Positions 1 through 64,000 of a stretch of DNA of 64,000 nucleotides are shown here, in pieces. The translations under genes were made by a program, and so were the position numbers. Source of the DNA: Candidatus Nitronauta litoralis (GTDB taxonomy: Bacteria; Nitrospinota; Nitrospinia; Nitrospinales; Nitrospinaceae); assembly GCA_015698285.1 (NCBI GenBank), contig CP048685.1, forward strand, positions 1,922,001-1,986,000. Reading direction: 5' to 3'. Positions within the stretch are counted from its first letter, which is position 1. Each line of letters opens with the position of its first letter. The notes beneath the pieces were generated by a model. It searched no databases, was not told the DNA's origin, and saw only the letters and a list, made by a program, of their open reading frames with translations.

Positions 1-488
1 GGAACCTGAATGATAGTGAAGCCGGGTTGATGAGTTTCGATTTTTGCCTGGTCATGAATCTGGATGAACATGTTGCGTGCAAACAGGCTGTGCCAGGCAG
101 TTTCCGTCACCACACGGATGTGCAAATTGTAATCCGGATCAGCACCGGCGATGCAGTCCTGAACATAAAGCCTTTTGTGCTGCATGTAGGCCAGAACGCG
201 ACCATACAACGCTTCGAATTTGTCGATTGGAAACGGACTGTTGACCTTGCCCCACCAGATATTTTCCTGGCTCGAAGATTCCTGGACGATGAATTTATCG
301 TTGGGCGAACGTCCAGTGTGTTTGCCGGTATTAACCACTACCGGTCCGAGATGGCTTAACTCACCTTCTCCGTTTTTAATAATATGTTCATATAATTCGG
401 GGGTGGACAGGTTCCAGAAGGTTTCTTTAGTATTCCGGACGCCATGGTGTTCCAGGCCGATTTTATGTTTCAAACTCTGGTTGGGCAT
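1..488 (-). CDS. pckA: phosphoenolpyruvate carboxykinase (ATP), N-terminal part, runs off the left edge
   Basis: Converts oxaloacetate and ATP to phosphoenolpyruvate and CO2, the entry step of gluconeogenesis, in the cytoplasm. Only about the first 162 codons lie in the window. Reading the minus strand from ATG at 488-486 gives MPNQSLKHKIGLEHHG, then TGKHTGRSPNDKF at residues 54-66, an N-terminal signature of the ATP-dependent family. The later VTETAWHSLFARNMFI stretch also fits the family. A GGAGCG ribosome site lies 6 nt before the ATG. The gene is divergent from the methyltransferase-like gene at 731, with about 240 bp between them. The catalytic P-loop would lie outside the window. Confidence 0.93.
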   Translation of the reverse strand, partial: MPNQSLKHKIGLEHHGVRNTKETFWNLSTPELYEHIIKNGEGELSHLGPVVVNTGKHTGRSPNDKFIVQESSSQENIWWGKVNSPFPIDKFEALYGRVLAYMQHKRLYVQDCIAGADPDYNLHIRVVTETAWHSLFARNMFIQIHDQAKIETHQPGFTIIQV

Positions 489-730
489 GTTCAACGCTCC
501 TTATGCGGCTTTGGACCGCTTTAATCAGTCAACCTTTCAAAAGAAAAAGACTTTTTGCTGTGTCGGGGTAGTCTGTCTGTAAAACAATGAGTATTCCTTA
601 TGCTATCATAACGCCTGTGCTTTGAAAAGGTTTGAGATCAACAAGTTGCCTCTATTTCGCTGTCTCGCCAAAGGACCCGGCCACCGAATTTCCGAGACTC
701 TTTGATTCTGCTTAATTTACTGCCGCTAAA

Positions 731-1660
731 ATGCCAAAACCCGAAACTCATGCCAATTTACCGAAAACCAATCTGAAGGTCCTGGCTCGCGCCCGCACCC
801 GTTTCAACGACATTTTTGTTATCGAAGACGGAATCAAACGGGAAATGTGGTTCAATGGCAGTGGCAAGTTTTTTTTACAGTCCCGTGTTGATACGAGGAA
901 GCCGAAAACCCCCTCCCTCATCTATTCAAAGATGATCCTGGCTGCTCTTTTGATTCAACCAAACCCGCAAAGAATTTTAATAATTGGACTTGGCGGGGGA
1001 GCGTTATCGAATTGCCTGGCGGCCTGGTACCCGGCTTGCCGGATCGATGTGGTCGAGATCGATCCGAAAGTCATAGCCTTGGCCAAGAAATATTTCCAGG
1101 TTGAGGAAGGGCCAAATTATAAAATCCATGAAGCCGATGGCCGGTTATTTTTACAGAATCAGATTAAGAGGGGTGAGGCCTACGATATTATTTTTCTTGA
1201 CGCATTTAAAAGCGGTTCGATTCCTTTCCATCTCAAAACTTTCGAATTTTACCGGGACCTCAAGTTGGCCCTGACAAATGGCGGTGTGGTCGCTTCCAAC
1301 TTGTACGGCAAGAGTAACAATATGAAACCACACGACCGGCAGACGTTTCTGAAAGTGTTCCCGGAAATTTTTGTGTTTGAGGATGAAAAGAGGGTGGCTA
1401 CCGTTTCAATTGCGACACAGGAGGTCCTGGGTTGGGGGCTCGACCAGTTTGAAATACGCGCCAAAGCTTTTGAACCCCCACCCGGAATGGATGTCTCCAT
1501 GCAGGAGGTCGTGGGCAATTTCCGCCACAATGCATTTGCTGATGAAAAGGCAAAAGTATTGAGAGATGATTTCGCTCCCGATGAAATCCAGACTGCCATT
1601 GAGCAAAACAACCGGCAGAGCACACTAACGCGGCAATATCCAATCAGTAACGTCAGCTAA
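731..1660 (+). CDS. spermidine-synthase-like methyltransferase-fold protein
   Basis: A 309-residue protein of the polyamine aminopropyltransferase / spermidine synthase-like superfamily. The nucleotide-binding loop GLGGGA is at residues 86-91, the acidic VVEID end of beta-2 at about 107-111, an EADGR motif at 134-138 and LDAF at 156-159. These fit binding of (decarboxylated) S-adenosylmethionine. The middle of the protein is conserved, while the last ~70 residues look divergent. There are no membrane segments, unlike many bacterial SpeE fusions. No clear Shine-Dalgarno precedes the ATG. Polyamine substrate is unproven: many proteins with this fold in bacteria are annotated only as fused or spermidine-synthase-like. 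Confidence 0.75.
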   Translation: MPKPETHANLPKTNLKVLARARTRFNDIFVIEDGIKREMWFNGSGKFFLQSRVDTRKPKTPSLIYSKMILAALLIQPNPQRILIIGLGGGALSNCLAAWYPACRIDVVEIDPKVIALAKKYFQVEEGPNYKIHEADGRLFLQNQIKRGEAYDIIFLDAFKSGSIPFHLKTFEFYRDLKLALTNGGVVASNLYGKSNNMKPHDRQTFLKVFPEIFVFEDEKRVATVSIATQEVLGWGLDQFEIRAKAFEPPPGMDVSMQEVVGNFRHNAFADEKAKVLRDDFAPDEIQTAIEQNNRQSTLTRQYPISNVS

Positions 1661-1678
1661 CCCATTTATGATTTGAAA

Positions 1679-2848
1679 TCAGCCAGTAGGGGATAAGCGT
1701 TTTATTTCCTCGGTTACATCAGGGTGGGTTTCGTTCGTCAGGATAAAGCGAATTGTTGAAACTGCCTCTGCACCTAATAGTTCTCCCAACGCCCAGACGA
1801 CATGTGCCCTGATGAGGGGTTCATCATCGGCAAGAGCATCCTTAAGTACCGGTATCGCTCCAGCATCGCCTGAGTTTCCTAACGCCACTGCCACGTTGCG
1901 AAGCAGCCCCCGCCGTTTAATCCGTTTGACCGGACTTTTCCGGAACCGCTCACGAAAGCCGACATCGTCGAGCAACATCAATTCGGTGAGCAGTTTGGTC
2001 CCCGTCCGTTCCTGAAAAGCGGGCTCCGGTGTTACTGTCGCATCCTCATTCCATGGGCAGACAATCTGGCAATCGTCGCAGCCATAAATCCTGTTGCCCA
2101 GTGCCTTCCTGAATTCCAGAGGAATCATTCCCTTGTTTTCAATAGTGAGATAGGAAATACACCGGCGTGAGTCGAGTACGTAAGGTTCAATGATCGCTCC
2201 GGTCGGGCAGATGTCGATACAGGCAGTGCAGGGGCCACAATGATTTTCGGCGGGAGTTGAATACGGGAGTGCTACATCGATCAAAATCTCTGAAAGGAAA
2301 TACCAGGAGCCGACTCCTTCTGTGAGAAGGTTGGTGTGTTTACCGATCCAGCCCAGTCCAGCCTGCTCTGCAAGTGGCTTTTCCGGAACCGGACCTGTAT
2401 CTACATAACGCCGGGTTGTGCAACCGGGAAATAAATTTTGTAATTCGGCTTCCAGAGTCTTGAGGCGCGGCTCGATGATGTCGTGGTAGTCCAGGTTCCA
2501 TCCATAACAGGTGATGTCGCCTGTTGCAGGGTCCTCCAGATAATCCAGTTGTCGGGTTTGCGTCTGGTAATTGGTACGCAGGCAGATCACACTCTCTATC
2601 CCGGGAAGCACATTGTTTAGATCTGCGCGTTTGTTACGCCCGCGCACCAACCAGTCCATAGTGCCCTGGTGCCCATTCTTTAGCCAGGCATCAAAACGGG
2701 GCATGATTTCCCGCGTGTCGGGGGGCGCGATTCCCATCGCATCGAAACCCAGGTTTTTCGCCGCGTCTTCCAGCAAACGGATTTTGTCCCTGCTCCTCAC
2801 TGGGGAAACGGTTTGCTCACTCAAGTTGTTTTTGTTATCCTCAACCAA
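1679..2848 (-). CDS. queG: epoxyqueuosine reductase QueG
   Basis: Cobalamin-dependent iron-sulfur enzyme reducing epoxyqueuosine to queuosine in tRNA, the last step of queuosine synthesis. Visible are the catalytic-type Asp in RYVDTGP (D150) and two 4Fe-4S sets: C204, C207, C210, C214 (CGPCTACIDICP) and C230, C257, C260, C264 (CDDCQIVCPWN). HEAT-like C-terminal repeats follow (about 300-385), as in full-length QueG. The longest frame starts with TTG at 2848 behind a GGGGGGACGA stretch. A GTG about 16 codons further in (VRSRDKIRLL) is an alternative start. It is divergent from the deacetylase gene at 2882, leaving only 33 bp between start codons. Confidence 0.93.
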   Translation of the reverse strand: MVEDNKNNLSEQTVSPVRSRDKIRLLEDAAKNLGFDAMGIAPPDTREIMPRFDAWLKNGHQGTMDWLVRGRNKRADLNNVLPGIESVICLRTNYQTQTRQLDYLEDPATGDITCYGWNLDYHDIIEPRLKTLEAELQNLFPGCTTRRYVDTGPVPEKPLAEQAGLGWIGKHTNLLTEGVGSWYFLSEILIDVALPYSTPAENHCGPCTACIDICPTGAIIEPYVLDSRRCISYLTIENKGMIPLEFRKALGNRIYGCDDCQIVCPWNEDATVTPEPAFQERTGTKLLTELMLLDDVGFRERFRKSPVKRIKRRGLLRNVAVALGNSGDAGAIPVLKDALADDEPLIRAHVVWALGELLGAEAVSTIRFILTNETHPDVTEEIKRLSPTG

Positions 2849-2881
2849 AATTTTTCGTCCCCCCCTGGAGGCTGGTGTTGC

Positions 2882-3823
2882 ATGGCGAAAACCGCGTACC
2901 TGTACGATCCATTATACCTTGAGCACGAAACAGGGCAGCACCCGGAACACCCGTCGCGCCTAAAATCGATCAACAAAAGGCTTGAAGCTTCAGACCTGTA
3001 CGGTCGTCTTGAAAAAGTGGTTCCCCAGAAAGCGGCGCTGGAAGATATATCCCGTATTCACGATGAAGGTTATGCCCCCATGGTGCAGCGCTCCTGTGAA
3101 GAAGGTCGAATGCAACTGGATGGTGATACTACAATAAGCGCCCGTTCCTATGATGCCGCACTTTTGAGCGCAGGTGCCGGGCTAAAAGCCGTGGATCTGG
3201 TTGTCGACGGAGACGCGGACAACGCATTTTGCGCAGTACGTCCTCCAGGGCACCACGCAGAGCACGACCACGCAATGGGGTTTTGCCTGTTCAATAATGT
3301 TGCCGTCGCGGCGCGTTATGCACAACAGGTTAAAGGACTCGAACGGATTTTTATTTTCGATTGGGACGTGCACCACGGCAACGGCACCCAGCATTCATTT
3401 TATTCCGACCCAACCGTATTTTACAGTAGCACTCACCAGTACCCGTTTTACCCTGGAACCGGTGCGGAAGATGAAACAGGTACGGGCGATGGTTTAGGAA
3501 CAACGTTGAATTTTCCCATGCGGCCATACTCCAGTGACGAAGATTATCTGGGGCTTGTTGAAAACCGACTGATACCGCATATGCACCGGTTTCAACCGGA
3601 ATTGATCATTATCTCAGCCGGGTTTGATGCCCACAGCGACGATCCGCTGGCCAATATTAATCTCAGCGCTGAATGCTTTGGGAAAATGACAACTATGATT
3701 CGTCAAGCGGCCGAAGACCTGTGTGGTGGGCGGCTCATCTCCATGCTTGAAGGCGGATATAATCTCGACGCACTCGCCGATTCTGTGCATCACCACGTGG
3801 AACAACTGGCGGCCGATTCTTAA
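2882..3823 (+). CDS. histone deacetylase family / AcuC-like amidohydrolase
   Basis: Zinc-dependent deacetylase-fold enzyme of 313 residues, the usual size for bacterial class II-like members. It should act on acetylated small molecules or proteins in the cytoplasm. The motifs are RPPGHHAE (H124, H125 catalytic pair), DWDVHHGNGTQ (metal ligands around 160-164) and SAGFDAHSDDPLA (third metal ligand and substrate loop). A longer frame opens at 2813, but ATG 2882 is preferred because GGAGG lies 10 nt upstream and the family start (MAKTAYLYDP) aligns there. The substrate (acetylpolyamine, acetoin-related or acetyl-lysine) cannot be read from sequence. The spermidine-synthase-like gene nearby makes acetylpolyamine possible but unproven. 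Confidence 0.9.
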   Translation: MAKTAYLYDPLYLEHETGQHPEHPSRLKSINKRLEASDLYGRLEKVVPQKAALEDISRIHDEGYAPMVQRSCEEGRMQLDGDTTISARSYDAALLSAGAGLKAVDLVVDGDADNAFCAVRPPGHHAEHDHAMGFCLFNNVAVAARYAQQVKGLERIFIFDWDVHHGNGTQHSFYSDPTVFYSSTHQYPFYPGTGAEDETGTGDGLGTTLNFPMRPYSSDEDYLGLVENRLIPHMHRFQPELIIISAGFDAHSDDPLANINLSAECFGKMTTMIRQAAEDLCGGRLISMLEGGYNLDALADSVHHHVEQLAADS

Positions 3824-3861
3824 TAATACCTGCAGGGTGGTTAGACAAGACGTCCGGCCTG

Positions 3862-3896
3862 GCTTACACTTTTTTTAGGCTTACAGTGCTTACATC
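3862..3896 (+). promoter_or_regulatory. three GCTTACA direct repeats upstream of the glycosyltransferase
   Basis: The short gap before the GT2 gene holds three copies of a GCTTACA heptamer, the last two adjacent, about 20-50 nt upstream of its TTG start. This could be a regulator-binding region. No known binding motif was recognised, and chance in an AT-rich gap is possible. Confidence 0.25.
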
Positions 3897-3917
3897 CATT
3901 CTAACTCAACCAGTCCA

Positions 3918-4607
3918 TTGAAACTTTCGATCGTCATTCCGGTCTACAACGAGAAAGCTACCTTAATGGAATTGTTGCGGCGGGTGGAAGAGGTGGACTA
4001 TGAAAAAGAAATCATCATGGTTGACGATGCTTCAACGGATGGAACGCGCGATATTCTAAAAAATGAGGTTGAAGGTCGAAGTGGGGTGGTGGTGCATTAT
4101 CACGAGCGAAACCGGGGCAAAGGTGCTGCGCTTCGAACGGGCTTTAAAAAAGTAAGCGGAGATATTGTTATCGTGCAGGACGCGGATCTGGAATATGACC
4201 CAAAGGATTATGCGGTATTGATTGGTCCGATTCTGGATGGCAGGGCAGACGTTGTATTTGGTTCGCGCTTTTTAGGAGGACCGCACCGTGTTTTATTTTT
4301 CTGGCATTACGTGGGTAATTTGTTTCTCACCATGTTGTCAAACGTCATGACCAATATCAACCTCTCTGATATGGAGACTTGTTACAAGGTATTCAAGAGT
4401 GAGGTTTTGAAAGATATCAAGCTCACTTGCAACCGGTTTGGTTTCGAGCCAGAGTTCACGGCGAAAATAGCCCGGAAGCGGTTTCGAATTTATGAGGTGC
4501 CCATTTCTTATAGCGGGCGCGATTATTCAGAGGGAAAAAAGATCGGCTGGAAAGACGGCGTTGCAGCTATCTGGTTTATTCTGAAGTTCAGGTTTTTCTC
4601 TAAATAG
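3918..4607 (+). CDS. GT2 family glycosyltransferase (dolichyl-phosphate mannosyltransferase-like)
   Basis: A 229-residue GT-A glycosyltransferase that probably transfers a sugar from a nucleotide donor to a polyprenyl-phosphate or glycan acceptor. Seen: N-terminal [12 protein letters not shown], the nucleotide-binding VDDASTDGT near residue 36, [10 protein letters not shown] (DXD-type metal site) near 92, and the GSRFLGG loop near 115. The hydrophobic [14 protein letters not shown] segment suggests membrane association, but the C-terminal membrane domain of DPM1/GtrB relatives is absent. The start is TTG at 3918 ([10 protein letters not shown] follows directly). No ATG lies upstream in frame close by. 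The gene stands alone after the deacetylase, so its pathway is not defined by neighbours. Confidence 0.85.
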
Positions 4608-4642
4608 ATTTCGAAAAAAATTTTTACAAATACTTTGCGCTA

Positions 4643-4900
4643 TTAATCTCCACCATCACATCCACTGTCGCTACCCCCGCAGTCACTGCCTCCACTGCGT
4701 TCGCCAATAGGGCCAGGTTCATAAGACATGGTTTCCCTTCGGGGTTGCGGGCTGTAGCCAACTGTTTTGTAAATAATATAGAAAATGACAGGGAAGCTCA
4801 GCGGGACCAGGACCAGCGCTCTTTCTCCAACCGAATAATTTTCGGGAAAAGAAGTCCAGATCCAGAACACGATACCCAGATAGATTAGCAGGCATTTCAT
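4643..4900 (-). CDS. small two-helix membrane protein with Gly/Ser/Asp/Cys tail
   Basis: I do not recognise this 85-residue protein. It has hydrophobic segments at about 1-18 and 28-47, then a short soluble tail ending GGSDCGGSDSGCDGGD. Such low-complexity Gly/Ser tails with cysteines occur at the end of some envelope proteins of the TPM/YgcG type, but no enzymatic domain is present here. It lies between the GT2 gene and the AGCS symporter on the symporter strand, starting 44 bp after the symporter stop. The ribosome site is weak. Reality is plausible because of the coherent membrane/tail design, but unproven. Confidence 0.5.
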   Translation of the reverse strand: MKCLLIYLGIVFWIWTSFPENYSVGERALVLVPLSFPVIFYIIYKTVGYSPQPRRETMSYEPGPIGERSGGSDCGGSDSGCDGGD

Positions 4901-4944
4901 ATTTCAAGTATAAACGAAAACCGGAAAATGCAATCAAAACCAGG

Positions 4945-6285
4945 TCACGAACCTGAATCGATTTCTTTTTCGAAAATTTTGGATTCTTTCGCCACAAGCA
5001 TACTGAGCGCTATCAGGCCAATAAGGTTGGGCAGGGCCATGAGGGCATTCATTGCATCGGATAAATTCCAGACGAGTTCTATTTTCAAAACCGCGCCGAG
5101 GAATACAAACACCACCCAGGCATAGCGGTAACCCAGTACCCAGCGTTGGCGGGTGAGGTATTCAAAACATTTTTCTCCGTAATACCCCCAGCCCAGAATA
5201 GTCGAAAAGGCAAAGGTCGCCACAGCAAAAGTGATGAGGGTTTCTCCAGAACTGCCCAGACCCGAGGCAAAAGCCAGTTGGGTGAGTTCCACACCACTCT
5301 TTCCAGTTTCCCAGACACCCGTCACTGCCAGGACCAGTCCGGTGAGGGAACAGACAATCAAAGTGTCTATGAAGGTACCAGTCATCGAGACCAGTGCCTG
5401 TTTCCCGGGTTGATCTGTTTTCGCTGCGGCGGCTGCAATGGGGGCACTGCCTAGTCCCGATTCGTTTGAAAACAATCCGCGTGCGACACCAAAACTGATG
5501 GCCTGTGCCACTGTGGCCCCAGCGAATCCGCCAATTGCGGCTTGTCCACTGAAGGCACTTTTAAAAAGTAAAACCAAACCCGCCGGAATTTCGGCCCAAT
5601 GGCGGATAAGGATGATGAGGGACCCGAGAAAATACACAAGAACCATGAAAGGAACCACATAAGCCACCACACTTGCGATGCGTTTGACTCCGCCAATAAT
5701 GACAAGCCAGGTCAAGATTGAAAGGGCGATTCCGATGGCAACGGGGGGAAGTCCGGTAAAACCTTTGAGGGCTGCCGCTGTGGTGTTGGCCTGTACCATA
5801 TTGCCAATGCCAAACGCGGCAATGGCACCAAAAAACGCAAATGCCCAGGCCAGCCGTGGGGCGTTCATTCCGTTTTTCAGGTAATACATGGGGCCGCCGG
5901 AAATCTCTCCGTCTTGATTGACTTCGCGAAAACGAACAGCGAGAAACGCCTCGGCATATTTTGTTGCCATGCCAAACAATGCCGTGATCCACATCCACAC
6001 CACTGCCCCTGGTCCACCCGAGGCGACCGCTGTAGCGACCCCCGCGATATTACCAACGCCAACCGTGGCAGCGAGAGAAATCATAAGGGCGGCAAAATGG
6101 GAAACATCACCTTGGCCGGAATTCTCTCCGGAAAAGGCGAAGCGAAGAGCCCGGAAAAGTAACCTGAACTGGATACCGCGCAGGAGAACGGTTAACCACA
6201 CACCGGTTCCGACCAGCAGGACCAGTAACCACGGGCCCCATAGCATGTCGCGCACCGCAGCAATGGATTGCGTTAGAGATTCCAT
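4945..6285 (-). CDS. sodium:alanine/glycine symporter, AGCS family
   Basis: Inner-membrane carrier of 446 residues importing alanine, glycine or a related amino acid with sodium. Family hallmarks are GDVSHFAALMISLAATVGVGNIAGVA near residue 60-85, GGPGAVVWMWITALFGMATKYAEA, and GLFSNESGLGSAPIAAAAAKT near 270, with about ten hydrophobic helices. The length matches the family. The ATG at 6285 begins MESLTQSIAAVRDMLWGPWLLVLLVG, typical of AGCS proteins. The DUF4124 gene lies 30 bp upstream on the same strand, so co-transcription is possible. Substrate within the amino-acid set cannot be assigned. Confidence 0.92.
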   Translation of the reverse strand: MESLTQSIAAVRDMLWGPWLLVLLVGTGVWLTVLLRGIQFRLLFRALRFAFSGENSGQGDVSHFAALMISLAATVGVGNIAGVATAVASGGPGAVVWMWITALFGMATKYAEAFLAVRFREVNQDGEISGGPMYYLKNGMNAPRLAWAFAFFGAIAAFGIGNMVQANTTAAALKGFTGLPPVAIGIALSILTWLVIIGGVKRIASVVAYVVPFMVLVYFLGSLIILIRHWAEIPAGLVLLFKSAFSGQAAIGGFAGATVAQAISFGVARGLFSNESGLGSAPIAAAAAKTDQPGKQALVSMTGTFIDTLIVCSLTGLVLAVTGVWETGKSGVELTQLAFASGLGSSGETLITFAVATFAFSTILGWGYYGEKCFEYLTRQRWVLGYRYAWVVFVFLGAVLKIELVWNLSDAMNALMALPNLIGLIALSMLVAKESKIFEKEIDSGS

Positions 6286-6315
6286 TAATTATTACGAGGA
6301 AAACAACAGGAGGGT

Positions 6316-7011
6316 TTACTTGCCGGCAGATTTTTGGCCTTGCCCGGTTTTTTCTTTTTTCTCTTTCTCTTCTTTCTCTTTTTGTTTTTCTTCTGATTTC
6401 TTTCTTGCTTCTTCAAGGTCGTTGATCAGACTCTGGTTGCCGGAGACTTCTGATTTGACTCGTTTGATTGTATTGGCTGCGCTCAGCTTCCTCATCCAGT
6501 TTGGGTTTTCTTCAGCGGCTTTTAGGGTTGCGTCGATATGGGCCACTACTTTTTGAATGGAGGGAACGCTGGTACCCCCCAGAGCCGATTTGGCTCTTTG
6601 CCGTTCAGAATTCAGCGCAGTGAATTTTTTTCCGAAAGCTCTCAGGCCAGTAGGGGTGTGATAAGAGGTTTCTTCGGTTTTGGCAAATTCCTTTTCTTTT
6701 TTCAAAAAGTTAATGGCCTGCTGGATTCTTCCCAGGTCTTCCTTGGAAAGGATGCCGTCATCTGTTTTTTCTTCGTTGGAACCTTCACTGGCAGGGCCGG
6801 GCCCGCGTTTCGTAGCGGACGTCCGGATGTTTTTCATTTTGCCTTGATCGCGGTACTTTCTGGGAACCTTACTGATGTCGTTTGTGAAATGGGTTTTGCC
6901 CTGGTCATCTTTCCATTTGATGACTCCAGCAAATGCGGACTCGTTTAAACCCGAAAATACGCCCGATAACAGGACGAACATCACACAGGCGGTGATTTTT
7001 TTAAATGACAT
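6316..7011 (-). CDS. exported DUF4124-domain protein with Lys/Glu-rich tail
   Basis: A 231-residue protein with an N-terminal signal peptide (hydrophobic core ITACVMFVLLSGVF, likely cleaved near residue 28). It then has a DUF4124 module (VIKWKDDQGKTHFTNDISKVP, about 30-55), a short exported-protein domain of unknown function common in Gram-negatives. The middle has LSKEDLGRIQQAINFLKKEKE helices, and the last 25 residues are almost only K, E and Q with GQGQKSAGK at the end. It probably sits in the periplasm. It is one of several strongly charged exported proteins in this window. No enzymatic motif is visible. Confidence 0.75.
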   Translation of the reverse strand: MSFKKITACVMFVLLSGVFSGLNESAFAGVIKWKDDQGKTHFTNDISKVPRKYRDQGKMKNIRTSATKRGPGPASEGSNEEKTDDGILSKEDLGRIQQAINFLKKEKEFAKTEETSYHTPTGLRAFGKKFTALNSERQRAKSALGGTSVPSIQKVVAHIDATLKAAEENPNWMRKLSAANTIKRVKSEVSGNQSLINDLEEARKKSEEKQKEKEEKEKKEKTGQGQKSAGK

Positions 7012-7149
7012 CTTTAGTGTCCTCCGGAACCTTTCGCAAACCCCAGGTGAGTGAAAAGTCGTTTCTCAAATTATATCAACGTCTTGCCAAGTCTGCTATA
7101 CTTTATATGCTAGATCCTGTAATGGCTTTATTCAGAAAAAACTTCAGTG

Positions 7150-7554
7150 ATGGAATCCAACAACCTCAAGTTTATTGACGACAATATTTACGACCTGGCG
7201 CAGGAAGATCGCGTAGTGGGCTCTTACCTCTACGACAAGTACAATGAGCAGATTGGGCGACTCAAGGGTTTGCTTGTCGACCCTGAATCATTCGAGGTCC
7301 GGTATGCAGTTTTTATTGATGGAGGATTCCTGTTTACGGACGGTAAAACAATCCTTCTGCCTCGCCCTCTGTTCCATGCGATAGATATGGGCCAGATCAA
7401 AACCAATTGGTCTCGCGAATCCCTCCAACACTCCCCTGCTATTGAATCTTTGGAAGAAATCAGCATGGACGATGAACGGGTGATCCTGAGTTATTTCGAC
7501 CTGGAGCCTTATTGGGAGTCTAAGCCTGTCGATACTGAAGAGGCGATAGAGTAG
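7150..7554 (+). CDS. PRC-barrel-like domain protein
   Basis: A small acidic soluble protein of about 134 residues. The stretch VVGSYLYDKYNEQIGRLKGL with VDPESFEVRYAVFIDGGFL and GKTILLPRPLFH (residues 20-80) matches the beta-barrel pattern of PRC-barrel proteins, where a VYDxxGxxIGxI/L strand pair is typical. Known members bind RNA-processing or photosynthetic partners, but the stand-alone bacterial ones are mostly uncharacterised. ATG at 7150 is preferred over the GTG one codon earlier. The gene is convergent with the SDR gene at 7561, only 6 bp away. Function is unassigned. Confidence 0.65.
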   Translation: MESNNLKFIDDNIYDLAQEDRVVGSYLYDKYNEQIGRLKGLLVDPESFEVRYAVFIDGGFLFTDGKTILLPRPLFHAIDMGQIKTNWSRESLQHSPAIESLEEISMDDERVILSYFDLEPYWESKPVDTEEAIE

Positions 7555-7560
7555 ACTTTT

Positions 7561-8289
7561 TTAAAACCGGTTGAAAATAAAATTTGGTAAGCATTTTAGA
7601 ACCCACGCTACCAACCGCCAACGCGGTGTGATGTAAGCGTGTTTTTTTTTATCACGAATCGCTCCGTAGATTTGTTCTGCAGCCTTGTCCGCCGAACACA
7701 CCCAGTATGCACGCCTGGCGTCGATCATCGGAGTGTCAACGAAACCTGGTTTGATATCTGTGACAGTGATGGGAAGGTTTTTATGGGTTACTAACTGCTG
7801 GAGCCCCTGAAGATAACTGGACATAAAAGATTTTGAAGCAAAATAAGCTGGTGCCTTGCGGTTCCCCCGGATTGCGGCGATAGATGAAATGCCAACCAGA
7901 TGCCCGCTATTGTTTCCGATGAAATGTTCCATGGCAAGATTACTGAGCAAGGTGAACCCCTCGACATTGGTGGCCACAATTTTCATCTCTTTAGTCAGGT
8001 CAAGCTCCGGGTTCTGGTAACCAACGCCGGAGTTATAAATGATGAGACCAACATTCCCCATCTTCGAAATCAAATCGTTCAATTGTTCTTTTGCCTGGGG
8101 ATTGGTGACATCCATTTCCTGTACGAAGCAGTCATCCCCGATTTTTTTTTGAAGTTCATCCAGAAGGTGCCGACGCCTGCCGGTAATTCCAACCCGGTAT
8201 CCATTATGAGCCAGTACCAGAGCCAGGCTCCAGCCTATACCTGAGGTGGCTCCAATCACAATCGCGTTTTTCGAGTTTGATGAGGGCAT
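7561..8289 (-). CDS. short-chain dehydrogenase/reductase (SDR)
   Basis: NAD(P)-dependent oxidoreductase of 242 residues with a Rossmann fold. The cofactor loop GATSGIG is at about residues 13-19, the family NNAG position reads YNSGVG near 96-101, and the catalytic YxxxK is YFASK near 156. The GRR after beta-2 suggests preference for NADP(H). The C-terminal segment with WRLVAWVLKCLPNFIFNRF is hydrophobic and could touch the membrane, as in several SDRs of lipid metabolism. It shares strand and order with the heptosyltransferase-like gene upstream (about 60 bp gap). Substrate unknown. Confidence 0.88.
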   Translation of the reverse strand: MPSSNSKNAIVIGATSGIGWSLALVLAHNGYRVGITGRRRHLLDELQKKIGDDCFVQEMDVTNPQAKEQLNDLISKMGNVGLIIYNSGVGYQNPELDLTKEMKIVATNVEGFTLLSNLAMEHFIGNNSGHLVGISSIAAIRGNRKAPAYFASKSFMSSYLQGLQQLVTHKNLPITVTDIKPGFVDTPMIDARRAYWVCSADKAAEQIYGAIRDKKKHAYITPRWRLVAWVLKCLPNFIFNRF

Positions 8290-8349
8290 ACTTCTAATGG
8301 GTGTTTTCCAATTATTTCCAGCTTGTGATTTGGATCCCCCTGAAGGTTT

Positions 8350-9423
8350 TCAGTTGGTTCTGTTGAGCAGGGACTCCACCGCGTCGGCTACCTGGGTCAC
8401 CGTGATATCTTCAAGGCAAAACGGTTTTTTGTGGGGAGAGGGTTCGCAGTCTTTAAAGAACTTGTGACGGCAGGGAGAACATTCGAAATTCAGCGTGACC
8501 AGTTCCTTTCGTTCCGGGACAATAAGGGGGTCAGTTGTTTTGGGGTGGCCGGGACCAAAAATTCCAACTACCGGAGTATCAATCATGGCAGCAAAATTCA
8601 TCAGACCACTGTCGTTTGCGATCAGAAGATGACAATTTTTGAGAAACCCTGCAACCACCTGCAAGTTTAATCCTGTCATAATAAAAACCTTGTCTTTGCG
8701 GCAAAAACGTCCCACCTGTTCCAGTAAAGGACGTTCTTTTCGACTGCCCATCAACACGATGGTGGCTTTTTTTTCTTTGATCAGTTTTTGGCACAGGATG
8801 CCAAAACGCTCGGTGTGCCAGCGTTTTTCAGGTTTGGAAGCGCCCGGCGAAACCGCTATCAGGAGTTTGTCCTGCTTCATTCCCAGACGTTGCATTAATT
8901 CCAGGTTGCGTTCTGCATCTTCTTTGGAGATCAGGCGGGGAAAAGTTTTATCGACCTCATCAATTCCCAGAAACTTGACGATCCCGGCATAGTAGTCGGT
9001 GCCGTGAATGGAACGCGACTCTTTCACCACGGGCAGAGGATCCGTCAAAAGAAAATTGCGCCCGTCGGTTTCATATCCCAACCTCCTGGTTGCGCCGGAA
9101 AACAAGGCAAGCCACGCCGAACGAATCGAATTTGGAAACAAGACGGCAAGATCGAAATGGTATTTTCTAAGCCCGAATGCAAAGCGGATCTGGCCTAAAG
9201 TTCCCATGTCTTTTTCTATAGGGAAAGGAATAACGCAGTCAATATCCGGATGGTTCACCAGAATTTCGTTTGACGGGGGGCGTGCCAACGCAGTGATGCG
9301 TGCATTGGGATACTTTTTGCGGAGCGCCTGGACCGTTGGCAGCGAGAACACGACATCGCCTATCCAGTTTGGCATCCAGACCAGAAGGTGTTGTACTTTT
9401 TTTGGAGGAGCTTGTTCTTCCAT
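8350..9423 (-). CDS. waaF: GT9 glycosyltransferase, ADP-heptose:LPS heptosyltransferase II-like
   Basis: Likely adds L-glycero-D-manno-heptose to the lipopolysaccharide inner core at the cytoplasmic face of the inner membrane. The 357-residue protein has the GT9 N-terminal pattern LLVWMPNWIGDVVFSLPTVQALRKKYP (about 13-39). The C-terminal nucleotide-sugar lobe has VSPGASKPEKRWHTERF near 193 and ANDSGLMNFAAMIDTPVVGIFGP near 268. A late cysteine-containing segment (FECSPCRHKFFKDCE) is common in WaaF relatives. The ATG at 9423 gives a full-length family protein. The neighbours are not other LPS genes, so the exact acceptor heptose is inferred from similarity only. Confidence 0.85.
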   Translation of the reverse strand: MEEQAPPKKVQHLLVWMPNWIGDVVFSLPTVQALRKKYPNARITALARPPSNEILVNHPDIDCVIPFPIEKDMGTLGQIRFAFGLRKYHFDLAVLFPNSIRSAWLALFSGATRRLGYETDGRNFLLTDPLPVVKESRSIHGTDYYAGIVKFLGIDEVDKTFPRLISKEDAERNLELMQRLGMKQDKLLIAVSPGASKPEKRWHTERFGILCQKLIKEKKATIVLMGSRKERPLLEQVGRFCRKDKVFIMTGLNLQVVAGFLKNCHLLIANDSGLMNFAAMIDTPVVGIFGPGHPKTTDPLIVPERKELVTLNFECSPCRHKFFKDCEPSPHKKPFCLEDITVTQVADAVESLLNRTN

Positions 9424-9724
9424 CGGTCAGAAAATTTTCAGGAGCGTTGTAAATGGATATCTCTGCATAATTGAAAACTTTGAAACAAAGTAGGTGTCAT
9501 TGCGAGGAGCCGCAGAGACGAATTAATCCAAGCCGGATAATGCCCGGAGGAAACTGGAAAAAAACTCTGGATCCACCCTTTCGGGGTTAGAAAGCTTGGG
9601 AAAATACCACGGCCGTTCACCCTCTGATCGCTCGCGATAACGGATCCTTGGCTATAATCTCCTCTAGATCAGGGCAACCCTGATTTAAGTTAGGTGTTAC
9701 GCAATGCTCTTGTTGTATAGGGAG
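9424..9724. other. 300-bp intergenic region with dispersed-repeat-like sequence and a small hairpin
   Basis: No convincing gene. From about 9496 the sequence GTCATTGCGAGGAGCC resembles the start of a non-coding element scattered through many bacterial genomes (TCATTGCGAGGAGC-type). A perfect hairpin TCAGGG-CAA-CCCTGA lies at 9669-9683, 42 nt beyond the murA stop on that strand. It lacks a clear U-run, so terminator function for the murA transcript is uncertain. A TATAAT at about 9652-9657 lacks a good -35 partner. Confidence 0.5.
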
Positions 9725-10978
9725 CTACTTCACGCGTTTGATCGTGGCTCCCAGGTTCGACAATTTCTTCTCCATAGAAACATAACCGCGGTCAATATGA
9801 TAAACCCGAGAGATGATCGTCTCCCCTTTCGCAGCCAAAGCGGCCAATACGAGGGAAGCGCTGGCTCTGAGGTCGGTTGCCATGACCGGCGAACCGCTCA
9901 AGCCTTTTACACCTCTTATTACCGCAGTGTGACCTTCGATTAAAATGTCCGCGCCAAGTCGATTCAGTTCTGCCGCGTGCATGAACCGGTTTTCAAAAAC
10001 GGTTTCCATGATAACGCTTTGCCCTTCTGCCAATGTCATCAAGGCCATGAACTGAGCCTGGACATCAGTTGGAAATCCTGGATGCGGCTGTGTTCGGATG
10101 TTGGCGGATTTGACTGCACCATTGGCTTTGACATACATGGTCGTTTCGCTGGTTTGCACGGTGACACCGGCTTCACGAAGTTTGAGAACCACGGGTTCCA
10201 CATGGTTTGGCAAACAATCCTGTACTTCAATCTCGCCGCCGGTGATAGCGCCCGCAATGAGATAAGTTGCGGCTTCGATACGGTCAGGGAATATACGGCA
10301 TTCGATTGGTTCGAGGGCGGAAACGCCGTTTATGGTTACGGTATCGGTTCCCGCACCTTCAATTTTTGCTCCCGACTGGTTGAGCACATCGGCAAGAAAT
10401 GCCACTTCTGGTTCCCTTGCTGCATTTTCGAGAACGGTCTCACCTTCCGCCAGAGCAGCGGCCATTAACAGGTTCTGGGTTCCGGTGACGCTAACGGTAT
10501 CGAAACAATAATGCGCACCTTTTAATGTTTTGGCGCGAGCATGTATGTAGCCTTCCTTTACATGAATCTCGGCCCCGAGCGCCTCGAGTCCCTTGATGTG
10601 CAGATCGATTGGGCGCGCTCCAATGGCGCAGCCTCCGGGGAGGGAAACTCTGGCTTCGCCCAGGCGGGCTACCAGGGGTCCCAATACCAGGCAGGAAGCT
10701 CGCATTGTTGCAACCAGATCGTACCGTGCTTCCGTTTTATGAAGTGGTTCAGTGTCAATCGCCACTTCCCCATCTTTCCAGGATTCAATGGTACCGCCCA
10801 GATCGCGGATCAACTCCAGCATGGTGTTTACATCTTTTACCTTTGGGGCATTGGTGATCTGGTTTCGACCGCGAGTGAGGAGGGTGGATGCAAGAATTGG
10901 CAACACGGCGTTTTTAGCACCGCTGATTGATACGGCCCCTCTTAAAGGGTTGCCCCCCTGGACTACTATTTTATCCAT
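9725..10978 (-). CDS. murA: UDP-N-acetylglucosamine 1-carboxyvinyltransferase MurA
   Basis: First committed step of peptidoglycan synthesis: transfers enolpyruvate from PEP to UDP-GlcNAc in the cytoplasm. The 417-residue protein starts MDKIVVQGGNPLRGAVSISGAKNA, with the PEP-binding K22 N23 pair. The catalytic cysteine C117 sits in LPGGCAIGARPIDLHI, so fosfomycin sensitivity is expected by family knowledge (Cys rather than Asp). It is the last gene of the rho-rpmE-prfA-prmC-murA cluster. Its ATG overlaps the end of prmC by 8 bp, implying translational coupling. Confidence 0.97.
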   Translation of the reverse strand: MDKIVVQGGNPLRGAVSISGAKNAVLPILASTLLTRGRNQITNAPKVKDVNTMLELIRDLGGTIESWKDGEVAIDTEPLHKTEARYDLVATMRASCLVLGPLVARLGEARVSLPGGCAIGARPIDLHIKGLEALGAEIHVKEGYIHARAKTLKGAHYCFDTVSVTGTQNLLMAAALAEGETVLENAAREPEVAFLADVLNQSGAKIEGAGTDTVTINGVSALEPIECRIFPDRIEAATYLIAGAITGGEIEVQDCLPNHVEPVVLKLREAGVTVQTSETTMYVKANGAVKSANIRTQPHPGFPTDVQAQFMALMTLAEGQSVIMETVFENRFMHAAELNRLGADILIEGHTAVIRGVKGLSGSPVMATDLRASASLVLAALAAKGETIISRVYHIDRGYVSMEKKLSNLGATIKRVK

Positions 10979-11852
10979 TCATTTCCTTTTGGGCGCAAAC
11001 CGCACGGTCCCGCCCTGAATAGTCCTGATGCAAGGTAACAGGAGAAAATTGATTGTGTTGTTCCAGCATGTTTTTCACCGTTGGCCCTTGATTGTCTCCG
11101 ATCTCCATTACCAGATAGCCGCGGGGTTTAAGGTATTCGAAGGAGTCTTTAATGATATTTCCATAAAACTTTAAACCGTCAATGCCGCCATCCAATGCGT
11201 CTACAGGTTCAAACAGGCTGATCTCAGGTTGCAGGTTTTTGCAGTCTTCCGTTGCGATGTAGGGTGGATTGCAGAGGATGAAATCGAACCTGTTCTTTTC
11301 ATTCCCTCTTGGCAGACTACCAAACAAATCTGATTCCATCCAGGTGATACGATCATCGACACCGTGTCGTATGCTGTTCTCCCGGGCAATGTTGAGCGCA
11401 TCTGATGAAATATCGATTCCAATAATTTTTGAAGCAGGCATTTCGAGAGCTGCGATTGTGGCGAGAATGCCCGATCCCGTGCAAAGATCCAGACCCTGCA
11501 TTGGATCGTTTTTTTTCTCAGGTGAAATAACCTTGAGAAGTTGTTCCACTAATATTTCCGTTTCCTGTCTGGGGATCAGTACGTCGGGTGTCACTTTGAA
11601 TGATCGGGACCAGAACTCCCATTCACCGATTATATAGGCCAGCGGTTCTCGACTTTCACGGCGCTGAATCAATTTTTCGCAGTGATTTATTTTGTCTCTA
11701 TTCAGAAGGGGGTCGGAATCGCGCCAGAATTCCTCGCGGCTGATGCCGAGTGCATGGGTGAGCAGGACCTCTGCGTCCAGTTTTGCTGTCTCTATACCTG
11801 CCTTCTCCAATTGCCGACACGCGTCGGTCAGCAGAGCGGCAAGAGTAGTCAT
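10971..11852 (-). CDS. prmC: release factor glutamine methyltransferase PrmC (HemK)
   Basis: Methylates the glutamine of the GGQ motif of peptide release factors, here presumably the RF1 encoded just upstream. Visible are the SAM loop GLDLCTGSGILATIAAL near residue 115-130, IGIDISSDAL, and the catalytic NPPY (FILCNPPYIATED) near 195. ATG at 11852 (MTTLAALLTDACRQLEKAG) is chosen; an in-frame TTG at 11858 directly after the prfA stop would add two residues. It is placed between prfA and murA, the arrangement seen in many bacteria. Confidence 0.95.
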   Translation of the reverse strand: MTTLAALLTDACRQLEKAGIETAKLDAEVLLTHALGISREEFWRDSDPLLNRDKINHCEKLIQRRESREPLAYIIGEWEFWSRSFKVTPDVLIPRQETEILVEQLLKVISPEKKNDPMQGLDLCTGSGILATIAALEMPASKIIGIDISSDALNIARENSIRHGVDDRITWMESDLFGSLPRGNEKNRFDFILCNPPYIATEDCKNLQPEISLFEPVDALDGGIDGLKFYGNIIKDSFEYLKPRGYLVMEIGDNQGPTVKNMLEQHNQFSPVTLHQDYSGRDRAVCAQKEMNG

Positions 11853-11858
11853 CGCCAA

Positions 11859-12929
11859 TCAGTTGTCCTGGTTTTTTAGTGCCTCGGCCTGGAAATGAAG
11901 GATCAAGGTTTCCACCATTTCATCGAGATCCCCTTCCATGGCTTGAGTCAGCTTATGCAAAGTGAGTCCAATACGGTGGTCGGTGATTCTTTCCTGCGGG
12001 AAATTATAGGTCCGAATGCGTTCGCTGCGGTCACCTGAGCCCACCTGCTGGCGGCGGTCTGCAGCGAGAGCTTCCTGTTGTTTTCTCTGTTCTTCATCAT
12101 AGAGCCGGGCGCGCAGGACCTTCATCCCACGTTCCTTGTTTTTGTGCTGAGACTTTTCATCCTGACAGGAAACCACGATACCGGAGGGCACGTGCGTGAT
12201 ACGGACAGCGGAGTCTGTTGTGTTCACACTTTGTCCACCAGGGCCCGAGGAACGAAACACATCGATTTTCAGATCGGCGGGGTTGATTTTAATATCCACG
12301 TCTTCCACTTCAGGAAGGATCGCCACCGTCACAGCAGAAGTGTGAATACGACCCTGTGTTTCAGTTGTTGGTACCCGCTGGACCCGATGCGTTCCGGCTT
12401 CATATTTCAATTTACTGTACACGGCCTTGCCGCGAATATTGAGAACCATTTCCTTAAAACCGCCAACGCCCGTCGGGTTGCTGTTCAGGATTTCAACTTT
12501 CCATTTTTGCCGTTCCGCATAGCGGGAATACATACGATATAAATCGGCCGCGAACAATCCTGCTTCATCGCCCCCTGTCCCTGCACGTATTTCCATGATG
12601 ACGCTCTTTTCATCGCGCGGGTCTTTGGGCAGTAACAACTTTTTCAATTCCTGTTCGTTCTGTTCGGTCAATTTGGTGAGCGATTCAATTTCCATCCTGG
12701 CGAGCTCCTGCATTTCAGGATCGCTGTCGTCTTCCAGGAGTGCTCGGTTGTCTTCAAGCTCCTTGCTGTTTTTTTTCCATTCCCGGTATTCCTTCACGAT
12801 GTCGGCAATTTCCGAATGTTCCCGAGCATACTTTTGGAAATCGTTCTGCAGGGCAATAACTGCAGGGTCGCTCATTTTCTCGGAGAGTTCATCGAATCGT
12901 TTTTCGATGGAAGCCAGCTTTTCGAACAT
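11859..12929 (-). CDS. prfA: peptide chain release factor 1
   Basis: Class I release factor recognising UAA and UAG stops and triggering peptide release on the ribosome. The 356-residue protein has the coiled N-terminal domain, the codon-recognition loop in [19 protein letters not shown] (P-T-T here, where PAT or PVT is usual in RF1), and the GGQ catalytic motif in [12 protein letters not shown] near residue 230-240. The C-terminal [15 protein letters not shown] and [16 protein letters not shown] are typical. It lies between rpmE and prmC on one strand, with 86 bp after rpmE containing a hairpin. Confidence 0.97.
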
Positions 12930-12968
12930 TGGGAAACCAGAGTGGAGGAGAAACTACAGGATTTAAAC

Positions 12969-12991
12969 GGACCTCTTTCAGGGAGAGGTCC
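12969..12991 (-). other. hairpin between rpmE and prfA
   Basis: An 8-bp perfect stem (GGACCTCT and AGAGGTCC, 7-nt loop) sits in the rpmE-prfA gap. No U-run follows on the minus strand, so full termination is unlikely. It may be a processing or partial attenuation site within the operon. Confidence 0.45.
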
Positions 12992-13015
12992 TTAAAGTGG
13001 AGGAGACCTGGCTAG

Positions 13016-13285
13016 TTAATTGGGGGCGGGGGTGGCTTCGGCTGCTGCAGGTGCTTCTTTTTCAGTTTTGGCCTTTTTAGCTTTTAGGGCCTTTTCGTAT
13101 TTGCGCGTGAACTTTTCAATACGGCCGGCACTGTCCATCAGTTTTTGTTTTCCTGTGTAAAAAGGATGGCAGGCGGAACAGACATCCACATGCATTTCTT
13201 TTACGGTGGATTTGGTGTTCACTTTGTTGCCGCAGGCGCAAACAACGAGGGTGTCGATATATTCTGGATGAATCTCGGGTTTCAT
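13016..13285 (-). CDS. rpmE: 50S ribosomal protein L31, zinc-type
   Basis: Ribosomal protein L31 of the large subunit. [20 protein letters not shown] is the family start. The zinc-ligand cysteines are kept (CACG near 16-19 and [13 protein letters not shown] near 36-48), marking the C+ form that binds zinc. The Ala/Pro/Glu-rich C-terminal extension ([15 protein letters not shown]) makes it 89 residues, longer than the roughly 70 of typical L31. Similar tails occur in some L31 proteins. It lies 23 bp after rho, as in many genomes. Confidence 0.95.
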
Positions 13286-13308
13286 AGTTTCTAGGCTCTT
13301 TAAGTGCG

Positions 13309-14586
13309 TCAGGAATTCATGGTTTTCATGAATTCGAGGTTGTTTTTGGTTTGTCCCATTCTTTGCAAGAGAAGCTCCATAGTATCATTAAGCCCCATAG
13401 GTTGTAAAACTTTTCTCAGAAGCCAGATACGTTGCAACTCTTCCTGATCAATGAGCAGTTCTTCTTTCCGGGTGCCTGATTTGTGAATGTCGATTGAGGG
13501 AAAAACACGCTTTTCAGCCAGTTTGCGATCAAGCACAATTTCCAGGTTACCGGTTCCTTTGAACTCTTCAAAAATTACGTCATCCATCCGGCTACCGGTG
13601 TCGATCAGAGCGGTGGCCACAATGGTGAGACTGCCGCCTTCCTCAAGATTCCGGGCCGCACCGAAAAAGCGTTTGGGCCTTTGCAGGGCATTGGAATCGA
13701 CACCACCGGAAAGCACTTTGCCGCTTGGTGGCACGATGGCGTTATAGGCGCGTGCGAGACGCGTGATACTGTCGAGCAGGATAACGACATCCTTTTTGTG
13801 CTCGACCAGACGCTTGGCTTTTTCGATGACCATTTCGGCCACCTGCACGTGGCGTTGTGCCGGCTCGTCAAAGGTGGAACTGATGACTTCACCGCGCACC
13901 GAACGCTGCATGTCGGTGACTTCTTCAGGCCGCTCGTCGATGAGCAGGACGATCAGGACCACTTCCGGAAAATTGGTGGTGATGCTGTTTGCGATGGATT
14001 GCAGCAACATCGTTTTACCCGTACGTGGCGGAGCCACGATCAGCCCACGTTGGCCTTTCCCGATCGGCGTCATCAAATCCATGATGCGTGCACTCAAGTC
14101 TGTGCAGGCCGGAGTTTCAAGCCGCAGGCGTTCTTCCGGGTAAAGCGGAGTCAGGTTATCGAACAGAATTTTGTCTTTGGTTTTTTCAGGATTTTCAAAG
14201 TTGATGGCTTCGACCTTGAGCAGGGCGAAGTAGCGCTCGTTTTCCTTCGGTGGGCGAATCTGGCCCGAAATGGTGTCACCGGTCCGCATGTCAAACTTCC
14301 GGATCTGAGAAGGCGATACATAAATATCGTCTGGACCTGGAAGATAATTATAGGTGGGTGCGCGCAGGAAACCGAAACCGTCTGGCAGAATTTCCAGCAC
14401 ACCCTGGCCGAACATCAGGCCATCTTTTTCTATCTGGGCCTGGAGTATCTTGAATATGAGGTCCTGTTTCCGGAGGCCACTGTGACCCTGAATTTTAAGG
14501 GTTTTGGCCATATTGGTCAGGTCCGAAATGGTTTTGGACTTGAGGTCCTCAATGTTCATTGCGGGTGGTTTTGTTGCGGTAGACAT
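13309..14586 (-). CDS. rho: transcription termination factor Rho
   Basis: Hexameric RNA helicase ATPase that ends transcription at Rho-dependent sites. The 425-residue protein begins with the Rho N-terminal helical region ([21 protein letters not shown]). It then has the OB-fold RNA-binding segment [30 protein letters not shown], Walker [14 protein letters not shown] near 180, and Walker [17 protein letters not shown] near 262. There is no long acidic or Asn/Arg-rich insert. It heads the rho-rpmE-prfA-prmC-murA cluster. A near-consensus promoter lies about 170 nt upstream, leaving an untranslated leader suited to Rho autoregulation, as known in other bacteria. Confidence 0.97.
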
Positions 14587-14757
14587 AAGCGAAATGGATT
14601 CTTTACGAAGGGTTTATAAAAGGAGATGTGCGGGATGAAGGGTAACGGAGTTTTTGCAGGTTTCCCGGAATTGAGTCCCGCCTATTATTGTGGGAAAAAC
14701 CAATCCGATGGGGATCAGGGGTTAATTTTGCAGGGTGATTCTTTGGGATACTTTGTT

Positions 14758-14786
14758 ACATTATCTGGTCCCTTTAAGTTTGTCAA
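14758..14786 (-). promoter_or_regulatory. sigma-70 promoter of the rho operon
   Basis: On the minus strand TTGACA (14786-14781) is followed after exactly 17 nt by TAATGT (14763-14758). This is a very good vegetative promoter pair facing rho. The start of transcription would be near 14750, giving a leader of about 165 nt. No other strong candidate lies nearer rho. Confidence 0.7.
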
Positions 14787-15130
14787 TCCCTTTCCCTCAG
14801 TTTTTTCAAGTTTTTGCGGGTCTATCTGGGAAATATTCGGGTCGTGAACAAAGAGGAGAGGTTGAGTCTTTTACAAAAAATAAACAACCGAAATTTAAAA
14901 ACTTTTTTGAATTTTTATTTTTGGGACTAAAAAAACTACCAAGTGCTCATGAAGCAATCCATAAGATACTTTGCCTTTTTTATGTAACCCGTTAATAGCG
15001 ATACTTGTAGGTTTCGATTTTTTTTTGATCTAACAATTCAGAATTATTTCCAGGTTAAATGGCTTTGGACATTTGAAGGCCCTTACTCAATTGTAGAATT
15101 TTTTTTGCGGACTGATTTGGACAAAAAGGG
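14787..15130. other. AT-rich intergenic stretch between divergent rho and chelatase promoters
   Basis: About 340 bp with long A and T runs and no coding signal. Short open frames at 14626-14847 and 14735-14995 have no ribosome sites and unlikely compositions. It separates the rho promoter from the Fur-type promoter on the other strand. Confidence 0.5.
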
Positions 15131-15184
15131 TTGACAACTTTTAAGAAAAAACCTAAATTAATTGAAATTGATTATCAACTTCAA
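15131..15184 (+). promoter_or_regulatory. sigma-70 promoter overlapped by a Fur-type palindrome
   Basis: TTGACA at 15131-15136, a 17-nt spacer and TAAATT at 15154-15159 form a promoter. Directly over its start region, at 15162-15184, lies a 23-bp palindrome. Its arms TTGAAATTGA and TCAACTTCAA flank TTA, and nine of ten arm positions pair. Its 19-bp core agrees with the classical Fur box at 13 positions by my alignment. Placement over the transcription start suits repression by an iron-loaded Fur-type regulator. A leader of about 180 nt follows before the exported chelatase-like gene. Zur or another FUR-family protein is equally possible. Confidence 0.65.
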
Positions 15185-15362
15185 TAGTGGGGCGTGGCTA
15201 TGTCCCTCAAAATATTCGTCTTCTAAAATTATGTTTCTATTTGTTTGGCATTTGTCTTAATTTGGCGGGCTTTATTTTTCAATACTCAATCAATGGTTTT
15301 TGTTAGGCCTCAATACCATTCCGGAGCACCACCAGGCCAAATTTTAAGCTGAGGAACTGAAT

Positions 15363-17063
15363 ATGTTTTCTGTCAAATTTCTGTTAACAATACTGGTAGT
15401 CTGGCTTTGTATTTCTCAATCCGCCCTGGCCACGCAACAGCAAAAAATTGGGTTTTTATTGCTGGCACCCGATCGGGGTCATCTGGGAAACCAGGAAATC
15501 GAAAATCTGTTTGACGAGTTCAGGAAAGATTATACGGCTTCCCTCGGCTATATCGGAAACGAATCACCAGGCGGACCAGATCGTGCTTACGGACCCTATA
15601 TTAACAGTAGCCTCGATGAACTGATCCAGATGGGTGTCCACAAGATTGTCGTGATCCCGTTATTTCTTTCACGGCATCATCCCAACCTCGCCTATGCGAA
15701 AAATCATATCTACAAGTACCATTCCCTGGTTTCCATTGAATGGGCTCCAGCTATGGCAAAGAGCTATCTCACGGCTCAGATATTTCTCGACCGAGTTAAA
15801 GAACTAAGCCAGAACCCTGAAAACGAACAATTAATTTTGCTCGGTATTGGTCCTGAAAATGATGTCTCTCTGGAAAAAATAGAAAAGGAATTGAAACCGA
15901 TCCTCGATTACGCCAAACGGGAATTGCCTTTCAAAGAGATTCAAACACAGTTGTACTTCAATTATGGTGCTGAAAAAGAATTACGCCAAAGGCACAACCA
16001 GTTGGTAGACCAGGAAATCATTAAAGCGGCGGCTAAAAAAGGCGATGCTATTTTAGTCCCTTTTGTTATTGGTCCCAGGTATTCCCATCAGATGTCATTG
16101 CGCTACTGGATCAGGGAAAAGTTTAAAGAGTACGATATCAAAATTGCTGATCAAGGGATCATTCCTCACCCCAACATTCAGCTTTGGCTAAGAAAGACTG
16201 CCAATGCCCGTATTGATATTTCTCCCCGGGAGGTCGGGGTTGTTGTCATGCCCCATGGTGCGCAAATTCCTTATAACGAGGCCATCGAAAAGGTGGTTGG
16301 ACCCCTTAAAGAAAAATACAGGATTGAAATGGTTTACGGGATGGCCGACGCGTTGTCACTTGCGGAAGCTGTAAAAACGCTGGAAGGGGAGGGATATCGG
16401 AAAATAATTGTGGTGAGGATGTATTCCCTTGAAGAACAGTTTCGGGATCAAACCGAATATATTCTGGGGTTGAGTGAAGCGCCTCCGAAAAGTCGACGAA
16501 GATCATCCCCTCCACCTCAGGTGCGGTCCGGTGCTGTATTTGTCACATTTGGAGGCTATGAAGAAGATCCTTTGATATGTCAGATACTGATGGAACGTGT
16601 AGAGGCGATCAGCCAAAACCCGTCGAAAGAACGTGTGATCTTCCTTGCCCATGGTGCCCGAAGCGACAGCCGCGACAAGGCCTGGCGTGACCTGATGGAA
16701 AAACATGCGGAATATATCCGCAAGTATACAGACACCCCGTTTCATTCCCTCCACGGTTTGACTGTGCGCGAGGACTGGCCGGATAAGCGGGAAAAAGCGA
16801 TAGAGGAAATCCGCCGTCTGATCTCACAGGAATCGGGCCAAATTCGAACCCTGGTGATTTCGAATCGTCTTTTTGGAAGCGGGCGATACGATGAATTTCT
16901 GAAAGGGTTGAAATTTGATATGAACCGGAGCGGTTTGGCTCCCCATGTCAACCTCACACGTTGGTTGGACCGGGGAATCCAGCAATCGCTTCAGAGTCCT
17001 CAAAAACTCAAGGGGCAGGCTCCAGGGTACGTGCCCGGGGAAACTGCTCCTGACGCCGGATAG
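15363..17063 (+). CDS. exported protein made of four CbiX/sirohydrochlorin-chelatase-like lobes
   Basis: A 566-residue protein with a signal peptide cleaved near residue 23 (after SQSALA). Four class II chelatase-like alpha/beta lobes follow: about 28-110 (IGFLLLAPDRG... VVIPLFLSRHHPN), 150-260 (LILLGIGPEND... ILVPFVIGPRYSHQM), 283-390 (VGVVVMPHGAQIPYNEA... IIVVRMYSL) and 435-560 (VIFLAHGARSDSRDKAW... TLVISNRLFGSGRYDEF). The chelatase-type HGA motif survives only in lobes three and four. CbiX/SirB proteins insert cobalt or iron into sirohydrochlorin in the cytoplasm, so export is odd; a metal- or tetrapyrrole-binding role in the periplasm is inferred. GAGGA lies 9 nt before the ATG. The Fur-type promoter upstream links it to metal supply. 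Confidence 0.75.
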   Translation: MFSVKFLLTILVVWLCISQSALATQQQKIGFLLLAPDRGHLGNQEIENLFDEFRKDYTASLGYIGNESPGGPDRAYGPYINSSLDELIQMGVHKIVVIPLFLSRHHPNLAYAKNHIYKYHSLVSIEWAPAMAKSYLTAQIFLDRVKELSQNPENEQLILLGIGPENDVSLEKIEKELKPILDYAKRELPFKEIQTQLYFNYGAEKELRQRHNQLVDQEIIKAAAKKGDAILVPFVIGPRYSHQMSLRYWIREKFKEYDIKIADQGIIPHPNIQLWLRKTANARIDISPREVGVVVMPHGAQIPYNEAIEKVVGPLKEKYRIEMVYGMADALSLAEAVKTLEGEGYRKIIVVRMYSLEEQFRDQTEYILGLSEAPPKSRRRSSPPPQVRSGAVFVTFGGYEEDPLICQILMERVEAISQNPSKERVIFLAHGARSDSRDKAWRDLMEKHAEYIRKYTDTPFHSLHGLTVREDWPDKREKAIEEIRRLISQESGQIRTLVISNRLFGSGRYDEFLKGLKFDMNRSGLAPHVNLTRWLDRGIQQSLQSPQKLKGQAPGYVPGETAPDAG

Positions 17064-17086
17064 CTCCCCTGTCCGGCGCTCAATTT
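17052..17086 (+). terminator. possible weak hairpin after the chelatase-like gene
   Basis: CGCCGGA and TCCGGCG arms flank the stop codon region, followed by CAATTTTC. The U-run is weak, so partial termination before the Pal-like gene is the most that can be inferred. Confidence 0.35.
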
Positions 17087-17115
17087 TCAGGTGAAACTTT
17101 AAAAAGGAAAAACTC

Positions 17116-17982
17116 ATGAATCACCAAAAAATATTTAAAACAAATTCGGTCGTTCGTGACTTTTTTAGTGGAATCTTTTCACGGGGTCATCTGAGATTTT
17201 TAATGGTATTTTTTATTTCGTTCACTTTATCAAGCTGCGCCAAGACTCTGCTTCCTGAGGAAAGCAGGTTGCAGGGTAAAAACGCTCAGGTTTCATCGGA
17301 TCCATCCGAAGAAACAGTTGATGAGGAAGATTCTTTTGCCGAAGGATTCACCGCTGATTCCGGTCCGGATTCGCCAGGAATTATTGAAGAAGATATCGCC
17401 AGCGAATTTCCTCAACCATTTGCGGCCCGTGGAGATTTTTCCAAAGAAGGGAAACTAACCTCCTCTCACCCTTCCGGGAATCCATCTGCGGACCCTCTGT
17501 CTAGTAATCCATCTTCCGGTTTGAGTAAAAAGGATGAGGCTATGTTAGATCAGGAAGCGAGTAAATCTGAGGTGGCGGACTTATTTAACACCTCGCAATT
17601 TCCTGATAAGAAAAAACAAATCGCAAGGACCCTGCCTTTCAAGCCGACCCAGGATCTGGTTGATATCTTTTTTGAGTTTGACCAATATACTTTGAGCCGA
17701 GTGGCCCTTGATACATTAAGAAATAATGCTATGTGGCTGAAAGAACATCCTTCCACACGGGTTCAAATTGAAGGTCATTGTGACGAGCGGGGAACCAACA
17801 ACTACAATCTTGGGTTGGGGCAGCAGCGCGCTCTGGCGATCAAGAAATACCTGGTGTCGCTTGGAGTCGAACAGGAACGCCTTTACACGATGAGTTACGG
17901 AGAGGAGAAACCGTTTTGCTTTGAAAACGGTGAATCTTGCTGGAAGCTGAATCGTCGATCCCACTTTCGTATCGCTCCCTGA
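17116..17982 (+). CDS. Pal/OmpA-domain lipoprotein
   Basis: Outer-membrane lipoprotein anchoring to peptidoglycan. A long N-region and hydrophobic stretch end in the lipobox TLSSC with Cys41 as the likely lipidated residue. A Ser/Pro/Glu-rich spacer covers 42-175. The OmpA C-terminal domain covers about 178-288: FFEFDQYTLSRVALDTLRNNAMWL, VQIEGHCDERGTNNYNLGLGQQRA and RRSHFRIAP with the peptidoglycan-binding Asp/Arg pattern. The HCDERG motif is characteristic of Pal rather than other OmpA-domain proteins. The spacer is longer than in E. coli Pal. TolB/TolA genes are not adjacent. It may be co-transcribed with the preceding exported chelatase-like gene. Confidence 0.88.
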   Translation: MNHQKIFKTNSVVRDFFSGIFSRGHLRFLMVFFISFTLSSCAKTLLPEESRLQGKNAQVSSDPSEETVDEEDSFAEGFTADSGPDSPGIIEEDIASEFPQPFAARGDFSKEGKLTSSHPSGNPSADPLSSNPSSGLSKKDEAMLDQEASKSEVADLFNTSQFPDKKKQIARTLPFKPTQDLVDIFFEFDQYTLSRVALDTLRNNAMWLKEHPSTRVQIEGHCDERGTNNYNLGLGQQRALAIKKYLVSLGVEQERLYTMSYGEEKPFCFENGESCWKLNRRSHFRIAP

Positions 17983-18061
17983 TACCTGATTTCACCTCCG
18001 GCAAGACAAGTTCGCAGGATACAGGTACAATCAGAATCTATTTAGACCTGTCCTGTGAAAA

Positions 18062-19024
18062 ATGACTGACTCTCGCTTTTTAATTTCCTCCGATCAATTC
18101 GAACCGGCTTACATGGAGTTGTTTCGCTCGGGTGAGTTATACCGCCGCTCGCGCCAGGGTTTGCGCCATTTGGAGAAATGCCGGGTGTGCCCGCGCGACT
18201 GTGATGTTAATCGCTTGTCCAATGAATGGGCGCTCTGCAAAACAGGACGTTATGCCTGGGTCTCCAGTTATTTTCCCCACTTTGGGGAGGAAGGTTGTCT
18301 GAAGGGAGCAAATGGCAGCGGCACCATATTTTTTTCCATGTGCAATCTGAAATGCGTATTTTGCCAGAACTACGATATCAGCCAGCAGCAGGATGGTATG
18401 GAAGCCACGCCAGAGGTGCTGGCTAACATGATGATGGAGTTGCAGACCAAAGGCTGTCACAACATCAACTTCGTCACGCCGGAACACGTCGTGCCACAGA
18501 TTCTCGAAGCCCTGCCGATGGCGGTGCAGATGGGCCTGCGTCTGCCACTCGTGTACAACACCGGAGCATTCGACTCTATGGAAAGCTTGAAACTGATGGA
18601 GGGGGTGGTCGACATCTACATGCCGGACTTCAAATACTGGACGGCAGAGGATTCCGCGAAATACCTGAAGGCTACCCGCTACCCGCAAGTCGCGCGTGAG
18701 GTTGTCCGGGAAATGCACCGGCAGGTAGGGCCACTGACCTTTGATGAGAATGGTCTTGCCAAACGCGGTGTGCTGGTGCGGCACCTCGTCATGCCCGACT
18801 CCCTGGAGAACACAAAGTCCATCATGCAGTTTTTATCCGATGAATTATCGCCGGATACTTACGTCAATGTGATGGACCAGTACCGGCCTGCGGGGAAAGT
18901 CACCCCCGAGCGGTTTCCAACCCTGGCCCGCCGCACCACAAATGAGGAGCACGATCAAGCTGTGGAAATTACAAGGGAAGCCGGACTCACCCGCATCGAT
19001 CATTGCTCGGCGCAAGGCCAATAA
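18062..19024 (+). CDS. PflA-like radical SAM protein
   Basis: A 320-residue radical S-adenosylmethionine enzyme of the pyruvate-formate-lyase-activating-enzyme-like group (PflX/COG1313 type). The cluster motif CNLKCVFCQN (CxxxCxxC) is near residue 95-104, preceded by GSGTIFFSM. Upstream cysteines in CRVCPRDCDVNR near 40-50 suggest a second metal or cluster site, also usual for this group. NFVTPEHVVPQIL and VVDIYMPDFKYW follow. The substrate of the group is not established. No glycyl-radical enzyme gene is adjacent. It starts 80 bp after the Pal-like gene on the same strand. Confidence 0.85.
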   Translation: MTDSRFLISSDQFEPAYMELFRSGELYRRSRQGLRHLEKCRVCPRDCDVNRLSNEWALCKTGRYAWVSSYFPHFGEEGCLKGANGSGTIFFSMCNLKCVFCQNYDISQQQDGMEATPEVLANMMMELQTKGCHNINFVTPEHVVPQILEALPMAVQMGLRLPLVYNTGAFDSMESLKLMEGVVDIYMPDFKYWTAEDSAKYLKATRYPQVAREVVREMHRQVGPLTFDENGLAKRGVLVRHLVMPDSLENTKSIMQFLSDELSPDTYVNVMDQYRPAGKVTPERFPTLARRTTNEEHDQAVEITREAGLTRIDHCSAQGQ

Positions 19025-19502
19025 CCCCCTAACGGTAGGGCAGGAAATATTCCCCCTTATCGGAAGAGAGCTTTGCATAACCCAAAAAATTCAATTTAAC
19101 AGTGATCTTTTGATAGCCATTTATTTCCCTCCCCTTGAAAGGGGAGGGTATGGGAGGGGTCGTGTTTACAACCTCCCCTGTATCCCCTCCTTTTTTAAGG
19201 AGGGGATTTAAGAACGTAAATAGCCGCTCTTGAACAAATGAATCTGTCCACTTTATGTACTTATGCAAAGATCTTTTCTCCGAAGGGGGACGCGAAGCAG
19301 GGGGCTTGGACCCTTCGGCCTTGTTTAATAGAATTCGTCTTGAATTGAAAACTCTGCCCTGTAATATCGCAATATAAAAAAAGTCCGCTATTTACTTGCC
19401 TTACGTGCAAACTGGCAGGGGGTATTGCGTGGGGTATTTTAGTCACCAGGATCTGCCAGAAATACAAATCAGCTGATCGTTTAGAGGGAAGGCATTAAAA
19501 TT
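19025..19502. repeat. intergenic palindromic repeat cluster
   Basis: This 478-bp spacer has no credible gene. Two perfect hairpins stand out: 19127-19148 (CCCTCCCCTT, GA loop, AAGGGGAGGG) and 19184-19205 (CCCCTCCTT, TTTT loop, AAGGAGGGG). A third pairing between them covers about 19152-19178. Similar C-rich/G-rich palindromes occur as dispersed intergenic repeats in many bacteria. The phrase AGAGAGCTTTGC near 19065 recurs near 46809 in another spacer, so pieces of a repeat family are probably present. The radical SAM transcript may end here. Confidence 0.6.
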
Positions 19503-19877
19503 ATGTCATCAGGAAAAGAACAAATCCAGGTTTTGCTCAATGCCTTAAGACCTGTAGACCAGACTCTTGATGGTCTTATCACACGCATGGAGGACAGGTC
19601 TGCCGCTGAAGATTTTCAGCAATTAAAAGAATTTTCCAGGGCAATTAAAATTGCGTTGGCAGAGGCCATCAATGGTGGAGAAGGATTGCCTATGGAAATG
19701 GGGAATGTAACTCCATTGATCGACATGGCGGAAAATGTGGCTGATAGTATTGAAGCAAAAGATTTAGAAGGTGAAGCCATTATTCGTAGCTATAGAGAAG
19801 CAGAAAATGAATCAGCTACTGAAATGGAAAAATGTATACGGGCCGCAGAATTTATAAAAATTGTTCATTGCAACTAA
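19503..19877 (+). CDS. small helical protein of unknown function
   Basis: I do not recognise this 124-residue acidic protein. It is predicted almost wholly alpha-helical (IQVLLNALRPVDQTLDGLITRM, FQQLKEFSRAIKIALAEAINGG, ENVADSIEAKDLEGEAIIRSYREAENE). It has no signal peptide or membrane segment. One Cys near residue 112 and a C-terminal Cys are the only cysteines. An AGGGAAGG purine-rich site precedes the ATG. It lies just upstream of the tandem fibre-like genes but has a separate promoter region after it, so a functional link is not shown. Confidence 0.65.
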   Translation: MSSGKEQIQVLLNALRPVDQTLDGLITRMEDRSAAEDFQQLKEFSRAIKIALAEAINGGEGLPMEMGNVTPLIDMAENVADSIEAKDLEGEAIIRSYREAENESATEMEKCIRAAEFIKIVHCN

Positions 19878-19931
19878 AGTAAGTTGAAAAATTCAGGATA
19901 CTAAACGGCCAGGCAAAGGTTGGCTCCCCCC

Positions 19932-20214
19932 TTCCGTATCTCTCTTCCTCCTCCTCCAAATCCGAACAGTTGATTGACATAATTTTTTCTGAGCGGATAA
20001 TCTTCCGTAATCTTTGGGGGAGATTACTTTTTGCAGGCGTCTGAGCGTGATAGCTCTGACTGCCGCGCCAATATTGGGAGAGGTCCACAATGAAAAAATT
20101 TCTACGCGAAGGTGCTGTTCTGTTATTAGCACTCTCGTTTTCAATGCCCGCACAGGCACAAACGGTTGAAGAACGATTAACAGCATTGGAAACATCGATG
20201 GCGAATGTAGAGTT
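19932..20214 (+). repeat. promoter, leader and signal-peptide duplication, copy 1
   Basis: This 283-bp segment is identical, base for base by my reading, to 21556-21838. It spans the promoter, the 5' leader and the first ~42 codons of the fibre-like gene. The downstream coding sequence then diverges, which suggests a recent duplication or gene conversion limited to the 5' end. Confidence 0.9.
19974..20027 (+). promoter_or_regulatory. promoter and leader hairpin of the first fibre-like gene
   Basis: TTGACA at 19974-19979, a 16-nt spacer and GATAAT at 19996-20001 form a strong promoter. Just downstream of the expected start, GTAATCT (20007-20013) pairs with AGATTAC (20021-20027), placing a hairpin at the very 5' end of the mRNA. 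Such a stem could protect the message. GGAGAGG precedes the ATG at 20090. Confidence 0.65.
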
Positions 20215-21451
20215 ACTGTCGACCCAGTTGTTTCAACTGTTTTCTGCCCTGCAGCCGGACATCGTTGCCATCTTAAATGCCCTGGCAACACAGCAGGGTG
20301 AAGTGGCGACCCTGCAAGCAGCGGTGACTGCTTTGCAATCTCAGGACACAACGCACAGCAATGACATCACGGCTCTGCAGGCCAGTCAATCGATACAGGA
20401 TACCGATATCACGACACTGCAAACGGATGTCGGTTCTCTGCAAACTAATGATGCAGCTCAGGACACGACAATTTCCGGATTGACCACGGATGTGGGTGAC
20501 CTTCAAACCCGCTTCAAAGGGGTCACTCGCTCTAAAGATACTTTGTTGTTTACCGACATGAACCTTCAAGTGGTCTCTGGTTCGGGAAAAACAGACGGTG
20601 CCGTGAATGGTCGAGGAAATGTCATCATAGGCTACAACGAAGACATCTTCCCGTTTCTTGGGGGTGGATTGCCAGCCAGCGACAAAACCGGTTCGCATAA
20701 TTTGATCGTTGGCCAGGGGGTGAATTACTCCAGCTTTGGCGCGCTTGTAGCCGGATTGAATAACGTATCTAGCGCCGAATACGCTTCCGTCACCGGCGGG
20801 GAGCGCAACCAGGCCACTGCTGATTTTTCCAGTATAGTCGGAGGATCGTTAAACGAGGCCACAGGCACACATTCGAATGTCAGCGGAGGCAATCGCAACA
20901 TTGCTTCCCATATTTTCAGTAGTGTCAGCGGTGGACTCCGCAACCTGGCCTCAGGTCAGTATTCTTCGGTCACTGCTGGTCAACTCAATGTCGCTTCTGG
21001 CAACTTTTCTGCAATCAATGGTGGATTGAGAAACAGTGCCTCCGGAAATAGCTCTAGTGCAAGCGGAGGTCAGGATAACAGAGCGTTCGGTTTTTATACC
21101 AGCGTGAGCGGGGGTATTGATAACCTGGCAAGCGGTGACAATTCAGTTGTAGCGGGTGGAAGTCTCAACGTAGCATCTGGATTAAATTCGAGTATAACGG
21201 GTGGCGGAAGCAACCTTGCTTCCAGTGAAGGAGCAAGCGTAACCGGAGGCCATAACAATGAGGCAAACACTGAGGCCTATGCCAGTGTAAACGGAGGATT
21301 CAATAATACAGCGTCTGGTTTAAACTCTGCGGTCAATGGTGGCCGAGAAAACCTGGCCATAGGAGAAAGCTCTACTGTGGGAGGTGGCTCTCAGCGGACC
21401 ACATTTGGGCTGGTAGACTGGCGCGCTGGAGGTTTATTTGAAGGTTTTTAA
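20090..21451 (+). CDS. exported fibre-like protein with coiled coil and 15-residue SVSGG-type repeats (copy A)
   Basis: A 453-residue protein with a signal peptide cleaved near residue 23 (after PAQA). Residues 24-135 are a coiled-coil-type stretch rich in LQ, T and D (DITTLQTDVGSLQ). A globular module of about 140-235 carries MNLQVVSGSG, IIGYNEDIFPF, SDKTGSHNLIVGQG and YSSFGALVAGLNN. The rest is about thirteen 15-residue units of the form SxVSGGxxNxASGxx, like the left-handed parallel beta-roll head repeats of trimeric adhesins (YadA/Hep_Hag type). No YadA translocator barrel or other anchor is visible at the C-terminus, so it is probably secreted or held by a partner. It has its own promoter and terminator. 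Surface or stalk function is inference. Confidence 0.75.
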   Translation: MKKFLREGAVLLLALSFSMPAQAQTVEERLTALETSMANVELLSTQLFQLFSALQPDIVAILNALATQQGEVATLQAAVTALQSQDTTHSNDITALQASQSIQDTDITTLQTDVGSLQTNDAAQDTTISGLTTDVGDLQTRFKGVTRSKDTLLFTDMNLQVVSGSGKTDGAVNGRGNVIIGYNEDIFPFLGGGLPASDKTGSHNLIVGQGVNYSSFGALVAGLNNVSSAEYASVTGGERNQATADFSSIVGGSLNEATGTHSNVSGGNRNIASHIFSSVSGGLRNLASGQYSSVTAGQLNVASGNFSAINGGLRNSASGNSSSASGGQDNRAFGFYTSVSGGIDNLASGDNSVVAGGSLNVASGLNSSITGGGSNLASSEGASVTGGHNNEANTEAYASVNGGFNNTASGLNSAVNGGRENLAIGESSTVGGGSQRTTFGLVDWRAGGLFEGF

Positions 21452-21482
21452 AGCTACAACAAATTTTTTAGAATTATTTCAA

Positions 21483-21519
21483 GGGAAGGCGTTTCGTGCG
21501 CCTTCCCCTTTTTTTTATT
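21483..21519 (+). terminator. intrinsic terminator of the first fibre-like gene
   Basis: A 9-bp perfect stem (GGGAAGGCG and CGCCTTCCC, loop TTTCGTG) is followed by CTTTTTTTTTATTT. The same stem and loop reappear at 24284-24308 after the second gene. Confidence 0.9.
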
Positions 21520-21555
21520 TACACTATATTTCATTGTGTTGATTTGTTCTACCCT

Positions 21556-21838
21556 TTCCGTATCTCTCTTCCTCCTCCTCCAAATCCGAACAGTTGATTG
21601 ACATAATTTTTTCTGAGCGGATAATCTTCCGTAATCTTTGGGGGAGATTACTTTTTGCAGGCGTCTGAGCGTGATAGCTCTGACTGCCGCGCCAATATTG
21701 GGAGAGGTCCACAATGAAAAAATTTCTACGCGAAGGTGCTGTTCTGTTATTAGCACTCTCGTTTTCAATGCCCGCACAGGCACAAACGGTTGAAGAACGA
21801 TTAACAGCATTGGAAACATCGATGGCGAATGTAGAGTT
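21556..21838 (+). repeat. promoter, leader and signal-peptide duplication, copy 2
   Basis: Identical to 19932-20214 at an offset of 1624 bp. The first difference downstream is within codon 42 or so of the gene, after which substitutions become frequent. Confidence 0.9.
21598..21651 (+). promoter_or_regulatory. promoter and leader hairpin of the second fibre-like gene
   Basis: TTGACA (21598-21603), 16-nt spacer, GATAAT (21620-21625) and the same GTAATCT/AGATTAC hairpin as copy A. The two genes should therefore respond alike. Confidence 0.65.
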
Positions 21839-24185
21839 GCTGTCGACGCAGTTGTTTCAACTGTTTTCGGCCCTGCAGCCGGATATTGTCACCATAATCA
21901 ATGCCCTGGCAACACAACAGGGTGAAGTTGCTGCGCTTCAAGCCTCTGTGACAGGCTTACAATCCGATGTGAGTGCTTTGCAGACAGGGCAAACGGCGTT
22001 GCAAACAAGCCAGGGGACGCAGGACACGGCGATCACCGCGTTGCAAACTTCTGATGGCACACAAAATACCAGCATCAGCGCACTGCAAGCCAACGATACA
22101 ACACAGGACAGCATTATCACCACACTGCAATCGAGTCAGACAACACAGGATACGAACATCGCCACCAACACCGCCGATATCACCATTAATGCGAATGACA
22201 TTGCGGCGATCGTGGTGCCGGATATCTCCGGCCTGACCACGGATGTGACTGAACTGCAGACCCGTTTCACGGATGTGACACGAGATACGGATGCCAACGG
22301 CAATGACCGGTTGCTGTTAACCGGCATGAACCTGCAGGTGGTCTCCGGTTCCGGAGCAACGGACACCCTTATAACCAATGGCCTCGGCAATTTGATTGTC
22401 GGTTATAACGAAGACATAACCGGGAGTGGGCCGCCGGCCCCGCCGCCCCCATTTAGCGATAAAACCGGTTCACACAATCTTGTGGTGGGCAAAGGACTGA
22501 ACTATTCCAGTTTTGGCGGTATTGTTGCGGGACACAACAACGTTATAGGGGGGCATTATGCCTCCGTAACAGGAGGGCAGGCAAACCAGGCCCTGGGAGA
22601 CTGGTCCAGTGTGAGCGGAGGAAGTCAAAACACGACCGTTTTCGGCCTTGGAAACTTTTCCAGTGTGAGCGGTGGATTTAATAACCTGGCCTCTGGAATT
22701 CATTCCAGTGTCAGTGGTGGATTTGATAACGCGACCTCTGGAAGCTTTTCCAGTGTGAGTGGTGGAAGTGAAAACACGGCCTCTGGAATTGTTTCCAGTG
22801 TGAGCGGTGGACGTAATAACACGGCCTCTGGACATTGGTCCAGTGTGAGTGGTGGAAGTGGTAACGAGGCCTCTGGTGATAGATCCAGTGTCAGCGGTGG
22901 AGAAAGTAACGAGGCCTCTGATAATAATTCCAGTGTGAGCGGTGGTTTGGAAAACACGGCCTCTGGTGATAGATCCAGTGTGAGCGGTGGACGTAATAAC
23001 CTGGCCTCTGGAAATTGGTCCAGTGTGAGTGGTGGTTCTTATAACACGGCCTCTGGTCATAGATCCAGTGTGAGCGCTGGATGGACTAACACGGCCTCTG
23101 GATTTGAATCCAGTGTGAGTGGTGGACATAACAACGAGGCCTCTGGAGTAGAATCCAGTGTGAGTGGTGGAGTAGATAACACGGCCTCTGGGAGAACTTC
23201 CAGTGTCAGCGGTGGATGGCAAAACTCGGCCTCTGGAGTAGAATCCAGTGTGAGCGGTGGATTAAGAAACGAGGCCTCTGATGGTAATTCCAGTGTGAGC
23301 GGTGGAGTAGATAACACGGCCTCTGGTTTTATTTCCAGTGTGAGTGGTGGAGTAGATAACACGGCCTCTGGAATTCGTTCCAGTGTGAGTGGTGGAAGTG
23401 GTAACGAGGCCTCTGGAGGAGAATCCAGTGTGAGTGGGGGTCAGGACCTGAGCGCAGTTGGCCTAAATGACTGGCAAGGGGGAAGTTTAATTGCAGATGT
23501 TGCCGAGCTGCAAACCCGATTCACCGGTGTTTCGCGCAGCGGTGATGTGTTGCTGTTCGATAGTATGAACCTGCAGGTGGTGTCCGGCTCAGGAACAACG
23601 GACGGTGCTGTAAACGGTCGTGGAAATATCATCATCGGTTACGATGAAACCATCTTTCCGTTTCTGGGAGGCGGACTGCCTGCCAGCGATAAAACCGGCT
23701 CGCATAACCTGGTTGTCGGCAAGGGGTTGAACTATGCAAGCTTCGGCGGGATTGTTGCCGGACTCGACAATGTTTCCGGAGCAGAATACGCCTCGGTCAC
23801 GGGCGGTGAACGCAATCGGGCGACAGGCAATTTCTCCAGTATTTCAGGAGGTCAGTTTAACGAAGCCATGGGTGTCAACTCCAGCGTCAGTGGAGGTGGG
23901 GCCAACATCGCTTCCGGGTCCCGCTCCAGTGTCAGTGGTGGGAATGGAAACGAAGCTTCCGGTATCATGGCCAACGTCAGTGGTGGTGTCGGAAACACAG
24001 CTTCCAACTCGGTTTCCAGCGTCAGTGGTGGTGGCGGAAACACCGCTTCCGGAGTCAGTTCCAGCGTCAGTGGTGGGTTTCAAAACGAAGCTTCTGGACT
24101 TTATTCCAGCGTCGGTGGTGGATCCAGCCGGTCTGCAGTGGGGAACAACAACTGGGCTGCGGGCAGTCTGCTTGAACTGAATTGA
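21714..24185 (+). CDS. exported fibre-like protein with two modules and an expanded 15-residue repeat array (copy B)
   Basis: An 823-residue paralogue of the gene at 20090 with an identical signal peptide. Order: coiled-coil-like LQTxDTxI stretch (24-180), first globular module (about 185-285, with PPAPPPPFSDKTGSHNLVVG), a block of seventeen near-identical 15-residue SVSGG units (about 317-571), a second coiled/globular module (about 585-690) closely resembling that of copy A, and about seven more divergent units to the end. It reads like an internal fusion of two copy-A-type genes. No beta-barrel anchor or sortase motif is seen. Predicted beta-roll fibre outside the cell. Codon use in the central block is strikingly uniform, indicating recent expansion. 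Confidence 0.75.
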   Translation: MKKFLREGAVLLLALSFSMPAQAQTVEERLTALETSMANVELLSTQLFQLFSALQPDIVTIINALATQQGEVAALQASVTGLQSDVSALQTGQTALQTSQGTQDTAITALQTSDGTQNTSISALQANDTTQDSIITTLQSSQTTQDTNIATNTADITINANDIAAIVVPDISGLTTDVTELQTRFTDVTRDTDANGNDRLLLTGMNLQVVSGSGATDTLITNGLGNLIVGYNEDITGSGPPAPPPPFSDKTGSHNLVVGKGLNYSSFGGIVAGHNNVIGGHYASVTGGQANQALGDWSSVSGGSQNTTVFGLGNFSSVSGGFNNLASGIHSSVSGGFDNATSGSFSSVSGGSENTASGIVSSVSGGRNNTASGHWSSVSGGSGNEASGDRSSVSGGESNEASDNNSSVSGGLENTASGDRSSVSGGRNNLASGNWSSVSGGSYNTASGHRSSVSAGWTNTASGFESSVSGGHNNEASGVESSVSGGVDNTASGRTSSVSGGWQNSASGVESSVSGGLRNEASDGNSSVSGGVDNTASGFISSVSGGVDNTASGIRSSVSGGSGNEASGGESSVSGGQDLSAVGLNDWQGGSLIADVAELQTRFTGVSRSGDVLLFDSMNLQVVSGSGTTDGAVNGRGNIIIGYDETIFPFLGGGLPASDKTGSHNLVVGKGLNYASFGGIVAGLDNVSGAEYASVTGGERNRATGNFSSISGGQFNEAMGVNSSVSGGGANIASGSRSSVSGGNGNEASGIMANVSGGVGNTASNSVSSVSGGGGNTASGVSSSVSGGFQNEASGLYSSVGGGSSRSAVGNNNWAAGSLLELN
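22662..23426 (+). repeat. in-frame 45-bp tandem repeat array, 17 units
   Basis: Seventeen consecutive 45-bp units encode SVSGGxxNxASGxxS. The AGTGTGAGYGGTGGA and RCGGCCTCTGG parts are nearly invariant, while codons 7-8 and the last two or three codons of each unit vary. Units with NEAS and NTAS or NLAS alternate irregularly. Loss or gain of whole units would keep the frame. A long antisense open frame (22470-23222) is a by-product of this periodicity. Confidence 0.95.
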
Positions 24186-24523
24186 TATTGCTCTGGCTCC
24201 GGTCCGGCACCCCGCCGGGCCGGCAGCTTGTTTGAAACCCGGTAACTCGCAAACAATATTTCAGCCGTAAAACATCCCAACCGGGGAAGGCGTTTCGTGC
24301 GCCTTCCCTGTTTTACTTGGTAATTAAGAGCTGCTATTCGCGCTCTTAATGCAGACGGCTAACGAAAAATAGAAAACACTTTGCCCAGCGCGCAGAAAAT
24401 TTTATTTGCTCGCGCAGGGCCAGCCCGTCAGCACCAACGCGAGTGGGTGGTTAAGAAAATTGTATTAAGAAGCCAGTTGTAACGCCCGAACGGTTGCCCG
24501 TTAGCCCTCACGCCAGTGGGTGG
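24186..24523. other. intergenic region with terminator, inverted repeat and two 34-bp direct repeats
   Basis: No gene. It holds the copy-B terminator, then an 8-bp inverted repeat TTAAGAGC/GCTCTTAA at about 24326-24350. Two related 34-bp units follow at 24423-24456 and 24496-24529, both containing AGTGGGTGG; the second runs into the end of the AsmA-like gene. On the minus strand these could be part of the AsmA 3' region. Confidence 0.55.
24284..24315 (+). terminator. intrinsic terminator of the second fibre-like gene
   Basis: Same GGGAAGGCG/CGCCTTCCC stem and TTTCGTG loop as after copy A, followed by TGTTTTACTT, a weaker U-tract. Confidence 0.8.
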
Positions 24524-24529
24524 CTAGAA
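24423..24529. repeat. pair of 34-bp imperfect direct repeats
   Basis: Units at 24423-24456 and 24496-24529 start GCCCGTYAGC and share GTGGGTGG near their end, 73 bp apart. The second overlaps the last codons and stop of the AsmA-like gene. Confidence 0.5.
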
Positions 24530-27500
24530 GAAGCTGATGTTGCCTTCGTCGTCAAATTCGATGCCGTTGGCGGAGAGGATTTGCAGGACAGTCTGGAAAT
24601 CCTTGAGGCGTTGCAACTGTTCATTGATCTGCCGGAAATGTTTGAGACTGGTCACCGGTACGCGTCTTAAGGCCGGAGCCTCTATCGGACTGCCCAGCAG
24701 GATCATGCCGACATCCATGTTGAGATTGCCGTGTGCGACTTTCATGTGCAGGTTGGTTGGCACGGCAAGGTCGAGCTTGGAACGGGTGTCGACGATAGCC
24801 GGTGAACTTTCTTCCGGGTCTAGGAACAGGAGGATGCGGTCCAGTGCTTCTTTACCAACATGGGTGATGTTCATCTCCGCACCGATCTGATCGAGTGAGA
24901 TTTTCTTCCCTCCGCCCTGGTTGACCTTGAAGTTGAACTTGAGGTTGCCGTCGATTTCAGAATCGCGGCCCGAAGGGGTGACCTGTTTTTTCACCAGCTT
25001 GTTGAAATCGAGATGCGCGAAGCCGGTCGAGAACTCAAGTTCGGGTCCTTCTTTCGACTGTGAGAGAAACAGATTCCCGGCCACTGAGCCTCCCATGACT
25101 TCCATCAGGAACCGGTCGAGAAATAACTGGTTGCCGCGGTAGTACATGTCTATGCCAATATCTGACGCGGTGTGCTGGCCGAACTTGAGTGCGCCGATCT
25201 TGAAAATATTTTTGTAGCGTGAGAATTCGCGCAGTTGATTAAAAAATCCCTGCCGCGAGGCGTTGAACTGTTTCTTTTCTTTAAACAGCAGACGATCGAG
25301 CAACAGGGTTTTGTTGATGAGGAAGCGGCCGTCAAGATCTTCCACAATGCCACCGGATTCGTGCCGGGCATTTAAATGCCCGATATCCACTTCCCCATTT
25401 AAATCGGCCTGTTGTCCTGCAATCAGTTTTATGTCCAGATGTGAGTTGATTTTGCCATCCGCCTGCAGGCCCGGTACCAGAGGGGATACGGCACCTACAT
25501 CAAGACCCAGACTGGATTTCAACGCGACGTCGAGGGTCTTTAAAATTTGAATCGGAGTTTTGTCTTTCTTGCCGCTCAGGAATGGGCGGAACCCTTCCAC
25601 GCGACCCGACAGTGTTTGTTCGATCTCTTGCCCGGGAAGGGAGACTTTATGCTGCTCAACTTCCAACGTATCCCAGTTTTTAATGGCGTAGTGGAAAGCC
25701 AACTCGGGAGCCAGTTTTAAATCGTAACCCAGATCGGTTTTTGTGAAGTGAGCAACTTTTGAAGCGCCTTTTAGATCGACTTTGTTGTTTTTCAGAGTGA
25801 GCTCGGTATCAAAATCCAAACCTTCAACCACCATTGCCTTTTCAGGCCAGTCAACCGTGACACCGGCCAGTTTGAGTTTTGAGTCCACAGTGACTGGAAT
25901 GTCCATCTTCTTGATCGCGATTTCGTCCGGCCGTTTTCCTTTGGCATTGGCAACGAGAGATGCCGAACCGGCCACCTTCATGCCCTTTATCGCTTCTTTG
26001 AATTTTGCAGGCACGAGAGCCAGCAGTTTTTCGAGGTCCATTTTGTCCATGCGGGTCTCGACATCGAATTGATCCCCCCACGATTCAATTTTCCCTTTTG
26101 TTTTCCAGTTGACGACACCCGGCAGGACCACGCTTAAAAGACCGAGGTCCACATCGCCGCTTTTCAGGTTCTGACTGCTGCGCGTTTCAAACTGCAGATC
26201 CTCAAGTGACATCTGCAGGTCTTCCTGCTGTACGGAAGGTTTCAACACCCGACCCTTGATTGCCGCGTGGGTCTTTTGAAGGTTGAGGTCCTTCGCATCC
26301 ATATTAAAAGCGGTGTTGAAACCGCTGGCGGCAAATTGTCCCATCGCCTCAATTCCCTTGATCGCGAGTTTTCCCGTGGCGGTCATGTTCTCAGCTTCAC
26401 CGGGGGGAAGTACATCGGCGCGCGAGTTCACTTCAAGATCAATTCGGCTGACTTTAATGTCAGGTTCTATACCCACGATGCCTTCAGATTTGAAGGTGGT
26501 TTTCTTTGTGACTGGAACCCGGCCAACGTTGCCATCCAAGGACAAAAATTTGTCCAGTGAAATGGTCGAGGTCATTTCGGTGGCACCGGCTTGATATTTG
26601 CCAAGTGCATGGACCGAATCCAGTGAAGTTTTGATCACCACCCCGGGAAGACGCACGCCCAGTTTCTTTTTCATTTCAACAGGAATGGAAAGCCGCGTGC
26701 TCAGACCCTTGACTGAAAATGCCGGCTCTTTCATTTCAGCATCCAGTCCGATCAATTGAACATTGGTGTCAGCTGTCATGTTGACGGGCATGAAGTCTTT
26801 ATCCAGACTGCCAGACGCCTTCTGGGAAAATCGCATTTCTCCCTTAAGCGGCCCAAGCCCGAAGGTCTCTGTCATATCGGGAGGAATAAATCGGGAGGCT
26901 TGAGAAAGGTCGCTGGTGAAGGATTGATCCATCTTGAATCCTTTTTTCCCAAACGCTTTCGCCTGGAGAGAGACCTTGGAGGTCAAGGCTGTTCCTGCTT
27001 CCAGTGCAGAAGTGAAGGATTCGATATCTCCGGTCTGGGTATCCCCTTTAAAGTTTCCTTGCAGTTTGATTGGCGTGGTGATTTCACCCACCTGCGGAAG
27101 ATCCATGGTGAAAGTTTCCAGTTCCGTTTTGTAGGTTGTCACCATCTTGGGGAGCAGGGGACCGGTTCCTTTTAAGTCGAACTTGTGAGTCAGCTGTTCG
27201 AAATAGAAACCTGCAAACTCACCACTGGTCATTTTCAGCTCACCATTGGTTTCCATTGAATAGGGTACAAGACCTTTTACTTTGACATTTTTAATATCCA
27301 GCCCAAGACCGACCCCGTTAAGTTGAGTCTTGAAAAGAGGATGGCGAACCAATCCGTTATCGAGTTTGATGGTTGCCTTTGTAAGAAAAATATTTGCCGG
27401 CTGGTAGTTTCGGAGGCCCCCCCGGATTTGTACATCGGTAAGTCCCAATTGACCATTGAGTATCATGGGTGGCAAGAACGGTTTTGCAAGAGCGGTCAGT

Positions 27501-28606
27501 TCGTTCAGGTCAAAATCGCCTTTTGGTATTTTGAGATTAAAACCGGGATGAGGACTCAGAAATCGCTGGACTTGCCCCGTCAGGCTCATACTGGTGCCAT
27601 TGGCCACTTTTAATTTCACGCGGGACAGATCGAGTATATGGGATGCCATATCAACGCCCGCTGCAAAGTCGAGGCGTGTATTGACAGGTTTGAGTCGTTG
27701 TTTCATGGTGACGCGGGTATCTGTCAACCCCAGCGTTCCGGTTACAAGGGCGCGGTTGATATCCTGTGCGTTCAGGGTGATGTCGGTGTCGAGGTAAGTC
27801 AAAAGGTTAATTGCAGGTTCTAGAGAAGAAACGTAGGTGACATTACTCGAATTTTTTTCGCGTGACTCTTCTCCCATGTGGACCCGCACATTGACATCAA
27901 GTCCATTGGTGTCCGCCTTCCCCCTGGCCTCCAGGTTTAAACCTTTGAGGTGGGCGGTCATCACGTCGTCCATCTGCACGTTGACCTCGATGTCGTTTAC
28001 AACAAGTTCAGTGAGTTCCACCGGAATCGGAATCACTGGCATGCCTGAGGGTTCAGGGGGAGGTGGCTGTGCAGGGCCGGCAAGGTCGAGAAGGGGTTGG
28101 AAATTCCACACTCCGTTTTTGGATATCAAGTTGACATGCGGTCGATTGACCTTGAGCGTGTGGACAGTGAAGGAACCGTCTATTAATTCCAGCAGGTCAT
28201 AACCCAGTATCAGGAGGTCAACTTTAAACAGCGGATCTGTTCCACCCAGTTGAACATTCTCGAATTCGAAACCTGTCAGCAGATTGAATTCAAGGCGACC
28301 GATCTTCACCGGCATTTTCAGGTGTGTGGTGAGTTGGTCCTCAGCAATGGGACGGATTTCTTCCGATGGGAAAAAATGGGTGAGGATCGCGCCAAGTCCA
28401 ACCACGATCAGAACCAGCATCAGGAGCAGGGAGAACGTCCAACGGAAAAGACTGCGCAGAAAAGACCTTTTTTTCTTAACCTGCTTTGGCGGCGGATTGA
28501 CTGACTCTTCAGACGTGCCTTCAACCGGATCGGTCTCCTGATCCTGCACGTTGTCCTCCACGGGATTTTTTTTCGAAGGTCGTTTCATTTGTTCTTTTTG
28601 TATCAA
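24524..28606 (-). CDS. large AsmA-family envelope protein
   Basis: A 1360-residue protein of the AsmA/TamB/YhdP-like superfamily, whose members span the periplasm and are implicated in phospholipid transport to the outer membrane. After a charged cytoplasmic tail there is one membrane helix at about 55-80 (FSLLLMLVLIVVGLGAIL). The AsmA start follows (EEIRPIAEDQLTTHLKMPVKIGRLEFNLLTGFEFENVQLG), then long repeated beta-strand units with the LxLxGxL pattern and an AsmA-like C-terminal block (GGSVAGNLFLSQS... MKVAHGNLNMDVGMILLGSPI). The longest frame starts with TTG at 28606, which has AGGA close upstream and overlaps the stop of the M28 gene; ATG at 28588 is the alternative. Confidence 0.85.
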   Translation of the reverse strand: MIQKEQMKRPSKKNPVEDNVQDQETDPVEGTSEESVNPPPKQVKKKRSFLRSLFRWTFSLLLMLVLIVVGLGAILTHFFPSEEIRPIAEDQLTTHLKMPVKIGRLEFNLLTGFEFENVQLGGTDPLFKVDLLILGYDLLELIDGSFTVHTLKVNRPHVNLISKNGVWNFQPLLDLAGPAQPPPPEPSGMPVIPIPVELTELVVNDIEVNVQMDDVMTAHLKGLNLEARGKADTNGLDVNVRVHMGEESREKNSSNVTYVSSLEPAINLLTYLDTDITLNAQDINRALVTGTLGLTDTRVTMKQRLKPVNTRLDFAAGVDMASHILDLSRVKLKVANGTSMSLTGQVQRFLSPHPGFNLKIPKGDFDLNELTALAKPFLPPMILNGQLGLTDVQIRGGLRNYQPANIFLTKATIKLDNGLVRHPLFKTQLNGVGLGLDIKNVKVKGLVPYSMETNGELKMTSGEFAGFYFEQLTHKFDLKGTGPLLPKMVTTYKTELETFTMDLPQVGEITTPIKLQGNFKGDTQTGDIESFTSALEAGTALTSKVSLQAKAFGKKGFKMDQSFTSDLSQASRFIPPDMTETFGLGPLKGEMRFSQKASGSLDKDFMPVNMTADTNVQLIGLDAEMKEPAFSVKGLSTRLSIPVEMKKKLGVRLPGVVIKTSLDSVHALGKYQAGATEMTSTISLDKFLSLDGNVGRVPVTKKTTFKSEGIVGIEPDIKVSRIDLEVNSRADVLPPGEAENMTATGKLAIKGIEAMGQFAASGFNTAFNMDAKDLNLQKTHAAIKGRVLKPSVQQEDLQMSLEDLQFETRSSQNLKSGDVDLGLLSVVLPGVVNWKTKGKIESWGDQFDVETRMDKMDLEKLLALVPAKFKEAIKGMKVAGSASLVANAKGKRPDEIAIKKMDIPVTVDSKLKLAGVTVDWPEKAMVVEGLDFDTELTLKNNKVDLKGASKVAHFTKTDLGYDLKLAPELAFHYAIKNWDTLEVEQHKVSLPGQEIEQTLSGRVEGFRPFLSGKKDKTPIQILKTLDVALKSSLGLDVGAVSPLVPGLQADGKINSHLDIKLIAGQQADLNGEVDIGHLNARHESGGIVEDLDGRFLINKTLLLDRLLFKEKKQFNASRQGFFNQLREFSRYKNIFKIGALKFGQHTASDIGIDMYYRGNQLFLDRFLMEVMGGSVAGNLFLSQSKEGPELEFSTGFAHLDFNKLVKKQVTPSGRDSEIDGNLKFNFKVNQGGGKKISLDQIGAEMNITHVGKEALDRILLFLDPEESSPAIVDTRSKLDLAVPTNLHMKVAHGNLNMDVGMILLGSPIEAPALRRVPVTSLKHFRQINEQLQRLKDFQTVLQILSANGIEFDDEGNISFF

Positions 28607-29487
28607 TTATCCTGAAAAAAACCGGCGAGTGCCAGGGTCACATCCGTCAAAAAATCCAGATCCAGCGTATCCAGTGTATCCGTCGCTTTATGATAATGCG
28701 GGTTCCTGAAATCAGCGGTATCAGTGACCATCACTGCCGGAATGCCTGCCTCCCAGAACGGAACGTGATCACTACGCCGTACATCGCGAATCACTTCACC
28801 CTTGCCTGGAACAACGAGGGTTTCAATACCAAGCTCCGGACGGGTGCGTTTCATTCCTTTAGTCAACGATGTCACCAGTTCCATTGAGTCTGTATTGCCT
28901 ACCACTGCTATGAAGTCCCCGGTGTCCGGATACTGGCCGGAATCCACCCCCGGTGGATATTTTTGTGCGCCAAGGCGTTTGTCGGTATAACCCAGCATTT
29001 CCAGTGCGATCATGCCATCGGGCTTGTTATTATTTTTTACCGCGTCATCAGCCCAATACTGGCTGCCGACGAATCCGTATTCCTCCAGAGCAAAGCCCAT
29101 TAGGATCACTGGGCCTGCCGGAGGATTTTCTGACAGCATACGTGCGATTTCCAGAAGAGCTGCGACCGCACTGGCGTTGTCATCGGCGCCCGGGCTATCA
29201 GGAACCGAATCGTAATGGGCTCCAATCAGGATAACCGGTGATTCCGGATTTTTCCCGGGAAGTTTTGCCTGAACATTGAACGATTCCAGGTCATCGAACA
29301 GTACCGGGAGAATTTTGGGGTGGAGTTCCCATTCCTCGAACCGGTCGACGATATACTGTCCCACCGCATCCATTTTTTCAGGGGTAGTGAAAGGATTCCG
29401 TTCACCCACAATGGCGTCAAGATGTTCCTTGAGATTCAGTTTGATTTGGCTGGACAGGTTCAACCTGAACCTTTCGTCAAAAATCAA
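28603..29487 (-). CDS. M28-family zinc aminopeptidase
   Basis: Cocatalytic two-zinc peptidase removing N-terminal amino acids. The ligands are visible: GAHYDSVPDSPGADDNASAVAALLE (H91, D102), FALEEYGFVGS (E135/E136) and the late HYHKATDTLD histidine. The 294-residue length is typical for the single catalytic domain. No signal peptide is seen with the TTG start at 29487; the true start could be slightly further in, since the family usually begins near LKEHLDAIVGERNP. Its stop overlaps the possible TTG start of the AsmA-like gene, so the two are probably co-transcribed. Confidence 0.85.
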   Translation of the reverse strand: MIFDERFRLNLSSQIKLNLKEHLDAIVGERNPFTTPEKMDAVGQYIVDRFEEWELHPKILPVLFDDLESFNVQAKLPGKNPESPVILIGAHYDSVPDSPGADDNASAVAALLEIARMLSENPPAGPVILMGFALEEYGFVGSQYWADDAVKNNNKPDGMIALEMLGYTDKRLGAQKYPPGVDSGQYPDTGDFIAVVGNTDSMELVTSLTKGMKRTRPELGIETLVVPGKGEVIRDVRRSDHVPFWEAGIPAVMVTDTADFRNPHYHKATDTLDTLDLDFLTDVTLALAGFFQDN

Positions 29488-29700
29488 AAAAGAGTTTACA
29501 TTTCAGTGGTTTCAACCTAACATACCCGCATGATAAAGGTCGAGTATTTTTCAGACTATCGAACCTTTCCACAGATTCGGGCTTTATCTGAAATCATCCG
29601 TTTTTCAAGAATTACTCTCCATTCAGACCCCAGGTTGGTTAAATAATTTTCCGATCTTTTCAACGGATTAACCTGAAAGCAAAACCTCCATCCTGACCCT

Positions 29701-30387
29701 ATGACACCCTCCACTTCCACAGCGCATAATTACACGGGACAACGCCAAAAAATGGTGGAAGACCAGCTGGTTGAGCGTGGAATAAAAAATCTGGGTGTAT
29801 TGGAAGTGATGAGCCGCCTGCCGCGTCACATGTTTGTTCCTGAATATCTTGGGCACAAGGCTTACGGCCAACACCCATTACCTATAGGCCACCATCAGAC
29901 TATTTCGCAACCCTATGCCCAGGCTGTGATGACGCAGGCATTGAACCTGACGGGGACAGAACGTGTCCTTGAAATAGGAACCGGGTCTGGTTACCAGACT
30001 GCCCTGCTAGCAGAACTTTCTGCCCAGGTGTTTACGATTGAACGATTGAAACCTCTTGGGCAAACGGCGAAAGTGCTTCTTCAAAAACTGGGTTACACTA
30101 ATATCAATCACCGGTTTTGCGATGGCACTTACGGGTGGCGCAACATGGGGCCTTACGACGCCATCCTGTTTGCCGCCGGAGCACCCGAGATGCCCAAGGC
30201 ACTGGTCGATCAACTGGCCATGAACGGACGGCTGGTAGGGCCGGTTGGCCCGGATGGCGAGCAAAAACTGGTGATGCTGACCCGAACCGAAGCTGGGATT
30301 GAAAAAGAGGAACTGGGCGATTGCAATTTTGTTCCACTCATAGGAAAATTCGGGCATCCCTCGGCTCCGAACAGAGCCAGAGGTTGA
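29701..30387 (+). CDS. pcm: protein-L-isoaspartate O-methyltransferase
   Basis: Repairs isoaspartyl residues in aged proteins by SAM-dependent methylation. Motifs along the 228 residues are RLPRHMFVPEYLGHKAYGQHPLPIGHHQTISQPY (substrate side, about 40-75), VLEIGTGSGYQTALLAEL (SAM loop, near 90-105) and YDAILFAAGAPEMPKAL. All are typical of Pcm. It is divergent from the M28 gene with 213 bp between them. It is followed after 55 bp by a phosphoribosyltransferase gene on the same strand. Confidence 0.95.
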   Translation: MTPSTSTAHNYTGQRQKMVEDQLVERGIKNLGVLEVMSRLPRHMFVPEYLGHKAYGQHPLPIGHHQTISQPYAQAVMTQALNLTGTERVLEIGTGSGYQTALLAELSAQVFTIERLKPLGQTAKVLLQKLGYTNINHRFCDGTYGWRNMGPYDAILFAAGAPEMPKALVDQLAMNGRLVGPVGPDGEQKLVMLTRTEAGIEKEELGDCNFVPLIGKFGHPSAPNRARG

Positions 30388-30442
30388 AGCCCATACGCAA
30401 AAACTATTTTAGTTGGTGTCGTGCTGAGTAAAGGGAGGTTCC

Positions 30443-30988
30443 GTGTTTAATCGTATTCGTAAAGAAGGTAATTTCGTATTCGGTCCGGGGATCCGGTCGA
30501 AGATAGATTTTGATTACGCTTCCATGTCAGATGCCATGAATGAAGCCTATTGCAGCCAGCTTATAACCAAACTGCAAGCCTGGCAAAAGCAGCATGGGCG
30601 TTTTGATGTGGTTGTCGGTCTTGAAACAGAAGGTATCCGCATTGGACATCATCTGGCAAAAACTCTCAATCTTCCTTTCCATATAATGCCGCACCGAAAA
30701 GTAGAATTGGCTCATGTGCCGATCCCTGATTATCCGGAAGATACCCACTGGCTTCTGGTAGACGACATCATTGTTACCGGTACCCAGTTTCTCCAGGCTG
30801 TGGATACCCTTGAGATTCCCGAAAAGCCGGAGACGATCACTTATGCCTGTATGATTAAGCGCAACCCGAAGAACCTTGATTACTCTGCAGTCACCGGGGA
30901 CCCGGACAAGGAACAACTGTGGGTGAGAAACGAGAGATTTGATTTTGTGGATCGCCGCCTGGTCTACCTGTTTGCTGAACCGGAATAA
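30443..30988 (+). CDS. orotate-type phosphoribosyltransferase family protein
   Basis: A 181-residue type I phosphoribosyltransferase. The PRPP-binding signature WLLVDDIIVTGTQFL is near residue 110-124, preceded by VVGLETEGIRIGHHLAKTL near 54-72, which matches the orotate PRTase-like pattern. Base specificity is not deducible; it could be a pyrE paralogue or a salvage enzyme. The start is GTG at 30443, decided by an AGGGAGG ribosome site 5 nt upstream. It is probably co-transcribed with pcm. Confidence 0.8.
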   Translation: MFNRIRKEGNFVFGPGIRSKIDFDYASMSDAMNEAYCSQLITKLQAWQKQHGRFDVVVGLETEGIRIGHHLAKTLNLPFHIMPHRKVELAHVPIPDYPEDTHWLLVDDIIVTGTQFLQAVDTLEIPEKPETITYACMIKRNPKNLDYSAVTGDPDKEQLWVRNERFDFVDRRLVYLFAEPE

Positions 30989-31039
30989 TATCGGGATCCT
31001 CTATATATAGTTTGCGCTTTTCCTTCAATCCGAGGTTAT

Positions 31040-32218
31040 ATGCCTAAGGACGACTGGCGCACATTCACCATCTACAACTGCGGCACCGCGTTTAATCGCA
31101 ACAACCGCGATGAACTGGTGGCCGATCTTGCTTCCCGCACCCTGGGTGAAGAAGGTGACAACTGGATTGTCAACGCTGGGCCCGGCAGTAACCCTGAAGA
31201 CAATCTGGAGCATTTTGCAAAAAATCCGGAGACCGGTGTCTACGGTATCCAGCCTTTGACCCCCCAGGCCCGTCCGGGCACATACGACCCCATCACTAAA
31301 AAGAAAAAGAACTGGTTTAAGAGTACATCCGGTATTTGGGGAATGGCCACCGGCTCCGGTTGGGAAGATAATGTCAAATCGACCATTCACCATATAGATG
31401 GGCTCAACGCAAAGGGTCGGCTACCCGAGACGATCAACATGGCAGGCTGGAGCCGTGGAGCGGTGACTTGTCATATGATCGCCAACGCGCTTTACAAAAA
31501 ATACAATTCGATCAAGGTTAATATTTTTGCCATCGATCCGGTTCCGGGTCTGGGGCAATGGCGCAAGCATCGTACGAAAATTGATTCCAATGTAAAAAGC
31601 TACGCGGTGGTTTACCAGGAAGATGAGAAGCGCGGCTCGTTTAAAGCGGTGGTGGTGAAGCACGACAAGATGACGCGTTTTCAAATCTATAACATGCCGG
31701 GTGGACATTCGACTGGAGTGCAGGGGAATAAAAAAGTGTATGGCGGAAACATCGACATGGCCGTGCTGGTTCAGGATTTGTCAGAAAAGTTTCTGACCGA
31801 CCACGGTACCCAAATACAAAAATGTATAGGACTGACCGATGCGCAAAGCCTGGAGCACTATGCAAAGATTCGGGAAAATATTTCGCGTTACCGGAAAGAT
31901 ACGGTCGGGTTCTGGGGCGGCAAAGTCGACAAACACAACCGGAAGGTAAAGGCGGGGTTGGGTTCAGCCTTCCATGAGTTTTTCATCAACGAACATCACG
32001 ATAGGTTGTTTCTCCAAAAATACGCGGCCCTTTATGGCTATCTCGTCGCGAAGAATCCAACCAGCATGCAACAAAAAGCACCCGATGCCGCCCGTGATCT
32101 CCAGCGGCTCAAACTGGAGTTGCCCATTACCTACCGGGTATTGGTCAATAACACCGTATTAGGCAACGCCCTCGAACCCTTTATCACACCAAAAATCACC
32201 ACCCGCCCGCGGCGATAA
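31040..32218 (+). CDS. serine alpha/beta hydrolase resembling DUF2235 / Tle1-type phospholipases
   Basis: A 392-residue soluble protein without signal peptide. A likely catalytic triad is visible: Ser138 in NMAGWSRGAVTCH (GxSRGA elbow), Asp166 in NIFAIDPVPGLG and His223 in YNMPGGHSTGV. This spacing and the GxSRGA / D / GGHS pattern match DUF2235-type hydrolases, which include type VI secretion phospholipase effectors (Tle1). No T6SS gene, VgrG, PAAR or immunity gene is nearby, so an effector role is speculative; a housekeeping lipase or esterase is possible. The C-terminal 150 residues are helical and unrecognised. GAGGT lies before the ATG. Its 3' end overlaps a convergent gene by 60 bp. Confidence 0.6.
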   Translation: MPKDDWRTFTIYNCGTAFNRNNRDELVADLASRTLGEEGDNWIVNAGPGSNPEDNLEHFAKNPETGVYGIQPLTPQARPGTYDPITKKKKNWFKSTSGIWGMATGSGWEDNVKSTIHHIDGLNAKGRLPETINMAGWSRGAVTCHMIANALYKKYNSIKVNIFAIDPVPGLGQWRKHRTKIDSNVKSYAVVYQEDEKRGSFKAVVVKHDKMTRFQIYNMPGGHSTGVQGNKKVYGGNIDMAVLVQDLSEKFLTDHGTQIQKCIGLTDAQSLEHYAKIRENISRYRKDTVGFWGGKVDKHNRKVKAGLGSAFHEFFINEHHDRLFLQKYAALYGYLVAKNPTSMQQKAPDAARDLQRLKLELPITYRVLVNNTVLGNALEPFITPKITTRPRR

Positions 32219-32900
32219 TTCTAAATCCTCCGGCGGTAAATCCAAAACGCGGTATGCCACTTGTTCGGTATCGCTCGCGCCACTCGGAGCCGTGACGGTC
32301 ACAATGGTGGTGGACTCCCCTGCAGGCAGCGGGCCCGCCGGAAGACACGTGGCGGACGCACGCCCCACGTTACAACTGACTGGCACAACATTGCCGTTCA
32401 CGCTAATGGCTATCCAGCTTTGAACAACACCAAGCCCGTCTCCACAACTGAACACAATGTCCTGATCTGATCTTTCAACCATCCCTTGATCCGATGGTGC
32501 GGTGATCGTAATATCCACTGCCGTCACCGGTGGTGTCGGCACCGCTCCGACCCATTCCCAAAACACCGCAATCCGACCTTCATTGTCCTCAACGTATGGA
32601 GCCCAGTTCGGTTTGCCGTTGGTAACAAACGTTTGTTTCACACGGAACACCAGTCCGTTTCGCACCACACAACTGTCCTCCTCATAGGAAATACCAGCAG
32701 TGTTGTCGTAGTCGATTAAGGCTCCGTTGTTACTGCACTGGGGGAAGGAAGAAACTGCGGTATTCTCCAATTGCCGGGCCGCATTCAGGTGCGGGTTTCC
32801 CAGCGATGTCGTCCTGGTAACCCCCCAAAGTCCATGCTGAAAGCAACAGCAAGAAGGAAAGGATAAAAACGGTTGGAACCACGCGGGAACGGATAACCAT
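32159..32900 (-). pseudogene. exported Ig-like/carbohydrate-binding-like protein broken by a one-base frameshift in a G6 run
   Basis: ATG at 32900, behind an AGGGGGTG ribosome site, starts a classical signal peptide (MVIRSRVVPTVFILSF, then LLLLSAWTLG). The rest of the protein lies in another frame: NPHLNAARQLENTAV, a Trp-rich NWAPYVEDNEGRIAVFWEWVG segment and a C-terminal Ig-like beta domain (DITITAPSDQGMVERS... VAYRVLD). The frames join if one G is removed from the six-G run (six C on the plus strand at 32821-32826). Without the shift the first frame stops after about 55 codons. It may be a true mutation, slipped-strand phase variation or a sequencing indel. Function unknown; binding or adhesion is inferred. 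The 3' end overlaps the hydrolase gene by 60 bp. Confidence 0.7.
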
Positions 32901-33053
32901 GTCACCCCCTACCTGGAAGTCTGAAAAATGGTCTAATTTAATTTGATAAACGGATATAGTTTGGCAATATTATTTCTGAAATACATCATGACTTTAATAA
33001 TTTATTTGTAGTGAAAAAGAGACCTGATCGGACCAAGGAGTTGATTTGTCTCT

Positions 33054-33929
33054 TTACCGGGCTCCGCTTATGTGAGGACGGTCTCCACCAGAAGAGGAAC
33101 CGCTGATATGGGCGTCGGGTTGGGCTGTTTCACCAGCTCCGGGTGATGCCGAGCCACTGACGTGGGGATTTACATCATCGAGTCTGCTTGCTCCGGAATC
33201 CGGATTGGCCCGATGGGCTTTTCGCTTGGCCCGCATTGCTTCCCGGTGTTTGCGGGCTTTTTCTTGCATCGCCTCCCGGCGTTTCTTTAATTCTTCCATA
33301 CGGTTCATAACTGCTGGGGGTTTTTGTTTACCGAGATCGACACGTTCTTTCCCATCGTCTACAGCGTCATCATAGCCAGCCGCTCCCGGGTCGAGGCGAA
33401 CTTTATCCTGCATTTCCTGCTTGTGCTTCAGGGCCTTTGCTTTCATTGCCTGGCGACGTGCTTCAATTTTTTTCCGTTGTTCCGCAATGCGGGCAGCTTT
33501 TCTTTCCTGCATTTCTTTGCGCCTTGCATCGAGGCGTTCTTTTTCTTTTTTAGAGACATTGGCAGACTTTCCTTCCAGTCGATCATTTTCTGCCCCAATT
33601 TTTTTTCGCCGCTCCTCACGCCTCAGGTCCCGGGCCTTGCGTCGTTCTTCCCGTTTTTTTCTCAACTCATCAAACTTTCCTTCCAGATTACGAGGTTCAC
33701 GTGAGGGGGGAGCCACTTCTCCGGAACCGCTATCTGCTTCAGAATTCCTGATCCTGTCTTTATATTTTTGATAGAAACGCTCCCGCGCACTCAGACCTGA
33801 AGTGGAAGAATCGACACTGTCTTCCCCCCAGGCTGGAATTACAGGAATGAGGATTAATAGCGCGAGTAAAAAAGTAAATACCGAAGTGAATGAATCCAGG
33901 TTATATTTCAGCGTCATAAGAAGTCTCAC
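33054..33929 (-). CDS. exported Arg/Lys-rich coiled-coil protein with C-terminal PHxSGS repeats
   Basis: A 291-residue protein with a likely signal peptide (FTFLLALLILIPVIPAWG, cleaved near 35). A long, very basic helical region follows (about 75-240) with MQERKAARIAEQRKKIEARRQAMKAKA-like blocks. The tail contains three related motifs, NPHVSGSASP, DAHISGSSSG and RPHISGAR. No catalytic motif is seen. It may bind nucleic acid, acidic polysaccharide or the cell wall in the periplasm; that is inference from charge only. It stands alone between two convergent or divergent neighbours. Confidence 0.65.
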   Translation of the reverse strand: MRLLMTLKYNLDSFTSVFTFLLALLILIPVIPAWGEDSVDSSTSGLSARERFYQKYKDRIRNSEADSGSGEVAPPSREPRNLEGKFDELRKKREERRKARDLRREERRKKIGAENDRLEGKSANVSKKEKERLDARRKEMQERKAARIAEQRKKIEARRQAMKAKALKHKQEMQDKVRLDPGAAGYDDAVDDGKERVDLGKQKPPAVMNRMEELKKRREAMQEKARKHREAMRAKRKAHRANPDSGASRLDDVNPHVSGSASPGAGETAQPDAHISGSSSGGDRPHISGAR

Positions 33930-34111
33930 TGAGAATTAGGGAAGTAGGAGATTGCTTCGCAATAGTTTACCATCCTCTTCAGGCCTCAAAAGCAATATTC
34001 GTATCGTTAAAGTACCGACCCTTTAGGCAAGTTGGTCAAAATCTCTTGAAATTCTGACCCTTTTTCGGTCACAATGCGTTATTCCAATCATTTATCCCGG
34101 TAATTGAATCC

Positions 34112-34978
34112 ATGCTCGCTTTTTCAAAAGACATCACTGACCGTGAATACACGCACCCGGAAGAAGAAAAGAATGCTAAATTTCAGCAGTTCATGGAAAA
34201 CTATCGCAAACTGAACCATGAACGACTGATTTATCATGCTCTTGAGCACGCAAAATCATATCTGGAAAAAAGCATCAACGATTTTCGTGGCGATGCGTCC
34301 AAACTGGAACCCTACATTCAACAGGCTTTTCCTAGTGCACACCGGTTCAGTGACCATGATGAGTTAACCCTCATGTTGAGAAAACTGATCAACGCTCACA
34401 ATGCCACCAACAACTGGTACAAGATGAACGGCTTTTACCTTAGTGTTGTGTACGATGCTCTTGAGCGATTTGTGAAGTTTTATAACCGTACACTTCGCGA
34501 ATCTCCCGAAAAAGCCAGGGAGTACGGTATTACCGAAGATAACGAAGTCGATTTTGACGACTGGGTTACCCTGTTTTTTCATGATCTTGATTTTTTTATC
34601 GGGCTTCCTTCCCAATATGTGCATTACATATTCATGAAGCGCAACCGTGAGATCGAAAAGTTTCTCAAGACAGAGCAGGATGCCGGCACTTCCCTTCAGG
34701 ACGCCGTTCAAAAGGCCAATGAAGAGTTTCACCTTGAACCTTCATCCATGAAGATCCTTCAGGGACAAAAAATCGATCAGAAAGATCTTGAGTTGTTTTA
34801 TACCTCGGTGGAAAACCCCATTTATGAACACTTGTATGACCCGAATTCCCCGGAAAGCCTGATGGATGGAGAATCTATAGTTGGCCTTGCCTTTTTCATG
34901 ACGTTCCAGTTTAAAGGCATGAGTGAAGCGGAGGCAGATTCGGTGATGAACGAAACAGGTGTCATATCTAAAAAGTAA
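34112..34978 (+). CDS. conserved-looking soluble protein of unknown function
   Basis: I do not recognise this 288-residue protein. It begins MLAFSKDITDREYTHPEEEKN and is rich in aromatic residues and helices (HERLIYHALEHAKSYLEKSIND, YKMNGFYLSVVYDALERFVKFYNR, DDWVTLFFHDLDFFIG). It has no signal peptide. Three HxxE/HD-like spots (EHAKSYLE, FFHDLDFF, NEEFHLE) could bind metal, but no known signature matches. It is followed by a stem-loop terminator and then the hflK operon, so it is probably a single-gene unit. Confidence 0.7.
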   Translation: MLAFSKDITDREYTHPEEEKNAKFQQFMENYRKLNHERLIYHALEHAKSYLEKSINDFRGDASKLEPYIQQAFPSAHRFSDHDELTLMLRKLINAHNATNNWYKMNGFYLSVVYDALERFVKFYNRTLRESPEKAREYGITEDNEVDFDDWVTLFFHDLDFFIGLPSQYVHYIFMKRNREIEKFLKTEQDAGTSLQDAVQKANEEFHLEPSSMKILQGQKIDQKDLELFYTSVENPIYEHLYDPNSPESLMDGESIVGLAFFMTFQFKGMSEAEADSVMNETGVISKK

Positions 34979-35083
34979 AAACGTGTTAAAATTAAAGTAA
35001 TTATTAAATGGCAGGTTATCCATGGGTGATTTTCGCCAGTGATTTCGCCAAGAAATTTTAAATTATTATCAGCCTATAAATGA

Positions 35084-35121
35084 CCTTCAAATGGTTTTTT
35101 TCTACCATTGAAGGCTTTTAA
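35084..35121 (+). terminator. stem-loop terminator before hflK
   Basis: CCTTCAAATGG pairs with CCATTGAAGG (one bulged A) around a T-rich loop, followed by CTTTTAATTAA. It probably ends the transcript of the unknown gene at 34112. Confidence 0.65.
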
Positions 35122-35155
35122 TTAATAACGAAAGGACAGGACACTGAAAACAAAT

Positions 35156-36244
35156 ATGGCCTGGGACGATTTACACGATCCAAATAATCAGGAACCCCCG
35201 CGCAATCCGCGCGGAAACCCGCCCGGTGGTGGATCAGGCGGAGGTGGAGGCGGCACTGGGGGAGGGCCCCAGTTTGAAATCCCCCAGTTTAAGGTGCCAA
35301 AGCTGAAAGGCTCCTCGGTAACGTTTGTTATTCTTTTCCTTTTAGCTCTCTGGATACTGCCCAGCGTGGCGTACTTTGTCGAGCAGGGTGAGGAAGGTGT
35401 GGTGGTGCGGTTTGGTAAATATGTTCGTAGCGCGCAACCCGGTCCTCACTTAAAGCTGCCTTCGCCTATTGAGCATGTTTATACGCCAAATGTTGATAGG
35501 GTGCGTGTAACGGAAATTGGATTCAGGAAAACCCGATCCGGTCAAATTAAAGATTTTCCGAACGAATCCTTAATGCTCACCGGAGACCAGAATATTGTCG
35601 ATATTGATCTGGTTGTGCAATGGAAAATTAACGACGCAAAAAACTTCCTTTTCAATGTACACGAACCAACGAAGGCGGTGCATAACGCTGCGGAAACCAC
35701 CTTGCGCGGTATTATCGGCCAACATATTATTGATAATGTTTTGACCACCGGCCGTACTGACATCCAGATCCAGCTTAAAAAAAGTATGCAGGATCTTCTC
35801 GATACCTATAACGCTGGAATAGAAATCACTCAAACCCAGCTCAAGGATGTAGATCCGCCAGCCCAGGTTGTCGCGGCATTTAACGATGTGACCAGTGCCA
35901 AGGAAGACAAAGAGCGGATGATTCATGAAGCGGAAGGTTACCGAAACGCAATTATCCCGGAGGCAAGGGGTAAGGCGGCGCAGGTTGTGCGAAAGGCCGA
36001 GGCATATAATCAGGAAGTGATCAAGAAAGCAGAGGGTGATGTTTCCCGTTTTCTCCAGCAGTATCAGGAATATAAAAAGGCACCGGAAATCACCCGGAAA
36101 CGAATCTATCTTGAAACCATGGAAGAAGTATTCCCGAACGTGAACAAGTTTGTGGTTCCGGAAAAAGGCGGCGGGGTACTGCCTATTCTCCCTCTAAACA
36201 ACAGCCTGAACGATTCCCTCACCGGAACCCAGGGTAGAAAATGA
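35156..36244 (+). CDS. hflK: FtsH protease modulator HflK
   Basis: SPFH/band-7 membrane protein forming a large complex with HflC around the FtsH protease in the inner membrane. The N-terminus is Pro/Gly-rich (PGGGSGGGGGGTGGG), as in other HflK proteins. One membrane helix lies at about 55-75 (VTFVILFLLALWILPSVAYF). The band-7 domain follows (EEGVVVRFGKYVRSAQPGPHLKLPSPIE), then a coiled-coil EAEGYRNAIIPEARGKAAQVVRKAEAY. It is 362 residues long. It is followed by hflC after 23 bp. Confidence 0.95.
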   Translation: MAWDDLHDPNNQEPPRNPRGNPPGGGSGGGGGGTGGGPQFEIPQFKVPKLKGSSVTFVILFLLALWILPSVAYFVEQGEEGVVVRFGKYVRSAQPGPHLKLPSPIEHVYTPNVDRVRVTEIGFRKTRSGQIKDFPNESLMLTGDQNIVDIDLVVQWKINDAKNFLFNVHEPTKAVHNAAETTLRGIIGQHIIDNVLTTGRTDIQIQLKKSMQDLLDTYNAGIEITQTQLKDVDPPAQVVAAFNDVTSAKEDKERMIHEAEGYRNAIIPEARGKAAQVVRKAEAYNQEVIKKAEGDVSRFLQQYQEYKKAPEITRKRIYLETMEEVFPNVNKFVVPEKGGGVLPILPLNNSLNDSLTGTQGRK

Positions 36245-36267
36245 AACTTCATGAAAGGCTCATCTGA

Positions 36268-37116
36268 ATGAAACCTGGAAAGTTAATATTTCTAGCAATT
36301 GTCGGGCTTGTTCTTTACGGGTCCATGTTCACCGTCGACATGAAGCAGCATGCCATTGTCCTTGAATTGGGTGCTTTTGAGAAAACAATCAGTGAGCCCG
36401 GTCTGTACTTTAAAAAACCCCTTATCCAGGATGTTACCTATTTCCCAAAACAACTCCTGGTGAGTGATGCCGAGCCTGCCGAGTTGATTACCCTCGACAA
36501 GAAAAATTTACAGATCGACAATTACTCCATGTGGCGAATTGTTGATCCGTTGAAATTTCTGAAAACCGTGCGCACTATTAATAGTGCCGCTTCGAGGTTG
36601 GACGATATCATTAATTCCGAACTTCGGGTGGAACTCAGTAACCACGACCTGATCGACGTTGTGACCAAGACGCGCGAAGAAATAATGGAAAAGGTTGCAA
36701 AAGAATCGGCTCAAAAAGTGACGGAAATGGGAATTGAGGTCATCGATGTCCGCATCAAGCGTGCCGACCTGCCGGGCAAGATTGCTGACTCGGTTTTTGA
36801 TCGTATGCGTACAGAGCGCCAGCGTATCGCGCGCGAGTACCGGTCAGAAGGAAATGAAGAGGCTACCAAGATCCGTGCGACCACGGACAAGGAAAAAGTT
36901 ATTCTCCTCGCTCAGGCCTACAAAGAAGAGCAGAAAATTCGCGGTGAAGGAGACGGACGCGCAACAAAGATTTACGCAGACGCTTTCAATCAGGATCCGG
37001 AATTTTATTCTTTTATCCGGTCAATGCAGGCTTACAAGAATTCGTTCAAATCGGATACGACTATTTTATTGTCCGAGAAAAGCGACTTCCTGGAGTTTTT
37101 AAACAAAGATCATTGA
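36268..37116 (+). CDS. hflC: FtsH protease modulator HflC
   Basis: Partner of HflK. A signal-anchor helix at about 5-22 (LIFLAIVGLVLYGSMFTVD) is followed by the band-7 domain (KQHAIVLELGAFEKTISEPGLYFKKPLIQDV) and the conserved VIDVRIKRADLPGKIADSVFDRMRTERQRIAREYRSEG segment. The 282-residue length is normal. It is in an operon with hflK. A short Pro-rich ORF and trkA follow almost without a gap. Confidence 0.95.
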   Translation: MKPGKLIFLAIVGLVLYGSMFTVDMKQHAIVLELGAFEKTISEPGLYFKKPLIQDVTYFPKQLLVSDAEPAELITLDKKNLQIDNYSMWRIVDPLKFLKTVRTINSAASRLDDIINSELRVELSNHDLIDVVTKTREEIMEKVAKESAQKVTEMGIEVIDVRIKRADLPGKIADSVFDRMRTERQRIAREYRSEGNEEATKIRATTDKEKVILLAQAYKEEQKIRGEGDGRATKIYADAFNQDPEFYSFIRSMQAYKNSFKSDTTILLSEKSDFLEFLNKDH

Positions 37117-37118
37117 TC

Positions 37119-37205
37119 ATGGACGTCCCAAGTCCCCATTCCCCTAAAGTTCAAGAGCCCGACCCGGAACCCGACCAACCTCCACCGGCTGAGGTCACTC
37201 TATGA
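37119..37205 (+). CDS. possible 28-codon Pro/Glu-rich peptide between hflC and trkA
   Basis: ATG at 37119 opens a 28-codon frame (MDVPSPHSPKVQEPDPEP, then DQPPPAEVTL) whose TGA overlaps the trkA ATG as ATGA. It starts 2 nt after the hflC stop. It lacks a strong ribosome site, so translation would depend on coupling from hflC. It could be a peptide in its own right, a coupling device, or a remnant of a longer trkA N-terminus. No hydrophobic segment. Confidence 0.35.
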   Translation: MDVPSPHSPKVQEPDPEPDQPPPAEVTL

Positions 37206-38575
37206 GTGATGCCAGGAATGTGGTTATCGTTGGAGCGGGTATTGTTGGTTTTAATCTGGCCCAGGAGTTATCGCAGGAAGGTCATGATATTGCCATCATC
37301 GATCGGGACAAAAAGAAAATCAAACTGATCTCTGAGAAGCTTGACGCTCTGGCAATCCACGGAAATGCCTGCCTGCCCAGCGTCCTCATGAAAGCTCGAA
37401 TCAAACAGGCCGACATTGTAATCGCTGTTACCGAAAAAGATGAAGTTAATCTGATGGTCTGCTTTCTCAGCCATAAGTTTAACGTGCCCCAGCGACTTGC
37501 GCGCTTACGCCACATGGAGTTTACTAACGAAAGCCGGATTTTTACCCCGGAAGAGTTGTACGTTGATCAGGCCATCAACCCGGGCGAAATCATCATCGAT
37601 TCGATCACTAAAATCATTAAAACTCCTGGTGCCAATAACGTTGCAGACTTTGGCAACGGGGAAATTTTACTCCGTGGCTTTGATGTTCCGGAAAATGCCC
37701 CACTCGCGGGCAAGACGCTGGAAGAGATCACAGCGGTGGCCGAGTTCAACTGTTTTCAGATTGTCGCGATTGTGCATGAGGGTGAAATGATTCTGCCGGT
37801 CCCAAGTGACATGATCAATGTTGGGGACAAAATCTTCATCCTTGTGGATAAGGAAATGTTGCCGCTGGTGTTGCCAATGCTTAACCGGCAAGTGGACGAA
37901 ATCCAGAAAGTGGTAATCTTCAGTGCCAACCGGTTGGCCATCCAGCTTGCGGAAGCGCTGGAAAAGTTTATTCCCGATGTGTCTCTCATAGAACCCGATC
38001 TGGATATGGCCAATACGGCTGCAGACAGACTGAGCAAGGCGGTGGTGTTGCATGGTAGCGGAACTGATCCGGATCTTTTGAACGATATCAACATTCAGGA
38101 GGCTGATCTGTTTTTATCTTTATCAAGCGATGATGAAGACAATATTCTGGCGGCCCTCCTGGCCAAACGACATGGCGCGAAACGCAATGTGGTGCTCACT
38201 CAGGATCCCGATTACCTGCCGATTCTAGATTCCATTGGTATGGATATCACCATCAACCCGCGCCTGATCACGGTCAGTGCTTTACTGAAACACCTGCGAC
38301 GTGGGCAGGTTTCTTCGGTGTATAAACTGATTGAAGGAGAAGCGGAAGTCATCGAAATAATCCCGACGGAAGAATCGTCAGTGCTCGGAAAAAAAACCAG
38401 TAAATTAAAATTACCCGATCATGCCCGGCTGGGAGCGATTCTGCGCGATGGAGAAATGGTGGTACCGAATGGTGCAACCACCATTGAAAAGGGGGATACG
38501 GTCATTGTCATCACCCTCCCGGACAGTATTGAAAAAATTGAAAAAATTTTCGCAAAGAGGACGTTCTTTACGTAG
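37202..38575 (+). CDS. trkA: Trk potassium uptake regulatory protein TrkA
   Basis: Peripheral NAD-binding regulator of the Trk potassium channel. The 457 residues hold two RCK units: the first with VVIVGAGIVGFNLAQEL (about 6-22) and a TrkA_C half (ILLRGFDVPENAPLAGKTLEEI), the second with VVIFSANRLAIQLAEALEKF near 235 and a final TrkA_C (AEVIEIIPTEESSVLGKKTSKLKL). The second dinucleotide loop lacks the full GxGxxG, as is common in TrkA. trkH starts 4 bp after its stop. Confidence 0.95.
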   Translation: MSDARNVVIVGAGIVGFNLAQELSQEGHDIAIIDRDKKKIKLISEKLDALAIHGNACLPSVLMKARIKQADIVIAVTEKDEVNLMVCFLSHKFNVPQRLARLRHMEFTNESRIFTPEELYVDQAINPGEIIIDSITKIIKTPGANNVADFGNGEILLRGFDVPENAPLAGKTLEEITAVAEFNCFQIVAIVHEGEMILPVPSDMINVGDKIFILVDKEMLPLVLPMLNRQVDEIQKVVIFSANRLAIQLAEALEKFIPDVSLIEPDLDMANTAADRLSKAVVLHGSGTDPDLLNDINIQEADLFLSLSSDDEDNILAALLAKRHGAKRNVVLTQDPDYLPILDSIGMDITINPRLITVSALLKHLRRGQVSSVYKLIEGEAEVIEIIPTEESSVLGKKTSKLKLPDHARLGAILRDGEMVVPNGATTIEKGDTVIVITLPDSIEKIEKIFAKRTFFT

Positions 38576-38578
38576 CCG

Positions 38579-40051
38579 ATGAACATCCGCGCCATCCTAA
38601 ATGTAGTTGGCATCCTTCTTATCCTGCTGGCAGTCATCCTGATCCTGCCAATCGCAGTCTCTCTTATATATGATGACCCGGCAATCCCGGACCATATGGG
38701 CGAGACGACAGCGTTCGGCCTCGCTTCCTTCCTGTCCGGGGCCTGCGGTGTTTTCATGTGGAAGATGTTCCCATCAGGTATTGACCACTTGCGGGACCGT
38801 GAAGGTTTTGCCATCGTGGGTTTTGCCTGGGTCACCATCGTATTTTTTGGTGCACTCCCTCTATATTTAACCGGTGCCTGCCCTCAGTTTGTGGACGCCT
38901 ATTTTGAGTCGATGAGTGGTTTCACCACTACCGGGGCATCTGTCCTGAAGGCTATCGACCCCTTGCCTCACGGGATTCTGTTCTGGCGCAATCTCATGCA
39001 GTGGATGGGAGGGATGGGAATCATCCTCTTGTCCCTTGCTATTTTTCCCGCCCTGGGAATCGGCAGCTTCCATTTGTTTAAAGCGGAAATTCCTGGCGGA
39101 TCGACTGTTGAGCGCATGTTGCCAAGACTTGCGGAGACAGCAAAAGTATTGTGGAAAACCTACGTAGTCTTAACGCTTGCGGAAATGGTCCTGCTGATGA
39201 TCGGCGGGATGAGTGGTTTTGACGCGTTGTGTCATTCCTTTTCGACAGTAGCCACTGGTGGGTTCAGCCCCCACACGGCCAGTGTGGCGCATTTCGATAA
39301 CCTGTACTTTGAAACGATCATCCTGATATTTATGGTGCTGGGTGGGATTAACTTCGCCCTGCACTATCATCTCCTGCATGGGAATTTCCAGGTGGTGTTT
39401 AGCAATCCGGAATTGCGTTTCTACCTCGGGCTGTTGGTGGCAGGTGTTTTATTCGCAACAGTAGGGCTGAATGCCCACTTCCCTGAGTACGGAATCGGGC
39501 AGTCGCTCCGATATGCATCCTTTAATGTGGTGTCCATCAACACAACCACCGGGTATGCGACCCACGATTTCAACATGTGGCCGGGGTATTTGAAATTATT
39601 TTTGCTGATCATCATGATGGTCGGGGGATGCGCCGGGTCGACCAGTGGTTCATTCAAGGCGATCCGTATCATCATTTTGTTCAAGGTTATCATGCGCGAA
39701 TTCCAGAAACTGATCCACCCGCGCGCGGTCATTCCTATCAAGGTCGCAGGAAAAACCCTCGACCCTGACCACGTTATGAATGTGGTTGCGCTATCAGGGT
39801 TGTTCATCGGCATCGCCACCTTCAGTTCACTTTGTCTGACTTTTATCGGAGTGGATTTGACCAGTGCGGTTTCGGCCTCCATTGCAACCTTGTTCAATAT
39901 TGGTCCGGGTTTGGGAAGCGTGGGACCGGTGGCGAACTACGCCGAAATGCCGGTAATAGGCAAATGGATGTTGACCCTGTGGATGCTGATGGGCCGCCTC
40001 GAAATCTTCGGGATCATGTTGCTGTTCTTTCCGGTTACCTGGAGAAAATAG
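38579..40051 (+). CDS. trkH: Trk potassium uptake channel subunit TrkH
   Basis: Potassium-translocating membrane subunit working with TrkA. Four selectivity-filter loops can be read in the 490 residues: TTTGAS, ATGGFS, TTGYAT and IGPGLG, each between paired membrane helices, as in SKT-family channels. The N-terminal helices (MNIRAILNVVGILLILLAVILILPIAVSL) are typical. It is directly downstream of trkA. An inverted repeat TCCTGA/TCAGGA lies just after its stop, without a good U-run. Confidence 0.95.
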   Translation: MNIRAILNVVGILLILLAVILILPIAVSLIYDDPAIPDHMGETTAFGLASFLSGACGVFMWKMFPSGIDHLRDREGFAIVGFAWVTIVFFGALPLYLTGACPQFVDAYFESMSGFTTTGASVLKAIDPLPHGILFWRNLMQWMGGMGIILLSLAIFPALGIGSFHLFKAEIPGGSTVERMLPRLAETAKVLWKTYVVLTLAEMVLLMIGGMSGFDALCHSFSTVATGGFSPHTASVAHFDNLYFETIILIFMVLGGINFALHYHLLHGNFQVVFSNPELRFYLGLLVAGVLFATVGLNAHFPEYGIGQSLRYASFNVVSINTTTGYATHDFNMWPGYLKLFLLIIMMVGGCAGSTSGSFKAIRIIILFKVIMREFQKLIHPRAVIPIKVAGKTLDPDHVMNVVALSGLFIGIATFSSLCLTFIGVDLTSAVSASIATLFNIGPGLGSVGPVANYAEMPVIGKWMLTLWMLMGRLEIFGIMLLFFPVTWRK

Positions 40052-40220
40052 CTTTCTTCCTTCCTTTTGACTCCTGAGTTTTTTCCAATTCAGGAAAAGT
40101 GAAAATCAGATACTTAAAAAAAGTTTCCTGGCCGCCTTCCGTAGAGCACCATAAAACAGTAGGGATTTTTGATTTTTTCCCTTAGATTATACGTGAGGGT
40201 AATTTTTATGGGAGATTGTT

Positions 40221-41642
40221 ATGTCGGCTGCACATGAAGAAAAGAGTTTTCGAGAAAACGTCAATCTGACTTTTGATATTGCGGCATCCACGCTCGATAT
40301 CCCTGAGGGATTGGGATATTACATTAAGGGTGTGAATAATGTTTATCAGGTACGTTTTCCAGTCAAGATAAATGGCAAAGTGGAGAGCTTCATCGGATGG
40401 CGGGCTGTTCATAGCGACCACCGGTTGCCGGCCAAGGGAGGTATCCGGTTTTCACCCATGGTCAACCAGGATGAAGTCGAGGCGCTGGCAGCTCTGATGT
40501 CTTATAAGTGCGCGCTGGTCAATGTTCCCTTCGGTGGTTCCAAGGGCGGGCTGGTGGTCAATCCAAAAGACTATGACGAAGAGGCGATGGAGAAAATCAC
40601 TCGCAGGTTTGCGTTTGAATTGATCCGCAAAGACTATATCAATCCTGCAATCAATGTCCCCGCACCGGATATGGGTACCGGAGCGCGGGAAATGGCGTGG
40701 ATTGCCAGTACCTATGCAGCTCAAAAAACAGGAGATGTGAATCACCTGGGTTGTGTTACCGGGAAACCGGTATCGCAGGGGGGAATCCGCGGCAGGACCG
40801 AAGCGACTGGTCGGGGAGTGGTGTTTGGCTTACGCGAATTTTTCCGCCACTCGGAAGATGTTAAAGAAGCGCGGATGGAAGGCAGCCTGGAAGGCAAACG
40901 AGTGATCGTGCAAGGGCTGGGAAATGTTGGTTTCCATACCGCAAAGATTTTGCAGGAAGAAGATGGCGCCAAAATTATCGGTATCGTCGAATGGGATGGA
41001 GCGATCTTGAATCCTGAGGGATTCGACATTGAGCATGTGGCGCAGTACAAATTAAATATTGGAGGATTAAGAGGTTATTCTCAGGGGACATTTGTCGAGG
41101 ATGGCTCCAGGGTATTGGAGCAGGAATGTGACATCCTGATTCCTGCAGCCATGGAAGGTGTGATCAATGCTCATAATGCGACTCACATCAAAGCAAAACT
41201 GATTGCCGAGGCGGCGAACGGCCCTGTCACCTTCGATGCAGAAATGATCCTGCGCGATATGGGTGTGGTGATGATTCCCGATATTTACCTGAACGCCGGT
41301 GGTGTGGTGGTGTCCTATTTTGAATGGATCAAGAACCTGTCGCATATCCGGTTTGGTCGGATGACACGACGGTGGGAGGAAGGGCAAAACGCCCTGTTGC
41401 TGGAGGCAATCGAAAAATCCGGAGGAAAGGTTCCGGATGATCTCAAGTTAAAACTTCAACAGGGAGCCAGCGAGCTGGAACTGGTGCGGTCCGGACTGGA
41501 CGATTCCATGCGCGAAGCGTTTCAGAGTGTGCGCGAAATTTACTGGTCGAACGACAAGGTGCACTCATACCGCATCGCGGCAATGGCGTTGTCGATTGAG
41601 AAGATCGCCATTAGTTATCAGGAAATGGGTGTGTATCCGTAA
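40221..41642 (+). CDS. glutamate dehydrogenase (Glu/Leu/Phe/Val dehydrogenase family)
   Basis: NAD(P)-dependent oxidative deamination of glutamate, or the reverse ammonium assimilation. The 473-residue protein has LPAKGGIRFSPMVN (substrate Lys) near 75, the catalytic NVPFGGSKGGLVVNP near 100, and the APDMGTGAREMAW loop. A Rossmann domain has RVIVQGLGNVGFHTAKIL near 230. Final helices carry NAGGVVVSYFEWIKN. Family membership is secure; glutamate is the likeliest substrate but branched-chain activity cannot be excluded. GGGAGA precedes the ATG. It is a single-gene unit ended by the terminator at 41687. Confidence 0.92.
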   Translation: MSAAHEEKSFRENVNLTFDIAASTLDIPEGLGYYIKGVNNVYQVRFPVKINGKVESFIGWRAVHSDHRLPAKGGIRFSPMVNQDEVEALAALMSYKCALVNVPFGGSKGGLVVNPKDYDEEAMEKITRRFAFELIRKDYINPAINVPAPDMGTGAREMAWIASTYAAQKTGDVNHLGCVTGKPVSQGGIRGRTEATGRGVVFGLREFFRHSEDVKEARMEGSLEGKRVIVQGLGNVGFHTAKILQEEDGAKIIGIVEWDGAILNPEGFDIEHVAQYKLNIGGLRGYSQGTFVEDGSRVLEQECDILIPAAMEGVINAHNATHIKAKLIAEAANGPVTFDAEMILRDMGVVMIPDIYLNAGGVVVSYFEWIKNLSHIRFGRMTRRWEEGQNALLLEAIEKSGGKVPDDLKLKLQQGASELELVRSGLDDSMREAFQSVREIYWSNDKVHSYRIAAMALSIEKIAISYQEMGVYP

Positions 41643-41686
41643 CACTTTTGGAAAATTCATTTATCTTCATTCTATTTGGACAATGT

Positions 41687-41728
41687 GCTCCCTCACCAAA
41701 ACGGGTGGAGGGGGCGTTGTTTTTTTTA
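41687..41728 (+). terminator. intrinsic terminator after glutamate dehydrogenase
   Basis: GCTCCCTC pairs with GAGGGGGC around a short CACC/GGGTG inner stem, and is followed by GTTGTTTTTTTTATA. A good U-run makes this a likely Rho-independent terminator. Confidence 0.8.
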
Positions 41729-41829
41729 TAAATTTTAATGGGCCTTAAAGTGCTCCGTTTTTTGAATGCTAAACCAAAGATGTTTCCCTATTCCTTCCTG
41801 AAAAAGCAAACTGACGATATACTCTAAGC

Positions 41830-42060
41830 TTGATTTTAACAGGCTGGCTTTTGAAAACTTTTGCCAATTTAAAAATATTTACAGGTACCTTCATCGGCTT
41901 GATTTTGATGCTCCCCATCTGGCCGGTAGAGGGGTTGTGGTTCGGCCTGCCCGCGTGGGCAGTGCTCTGCGTACTGGGCTGTGCAGCGACTTCCTGCTGG
42001 ATCGCCTGGGCCGCGCTTTTCCGCTGGCGCGAGCTGGAAGGAACCGATCCCGTTGACTGA
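41830..42060 (+). CDS. small two-helix membrane protein, probable accessory subunit of the SSS transporter
   Basis: A 76-residue protein with two hydrophobic segments (about 17-33 and 39-62), ending WRELEGTDPVD. Small two-helix proteins of the DUF3311/YhdT type are often encoded directly before sodium:solute symporters such as PanF, and this gene has that position and size. The start is TTG at 41830; a second TTG seven codons later is possible. Its stop lies inside the ribosome-site/start region of the transporter, implying translational coupling. Assignment to a named family is inference. Confidence 0.6.
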   Translation: MILTGWLLKTFANLKIFTGTFIGLILMLPIWPVEGLWFGLPAWAVLCVLGCAATSCWIAWAALFRWRELEGTDPVD

Positions 42061-43534
42061 GCTGCCGTTCGGCCCCGGTGCTCTTTGGGTGGTCGCTCTT
42101 TACCTTTGCGGACTGCTCGTCATCGGCGCAGTGGCCTATCGCAGTCGGCGCGAGGAAAGCCTCGGCGATTTTTATCTGGGCGGACGCAGCATGGGCCTTG
42201 CGGTATTGTTTCTCACCCTCTACGCAACCCAATACAGCGGCAACACCCTCTTCGGTTTTTCTGGTGCGGCGTACCGACAGGGTCTGGGTTTTCTGGTATG
42301 TGTGCCGTTCATGACAGCCATCGTGCTGGCCTATTTACTGCTGGCTCCGAAACTGTATAAGCAAAGCCGCGCACACGAATTCATCACCCCCGGCGATTAC
42401 ATCGAACAGCGGTTTCAAAGTCCGGCCCTGCGCATCGCCGTCACCCTCATTATGATTTACGTCCTTTGCAATTTCACCCTGGCGCAGATGAAAACCCTCG
42501 GCACTGCATTCGAGGGCATTTCCCAGGGCCGCGTACCGATGTGGGTGGGTGTGATTGGTCTCGCACTCATCATGCTGGTTTACGAATCCCTGGGGGGTAT
42601 GCGCAGTGTAGCGTGGACCGATGTTTTGCAGGGCGGCATTTTGATGACAGGTTTCTGTTTATTGCTTTTCATGGCATTTCAGCATCTTGGCGATCTGCCT
42701 TCTGCAATCAAAACGTTGGCTGAAAACCCGGACACGCGTCCCAAGGTACTTGCACCAGATGCGGAAGGTACCCGCACCTGGCTCAGCTTTATCCTGATGG
42801 TGGGACTGGGCGGCTCGATTTACCCGCAGGCGATTCAACGTTTGTACGCGGCGGGAAATTCGGACACCCTGCGCCGGTCACTGGCCTTGATGGGCTTCAT
42901 GCCCCTCATCACCGCATTGATCGCTGTGACAGTTGGAGTGTTGATGGCAGCGCATCACCCGAACCTTGGCGCAGGTTTGTCGTCCAATACGGTGCCGTCG
43001 GAGACGGCGCTGACCCAATTGTGCTTTGAGGTCATGCAGGCCTCGGCGTTTGGATACTGGCTGGTGGTGATTTTGTTTGCCGCGATTCTGGCAGCTGTGA
43101 TGTCTACCGCCGATTCAGCCTTGCTTTCGATCAGTTCCATGGTGACCCGTGATGTTTATGGTCGGTTTATAAATCCCGATGCCAGCCAGCAACAGCTGAC
43201 CCGGCTGGGTCGCTGGGTCACGGTGGTGATGATGGTTCCCATTGTTCTATTGGCATTGACATATGAAGGAACGCTCATTCAGTTGTTAAAAATTAAGTTC
43301 GATCTGCTCATTCAGTGTGTACCGGCTTTCTTCCTGGGGGTGCACCTGCAGAATTTAAATTCCCGTGCTGTTCTTTTTGGTCTTATTGCCGGTGTTGTGA
43401 CCTCTCTAAGCCTGATCGTGGCAGGTTATAGTACGCTGTGGGGATTCCACTCGGGGATATGGGGGCTGGCCCTGAATCTGTTGGTTTGCACGGCGGGTTC
43501 GCTGTTTTTAAAAAATTCCAACATCCCCCACTAA
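42053..43534 (+). CDS. sodium:solute symporter, SSS family
   Basis: Inner-membrane sodium-coupled carrier of about 493 residues. Hallmarks are DFYLGGRSMGLAVLFLTLYATQYSGNTLFGFSGAAYRQG near the start, YESLGGMRSVAWTDVLQGGIL near 185, and AVMSTADSALLSISSMVTRDVY near 350. About 13 helices are predicted. TTG at 42053 (LTELPFGPGALWVV) is chosen over the longer frame from 41981 because GGAAGGAACC lies just upstream and the extra residues are not family-like. It overlaps the end of the small membrane protein gene. Substrate (pantothenate, proline, acetate or other) is not determinable. Confidence 0.88.
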   Translation: MTELPFGPGALWVVALYLCGLLVIGAVAYRSRREESLGDFYLGGRSMGLAVLFLTLYATQYSGNTLFGFSGAAYRQGLGFLVCVPFMTAIVLAYLLLAPKLYKQSRAHEFITPGDYIEQRFQSPALRIAVTLIMIYVLCNFTLAQMKTLGTAFEGISQGRVPMWVGVIGLALIMLVYESLGGMRSVAWTDVLQGGILMTGFCLLLFMAFQHLGDLPSAIKTLAENPDTRPKVLAPDAEGTRTWLSFILMVGLGGSIYPQAIQRLYAAGNSDTLRRSLALMGFMPLITALIAVTVGVLMAAHHPNLGAGLSSNTVPSETALTQLCFEVMQASAFGYWLVVILFAAILAAVMSTADSALLSISSMVTRDVYGRFINPDASQQQLTRLGRWVTVVMMVPIVLLALTYEGTLIQLLKIKFDLLIQCVPAFFLGVHLQNLNSRAVLFGLIAGVVTSLSLIVAGYSTLWGFHSGIWGLALNLLVCTAGSLFLKNSNIPH

Positions 43535-43596
43535 AATGGTACACTGCGTCCCTTCCAATTTTATTTTGGTATATAACCCCTGCAAATTTTGAAAGC

Positions 43597-44667
43597 ATGA
43601 CCGACTCTTCCCAATACGAACAAAGCGGCGTCAGCAACAAAGGTGCTGAAACGGCACTCGATGCGATCAAGCGTCACATCCCGGCTACAAGGGATTTCAA
43701 TAAGGATTTCCCGGTTGCGCTTGACCTTGGATACTTTGCCAACGTGATCGATATTGGTGGAGGGCAGGGTCTTGCCTTTTGTACCGATGGCGTTGGAACA
43801 AAAGTGATCGTTGCCGAACTGGTTGATCGTTACGACACACTCGGTATCGACTGTATCGCCATGAATGTTAATGACCTGATCTGCCTCGGCGCGGTGCCGG
43901 TCAGCATGGTCGACTATGTTGCATGCTCACACACCGACCCCCGTATTTTTGAAGAGCTGGCTATCGGGTTGAAAGAGGGGGCACGACAGGGCAGGGTGAG
44001 TATTTCCGGCGGTGAAATTTCCCAGGTTAAAGAAATTGTAAAAGGAATCGACCTTATCGGGAGCGCTGTTGGGCTGGTGCAACTTGATGCCGTGAATACC
44101 GGTCAGGATGTAAAGCCTGGACAGGTCGTTGTAGGGATAGCTTCCAGCGGGGTTCATTCTAATGGACTCACATTGGCGCGACGGGTGCTGCTGGGTGAAT
44201 CACTTGAAGAGCAGAAAAAGAACGTTGGAAAAATGGAAAGCTCATTGGGCAAAACATTGGGCGATGAGTTGCTTGTTCCTACTTATATTTATGTGCAGGA
44301 TATGCTTGCGTTGTGGAAGACCGACGTGAAGGTTCGCGCCATGGTGAATATCACCGGGGGCGGCTTGAGCAACCTCAACCGGGTCAGCGCCGATGGAATC
44401 CAGTTTGTCCTCGATAAACTTCCCGAACCCTTGCCTGTGTTCCAGTTGATTCAGGAACGCGGCGGGATAAGCGATGACGAGATGTACGATGTTTTTAATA
44501 TGGGAACCGGCTTCGTAGTGGTCGTGGATGACGAAGACGCCGCCCAAGTCGTGATCAATACCTGCGCAACCTTTGACCATTCTGCCCAAATCATTGGTCG
44601 AATCGAATCAGGCGAAGGCAAATCGGTTGTGGTACCTCAGAAAAACTTGAAACGCATAAAGGCCTGA
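43597..44667 (+). CDS. purM: phosphoribosylformylglycinamidine cyclo-ligase PurM
   Basis: AIR synthase, fifth step of purine synthesis: ATP-dependent ring closure of FGAM. ATG at 43597 starts a 356-residue protein, although the frame is open further upstream. Signals are FCTDGVGTKVIVAELVDRYDTLGIDCIAMNVNDLICLGAVPVSMVDYVA near 60-110, GEISQVKEIVKGIDLIGSAVGLV, IASSGVHSNGLTLARRVL, and VNITGGGLSNLNRV. All are typical of PurM. The gene is 62 bp after the transporter; no other pur gene is nearby. Confidence 0.95.
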   Translation: MTDSSQYEQSGVSNKGAETALDAIKRHIPATRDFNKDFPVALDLGYFANVIDIGGGQGLAFCTDGVGTKVIVAELVDRYDTLGIDCIAMNVNDLICLGAVPVSMVDYVACSHTDPRIFEELAIGLKEGARQGRVSISGGEISQVKEIVKGIDLIGSAVGLVQLDAVNTGQDVKPGQVVVGIASSGVHSNGLTLARRVLLGESLEEQKKNVGKMESSLGKTLGDELLVPTYIYVQDMLALWKTDVKVRAMVNITGGGLSNLNRVSADGIQFVLDKLPEPLPVFQLIQERGGISDDEMYDVFNMGTGFVVVVDDEDAAQVVINTCATFDHSAQIIGRIESGEGKSVVVPQKNLKRIKA

Positions 44668-44981
44668 AACCTGCCCGGATCTGATTAAGGCGAGATTGTT
44701 CCAGACTCCTCCTTTCCCTTCAAATTGATATATTTCTAAAAACAATGCGGAAAAACTTTTTGCTGATTGTGCGAATTCTCCACAATCGGATGGATGTCCA
44801 GGCGCATCTGCCTTCCCCCGATTAATCATTAAAGAATATGATTATTACTTTAGAGATTCAAAAAATCACAAGGATATGTACGAAGGGTCGCTGGAAAAAA
44901 CGCAAAAGTTTTTAAAAGAATTCGAAAAATAGGGGTACTAAAAATATGATGAAATTTGCCAAGCATGGATAGCTGTTGAAT
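44668..44981. other. intergenic region with a possible gene remnant
   Basis: No start-to-stop gene of credible size. On the plus strand a frame ending with TAG at 44930-44932 reads YDYYFRDSKNHKDMYEGSL then EKTQKFLKEFEK, which has protein-like composition, and it continues upstream without an accepted start codon. A second frame from ATG near 44744 (MRKNFLLIVRILHNR) stops after 26 codons. This may be a decayed small gene; evidence is weak. Confidence 0.3.
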
Positions 44982-45314
44982 CTATATGGAAGTTTTCTCG
45001 GAGCGACCTTTTTTAGTTTGCGCGTTCTCCTTGATTCTTCTTTCCAGCGCTGCTTCCACATCCTCAATTGTTACTTTCAGGCATCCATCCGATATCAGCC
45101 ATGATTCCCGGTAGATTTCAATAAACTGATCGGCGAATTGTTGGCTACATGTATTCGAAGCCTCGGCTATATAGTCCATAGCTTCTGAATAACGCAGTGT
45201 GGCTTCAATCACGTTAGATGGTTCGTAAGGTGGGGAACAGGAATCACCTGTGCTGGCCCAGCCGATATTGGGCAATCCAAGTAATATCAAAAGGAGTATC
45301 AGGTGTTTAGTCAT
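44982..45314 (-). CDS. small exported protein of unknown function
   Basis: A 110-residue protein with a clear signal peptide (MTKHLILLLILLGLPNIGWA, cleaved near 20). The mature part of about 90 residues has four cysteines (GDSCSPPY, SNTCSQQF, SDGCLKV). The ATG at 45314 is preferred over upstream starts because AGGAGT lies directly before it. It would be periplasmic, perhaps with disulfides, followed by a basic tail. I recognise no family. It lies 58 bp downstream of the NSS transporter stop on the same strand. Confidence 0.7.
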   Translation of the reverse strand: MTKHLILLLILLGLPNIGWASTGDSCSPPYEPSNVIEATLRYSEAMDYIAEASNTCSQQFADQFIEIYRESWLISDGCLKVTIEDVEAALERRIKENAQTKKGRSEKTSI

Positions 45315-45372
45315 ACTCCTATTGTATCGGGAATCGAATCTACAAATCAATACAGGACAATTGAGAGGAAAA

Positions 45373-46725
45373 TCAGAAAAACCTACCCAGGAAAACGAAC
45401 AATACTGCGATGGGGCTTACGTATTTGATCAAAAACTCCCAGGCTCTGGCCCAATGGAATTTGGTTTCGTGTCTTTCGATTTCCTGATGCGCCTTGTCAG
45501 TGCCCCACCACCAGCCGACGAAAATGGCTGTGAGCAACCCACCCAGCGGCAACAGATAATTTGAAGCGATGTTGTCGACTACATCGAAAAATGTTTTTCC
45601 AAAAAAAGTGACGTCATTCCACAGTCCGAATGACAGCCCTGATGGAATGCCGAACAGGTAAATAATTATTCCCAAAGTCACCACCGCGTTTTTCCGTTTC
45701 CAGCCAAACTGATCGATGAAGAACGCGACAACGGCTTCCAGAAGGGAAATAGCCGAGGTCAGGGCAGCAATGGCCAGCAGGCTGAAAAATCCAATGGCGA
45801 CAATGCCACCCATGGGCATTTGAGCAAACACGGTGGGCAATACCGTGAATACCAGGCTGGGACCTTCGGTGGGCTGCATACCCACAGCGAACACCGCTGG
45901 GAAAATCACCATCCCCATCAACAGTGCGATGAAGGTGTCGAACAAGACGACATACACTGTTGCAGAAGTGAGGTTTTCTTCCGGCGGCAGGTAACTTGCG
46001 TAGGTGATGAGGCAACCCATGCCAAGACTCAGGGAGAAAAAAGCCTGTCCCATGGCCATGAGAATGACTGATCCGTTGATCTTGCTGAAGTCAGGAGTGA
46101 GATAAAATTTAACTCCTTCCATGGCACCGTCAAGCGTGAGCGACCGTATCATCAGAACCACCAGCATGAACACCAGAGTGGGCATCAGGATGTCGCAGGC
46201 TTTTTCAATGCCACCCCGGATGCCTCGGATCACGATGGCCATGGTGATCCCCATGAAGATCGTGTGATAAAGGAGGACCATGGGGGTGTCGGAAATAAAA
46301 TTTCCAAAAAACTTTCCTGAAGCTTCTGAAGATGAGAAGAAGGAAACATTGCCGGTAAGCGATTTGGTGACGTAGGCCAGGGTCCAGCCTCCGACGACGG
46401 CATAAAAGGACAGGATAAGAAATCCAGCCAGTACGCCCATGAATCCGATTATGACCCAGGGAGTATTAGGCGCGAGTTTCCGGAATGCGCCGACAGGGTT
46501 GAGTCCTGTACGGCGGCCGATGGTGAACTCCGCCAGCATAATGGGGAGTCCGACTACAACGATACAAAGCAGATAGATGATGACGAAAGCCCCACCACCA
46601 TTTTGTCCTGTGATGTAGGGAAACTTCCATACATTGCCCAGGCCCACAGCAGAACCCGAGGCCGCCAGAATAAATCCCAGCCGGGTGCCCCACAATCCGC
46701 GATTGTTTCCAGAATCAACTTTCAT
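45373..46725 (-). CDS. sodium-dependent transporter, NSS (neurotransmitter:sodium symporter) family
   Basis: LeuT-fold inner-membrane symporter of 450 residues. The N-terminal signature GLWGTRLGFILAASGSAVGLGNVWKFPYITGQNGGGAF (about 8-45) includes the sodium and substrate site of helix 1, and MAMGQAFFSLSLGMGCLITYASYLP near 230 corresponds to helix 6. About 11-12 helices. Substrates in this family are mostly amino acids; the specific one is unknown. It ends upstream of the small exported protein gene on the same strand. Confidence 0.92.
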   Translation of the reverse strand: MKVDSGNNRGLWGTRLGFILAASGSAVGLGNVWKFPYITGQNGGGAFVIIYLLCIVVVGLPIMLAEFTIGRRTGLNPVGAFRKLAPNTPWVIIGFMGVLAGFLILSFYAVVGGWTLAYVTKSLTGNVSFFSSSEASGKFFGNFISDTPMVLLYHTIFMGITMAIVIRGIRGGIEKACDILMPTLVFMLVVLMIRSLTLDGAMEGVKFYLTPDFSKINGSVILMAMGQAFFSLSLGMGCLITYASYLPPEENLTSATVYVVLFDTFIALLMGMVIFPAVFAVGMQPTEGPSLVFTVLPTVFAQMPMGGIVAIGFFSLLAIAALTSAISLLEAVVAFFIDQFGWKRKNAVVTLGIIIYLFGIPSGLSFGLWNDVTFFGKTFFDVVDNIASNYLLPLGGLLTAIFVGWWWGTDKAHQEIERHETKFHWARAWEFLIKYVSPIAVLFVFLGRFF

Positions 46726-47082
46726 GGTGCGATAGTATAAAGAGGATGATGGATTCGGGCAAGAGGGTTTCCCTTAGTTGGCAATACGCTGGTGTGCCCT
46801 GTTTTAAAAGAGAGCTTTGCGTAGGTGTTCTTTGCACGATGACAATAAGGATGCCCCACTTCGACGGGCTCAGTGTGACATATTAAGACAACAGCACCCC
46901 ATTCTGAGCCCTTCGGCTTCGCTCAGGACAGGCTCCGCAAAGAACCTCGCATTCGATTTTAATTCCGGGGTTATGCAATGGTCTCGTTTTGGAAGAGGCG
47001 GGCTGGGCTATAATTGGTGAAAGCTTGTTTCTTCGGAGATTAACCAAGGTGCTTAAATAAACAGGAATCTGAAAATATTCTA
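46726..47082. repeat. intergenic region with dispersed-repeat fragments and the uvrC promoter region
   Basis: No gene. ACTTCGACGGGCTCAGTGTGACA (from 46859) and the hairpin CTGAGC/GCTCAG at 46904-46926, with CTTCGG between, look like fragments of a widespread intergenic repeat type. AGAGAGCTTTGC near 46809 recurs at 19065. A TATAAT at 47009-47014 with a weak TTTTGG 16 nt upstream is a candidate -10 for uvrC. Confidence 0.5.
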
Positions 47083-48912
47083 ATGACCAAGGCACGCGAC
47101 AAAAAAATAAACGAGTTGCTGGAGCAGGCTCCCAAGCTTCCCGGTATTTACATAATGAAAGGGGGAAAGGGAGAAATTCTCTACATAGGCAAGGCCAAGG
47201 TATTGTACAACCGCGTACGTTCCTATTTTCAGAAATCGGTGCATCTTGCGCCACGTACGCGGATACTGGTGCCGAAGATCGAGGATATCCGTTTTCTCAC
47301 CACCAAGACCGAGCAGGAAGCGCTGATTCTTGAAAGCAATTTTATCAAGAAGCATCAGCCGCGATACAACGTATTGCTCAAGGACGACAAGCACTATCCG
47401 TACCTGCGCCTGACAACCCAGGAAACGTATCCAAGATTGGAGGTGGTGCGACGTGTGAAGAAGGATGGGGCAACCTATTTTGGACCTTACACCATGGTGC
47501 GGGAGGTCCGTGAAACCATCCGCCTGATATATAAAATATTTCCCTTAAGACAAAGTTCTGATCCTCTGGATGGCACTCCCAAACGAAGACCCTGCCTGAA
47601 TTTCCAGATGGGACGTTGTCTGGCCCCCTGTGCCGGGGAAGTGGCCCCGCCGGATTATCAGAAAGTTGTTGAAGAAGTGTCTCGGTTTTTGAAAGGAAAA
47701 AATAACGATCTCATTGACCGACTAAAAGAAAAGATGAACCAGGCTTCGGATGAAATGCGATATGAGGAGGCAGGTGTTTTCCGCGACAAGATCGAAGCGG
47801 TTAAAACAGTTCTCGATAAACAGAAAATCATTTCCACTTCCCTGGTTAATCAGGATGTGATCGCCTGTCACCGGGATCGGGGATTAGCCGTGGTTCAGGT
47901 GCTCATCATCCGCAACGGAAAAATGGTCGCCGAGAAATCATTCAAGATGCAAAACGCCGACGAGGCCGATGCCGAAACCATCGGCTCTTTTTTAAAACAG
48001 TATTATCTGGAAGAACCCATGATTCCTCAGGAGATCCTGTTATCGACTGTTGTCGCGGATGCGGATCTTATCGAACAGTGGCTTACGGATAAGCGTGGCA
48101 ACCGTGTGCATGTTGAAACTCCGGTTCGTGGACAAAAAAGAGACCTGGTGCGTATGGCGGAGGAAAACGCCCGGTTTGCCGTTCGGGCGGAACTGGACAA
48201 AGGGGACGTGGCCACTCGAAGTCTTGAGGAATTGCAGGAAACCCTGGGCTTGCGTAATTTCCCTCGCGTGATCGAGGGCTTCGATATTTCCAATACGATG
48301 GGGCAACAGGCCGTTGGTTCCATGGTGCGTTTCGAACACGCCCGACCTGAGAAAAATGAATACCGCCGTTTCAAAATAAAAACGGTGGAAGGGATAGACG
48401 ACTACGCGATGTTAAGTGAGGTGTTGACCCGACGCTATATGCGTCTCATTGATGAAGAACTGCCCTTACCGGATCTAGTTCTGATCGATGGGGGCAAAGG
48501 ACATCTCAATACCGCATTCAAGGTTCTGGAGGCGCTGGATATCGAACACCGGGTCGATCTGGCCTGCATCGCAAAAGGTAAGTTTCGACGCGATGTCGAA
48601 ACCGATGAAGTGTTTTTACCGGGACGCGATCAGCCAGCCTGGTTCAAGGATAATTCCCCCTCCCGTTTTCTTCTGCAGCGGGTTCGAGATGAATCCCACC
48701 GCTTTGCCATCGAATTTCACCGCAAGCTGCGGGGCAAAAGCAGCCTGGCCTCCCCTCTGGAGTCGATACCGGGTGTTGGTAAAAAGCGCCGACTGGCCTT
48801 GCTCAAGCATTTTGGAAGTCTGGAGGCCATCAAACAGGCGACTGAGGAAGAAATCGCCAAAGCTCCTGGCATCCCCGGTCCTTTGGCTTCAAAAATCGCA
48901 AAAAATATTTGA
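47083..48912 (+). CDS. uvrC: excinuclease ABC subunit C
   Basis: Nuclease making both incisions in nucleotide excision repair with UvrA and UvrB. The 609-residue protein shows the GIY-YIG nuclease LPGIYIMKGGKGEILYIGKAKVLYNRVRSYF (about 17-48), and a cysteine set CLNFQMGRCLAPC near 170-182. A UVR/UvrB-binding helix pair is at LIDRLKEKMNQASDEMRYEEAGVFRDKI near 210-238. The RNase H-like C-terminal nuclease follows (IEGFDISNTMGQQAVGSMV, VLIDGGKGHLN), then the final HhH pair SIPGVGKKRRLALLKHFGSLEAIKQA. Full length. Confidence 0.97.
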   Translation: MTKARDKKINELLEQAPKLPGIYIMKGGKGEILYIGKAKVLYNRVRSYFQKSVHLAPRTRILVPKIEDIRFLTTKTEQEALILESNFIKKHQPRYNVLLKDDKHYPYLRLTTQETYPRLEVVRRVKKDGATYFGPYTMVREVRETIRLIYKIFPLRQSSDPLDGTPKRRPCLNFQMGRCLAPCAGEVAPPDYQKVVEEVSRFLKGKNNDLIDRLKEKMNQASDEMRYEEAGVFRDKIEAVKTVLDKQKIISTSLVNQDVIACHRDRGLAVVQVLIIRNGKMVAEKSFKMQNADEADAETIGSFLKQYYLEEPMIPQEILLSTVVADADLIEQWLTDKRGNRVHVETPVRGQKRDLVRMAEENARFAVRAELDKGDVATRSLEELQETLGLRNFPRVIEGFDISNTMGQQAVGSMVRFEHARPEKNEYRRFKIKTVEGIDDYAMLSEVLTRRYMRLIDEELPLPDLVLIDGGKGHLNTAFKVLEALDIEHRVDLACIAKGKFRRDVETDEVFLPGRDQPAWFKDNSPSRFLLQRVRDESHRFAIEFHRKLRGKSSLASPLESIPGVGKKRRLALLKHFGSLEAIKQATEEEIAKAPGIPGPLASKIAKNI

Positions 48913-48982
48913 TATCATACAGTTAGGTGGATAGCGGGACAGGCTCAACCTTTTGGCCTGAAAATCCGAAAAGAATAACGTT

Positions 48983-49708
48983 ATGCGAAAATTTTCTATT
49001 CCTATAAAACTGCTGGTTCTGGCGACGGGTATAGCTCTAGCCCCCTTAAAAGGGTTGGCAGGAGATACCCGGATTCTTCCAAATGTCCACGATGCCTGGG
49101 AATTATTCAAAATAGAAAAAAAATATATGGAGGCCAGGGTTCATAGCCGGTGGGATGAGATCTATAGCCATCAGCACCCGGATTTGAAAAAGCGGGTCAC
49201 GCGGGAATTGTTTATCAACCGGGATGGATTAGCGGGTTTCGACACAGTCGACTTATTGAAATCCCGTAAAGCCGGTGGGCTTGCTGTATTGCCTCCTCCC
49301 AGGGATGTGGTTGCTACCCCCCGAGATCCGTTGGGTTTCCCGACTTCCCGCAAGTACCGAATCATCCCCAATCCCTGGGTAAAAATTGATCAGCACCGAT
49401 ATGATCGTATTTGGCTGAGCCCTGATGGTCGCTATGCCCGTGTGGATGTGAAACTCGATGTCCAGGAGCGATTGCCACCCCATTTATTTCGGATGGACAT
49501 AGTTCTTCCCCACACGCGGGACCATTTCGATTACTGGGAAAAAGTCGATGGCAAATGGGTGGTCGCGCTAATGGTCCACCGCATCTCGTTCAGTGGAAGT
49601 GTGATTCCTGTCCTGTTCTCCCCAAAAAAAATGGATGAACTGGATAAGATTGAATGGATAGGATTTGATCCAGCAAAACTCGAGACGATAGAGGACGAAA
49701 ATGAATGA
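48983..49708 (+). CDS. exported protein of unknown function
   Basis: A 241-residue protein with a signal peptide (MRKFSIPIKLLVLATGIAL, cleaved near 27). The mature part has WELFKIEKKYMEARVHSRWDEIYSHQHPDLKKRV and a beta-rich half (RIWLSPDGRYARVDVKLDVQERLPPHLF, DHFDYWEKVDGKWVVALM). This resembles NTF2-like or DUF-type periplasmic folds in outline, but I recognise no signature. Its last 8 bp overlap the start of the DegT aminotransferase gene, so the two are translationally coupled. It follows uvrC by 70 bp. Confidence 0.7.
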   Translation: MRKFSIPIKLLVLATGIALAPLKGLAGDTRILPNVHDAWELFKIEKKYMEARVHSRWDEIYSHQHPDLKKRVTRELFINRDGLAGFDTVDLLKSRKAGGLAVLPPPRDVVATPRDPLGFPTSRKYRIIPNPWVKIDQHRYDRIWLSPDGRYARVDVKLDVQERLPPHLFRMDIVLPHTRDHFDYWEKVDGKWVVALMVHRISFSGSVIPVLFSPKKMDELDKIEWIGFDPAKLETIEDENE

Positions 49709-50870
49709 TTCACAATCCGATTTTATTCCATTTCATCGTAGTTGGTTTGAAGAAGATGAAATCAACGAAGTGGTCGATACTCTTAAATCCGGTTGGTTGA
49801 CTACCGGCCCCAAAACGAAAAAATTTGAAGAAGATTTCCGGGATTATACCGGTTGCGGGTACGCCGTGGCAGTCAGTTCCTGCACGGCGGCACTGCACCT
49901 CGCGTTTGCGACACAACAGTTTGAAAGAGGCGATGAAGTTATCACGTCACCCATGACGTTTCCTGCGACGGTCAACCCCGCCCTGCATCTCGGGCTGAAA
50001 CCGGTGTTTGCTGACATCGAGCCGGGAACGATGAATCTGGACCCGGAAAAGATTGAAGAAAAGATCACTCCTCGAACCCGCTTTTTGCTTCCGGTACATT
50101 TTGCCGGTCACGCCTGTGATCTCGACCGCTTAAAGGATATTGCGGAGCGGCATCAGCTGACCATCATAGAGGATGGAGCGCATGCGGTGGGTGCCGGCTA
50201 CCGCGGGAAAAGAATCGGTGGGCACGGTCACCCCACAGCATTCAGTTTTTATGCGAACAAGAACATCACCACAGGTGAAGGCGGAATGCTGGCATTACCG
50301 GATGCTGCGATGGAAGAAGAGGCACGGGTGTTGCGCCTTCAGGGGATCAGCAAGGATGCCTGGAAACGTTACAGCAAAGAGGGGTTTGCGCATTATGAGT
50401 TACAGACGCCCGGATACAAGTACAACATGGCCGACCTCAACGCCGCCCTGGGGATTCATCAATTGAAAAAAGCCGACAGGTTTCAGGAAATCCGGGCCCG
50501 GTATGCGGCTCAGTACACCGCTGCATTTGGCGATATGGAAGAAGTGGAAGCACCGGAAGTCCGTGACTACGCTGACCCGGCGTGGCATATTTATGTGCTG
50601 GCGCTCAATCTGGAAACCCTCACCATCAGCCGCGACGACTTTTTAAACGCGATGCAGGATCGAGGTATCGGAATGGCCGTGCATTACCGGGCTCTGCACC
50701 TGCAGCCGTATTTTAAAAACCACTATGACTACAGCCTGGACGATTTGCCATTGGCTTCGAGTTATTCCGATCGGATTGTTTCGCTACCGCTTTATCCTCG
50801 CATGAGCGAGGCCGATGTCAACCGTGTCATCGACACCGTTCAATCCGTCCTCAGGCAGCATCGGCGATAG
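49701..50870 (+). CDS. DegT/DnrJ/EryC1/StrS-family sugar aminotransferase
   Basis: PLP-dependent aminotransferase of 389 residues that typically converts a nucleotide keto-sugar to an amino-sugar for surface glycans (ArnB/PseC/WecE type). Seen: WLTTGPKTKKFEEDFRDYTGCGYAVAVSSCTAALHLAF (PLP phosphate site, about 30-67), IIEDGAHAVGAGYRGKRIGG (PLP-binding Asp) near 155, and FSFYANKNITTGEGGML with the Schiff-base lysine near 188. No other nucleotide-sugar genes are adjacent. Coupling to the preceding exported-protein gene is the only context. Confidence 0.88.
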   Translation: MNDSQSDFIPFHRSWFEEDEINEVVDTLKSGWLTTGPKTKKFEEDFRDYTGCGYAVAVSSCTAALHLAFATQQFERGDEVITSPMTFPATVNPALHLGLKPVFADIEPGTMNLDPEKIEEKITPRTRFLLPVHFAGHACDLDRLKDIAERHQLTIIEDGAHAVGAGYRGKRIGGHGHPTAFSFYANKNITTGEGGMLALPDAAMEEEARVLRLQGISKDAWKRYSKEGFAHYELQTPGYKYNMADLNAALGIHQLKKADRFQEIRARYAAQYTAAFGDMEEVEAPEVRDYADPAWHIYVLALNLETLTISRDDFLNAMQDRGIGMAVHYRALHLQPYFKNHYDYSLDDLPLASSYSDRIVSLPLYPRMSEADVNRVIDTVQSVLRQHRR

Positions 50871-50980
50871 TCGAATGGACACCTGATTGTCCTGAAAAAC
50901 TAACCGAACCTATTTTTATCCAGCCTTTCCCAGACATTGTCGTGAGCTCTCGAATAATATCCACAATAAATTCGGCTTCA

Positions 50981-52621
50981 TCATGCCTCTTTTCGGGCGA
51001 CGAGGAGGTAGCGGGTGGAGGGGCAGGTGTCGGCCTGTGGGCCGAGAGGTTCCAGGGAAACCGCGTCGTAAATATCAACGGTGCCGCGGAAGGCGGTTTC
51101 GAATTTCTGGCGCAATCGCCACACCGGGGGTAAAAAGCGCAGGTGTTTGCCCTCGTTGGTGATGAGCATCTTTCCACTTTGGCGGCTCACATTCAGGATC
51201 TCACTGCGCTGGAAAGTAAAATGTTCCTGCTCAACCAGTTCAGGGTGGCGCAGGGAAATGACATCCCCGCTCTTGGAATGGATGACGTGCGGATAGACAC
51301 GGACATGGTCGGGGGTAATAAAATCTCCGATGAACAATCCGCCGGGTTTCGTTATATTTGCGGTTACTTTCAACGCCTGTTCACATTGTTCTGGCGTGAG
51401 GTATTGAAACACGTTGAGGCCACAATACGTGATGTCCCATTCCTGGCCTTCGAGTGCCAGAATGTCTTCCGACCGCGCGGTAATTCTACGCGAGGCCACC
51501 TGTACCATTGCTTCGGATTTGTCGATCCCGAGCAGACGGTCAGAGGCGAGGCCGAGTTCTTTCACCATAAAGTCTTCAACCAGACCCGTGCCACAACCGA
51601 TAGACAACAGTCGCGTGTGAGAAAGATCCACCTGGTATTTTTGGATAACAAAACGCAGGTAAGGTTCGATGAATTCATCAAGGCAAGGCTGGCCGACCAC
51701 ATCGTCATATAGCTCGGCATAGGTGAAAAACGGATCTCCCGACTCCTGTTCAATGATCAGTCGCTTTTGGAGCGCGGCAGCTGCAATCAACTCCTGCCTG
51801 AGGAGATGCCAGTAGCCCATATCGCACATATGACCGGTCGTTTCATCGACCTGACCCTTGAGGTCGTGTTCGAACTGGTCCCAGTTATCGAGCGAGGTCA
51901 TCTCGTGGAGGCGTTCCTGAATTTGTTCCTCGATATCCGGGTACTCCGCACCTGATCGCCGGATCTTGTCCAGGCGTTTGATCATCTCGACCCGGTCACG
52001 CAGTCCGGTCAAAAAATCCGGAGTCGGGGCTTTTTCCCGGCGTTTGATCTGGTTTTCCGGAAGCAGGTAAAAAACCCCGCCGTCGGATCGGCTGACCTCC
52101 TGATTAACCAGATCATAGAGGCGTGCATCGGCGGTGATGCCCTGATTGCGACCGTGGCAGCCGTACAGGTGAAAAGTGAGAAAATGCGTGTTGGATGGAT
52201 TGCCCATCTGATGAACGAGTTGATTGCCGACAGCCACGACCGTACCGGGTTTTACAGCGACGCGGGACAAGGTGGAGATTTCCCCGTCTCGTACAAGAAA
52301 GACCGAATGCTCCGCGGGACCAAAAATCTGAACCGCCCCCCATTGTGTGAAACCGTGGTCGTGGATTCCTGAGCAGTCACCGGGGTTCCAGGACATGCAC
52401 ATCATTTCAAAATAGCCGCCATCAAAAACCAGTTTCCGTCCATAGCTGTCTTGCACGGGGTGATCGAAATCTGCCCAGGGTTCCAGATCCTCTACCTTTA
52501 ATTCCGCCTGAATCAACAACTCCTGGGCAAGGCGTGGGCTGATGTCCTCTTCCTCTTCTAGAGCCCGGATCAAATCCTGAATGGCAAATGGCAGGCTGTG
52601 CTTGTTTATGGGAGCGTTCAT
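50981..52621 (-). CDS. fusion of a cysteine-dioxygenase-type cupin and a SAM methyltransferase
   Basis: A 546-residue two-domain protein. The N-terminal part (about 1-175) is a thiol-dioxygenase cupin: GDCSGIHDHGFTQWGAVQIF gives iron ligands H87 and H89, VHQMG gives H137, and C83 stands next to the first motif. Linker helices cover about 190-290. The C-terminal part (about 320-546) is a class I methyltransferase (LLSIGCGTGLVEDFMVKE, GIDKSEAMVQVASRR, DITYCGLNVFQYLTPEQ). Cysteine dioxygenase makes cysteine sulfinate; a linked methyltransferase suggests modification of a thiol or amino-sulfonate product, which is inference. ATG 52621 (MNAPINKH) is preferred over the longer frame from 52693. It is divergent from the TPR gene. 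Confidence 0.8.
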   Translation of the reverse strand: MNAPINKHSLPFAIQDLIRALEEEEDISPRLAQELLIQAELKVEDLEPWADFDHPVQDSYGRKLVFDGGYFEMMCMSWNPGDCSGIHDHGFTQWGAVQIFGPAEHSVFLVRDGEISTLSRVAVKPGTVVAVGNQLVHQMGNPSNTHFLTFHLYGCHGRNQGITADARLYDLVNQEVSRSDGGVFYLLPENQIKRREKAPTPDFLTGLRDRVEMIKRLDKIRRSGAEYPDIEEQIQERLHEMTSLDNWDQFEHDLKGQVDETTGHMCDMGYWHLLRQELIAAAALQKRLIIEQESGDPFFTYAELYDDVVGQPCLDEFIEPYLRFVIQKYQVDLSHTRLLSIGCGTGLVEDFMVKELGLASDRLLGIDKSEAMVQVASRRITARSEDILALEGQEWDITYCGLNVFQYLTPEQCEQALKVTANITKPGGLFIGDFITPDHVRVYPHVIHSKSGDVISLRHPELVEQEHFTFQRSEILNVSRQSGKMLITNEGKHLRFLPPVWRLRQKFETAFRGTVDIYDAVSLEPLGPQADTCPSTRYLLVARKEA

Positions 52622-52645
52622 AGAAAACTTTCGTTTTAGGGAGCG

Positions 52646-52674
52646 TAGGCATTCTGTATTACCTTCTATATAAT
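52646..52674 (+). promoter_or_regulatory. promoter of the TPR gene
   Basis: TAGGCA (52646-52651), a 17-nt spacer and a perfect TATAAT (52669-52674) face the TPR gene. The -10 lies in a near-palindromic CTATATAATATAG, so divergent transcription toward the dioxygenase fusion from the same spot is conceivable. Confidence 0.55.
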
Positions 52675-52720
52675 ATAGGTCAAAACATTCCAAATTTCCT
52701 CACCAATTACCCGGAAGCAC

Positions 52721-53989
52721 ATGTCTCTTTGGAAAAAATTGACAGGTTGGGCCTCTTCAACGGAGAAAGAGGCACCGGAAAAATCTGCCCGGAAGGATAA
52801 TGGCAAGAACACCGGAGCGGTTGCCAAACAAGCGCTGACTGCGGAAGAAGCTGAAAAACTGAGGCGGCAGGTGGATGCCATGCAGGATGCGCTGAAAGTG
52901 AACCCTGAGGGTATGACCACGCATTATAAAATGGCGGAAACCTTGATGAAGCTGGAGCGCTATAGTGAAGCGCTCAAGTCTTTAAAGGCAGTGCTGGCAG
53001 TTGAACCGGATCATTCGTCAGCACTTTTTCATATAGCGGAATGTTACATGCATATTGGACGGGATGAACAGGCAATCGAAGTTCTTGAAGAGGCGCGCCA
53101 GAAAAACCCGGAGAGCCAGGCGCTGGTGAGGCAAATGGCACAGGCACAGACCAATCTTTGCATCACGGCGGGCAAATTAAAACGTTTCGAGGAGTCCGTC
53201 CTGCATTTCAAGGAAGCGGTAAAACTCGTTCCGGATTTTGGGCCGGCGCATCTTGCTATGGGAATCACTTTGTATCAACAGGGCCAGTACAACAAGGCAA
53301 TCAAACTTTTTGAAACGACCATGGAAATGGACCCCAACCTCAAGGTGGATGCGTATCATCATCTGGCCAGGTCCTACGCCAAAAAAGGGGAGACAAAAAA
53401 AGCGCTCAAATTTTTTGACCAGGCGATTCAGGTAGACCCCAAAGCAGCGGTGGTGCATAAAGACCTCGGCGAGTTCCATTTCAAACAGGGGAAATTTGAA
53501 GACGCCGTGACATCGCTGGAGAAGGCGCTCTCGATGAGCCCCAAATTGACGACCGATGCCTGGTTTAAATTGGGTGTTGCGCGGGTCCGGTTAAATCGTA
53601 TACGTGCTGCAGAAGAGCCTTTGCGCAAGGCCCTGGAAATTTCTCCGGACAACCATCAGGTGCAGGATGCCCTGACCGAGGTGTTGTATCGGATTCACCA
53701 GTTGCACCGGAAAGATGGCGATCCACTCGACAGCCTGAATCAATTGCGCGAGGCAGTGCGGCTAAACCCAACCCACGCCAAAGCTCAGTTTGCATTGGGT
53801 TTACTTTATGATCTTAAGAAGGATGGGAAGAGGGCGATCCAGCATCTTTTATTTGCCAAGAATTTTTTTCTGGAACAGAAAAACCGGGAGGGATTGACGC
53901 AGACAGTGAAAGTGCTCCCGGGAATGTATGAGAAGTACCAACTCACCTCAGAAGATTTTGAAAAACTCATCATGCCCAGCAGGCATTAG
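52721..53989 (+). CDS. tetratricopeptide-repeat protein
   Basis: A 422-residue soluble protein built mainly of TPR units from about residue 65 to 400: YKMAETLMKLERYSEALKSLKAVLAVEPDHSSALFHIAECYMHIGRDEQAIEVLEEA, AHLAMGITLYQQGQYNKAIKLFETTMEMDPN, and others, about nine in total. It starts with a short charged segment and no signal peptide, so it is probably cytoplasmic or peripherally membrane-associated. It should act as a protein-binding scaffold. Partner unknown; the convergent downstream gene also carries TPR-like repeats. Confidence 0.85.
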   Translation: MSLWKKLTGWASSTEKEAPEKSARKDNGKNTGAVAKQALTAEEAEKLRRQVDAMQDALKVNPEGMTTHYKMAETLMKLERYSEALKSLKAVLAVEPDHSSALFHIAECYMHIGRDEQAIEVLEEARQKNPESQALVRQMAQAQTNLCITAGKLKRFEESVLHFKEAVKLVPDFGPAHLAMGITLYQQGQYNKAIKLFETTMEMDPNLKVDAYHHLARSYAKKGETKKALKFFDQAIQVDPKAAVVHKDLGEFHFKQGKFEDAVTSLEKALSMSPKLTTDAWFKLGVARVRLNRIRAAEEPLRKALEISPDNHQVQDALTEVLYRIHQLHRKDGDPLDSLNQLREAVRLNPTHAKAQFALGLLYDLKKDGKRAIQHLLFAKNFFLEQKNREGLTQTVKVLPGMYEKYQLTSEDFEKLIMPSRH

Positions 53990-54011
53990 GTGCTCGCCAC
54001 AAAGACAGGGT

Positions 54012-55496
54012 TTAATTTGTTTCAGATTGTTTCAATTTGAATTTCCGGTCGTGCTCTTCCCCCTTGATTCGAATCCGTTCTGAAATTTTTTCGTGACCCT
54101 TTATGTTCGGGTCAAGCTCCAGCGCTTTGTCCAGGCTCATCCTGGCGGTAATAAAATATAAGTCCACACGACTGAGCGCATCAGCCAATGCCAGATGGTA
54201 TTCTGCATTTTCTGGTTCTAGAAAGAGGGCCGAACCGAAAGCCTGGGCGGCCTTTTCAAAGTTTTTGATTTTTAAAAACCTTTGTCCCTCCCGGAAAAAA
54301 TCTATTGATGATTTTTTGGATGGTGCCTGATATGAAAGTGTTTTAAAAAATTGGTTGATTAAAGCATTTGCAACTATCCGTTCCCCACAATAAATAGAGA
54401 GTCGACCTAAAAATCGAGAATGGCGAAAAAGAATAAAATTTTTAGATATTTTTCCGTCATTGCCCATTGGATTTTCACCTGAATAGACGACTATACCGTT
54501 CACCAAGTGTTTTTTGATTTTTCCCCTGGAAAAATTCATTCTAGGCACTAGGGATTGAACCCCTATTTTTTCATCGAACAATATATCGGTTAGTAACTCT
54601 TTATCTTCAGATTCGAAAAATGATTCCATAGTTTTTAAGGTGGGTTCAATAAATGAAAAATTTTTCAGGCCAATGCTGCAGACATGTTTTGGTGTTAAAT
54701 GTATAAACTCCAAAGATTTTTGAAGTTTTTCCTTGAAAGGTGTTTCTCCATAACTAACAACAGAAGAAACCTTCATCTCTTTTGGGATTTCGAATGAGAA
54801 TTCAATAGGTAAAGTAGTGATATCCCATTCTGAAAAGTCATTGGGTTCATGGATTTTCAGTTTTTTAAATTTGGGTTCGTGTTCAAGGCTGAATTGATAC
54901 ATCTTAAAGTCAATAAACATCCATAGCCAGATCCCCAAACAATATATAAAAATAACCAAAAATAGAGTCGTGATGTCCCGCATAGGCCTTCTAAATGGGA
55001 ACATTTCTTTTACTTGTGGTATGGAGAAAAACAGGCTGAAACCGAATAATGTAAAGAAATGAAGCAGGTAATACTTGAGGGCTATCATTTGGCCGTAAAA
55101 CAGGGCGCTATAAAAAAGAGAGGGCACAAAATAGATGACTATAGAGATAAAAAAGAAATAACGAGCCCAAGGCAACAAACGGAGTAGCCCCCACCCTGTA
55201 ATAATAAATCCAATGTCAGCCAGAATCTGAAAATTGAACTTATTTAATAAATCAATAGTCCCCATGTCCAGGGATTCATAAAACTTATTTCCATTTATAA
55301 TTAAATTAATTGCTGAAAATAAATTCCATAAACCAAAAATCAATGCGATTAATCCAATGGTCCTGGTTAACCCCTTGGCAAGGTGTTGAGGTAGATATAT
55401 ATTGTTGAGGTATTTGCTCATAGGAAATTTAAGATCAAAAAGAATATAGAAGTGTAAATTGAGCGTCACGAAGCAAAAAATAGGATAGGGCATCAT
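54012..55496 (-). CDS. AT-rich membrane protein with C-terminal TPR-like repeats
   Basis: A 494-residue protein I do not recognise. The N-terminal third has about five membrane helices (FGLWNLFSAINLIING, ADIGFIITGWGLLRLLPWA, YFFFISIVIYFVPSLFY, YYLLHFFTLFGFSLFF, FLVIFIYCLGIWLWMFI). The middle, about 220-390, is soluble (EFSFEIPKEMKVSSVVSYGE... IVVYSGENPMGNDGKISKNFIL). The end has TPR-like helices (FFREGQRFLKIKNFEKAAQAFGSALFLEPENAEYHLALADALS). The start is uncertain: ATG 55496 or ATG 55421 (MSKYLNN), neither with a good ribosome site. Base composition is visibly more AT-rich than the neighbours, which may reflect acquisition. Confidence 0.7.
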   Translation of the reverse strand: MMPYPIFCFVTLNLHFYILFDLKFPMSKYLNNIYLPQHLAKGLTRTIGLIALIFGLWNLFSAINLIINGNKFYESLDMGTIDLLNKFNFQILADIGFIITGWGLLRLLPWARYFFFISIVIYFVPSLFYSALFYGQMIALKYYLLHFFTLFGFSLFFSIPQVKEMFPFRRPMRDITTLFLVIFIYCLGIWLWMFIDFKMYQFSLEHEPKFKKLKIHEPNDFSEWDITTLPIEFSFEIPKEMKVSSVVSYGETPFKEKLQKSLEFIHLTPKHVCSIGLKNFSFIEPTLKTMESFFESEDKELLTDILFDEKIGVQSLVPRMNFSRGKIKKHLVNGIVVYSGENPMGNDGKISKNFILFRHSRFLGRLSIYCGERIVANALINQFFKTLSYQAPSKKSSIDFFREGQRFLKIKNFEKAAQAFGSALFLEPENAEYHLALADALSRVDLYFITARMSLDKALELDPNIKGHEKISERIRIKGEEHDRKFKLKQSETN

Positions 55497-55551
55497 TTAG
55501 GCAATAACCAATACTATATTTTCAAAAATTCAAACTTGATCAAACAAAAAA

Positions 55552-55590
55552 ACCTGCCCGGGCGGTGAGCCCGGACAGGTCCTTTTTTTT
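55552..55590. terminator. strong bidirectional terminator hairpin
   Basis: ACCTGYCCGGGC-type arms (55552-55563 and 55569-55580) form a 12-bp GC-rich stem with a short loop. It is flanked by seven A on the left and CCTTTTTTTT on the right, so it can act on either strand. On the minus strand it ends the DUF11 protein transcript, 37 nt after its stop. Confidence 0.9.
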
Positions 55591-55616
55591 CTAAACGCTA
55601 AATAAAACCTAGCGGT

Positions 55617-57248
55617 TTAGTAGATCGTTGTTGACTCGGTTTCTTCAACCGGTCGTGTGAGCTGATCGCTGTTCATGATGATCTTGAAACGTTGATCGCC
55701 CACAGCAGCAGCTTCCAGTTGAATCACCCAGGAAACAGTCTGCTTTGGCTCCAGAGAAAATGAACCGAAAGTCAGTGACTTGTCCGTATTTTCAATCGGA
55801 GTGTGACCCTGCGACGTGATGTACCGCATGTCCTCGAACGAACCGGTCAGGCGGATGTTGGTGGCAGGTCCGTTACCCTGATTGGTGACACGGATTTCGT
55901 ACTGAGTGGAATCGCCGATTTCCAGCGGATCCACGGAGTCGATGGCTTCCAGCAGAAGCGCTGGTACACCGACAACAGGCAAGCTGGCTGCGGCAGAGGC
56001 GGTGTTGACACAAACACCTTCAACAGAAGCATTGGCACCTGCGCTACCGGCAGAAGTAGCCACGAGAGTCATGGTCACATTGCGGGTACCGCCCGGGCGA
56101 ATGGAACCGAGATCCCAACTGACGGAACTTCCGGATTTGCTGCCGTTGTCACTGGCAGACCTGAAGGAAGCGTTGGACGGAATAGTGGCAACCAGGGTCG
56201 AACCATCCGCGTTACCGTCTCCAGTATTGGTCACTTCAAAGTTGTAGTCAATAGTACGTCCGATGATCTGCTTGTCACGTCCACCGGTCGTGGCCGTCAC
56301 TTTCAACTCAGGATTCAGGACCTTCACGTTAACGGAACCAGAATCAACCTGCACAGTACTTTTTGCTTCAGCACCTTCATAGAGTATAGCGGGAATTCCC
56401 TGACCGATACCGGAGAAGGTGTAGGCACCTGCTGCTTGTGAATCAACAACCGTGCGGATAGTTTTCTTCTCGCCCGGTGCAAGGTCTCCTGCATTTAACA
56501 TAAGAGGCTTGCCTTCTGGTGAAGTGTCTCCTGGAATGTTTGGCAGGATCACAACATTGTTCATATCGGTTTGTCCGGAGTTTTGAACCACAAACTCCAG
56601 TGGAATCACATCACAACGTAAAACTTCCTGCGGTGCAGACACGTTCAGCAGCAGACCTGGATCAACCACTTCCGTAGCGAGACACAGGTCGGGATGTTTG
56701 AAGTTTGCCTGGGTACAACAAGGAACAGAGTCTCCGTTCTCAGCCATCCCTCTTACGGTGATGATGCGTTTTTCTTTTGGCCCCATCTGACCCAGCGCCC
56801 ACGCGACTTTTTCTCCAGAGGTGTTGTATATGGCAGGATCCGTGGAAAGCACTTTAAAACTCTTTGGGAAGGTCTCAATGATGTTCACGTTTTCCAGTGC
56901 CACGTCTGAAAGGTTGGTCACCTCAATGGTGTATTCATAAGGCTGACCGCTGTAAACACGTTTTGGAAAGTGTTTTTCAATGAAAATGTTATAGCCGATT
57001 GATTGAGTTCCCCAACCATTGCCATCAAAAGAGGCCGCTCTGGGCTCAGATTCCACCGGAGACGGAATATAGTCTTCCTGGCATGGGCTATGGGGAAAAT
57101 AGCAGTCCCCTTTTGTTTTCGGGGGCAATGGGGGTCCATGATATGTCTGGGAACCTTCTTCTGTCTCCGCAATCGCTCCTATGGGAACTCCAAAGCCAAT
57201 TAAGGCCAGTGCAAGAATCGTCACCAAGGCTAAGCTTCTGTTTCTCAT
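55617..57248 (-). CDS. exported surface protein with DUF11-type repeats
   Basis: A 543-residue protein with a signal peptide (about 1-27, ending IGAIA). A Cys/Pro-rich segment with CYFPHSPCQEDY follows, then about four DUF11 (conserved repeat) beta-sandwich units: YSGQPYEYTIEVTNLSDVALENVNIIETFP near 95, VIPLEFVVQNSGQTDMNNVVI near 215, RTIDYNFEVTNTGDGNADGSTLVATIP near 325, and DSTQYEIRVTNQGNGPATNIRLTG near 450. DUF11 repeats occur in chlamydial OmcB and many surface proteins. Cysteines (CCTQ, CLATE, LRCDV, GVCVN) suggest disulfides. It probably belongs to the outer surface. A strong terminator follows the gene. Confidence 0.8.
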   Translation of the reverse strand: MRNRSLALVTILALALIGFGVPIGAIAETEEGSQTYHGPPLPPKTKGDCYFPHSPCQEDYIPSPVESEPRAASFDGNGWGTQSIGYNIFIEKHFPKRVYSGQPYEYTIEVTNLSDVALENVNIIETFPKSFKVLSTDPAIYNTSGEKVAWALGQMGPKEKRIITVRGMAENGDSVPCCTQANFKHPDLCLATEVVDPGLLLNVSAPQEVLRCDVIPLEFVVQNSGQTDMNNVVILPNIPGDTSPEGKPLMLNAGDLAPGEKKTIRTVVDSQAAGAYTFSGIGQGIPAILYEGAEAKSTVQVDSGSVNVKVLNPELKVTATTGGRDKQIIGRTIDYNFEVTNTGDGNADGSTLVATIPSNASFRSASDNGSKSGSSVSWDLGSIRPGGTRNVTMTLVATSAGSAGANASVEGVCVNTASAAASLPVVGVPALLLEAIDSVDPLEIGDSTQYEIRVTNQGNGPATNIRLTGSFEDMRYITSQGHTPIENTDKSLTFGSFSLEPKQTVSWVIQLEAAAVGDQRFKIIMNSDQLTRPVEETESTTIY

Positions 57249-57765
57249 TTATCTCTCCTTAGATTTTCAAATTTAAAAAATTAAATCAATAACGTGGGAG
57301 TAACCTGAACTACATAAACCGATGAAAATTGTTTGATAGTCTTTTGTTTGGAAGGGCAAGAATCAATTTATAAAGGCTTATAAAAATTTCAAGGCTTATA
57401 AGTAATCTCGAGCCTTAAATAATTTTTTTAGGTTGATATCTTTTAAGTATAACAGCGTTTAGGCTTAATTTATCAAGGGAAAACAGGGGTTTGTCGATAT
57501 TTTTTAAAGAAAATGATTTTCAAAAAGAGCGTTTCCTGGTGCATTGTTTTTGTGTTTGATTCATGTTTAAAAATTTTAAAAGAAAGTATTTTTGGAAAGA
57601 TTATGAAAAGAACTGAAAAATGCATTATTAAAAGTAGCACTCAAAATTCAGGGGCAATCCGCAAAGGAAATCATTACTTATAAAATTGAGGGTACTTGCC
57701 GATCCAGCCTTCTATTTATTCTCAAGATTGCTTTTAAAGGAGGGTTTTGATACAACCGCTAGACT
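57249..57765. other. 517-bp AT-rich divergent regulatory region
   Basis: No gene seen. It separates the DUF11 gene (minus) from glyQ (plus). Direct repeats AAGGCTTATA start at 57373 and 57391, with a related inverted GAGCCTTAA near 57410 and TAGGCTTAA near 57455. GAAAATGATTTTC near 57508 is a small palindrome. AAAGGAGGG at 57736-57744 is a good ribosome site but lies 21 nt from the glyQ ATG. Regulator binding is possible but not assignable. Confidence 0.45.
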
Positions 57766-58656
57766 ATGAATTTTCAAAATGTGATTCAGACATTAAATGG
57801 ATATTGGGGAGAACGCGGCTGTGTTCTTCAGCAACCCTACGACATTGAAGTTGGGGCGGGCACCTTCAACCCGGCAACTTTTCTCAGGGTTCTGGGGCCG
57901 GAGCCCTTTTCTGCTGCCTATGTTGAACCCTCTCGCCGTCCAACAGATGGTCGATATGGAGAAAACCCAAACCGGTTGCAGCATTACTATCAATATCAGG
58001 TCATTATGAAACCATCCCCAAAGGATGTGCAGGAGCAGTATCTGCAAAGCCTGGTGGCATTGGGAATCGACACGGACAAACACGACATCCGGTTTGTTGA
58101 AGACGATTGGGAGTCACCAACTCTGGGCGCCTGGGGACTGGGTTGGGAAGTATGGCTCGATGGAATGGAGATCACGCAGTTCACTTATTTTCAGCAGGTC
58201 GGTTCTATTGATCTGGACCCCATAAGTGTTGAACTCACCTACGGATTGGAACGTATCACCATGTACTTGCAGGACGTGGAAAACGTTTACGATCTGAAAT
58301 GGACGGATGAAGTTTCCTACGGTGATATCCATCTCGATACCGAAAGGCAGTTTTCTGAATACAATTTTGAAACATCCGATAAAGACAAACTGTTTCAATG
58401 GTTCAATATGTACGAAGAAGAAGCCCGTGCTCAGATCGAGCGGGGACTCGTCCTTCCCGCCTACGATTACACATTGAAATGTTCGCATGCATTCAATCTT
58501 CTGGACGCCCGGGGAGCCATCAGTGTGACCGAACGGACGGGTTATATTGGCCGCGTCCGCAAATTGGCAAGGCTCTGCGCAGAGGGTTACGTTCAGCATC
58601 GGGAAGCTCTGGGTCATCCTCTTCTGAAAAAAGAGACCGGTATTCCCGCCAGTTAA
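57766..58656 (+). CDS. glyQ: glycyl-tRNA synthetase alpha subunit
   Basis: Catalytic alpha chain of the heterotetrameric bacterial glycyl-tRNA synthetase. The 296-residue protein begins [19 protein letters not shown], then [66 protein letters not shown], all highly conserved in GlyQ. The rest matches full length ([48 protein letters not shown]). The beta-chain gene glyS, usually directly downstream, is not here; an iron-sulfur flavoprotein gene follows after 45 bp instead. It presumably lies elsewhere. Confidence 0.97.
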
Positions 58657-58701
58657 TTAAATAGTTAGTGACGAAACAAAAATTTTAGCGACTCCCCCAT
58701 T

Positions 58702-60324
58702 ATGTCTCGAATTTCAGTTGCCAATTGGAAAGATTTAAAAGACAGGACCCCGGCTTATGCGCTGGTCGAAAATGTAGACCTGGTTGTGGTCCGTTATGAT
58801 GAAGAAGTGTCCGTCCTATACGGGCGCTGTCTGCACCGCGGAGCCCTGTTAGCCGACGGTAGTGTGAGTGGCGACAATCTTGTCTGCGGTGTGCATCATT
58901 GGGACTTCCGTTATGACACGGGAATCAGTGAGTATAATCCGGATGAAACCCTGGCCAAGTTCAGTGCCTGGATCGAAGACGGGAAAGTATGGGTCAATCC
59001 TGAAGAGATAGCGGAATGGGAAAAAGAAAATCCGCAGAACTTTGATCGGGAAGCTTACCTCGGGCTTTACGCTGATCATGAGGGGACCGATGCCGAGCCA
59101 CACGTTGGTTTGATCCAGAAGCTGGCCAGCGGAGGATTGGAAGCGGTTGGGGAACACGGACCCGTGGCAGCTATGGGTGTGCCGCGGGAAGAATTGCCTT
59201 TGTGGGATGACATTCAGATTGTGACAGCTCAACTGGCAACGTTGCCTCGTCTGGACCATGACCCTGTAGACACAGATGTTGTCATCGGACCCAACGCGAA
59301 AAAACCTCTTAAACTGGATATTCCGTTATTCGTTTCCGACATGAGTTTTGGTGCCTTGTCTGAAGAGGCAAAAATTTCTCTCGCCAAAGGTGCCCAGCTT
59401 GCTGGAACCGGGATTTGCTCCGGGGAGGGTGGCATGTTGCCGGAAGAACAGGAAGCCAACTCAAAATATTTTTATGAGCTGGCTTCGGGCCGGTTTGGCT
59501 ACTCCATGGATAGGGTCCAACGGTGCCAGGCGTTTCATTTTAAAGGTGGACAAGGTGCCAAGACAGGTACAGGCGGGCATCTGCCGGGCGAGAAAGTAAA
59601 AGGAAAGATTGCAGAGGTGCGCGGATTGAAAGAAGGCACCCCGGCTGTTTCGCCTCCACGTTTTCCTGACTGGACGGATATCAAGCCTATCCGGGATTTT
59701 GCGGAGGAGGTCCGGGAGGCCACCGGTGGTATCCCGATTGGTTACAAGTTATCTGCACAGCATATAGAAAACGACATTGATGCAGCGCTGGAGGTTGGTG
59801 TGGACTATATCATCCTCGATGGGCGTGGTGGCGGTACCGGTGCAGCCCCGCTATTGTTTCGTGACAATATCTCGGTGCCCACGATCCCGGCGCTGGCACG
59901 GGCCCGGAGACACCTGGATAAACTGAATAAAAAGGACATCACTCTTGTTATTACAGGAGGGTTGAGAACACCTGAAGATTTTGTCAAAGCCCTGGCTATG
60001 GGGGCTGATGCTATTGCCTTGTCCAATTCCGCGTTGCAGGCAATCGGTTGCCTCGGCATGCGGGCCTGCCACACAAACAATTGTCCGGTAGGGATCGCCA
60101 CCCAGAAGGAACATTTGCGCCAACGCATCGACATTGACAAGTCAGCCCAACAGCTCGCCAACTTTTTTGAGGGTGCGGTGGGTTTGATGAAGGTCCTGGC
60201 TCGCGCCTGTGGTTACACCCACTTGAACCAGTTCCAAAATTCAGACCTCACCACCTGGAAGTATGAAATGGCCCAACTCTCCGGCGTCCCCTTTGGAGGG
60301 TGCTCCGCTGATAATGGACATTGA
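58702..60324 (+). CDS. Rieske domain fused to a glutamate-synthase-like FMN domain
   Basis: A 540-residue redox protein. Residues about 1-105 form a Rieske 2Fe-2S domain with C43-L-H45 (GRCLHRGALL) and C62-x2-H65 (VCGVHHWDF). Residues about 175-530 are the FMN-binding domain of the glutamate synthase large chain: LFVSDMSFGALSEEAKISLAKGA, GICSGEGGMLPEE, GQGAKTGTGGHLPGEKV, ILDGRGGGTGAAP, and the 3Fe-4S cysteine pattern CLGMRACHTNNCPVGIATQ. The glutaminase domain and the C-terminal helix domain of GltB are missing. Electrons could pass from the Rieske cluster to 3Fe-4S and FMN. Substrate unknown; amination of 2-oxoglutarate is not assured. It lies next to glyQ on the same strand. Confidence 0.85.
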   Translation: MSRISVANWKDLKDRTPAYALVENVDLVVVRYDEEVSVLYGRCLHRGALLADGSVSGDNLVCGVHHWDFRYDTGISEYNPDETLAKFSAWIEDGKVWVNPEEIAEWEKENPQNFDREAYLGLYADHEGTDAEPHVGLIQKLASGGLEAVGEHGPVAAMGVPREELPLWDDIQIVTAQLATLPRLDHDPVDTDVVIGPNAKKPLKLDIPLFVSDMSFGALSEEAKISLAKGAQLAGTGICSGEGGMLPEEQEANSKYFYELASGRFGYSMDRVQRCQAFHFKGGQGAKTGTGGHLPGEKVKGKIAEVRGLKEGTPAVSPPRFPDWTDIKPIRDFAEEVREATGGIPIGYKLSAQHIENDIDAALEVGVDYIILDGRGGGTGAAPLLFRDNISVPTIPALARARRHLDKLNKKDITLVITGGLRTPEDFVKALAMGADAIALSNSALQAIGCLGMRACHTNNCPVGIATQKEHLRQRIDIDKSAQQLANFFEGAVGLMKVLARACGYTHLNQFQNSDLTTWKYEMAQLSGVPFGGCSADNGH

Positions 60325-60353
60325 TTTTTTTTCCCACCACCAAGCCGTAAAAA

Positions 60354-60827
60354 TTATTTAAAGAAATAGAAAATATCCCAGCTGTGTTCCCGGTTTTGTC
60401 TGGCGCGTTTTTGATTTTCATAACGGAACAATTTGATTCGACAGCGTTCTTCAGGCGATGAACCTTGAGGGCCGTTTTCCGGTCCCAGGTGAGGCCGGAT
60501 TTTCATGATGGCCGGGTAGGGCTCTTTAGTTCCTGAAATAATATCAAGGTCAATGAACCGGCGATTGCCTGCAATCAAATCGCCTTTGAATTTCAGTTTT
60601 AAATCTCTTCCGGAACGCACAATCAGCAGGGTGCCGTCTTTGCGGAATTCCAATTCCTTCTCTTCCAGAGAGGATGTGGTTTCTGCTTTCCAGACTCCTT
60701 CCAACCCCAAAGGGCACCCTCGCTTGCCCCATTCAGGGTCATTCCAGTCCAAAGCCCATGCAGATTGATACGGAAGTATTAGGAAAATCAATACGCTGGC
60801 AAGTTTTTGCGAAATTTTTAGAAACAT
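60354..60827 (-). CDS. small exported protein of unknown function
   Basis: A 157-residue protein with a signal peptide (MFLKISQKLASVLIFLILPY, cleaved after SAWA near 25). The mature part has GLEGVWKAETTSSLEEKELEFRKDGTLLIV, a lipocalin- or DUF-like beta start seen in many exported small proteins where a Trp-containing GxW is followed by a strand. Two cysteines (RGCPL, ERCRIK) may pair. ATG 60827 is preferred because GGAGG lies just upstream; a longer frame from 60863 is not convincing. It is divergent from the Tpx-like gene. Confidence 0.65.
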   Translation of the reverse strand: MFLKISQKLASVLIFLILPYQSAWALDWNDPEWGKRGCPLGLEGVWKAETTSSLEEKELEFRKDGTLLIVRSGRDLKLKFKGDLIAGNRRFIDLDIISGTKEPYPAIMKIRPHLGPENGPQGSSPEERCRIKLFRYENQKRARQNREHSWDIFYFFK

Positions 60828-60931
60828 GGGGCCTCCATTAAATTCAGTCTGGCACAAGAGCATGCCTTTTCATAAAATGGAGGGAGCCGACTCCATTTTA
60901 TATTCTTGAAAAAATACGAGGAGAAAACAGC

Positions 60932-61483
60932 ATGCCACGTTTAATATTTGCTTTCACCCTGTTTTTTGTTTTTGCGGTTTCCTGCCCGGCGCAATCCAGT
61001 GAAGTGATAAAAAACAAATTTGAAACGTTGAAGGTGGGTCAAAAATTACCGAATGCAAGATTGTTGCAGGATGGAAAGCCACAAGTAGAGCTTGACCAGC
61101 TAAAGGGTCGTGTCAAAATCATTAGCATCGTTCCTAAACTGAACACGCCGACTTGCGATGAACAGACCCATAAGTTCAGCGAGGAAAATGGCGGGCTTGA
61201 TCAAAAGCTTGATATTGTGACCATCAGTACCAATCCATCAGATGTTCAGACGGCGTTCGCCAAAAAAGCGAAAATTGGAAATATTTTGTTCTTGTCCGAT
61301 GCGCCGGAGTACGAGTTTGGAAAACGAACCGGGTTGATGTATCCCAACAGGAAATTCCTGATGCGTACGGTGATGGTCGTCGATGAAAAAAATATCATCC
61401 GCTATGTTGATTTTGTTGAAGGCGGTGGCCTACCGGATATACAGGGTGCGCTGAAAGCGGCAAATAAAGTTCTGACCAATTAA
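60932..61483 (+). CDS. exported thiol-peroxidase (Tpx)-like peroxiredoxin
   Basis: A 183-residue peroxiredoxin with a signal peptide (about 1-22). The catalytic region ISIVPKLNTPTCDEQTHKFSEE carries the Tpx pattern of Thr before the peroxidatic Cys (T72 and C75 in my numbering). FLSDAPEYEFGKRTGLM and RTVMVVDEKNIIRYVDFV follow. The resolving cysteine of Tpx (helix 3) is absent and no other Cys occurs in the mature part, so a one-Cys mechanism with an external reductant is inferred. Cys18 in AVSC could alternatively be a lipidation site, although the lipobox is poor. It should remove peroxides in the periplasm. Confidence 0.85.
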   Translation: MPRLIFAFTLFFVFAVSCPAQSSEVIKNKFETLKVGQKLPNARLLQDGKPQVELDQLKGRVKIISIVPKLNTPTCDEQTHKFSEENGGLDQKLDIVTISTNPSDVQTAFAKKAKIGNILFLSDAPEYEFGKRTGLMYPNRKFLMRTVMVVDEKNIIRYVDFVEGGGLPDIQGALKAANKVLTN

Positions 61484-61545
61484 TTTGGAATGAGCCTATT
61501 CAAATTTGGTTGAAAATATATAAAGGCAAGTGAATGGGGGGTGGT

Positions 61546-62181
61546 TTACCGACCCCCTGCCTTGCCAGCGTTCGGTCGATCCATCAGCTGCCTGTTTTTT
61601 CTCAATTCCTGGCGGAACTTTTGCCGTTCCTGCGGAGACATGGTTTTCATTTTGTTGCGGCGTTCCTGGCGTTTGGCGCGAAACCTTTGACGCTCTTCCT
61701 GCGTCATGTTTTCTAGTTTGTTCATACGACGCATCTGCCGTTTTCTGAATTTTTTGCGTTGTTCCGGTGTCATATTCTGAAACCGTTCGCGCAGGTTTTT
61801 TCTTTTTTCCGGAGGCAGGTTCTGGAAGCGTTTGCGGGCTTGTCGCAGTTTTCGTTTTTGTTCTGGCGGTAAATTACGAAACCGTTCGAATCGTTGTCGG
61901 ATTTTCTGGCGTTTTTCCGGTGGCATGTTTTTCCACTTCCGGAAACGCTTTTGAACCTTTTGGCGCTCTTCGGGGGACATTTTGGAAAACCGTGCAACGC
62001 CACGCCGCAGTCGGCTTTGCCTTTTGGCGGGCAGGTCCTGCCACTGGTCCTTATACGGCTTAAGCACCCGCCTTTCCTGATCATTTAAAGAATCCCAGGG
62101 GACAACCTCCTGTCCCAGAGCCGGAGTCGTCACCTGGATCAACAGGCCTATAAGGAGGGCCCAACCGAGTGGTTTAATCAC
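61546..62181 (-). CDS. exported DUF3106 protein with Arg/Lys-rich helical repeats
   Basis: About 211 residues. A GTG start at 62181 (VIKPLGWALLIGLLIQVTTPALGQ, a signal peptide) is chosen because GAGGAG lies upstream; the frame is open further, but those residues look non-coding. The mature protein repeats a motif like LPPEKRKNLRERFQN about eight times with 13-14-residue spacing, including MSPEERQKVQKRF, LPPEQKRKLRQAR and MTPEQRKKFRKR. This is the DUF3106 pattern. The gene overlaps the small acidic protein gene by 8 bp and is last in the sigma-factor operon. Sigma, DUF3619 and DUF3106 order is also known in Betaproteobacteria. Role unknown, perhaps an envelope stress chaperone-like protein by its charge pattern (inference). 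Confidence 0.8.
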   Translation of the reverse strand: MIKPLGWALLIGLLIQVTTPALGQEVVPWDSLNDQERRVLKPYKDQWQDLPAKRQSRLRRGVARFSKMSPEERQKVQKRFRKWKNMPPEKRQKIRQRFERFRNLPPEQKRKLRQARKRFQNLPPEKRKNLRERFQNMTPEQRKKFRKRQMRRMNKLENMTQEERQRFRAKRQERRNKMKTMSPQERQKFRQELRKNRQLMDRPNAGKAGGR

Positions 62182-62431
62182 GGGGAGGCTCCTCTTCGGG
62201 ATTAGATGGTTCCGGGTTGTCATTAATATCATCCATTTGTTCCAGTTCCTCTGGATCGATCCATTCACCGTCTTCCGTTTCAAACTCTCCCAGATACTCC
62301 AGCAGTTCCAGGGAGGGGACAACGTCACTACCATTGTCTCCTTTATCATTGGAAGGGGGCTCCCCATATACCGGTGTGCACAGGATCCACAAAAGCAAGA
62401 TCAGGCTTGAAAAAATATCAGCCGGTTTCAT
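62174..62431 (-). CDS. small acidic exported protein
   Basis: An 85-residue protein with a signal peptide (MKPADIFSSLILLLWILC, cleaved near 24) and a very acidic mature part (EDGEWIDPEELEQMDDINDNPEP, EEEPPRD). ATG at 62431 lies inside the end of the DUF3619 gene (14-bp overlap), and its own end overlaps the DUF3106 start. Its strong negative charge is complementary to the very basic DUF3106 product, which suggests pairing of the two in the periplasm (inference). I recognise no family. Confidence 0.65.
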   Translation of the reverse strand: MKPADIFSSLILLLWILCTPVYGEPPSNDKGDNGSDVVPSLELLEYLGEFETEDGEWIDPEELEQMDDINDNPEPSNPEEEPPRD

Positions 62432-62789
62432 AGGTTTCCGCTGGATCTTTTTCTGCCAGCCAGGCATAGAACTCCATGTCCTCATAGAACTCCAGTTGAT
62501 CTGTTGTCGCCAGTAATTCGAGGTCTTCCAGAGTGCTACCCGACTGCTTTTTTGCCGGTCCGTTTAATGTAAACACCAGTGCCAGAAGAAGACACGCTGC
62601 CAATGCGAACCCGGGTGCGGGTCGGGTTATCCACTCACGCCACCAGGAAGGGTTGCTTTTCTGTTCCAACGCACGATATCGCGCCTGCGTGAGGCGCGAT
62701 TGCAAACCCGCATCCAGATTGTCGGAAGACTTATCCATCAGGTTTTTTGCGAACTGTTCGAAATCCCTGTTTTCGGGTTGCTGGCTCAT
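62418..62789 (-). CDS. DUF3619-like single-pass membrane protein, probable anti-sigma partner
   Basis: A 123-residue protein starting MSQQPENRDFEQFAKNLMDKS, whose ATG overlaps the sigma-factor stop as ATGA. One membrane helix at about 70-85 (FALAACLLLALVFTL) separates a cytoplasmic N-terminal half from a periplasmic acidic C-terminal half. Residues ~10-50 (FAKNLMDKSSDNLDAGLQSRLTQARYRAL) match the DUF3619 pattern. Topology and gene order fit an anti-sigma or sigma-associated membrane protein, but the classical anti-sigma zinc motif is absent. Direct binding to the sigma factor is inference. Confidence 0.7.
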   Translation of the reverse strand: MSQQPENRDFEQFAKNLMDKSSDNLDAGLQSRLTQARYRALEQKSNPSWWREWITRPAPGFALAACLLLALVFTLNGPAKKQSGSTLEDLELLATTDQLEFYEDMEFYAWLAEKDPAETYETG

Positions 62790-63313
62790 GGCCAATGGTC
62801 CTTTAATAATTTCTTTAAAGTTTGTACCGCTCTTGAGTGATGCGTTTTGACTGATCCCTCGGAACACCCCATGGCTTTGGCAGTTTCGGCTACGCTCAAT
62901 TCTTCCCAGGAGCGCAACAGGAACGCTTGTTGTTGCCGAAGGGGAAGACGCTCAATTGCCGCCTGCAAGGCATCGCCGGAATCGCAAATGGATAGTTCTT
63001 TTTCAGGACTTCTTCCTCTAGGATCGGCCAACCGGGCGATGGGATCCGAATCATCTTCTTCGTCCTGCTTACTGCCGATCCACCATGCTGTCCAGCGATT
63101 GCGGACATTCTGTCTTCGATGCCAGTCGCGAATCCGGTTTTGCACAATGCGGAAAAACAGGGGGCGTCGTTCCTCTTCCGGCTTGTCTGCATAACTTTTG
63201 ACGAATGCCATCATGGCGTCCTGCACAATATCGAGCGCTTCGTCAGGGTTGCTCGTTGCGAATTGTGCCATTTGGAAGGCCCGCCTTTCAACTGATTGCA
63301 GGAATTCGTCCAT
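62786..63313 (-). CDS. ECF-type RNA polymerase sigma factor
   Basis: A 175-residue sigma-70 family protein with region 2 (about 5-75: RRAFQMAQFATSNPDEALDIVQDAMMAFVKSY, FFRIVQNRIRDWHRRQ) and region 4 (about 118-170: ALQAAIERLPLRQQQAFLLRSWEELSVAETAKAMGCSEGSVKTHHSRAVQTLKKLL). Regions 1 and 3 are missing, as in ECF sigmas. It heads a four-gene overlapping operon with DUF3619, a small acidic protein and DUF3106. AGGGGA precedes the ATG. It should direct transcription of an envelope-linked regulon, probably including its own operon. Confidence 0.9.
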   Translation of the reverse strand: MDEFLQSVERRAFQMAQFATSNPDEALDIVQDAMMAFVKSYADKPEEERRPLFFRIVQNRIRDWHRRQNVRNRWTAWWIGSKQDEEDDSDPIARLADPRGRSPEKELSICDSGDALQAAIERLPLRQQQAFLLRSWEELSVAETAKAMGCSEGSVKTHHSRAVQTLKKLLKDHWP

Positions 63314-63393
63314 TCCCCTTGAAAGCTCCCTGAGAATTGGTTACCCAAGCTAGCATAACGGTTTTCCCAGAGAGAGCCAGGGGTAAAAATCTA

Positions 63394-64000
63394 TTAGCGA
63401 CGGGCTTTTCTATCCAGACGCTTGTTGACACGTTCACCCTTGCGGTCCAATCGTTTGTTCACGCGTTCGCCTTTGCGATCCAGTCGCTGGTTGATGCGGT
63501 CTCCTTTTCTGTCCAGGCGGTCAGCTCGCAATTCGTTGCCATTGGCGCGGGCACGATCCGCTTTTCTGTCCAACCTCTGGTTGATGCGGTCTCCTTTATT
63601 ATCGAGACGCCTTTCGACACGATCACCTTTTCGGTCTAGCCGACGTTCCGCACGATCACCTGCACGATCCAGATTTGCGCGACGGGGAGGTTGGCCGTTG
63701 TCAATTCGATTTTGAATCCGCTGACCTTTATTATCGAGCCTCTGGTCCACTCGTTGACCTTTTCGGTCAAGTCGGTTGTCGATCCGGTCGCCTTTGCGAT
63801 CAAGCCGGTTTTCGATGCGGTCTCCTTTTGTATCGAGGCGATCCGCACGTGCGCCGTTGCCGTTGGCCCGGGCCCGATCGGCCCTTGCGTCCAGCCGGTC
63901 GTTGATGCGTTCCCCTTTATTATCGAGGCGTTCGTTGATCCGGTCACCCCTGTTGTCCAGGCGGTCTTCGATCCGATCACCTTTTGTATCAAATTTGTCT
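63394..64000 (-). CDS. 11-residue-repeat (RLDRKGDRINQ) protein, 5' end outside the window
   Basis: The frame is open from the right edge to TAA at 63396-63394, giving at least 200 residues with no start in the window that fits. Nearly all of it is hendecads of the form RLDRKGDRINQ, about fifteen. They are interrupted by ADRARANGNGARAD, by a GQPPRRANLDRAGDRAE stretch and by ADRARANGNELRAD, so a larger superrepeat exists. Eleven-residue periodicity suits right-handed coiled coils or LEA-like helices. The strong Arg/Asp alternation is neutral to basic overall. The downstream gene on the same strand is the ECF sigma factor. Function unknown; signal peptide, if any, lies beyond the window. Confidence 0.75.
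   Translation of the reverse strand, partial: DKFDTKGDRIEDRLDNRGDRINERLDNKGERINDRLDARADRARANGNGARADRLDTKGDRIENRLDRKGDRIDNRLDRKGQRVDQRLDNKGQRIQNRIDNGQPPRRANLDRAGDRAERRLDRKGDRVERRLDNKGDRINQRLDRKADRARANGNELRADRLDRKGDRINQRLDRKGERVNKRLDRKGERVNKRLDRKARR

Follow-up and report, generated by a model that had tools for sequence, protein, structure and literature searches.

A near-perfect palindrome lies over a promoter-like sequence in the genome of Candidatus Nitronauta litoralis, upstream of a gene for a chelatase-like protein of 566 aa. Which regulator might such a site serve, and what might the protein do? We addressed these questions by analyzing the stretch of DNA containing the locus (64,000 nucleotides, hereafter the window), together with other stretches of the genome and with loci from related bacteria. 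An earlier note on the window had proposed a Fur-type palindrome placed over a sigma-70 promoter, controlling the exported chelatase-like gene and probably the gene of a Pal-like lipoprotein, and hence a metal-regulated envelope function.

Promoter, palindrome and transcription unit

Features of the locus are listed in Table 1. The 23-bp near-perfect palindrome of the earlier note is present at 15162-15184, with 10 of 11 pairs complementary, and it extends to 25 bp with 11 of 12 (ATTGAAATTGATTATCAACTTCAAT, i.e. ATTGAA-A-TTGAT-T-ATCAA-C-TTCAAT, centred on 15173). A shuffled 64-kb window would contain 0.25 palindromes of such quality on average (12-bp arms, 11 or more pairs), and the actual window has one, the palindrome described here. 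Within the 662-bp stretch 14701-15362, its quality corresponds to P = 0.0065. The TTGACA-17-TAAATT promoter is likewise where the note had placed it, with the palindrome directly after its -10 hexamer: the palindrome begins 2 nt past this hexamer, and thus overlaps the promoter, a layout found again at several orthologues. Taken alone, the promoter is weak evidence, because 6 promoter-like sites are observed in the region for 5.3 expected by chance, but the promoter-then-box layout recurs at orthologues. The exact 19-mer forming the core of the palindrome occurs once in the 3.92-Mb genome.

Table 1. Features of the locus, in positions of the window.
Feature	Position	Strand	Remarks
-35 hexamer TTGACA	15131-15136	+	Read from the sequence; G014, G007, L074 and L078 also have TTGACA just 5' of their Fur-like box
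-10 hexamer TAAATT (4/6)	15154-15159	+	Spacer of 17 nt to TTGACA
Predicted full operator, 25-bp near-perfect palindrome (11/12 pairs)	15161-15185	none	
Predicted 19-bp Fur-box core, GAAATTGATTATCAACTTC	15164-15182	none	13/18 to the Fur consensus
Predicted 5' leader, ~197 nt	15166-15362	+	Putative start site, placed from the -10 hexamer
Predicted exported protein of 566 aa; by our reading, four CbiX/SirB-type modules in tandem	15363-17063	+	
Terminator-like hairpin, CGCCGGATAG-CTCCC-CTGTCCGGCG	17054-17078	+	Overlaps the chelatase stop codon; weak T tail
Pal-type OmpA lipoprotein	17116-17982	+	TIGR02802 above cut-off; membership in the Fur unit unsupported

The predicted leader is unusually long compared with that of a relative, genome G062. 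A riboswitch or structured leader was considered and rejected: an Rfam search of 14500-15500 gave no match up to E = 1, including to the cobalamin riboswitch, and no unusual fold was found in the leader (z = 0.6).

We then considered how far the unit would extend. The downstream gene codes for a true Pal (TIGR02802 score of 128.3, for a cut-off of 125.35), with homologues in 10 of the 12 family genomes. It lies on the same strand as the chelatase-like gene after a gap of 52 bp, so that a single Fur operator might drive both as an operon, which is compatible with our best explanation. However, a hairpin with a 10-bp stem separates the two genes at the chelatase stop codon, albeit with only a weak T tail, and in two relatives with the chelatase-like gene (G007 and G014) Pal is not near it but on another contig. 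The control of Pal proposed in the earlier note is therefore unsupported, and we regard such an operon as rather improbable.

Fur-like sites in the window, the genome and its relatives

Leaving its centre aside, the core agrees with the Fur consensus at 13 of 18 positions, and no other site in the window reaches 13/18. The site was also scored with a matrix of 14 boxes from other loci, leaving the window site out. These boxes were picked among consensus matches beside iron genes or orthologues, and the Fur consensus has therefore shaped the matrix too; with this matrix, the core ranks first at 21.6 bits, the next site of the window reaching 15.1 bits, and none of 60 shuffled windows attained its score (best, 20.6 bits). 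By the plain consensus score, the site has p = 0.041 within its 776-bp intergenic region (shuffles).

By inspection, two 7-1-7 boxes that overlap with an offset of 6 bp can be seen in the 21 bp at 15163-15183 (15163-15177 and 15169-15183, with 12/14 and 10/14 matches), and Desulfovibrio is reported to have overlapping boxes with a shift of this size (PMC545781). The delta-proteobacterial dFUR box, WTGAAAATNATTTTCAW (PMC545781), is matched at 14 of 16 positions at 15162-15178, again by inspection. Like the boxes of Fur-repressed promoters, the site is a 19-bp inverted repeat over a promoter, of a kind that it shares with FecIR/TonB operons; it differs from an E. coli-type Fur promoter in that its host genome has three FUR-family proteins and that its binding by Fur is a prediction.

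The earlier note had proposed to look for the motif at known iron or zinc genes of the genome. In the chosen genome stretches that were read for Fur-type sites, sites of this kind were found before three operons: two of FecI-FecR-TonB-receptor type (L063 and L067) and one of DUF2325/TonB-receptor type (L032). The sequence GANNNTGATNATCANNNTC has two exact matches in the genome, the window site and the site of this last operon. A site with one mismatch precedes a 153-aa gene at 2546562 (L119:1501-2053), of unassigned family; a protein of this type (cluster c14) has its own Fur-like site in G014, and genes of this type adjoin the chelatase-like gene in two Nitrospira loci (L083 and L097). The shorter motif WTGATNATCAW was rejected as a Fur marker when used alone: it has 31 sites in the genome and, of those centred on AT that were read, several lie between genes but few precede iron genes.

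The gene run at L032:3664-7386 (~2742.2-2745.9 kb of the genome) contains several Fur-like boxes. Its order is a ferredoxin-like 87-aa gene, DUF2325, a 150-aa gene and a TonB receptor; the ferredoxin-like and DUF2325 families reappear before the chelatase-like gene in G014.

Conservation before orthologues was one of the points on which the earlier note had staked its proposal. The chelatase-like gene is present in 4 of the 64 genomes of the order, and in all four of these Nitrospinota genomes a Fur-box-like site precedes the gene itself or its operon. Apart from the window site, these are GAGATTGATAATCATTTTC in G014 (shuffle p = 0.001), GAATTTGATTTTCATTATC in G007 (p = 0.004) and GATAGTGATTATCATTATC in G062 (17/18 to the Fur consensus, p = 0.001), which together, window excluded, give a Fisher combined p = 8e-7. 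Over the 19 loci with enough upstream DNA, some of them related to each other, the combined p was 5e-12, with 11/19 at p<0.05. Upstream stretches were hand-picked from ORF maps, the operon head being used for G014. There, the box heads a run of genes that are, in turn, ferredoxin-like (as we judge from the cysteine pattern), DUF2325 and chelatase-like, and it sits between this operon and a divergent FUR-family gene. No box was found directly before the gene at many Nitrospira and some gammaproteobacterial relatives, in which the gene may be part of longer operons.

Taking together the consensus, the matrix and the sites before orthologues and iron operons, a Fur-type operator over a sigma-70 promoter is supported, and the sequence at 15161-15185 is very likely of Fur type. 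As a predicted site, the operator itself is strongly supported as an ordinary new member of the Fur repertoire.

Which FUR-family protein would bind it? The genome has three such genes, and the one at 3480887 is clearly the most Fur-like. The paralogues at 2516941 and 2574245 (L041 and L042) share 59% identity with each other and ~29% with Fur. One of these divergent paralogues might bind the site as a Zur, a PerR or a second iron sensor, and the gene at 2574245 adjoins NifU-like, PepSY and TonB-receptor genes. This is unlikely in our view: similar boxes precede the FecI/FecR and TonB-receptor iron operons, the divergent FUR gene of G014 is closest to the Fur-like protein (41%, versus 28-32% to the paralogues), and, by inspection, the site is a poorer fit to the consensus sequences of Zur and PerR. 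No clear box was found before any of the three fur genes (best match, 11/18).

The 566-aa protein and its neighbours

The 566-aa protein has a CbiX Pfam match above cut-off, and a CbiX family match was found in 24/24 members scanned. In an AlphaFold2 model (24 sequences, pLDDT 88, pTM 0.85), the beta-alpha pattern repeated in its secondary structure appears as four CbiX-type modules, a division that is our own reading, as the tool reported no module boundaries. Among Foldseek matches, SirB came first (TM-score of 0.70 by target), followed by CbiK-P, DR2241 and ferrochelatase. FetB of P. gingivalis (PDB 9b86), which we take to be the same protein as IhtB, was at rank 19. As modelled, the protein is thus of class II chelatase fold (CbiX/SirB/CbiK). 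It begins with a signal-like helix, which suggests that it is exported.

We next compared the protein with the SirB/CfbA class II sirohydrochlorin chelatases, of which SirB is the closest in structure and has a metal site made of His10, Glu43 and His76 (PMC11301274). Three histidines (His269, His298 and His430) are invariant in 24/24 sequences. Two of them, His298 in module 3 and His430 in module 4, lie within HG motifs resembling that of SirB His10, and His430 aligns with the His10 motif. In module 1, the position of His76 is occupied by Asp in 20/24 sequences. In comparisons that aligned the His10 and His76 positions, the complete His10-Glu43-His76 set was not found within one unit in any module. 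As the full His/Glu/His site is absent from every module, ordinary metal insertion appears unlikely and catalysis uncertain; handling of iron or heme iron in the periplasm is more likely.

Neighbours were examined at 27 named loci from Nitrospinaceae, Nitrospira, Manganitrophus-like bacteria, Gammaproteobacteria and one Methyloversatilis bin. In varying combinations, TonB receptors, FecI/FecR, PepSY, multicopper oxidase, MacB-type ABC and Fur genes are found nearby. Heme-type TonB receptors above the curated cut-off adjoin the chelatase-like gene in L076 and L078, and a siderophore-type one does so in L093; in the genome of the window, no TonB receptor passed the heme-family cut-off. HmuY domains are encoded near the gene in L074, L075, L077 and L080. 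As a co-occurrence marker, HmuY was rejected as uninformative: HmuY-domain proteins are found in 62/64 genomes of the order, usually in two copies, and so do not track the chelatase-like gene.

In some Nitrospira, another CbiX-type protein, shorter at 327 aa, is encoded just downstream of the four-module gene and a TonB receptor (L087:8888-9871 and L088:8929-9858).

The family match and the rank of SirB as best structural match would also suit a cobalt or nickel sirohydrochlorin chelatase of cofactor synthesis, regulated by iron through coincidence. The signal-like helix, which suggests export, argues against such a protein, as do the incomplete SirB site, the lack of an Rfam cobalamin riboswitch match in 14500-15500, and neighbours of iron uptake, no cobalamin-synthesis genes being noticed among those sampled; it is quite unlikely.

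Known systems offer partial likenesses to an exported protein handling iron. CbiK-P, the periplasmic cobalt chelatase of Desulfovibrio vulgaris (PDB 2xvx), shares the class II fold, but is a single two-domain unit, whereas the 566-aa protein is about twice as long and has no complete metal site. IhtB of P. gingivalis, an exported protein of CbiK-like fold, is encoded next to a TonB receptor; it has been proposed to extract iron from heme, and is reported as not regulated by PgFur (PMC10913741). It consists of one CbiK-like unit, in contrast with the four modules, as we read them, and the Fur-type operator of the protein studied here. The de-chelatase HmuS of Bacteroidota is related to class I chelatases; its gene accompanies those of a heme TonB receptor and HmuY, and it was shown to remove iron from heme (PMC12583661). 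Relatives of the 566-aa protein have similar neighbour genes, but the 566-aa protein has a class II fold and HmuS is of the large CobN type (class I); their roles may be alike. We found no open-access paper describing the exported CbiX family to which the protein belongs, and the novelty would reside in this predicted four-module, Fur-linked protein rather than in the operator.

Proposed regulation and role

An unrelated repressor acting on the palindrome, or a chance origin of the palindrome in AT-rich intergenic DNA, is very unlikely: the surroundings are AT-rich and the Fur consensus alone gives the site p = 0.041 in its own intergenic region, but the site recurs independently before orthologues and iron operons of the same genome, the promoter-box layout is conserved, and a palindrome of this quality would rarely arise by chance in the 662-bp stretch.

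We have good confidence in our reading of the locus as a Fur operator governing an iron-responsive, putatively exported protein of chelatase fold. With iron in ample supply, Fur carrying Fe(II), most likely the 3480887 protein, would bind 15161-15185 and cover the -10 end and the putative start site, so that transcription would be blocked; this repression step also draws on established Fur biology. When iron is scarce, Fur would leave, and the gene at 15363 would be expressed. Its product would be exported, and would work in the periplasm on iron imported by TonB receptors, binding or demetallating an iron chelate, for which heme is the best candidate. This last step is suggested by the fold and by the neighbours in relatives.

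Of the earlier proposals, control of the predicted exported chelatase-like gene by the operator is thus supported, the motif being kept before orthologues. The metal-regulated envelope function stands as to the metal, which would be iron, whereas "envelope" is better put as periplasmic acquisition of iron or heme iron. The product probably acts in such acquisition; that it removes iron from heme is, by analogy with the systems above, a tentative proposal. It is equally tentative to see in it the founder of a family of four-module, Fur-controlled, periplasmic proteins of class II chelatase fold, extracting iron from heme or another chelate in the role of HmuS. If so, this family would be the functional counterpart, among nitrite- and metal-oxidising bacteria, of the unrelated HmuS of Bacteroidota, and handling of heme iron by the protein would represent a second, independent solution for the periplasmic release of iron from heme.

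More generally, these predicted sites provide a concrete set of Fur targets for Nitrospinota, marine nitrite oxidisers in which iron regulation is apparently little studied, and they point to an uncharacterised family of putatively exported proteins that, in several phyla, is associated with TonB, HmuY and FecIR genes.

Elsewhere in the window, at 20090-24185, two adjoining genes share an N-terminus (MKKFLREGAVLLLALSFSMPAQAQTVEERL...) and look like a local duplication; both carry long repeats resembling the head repeats of trimeric autotransporters.
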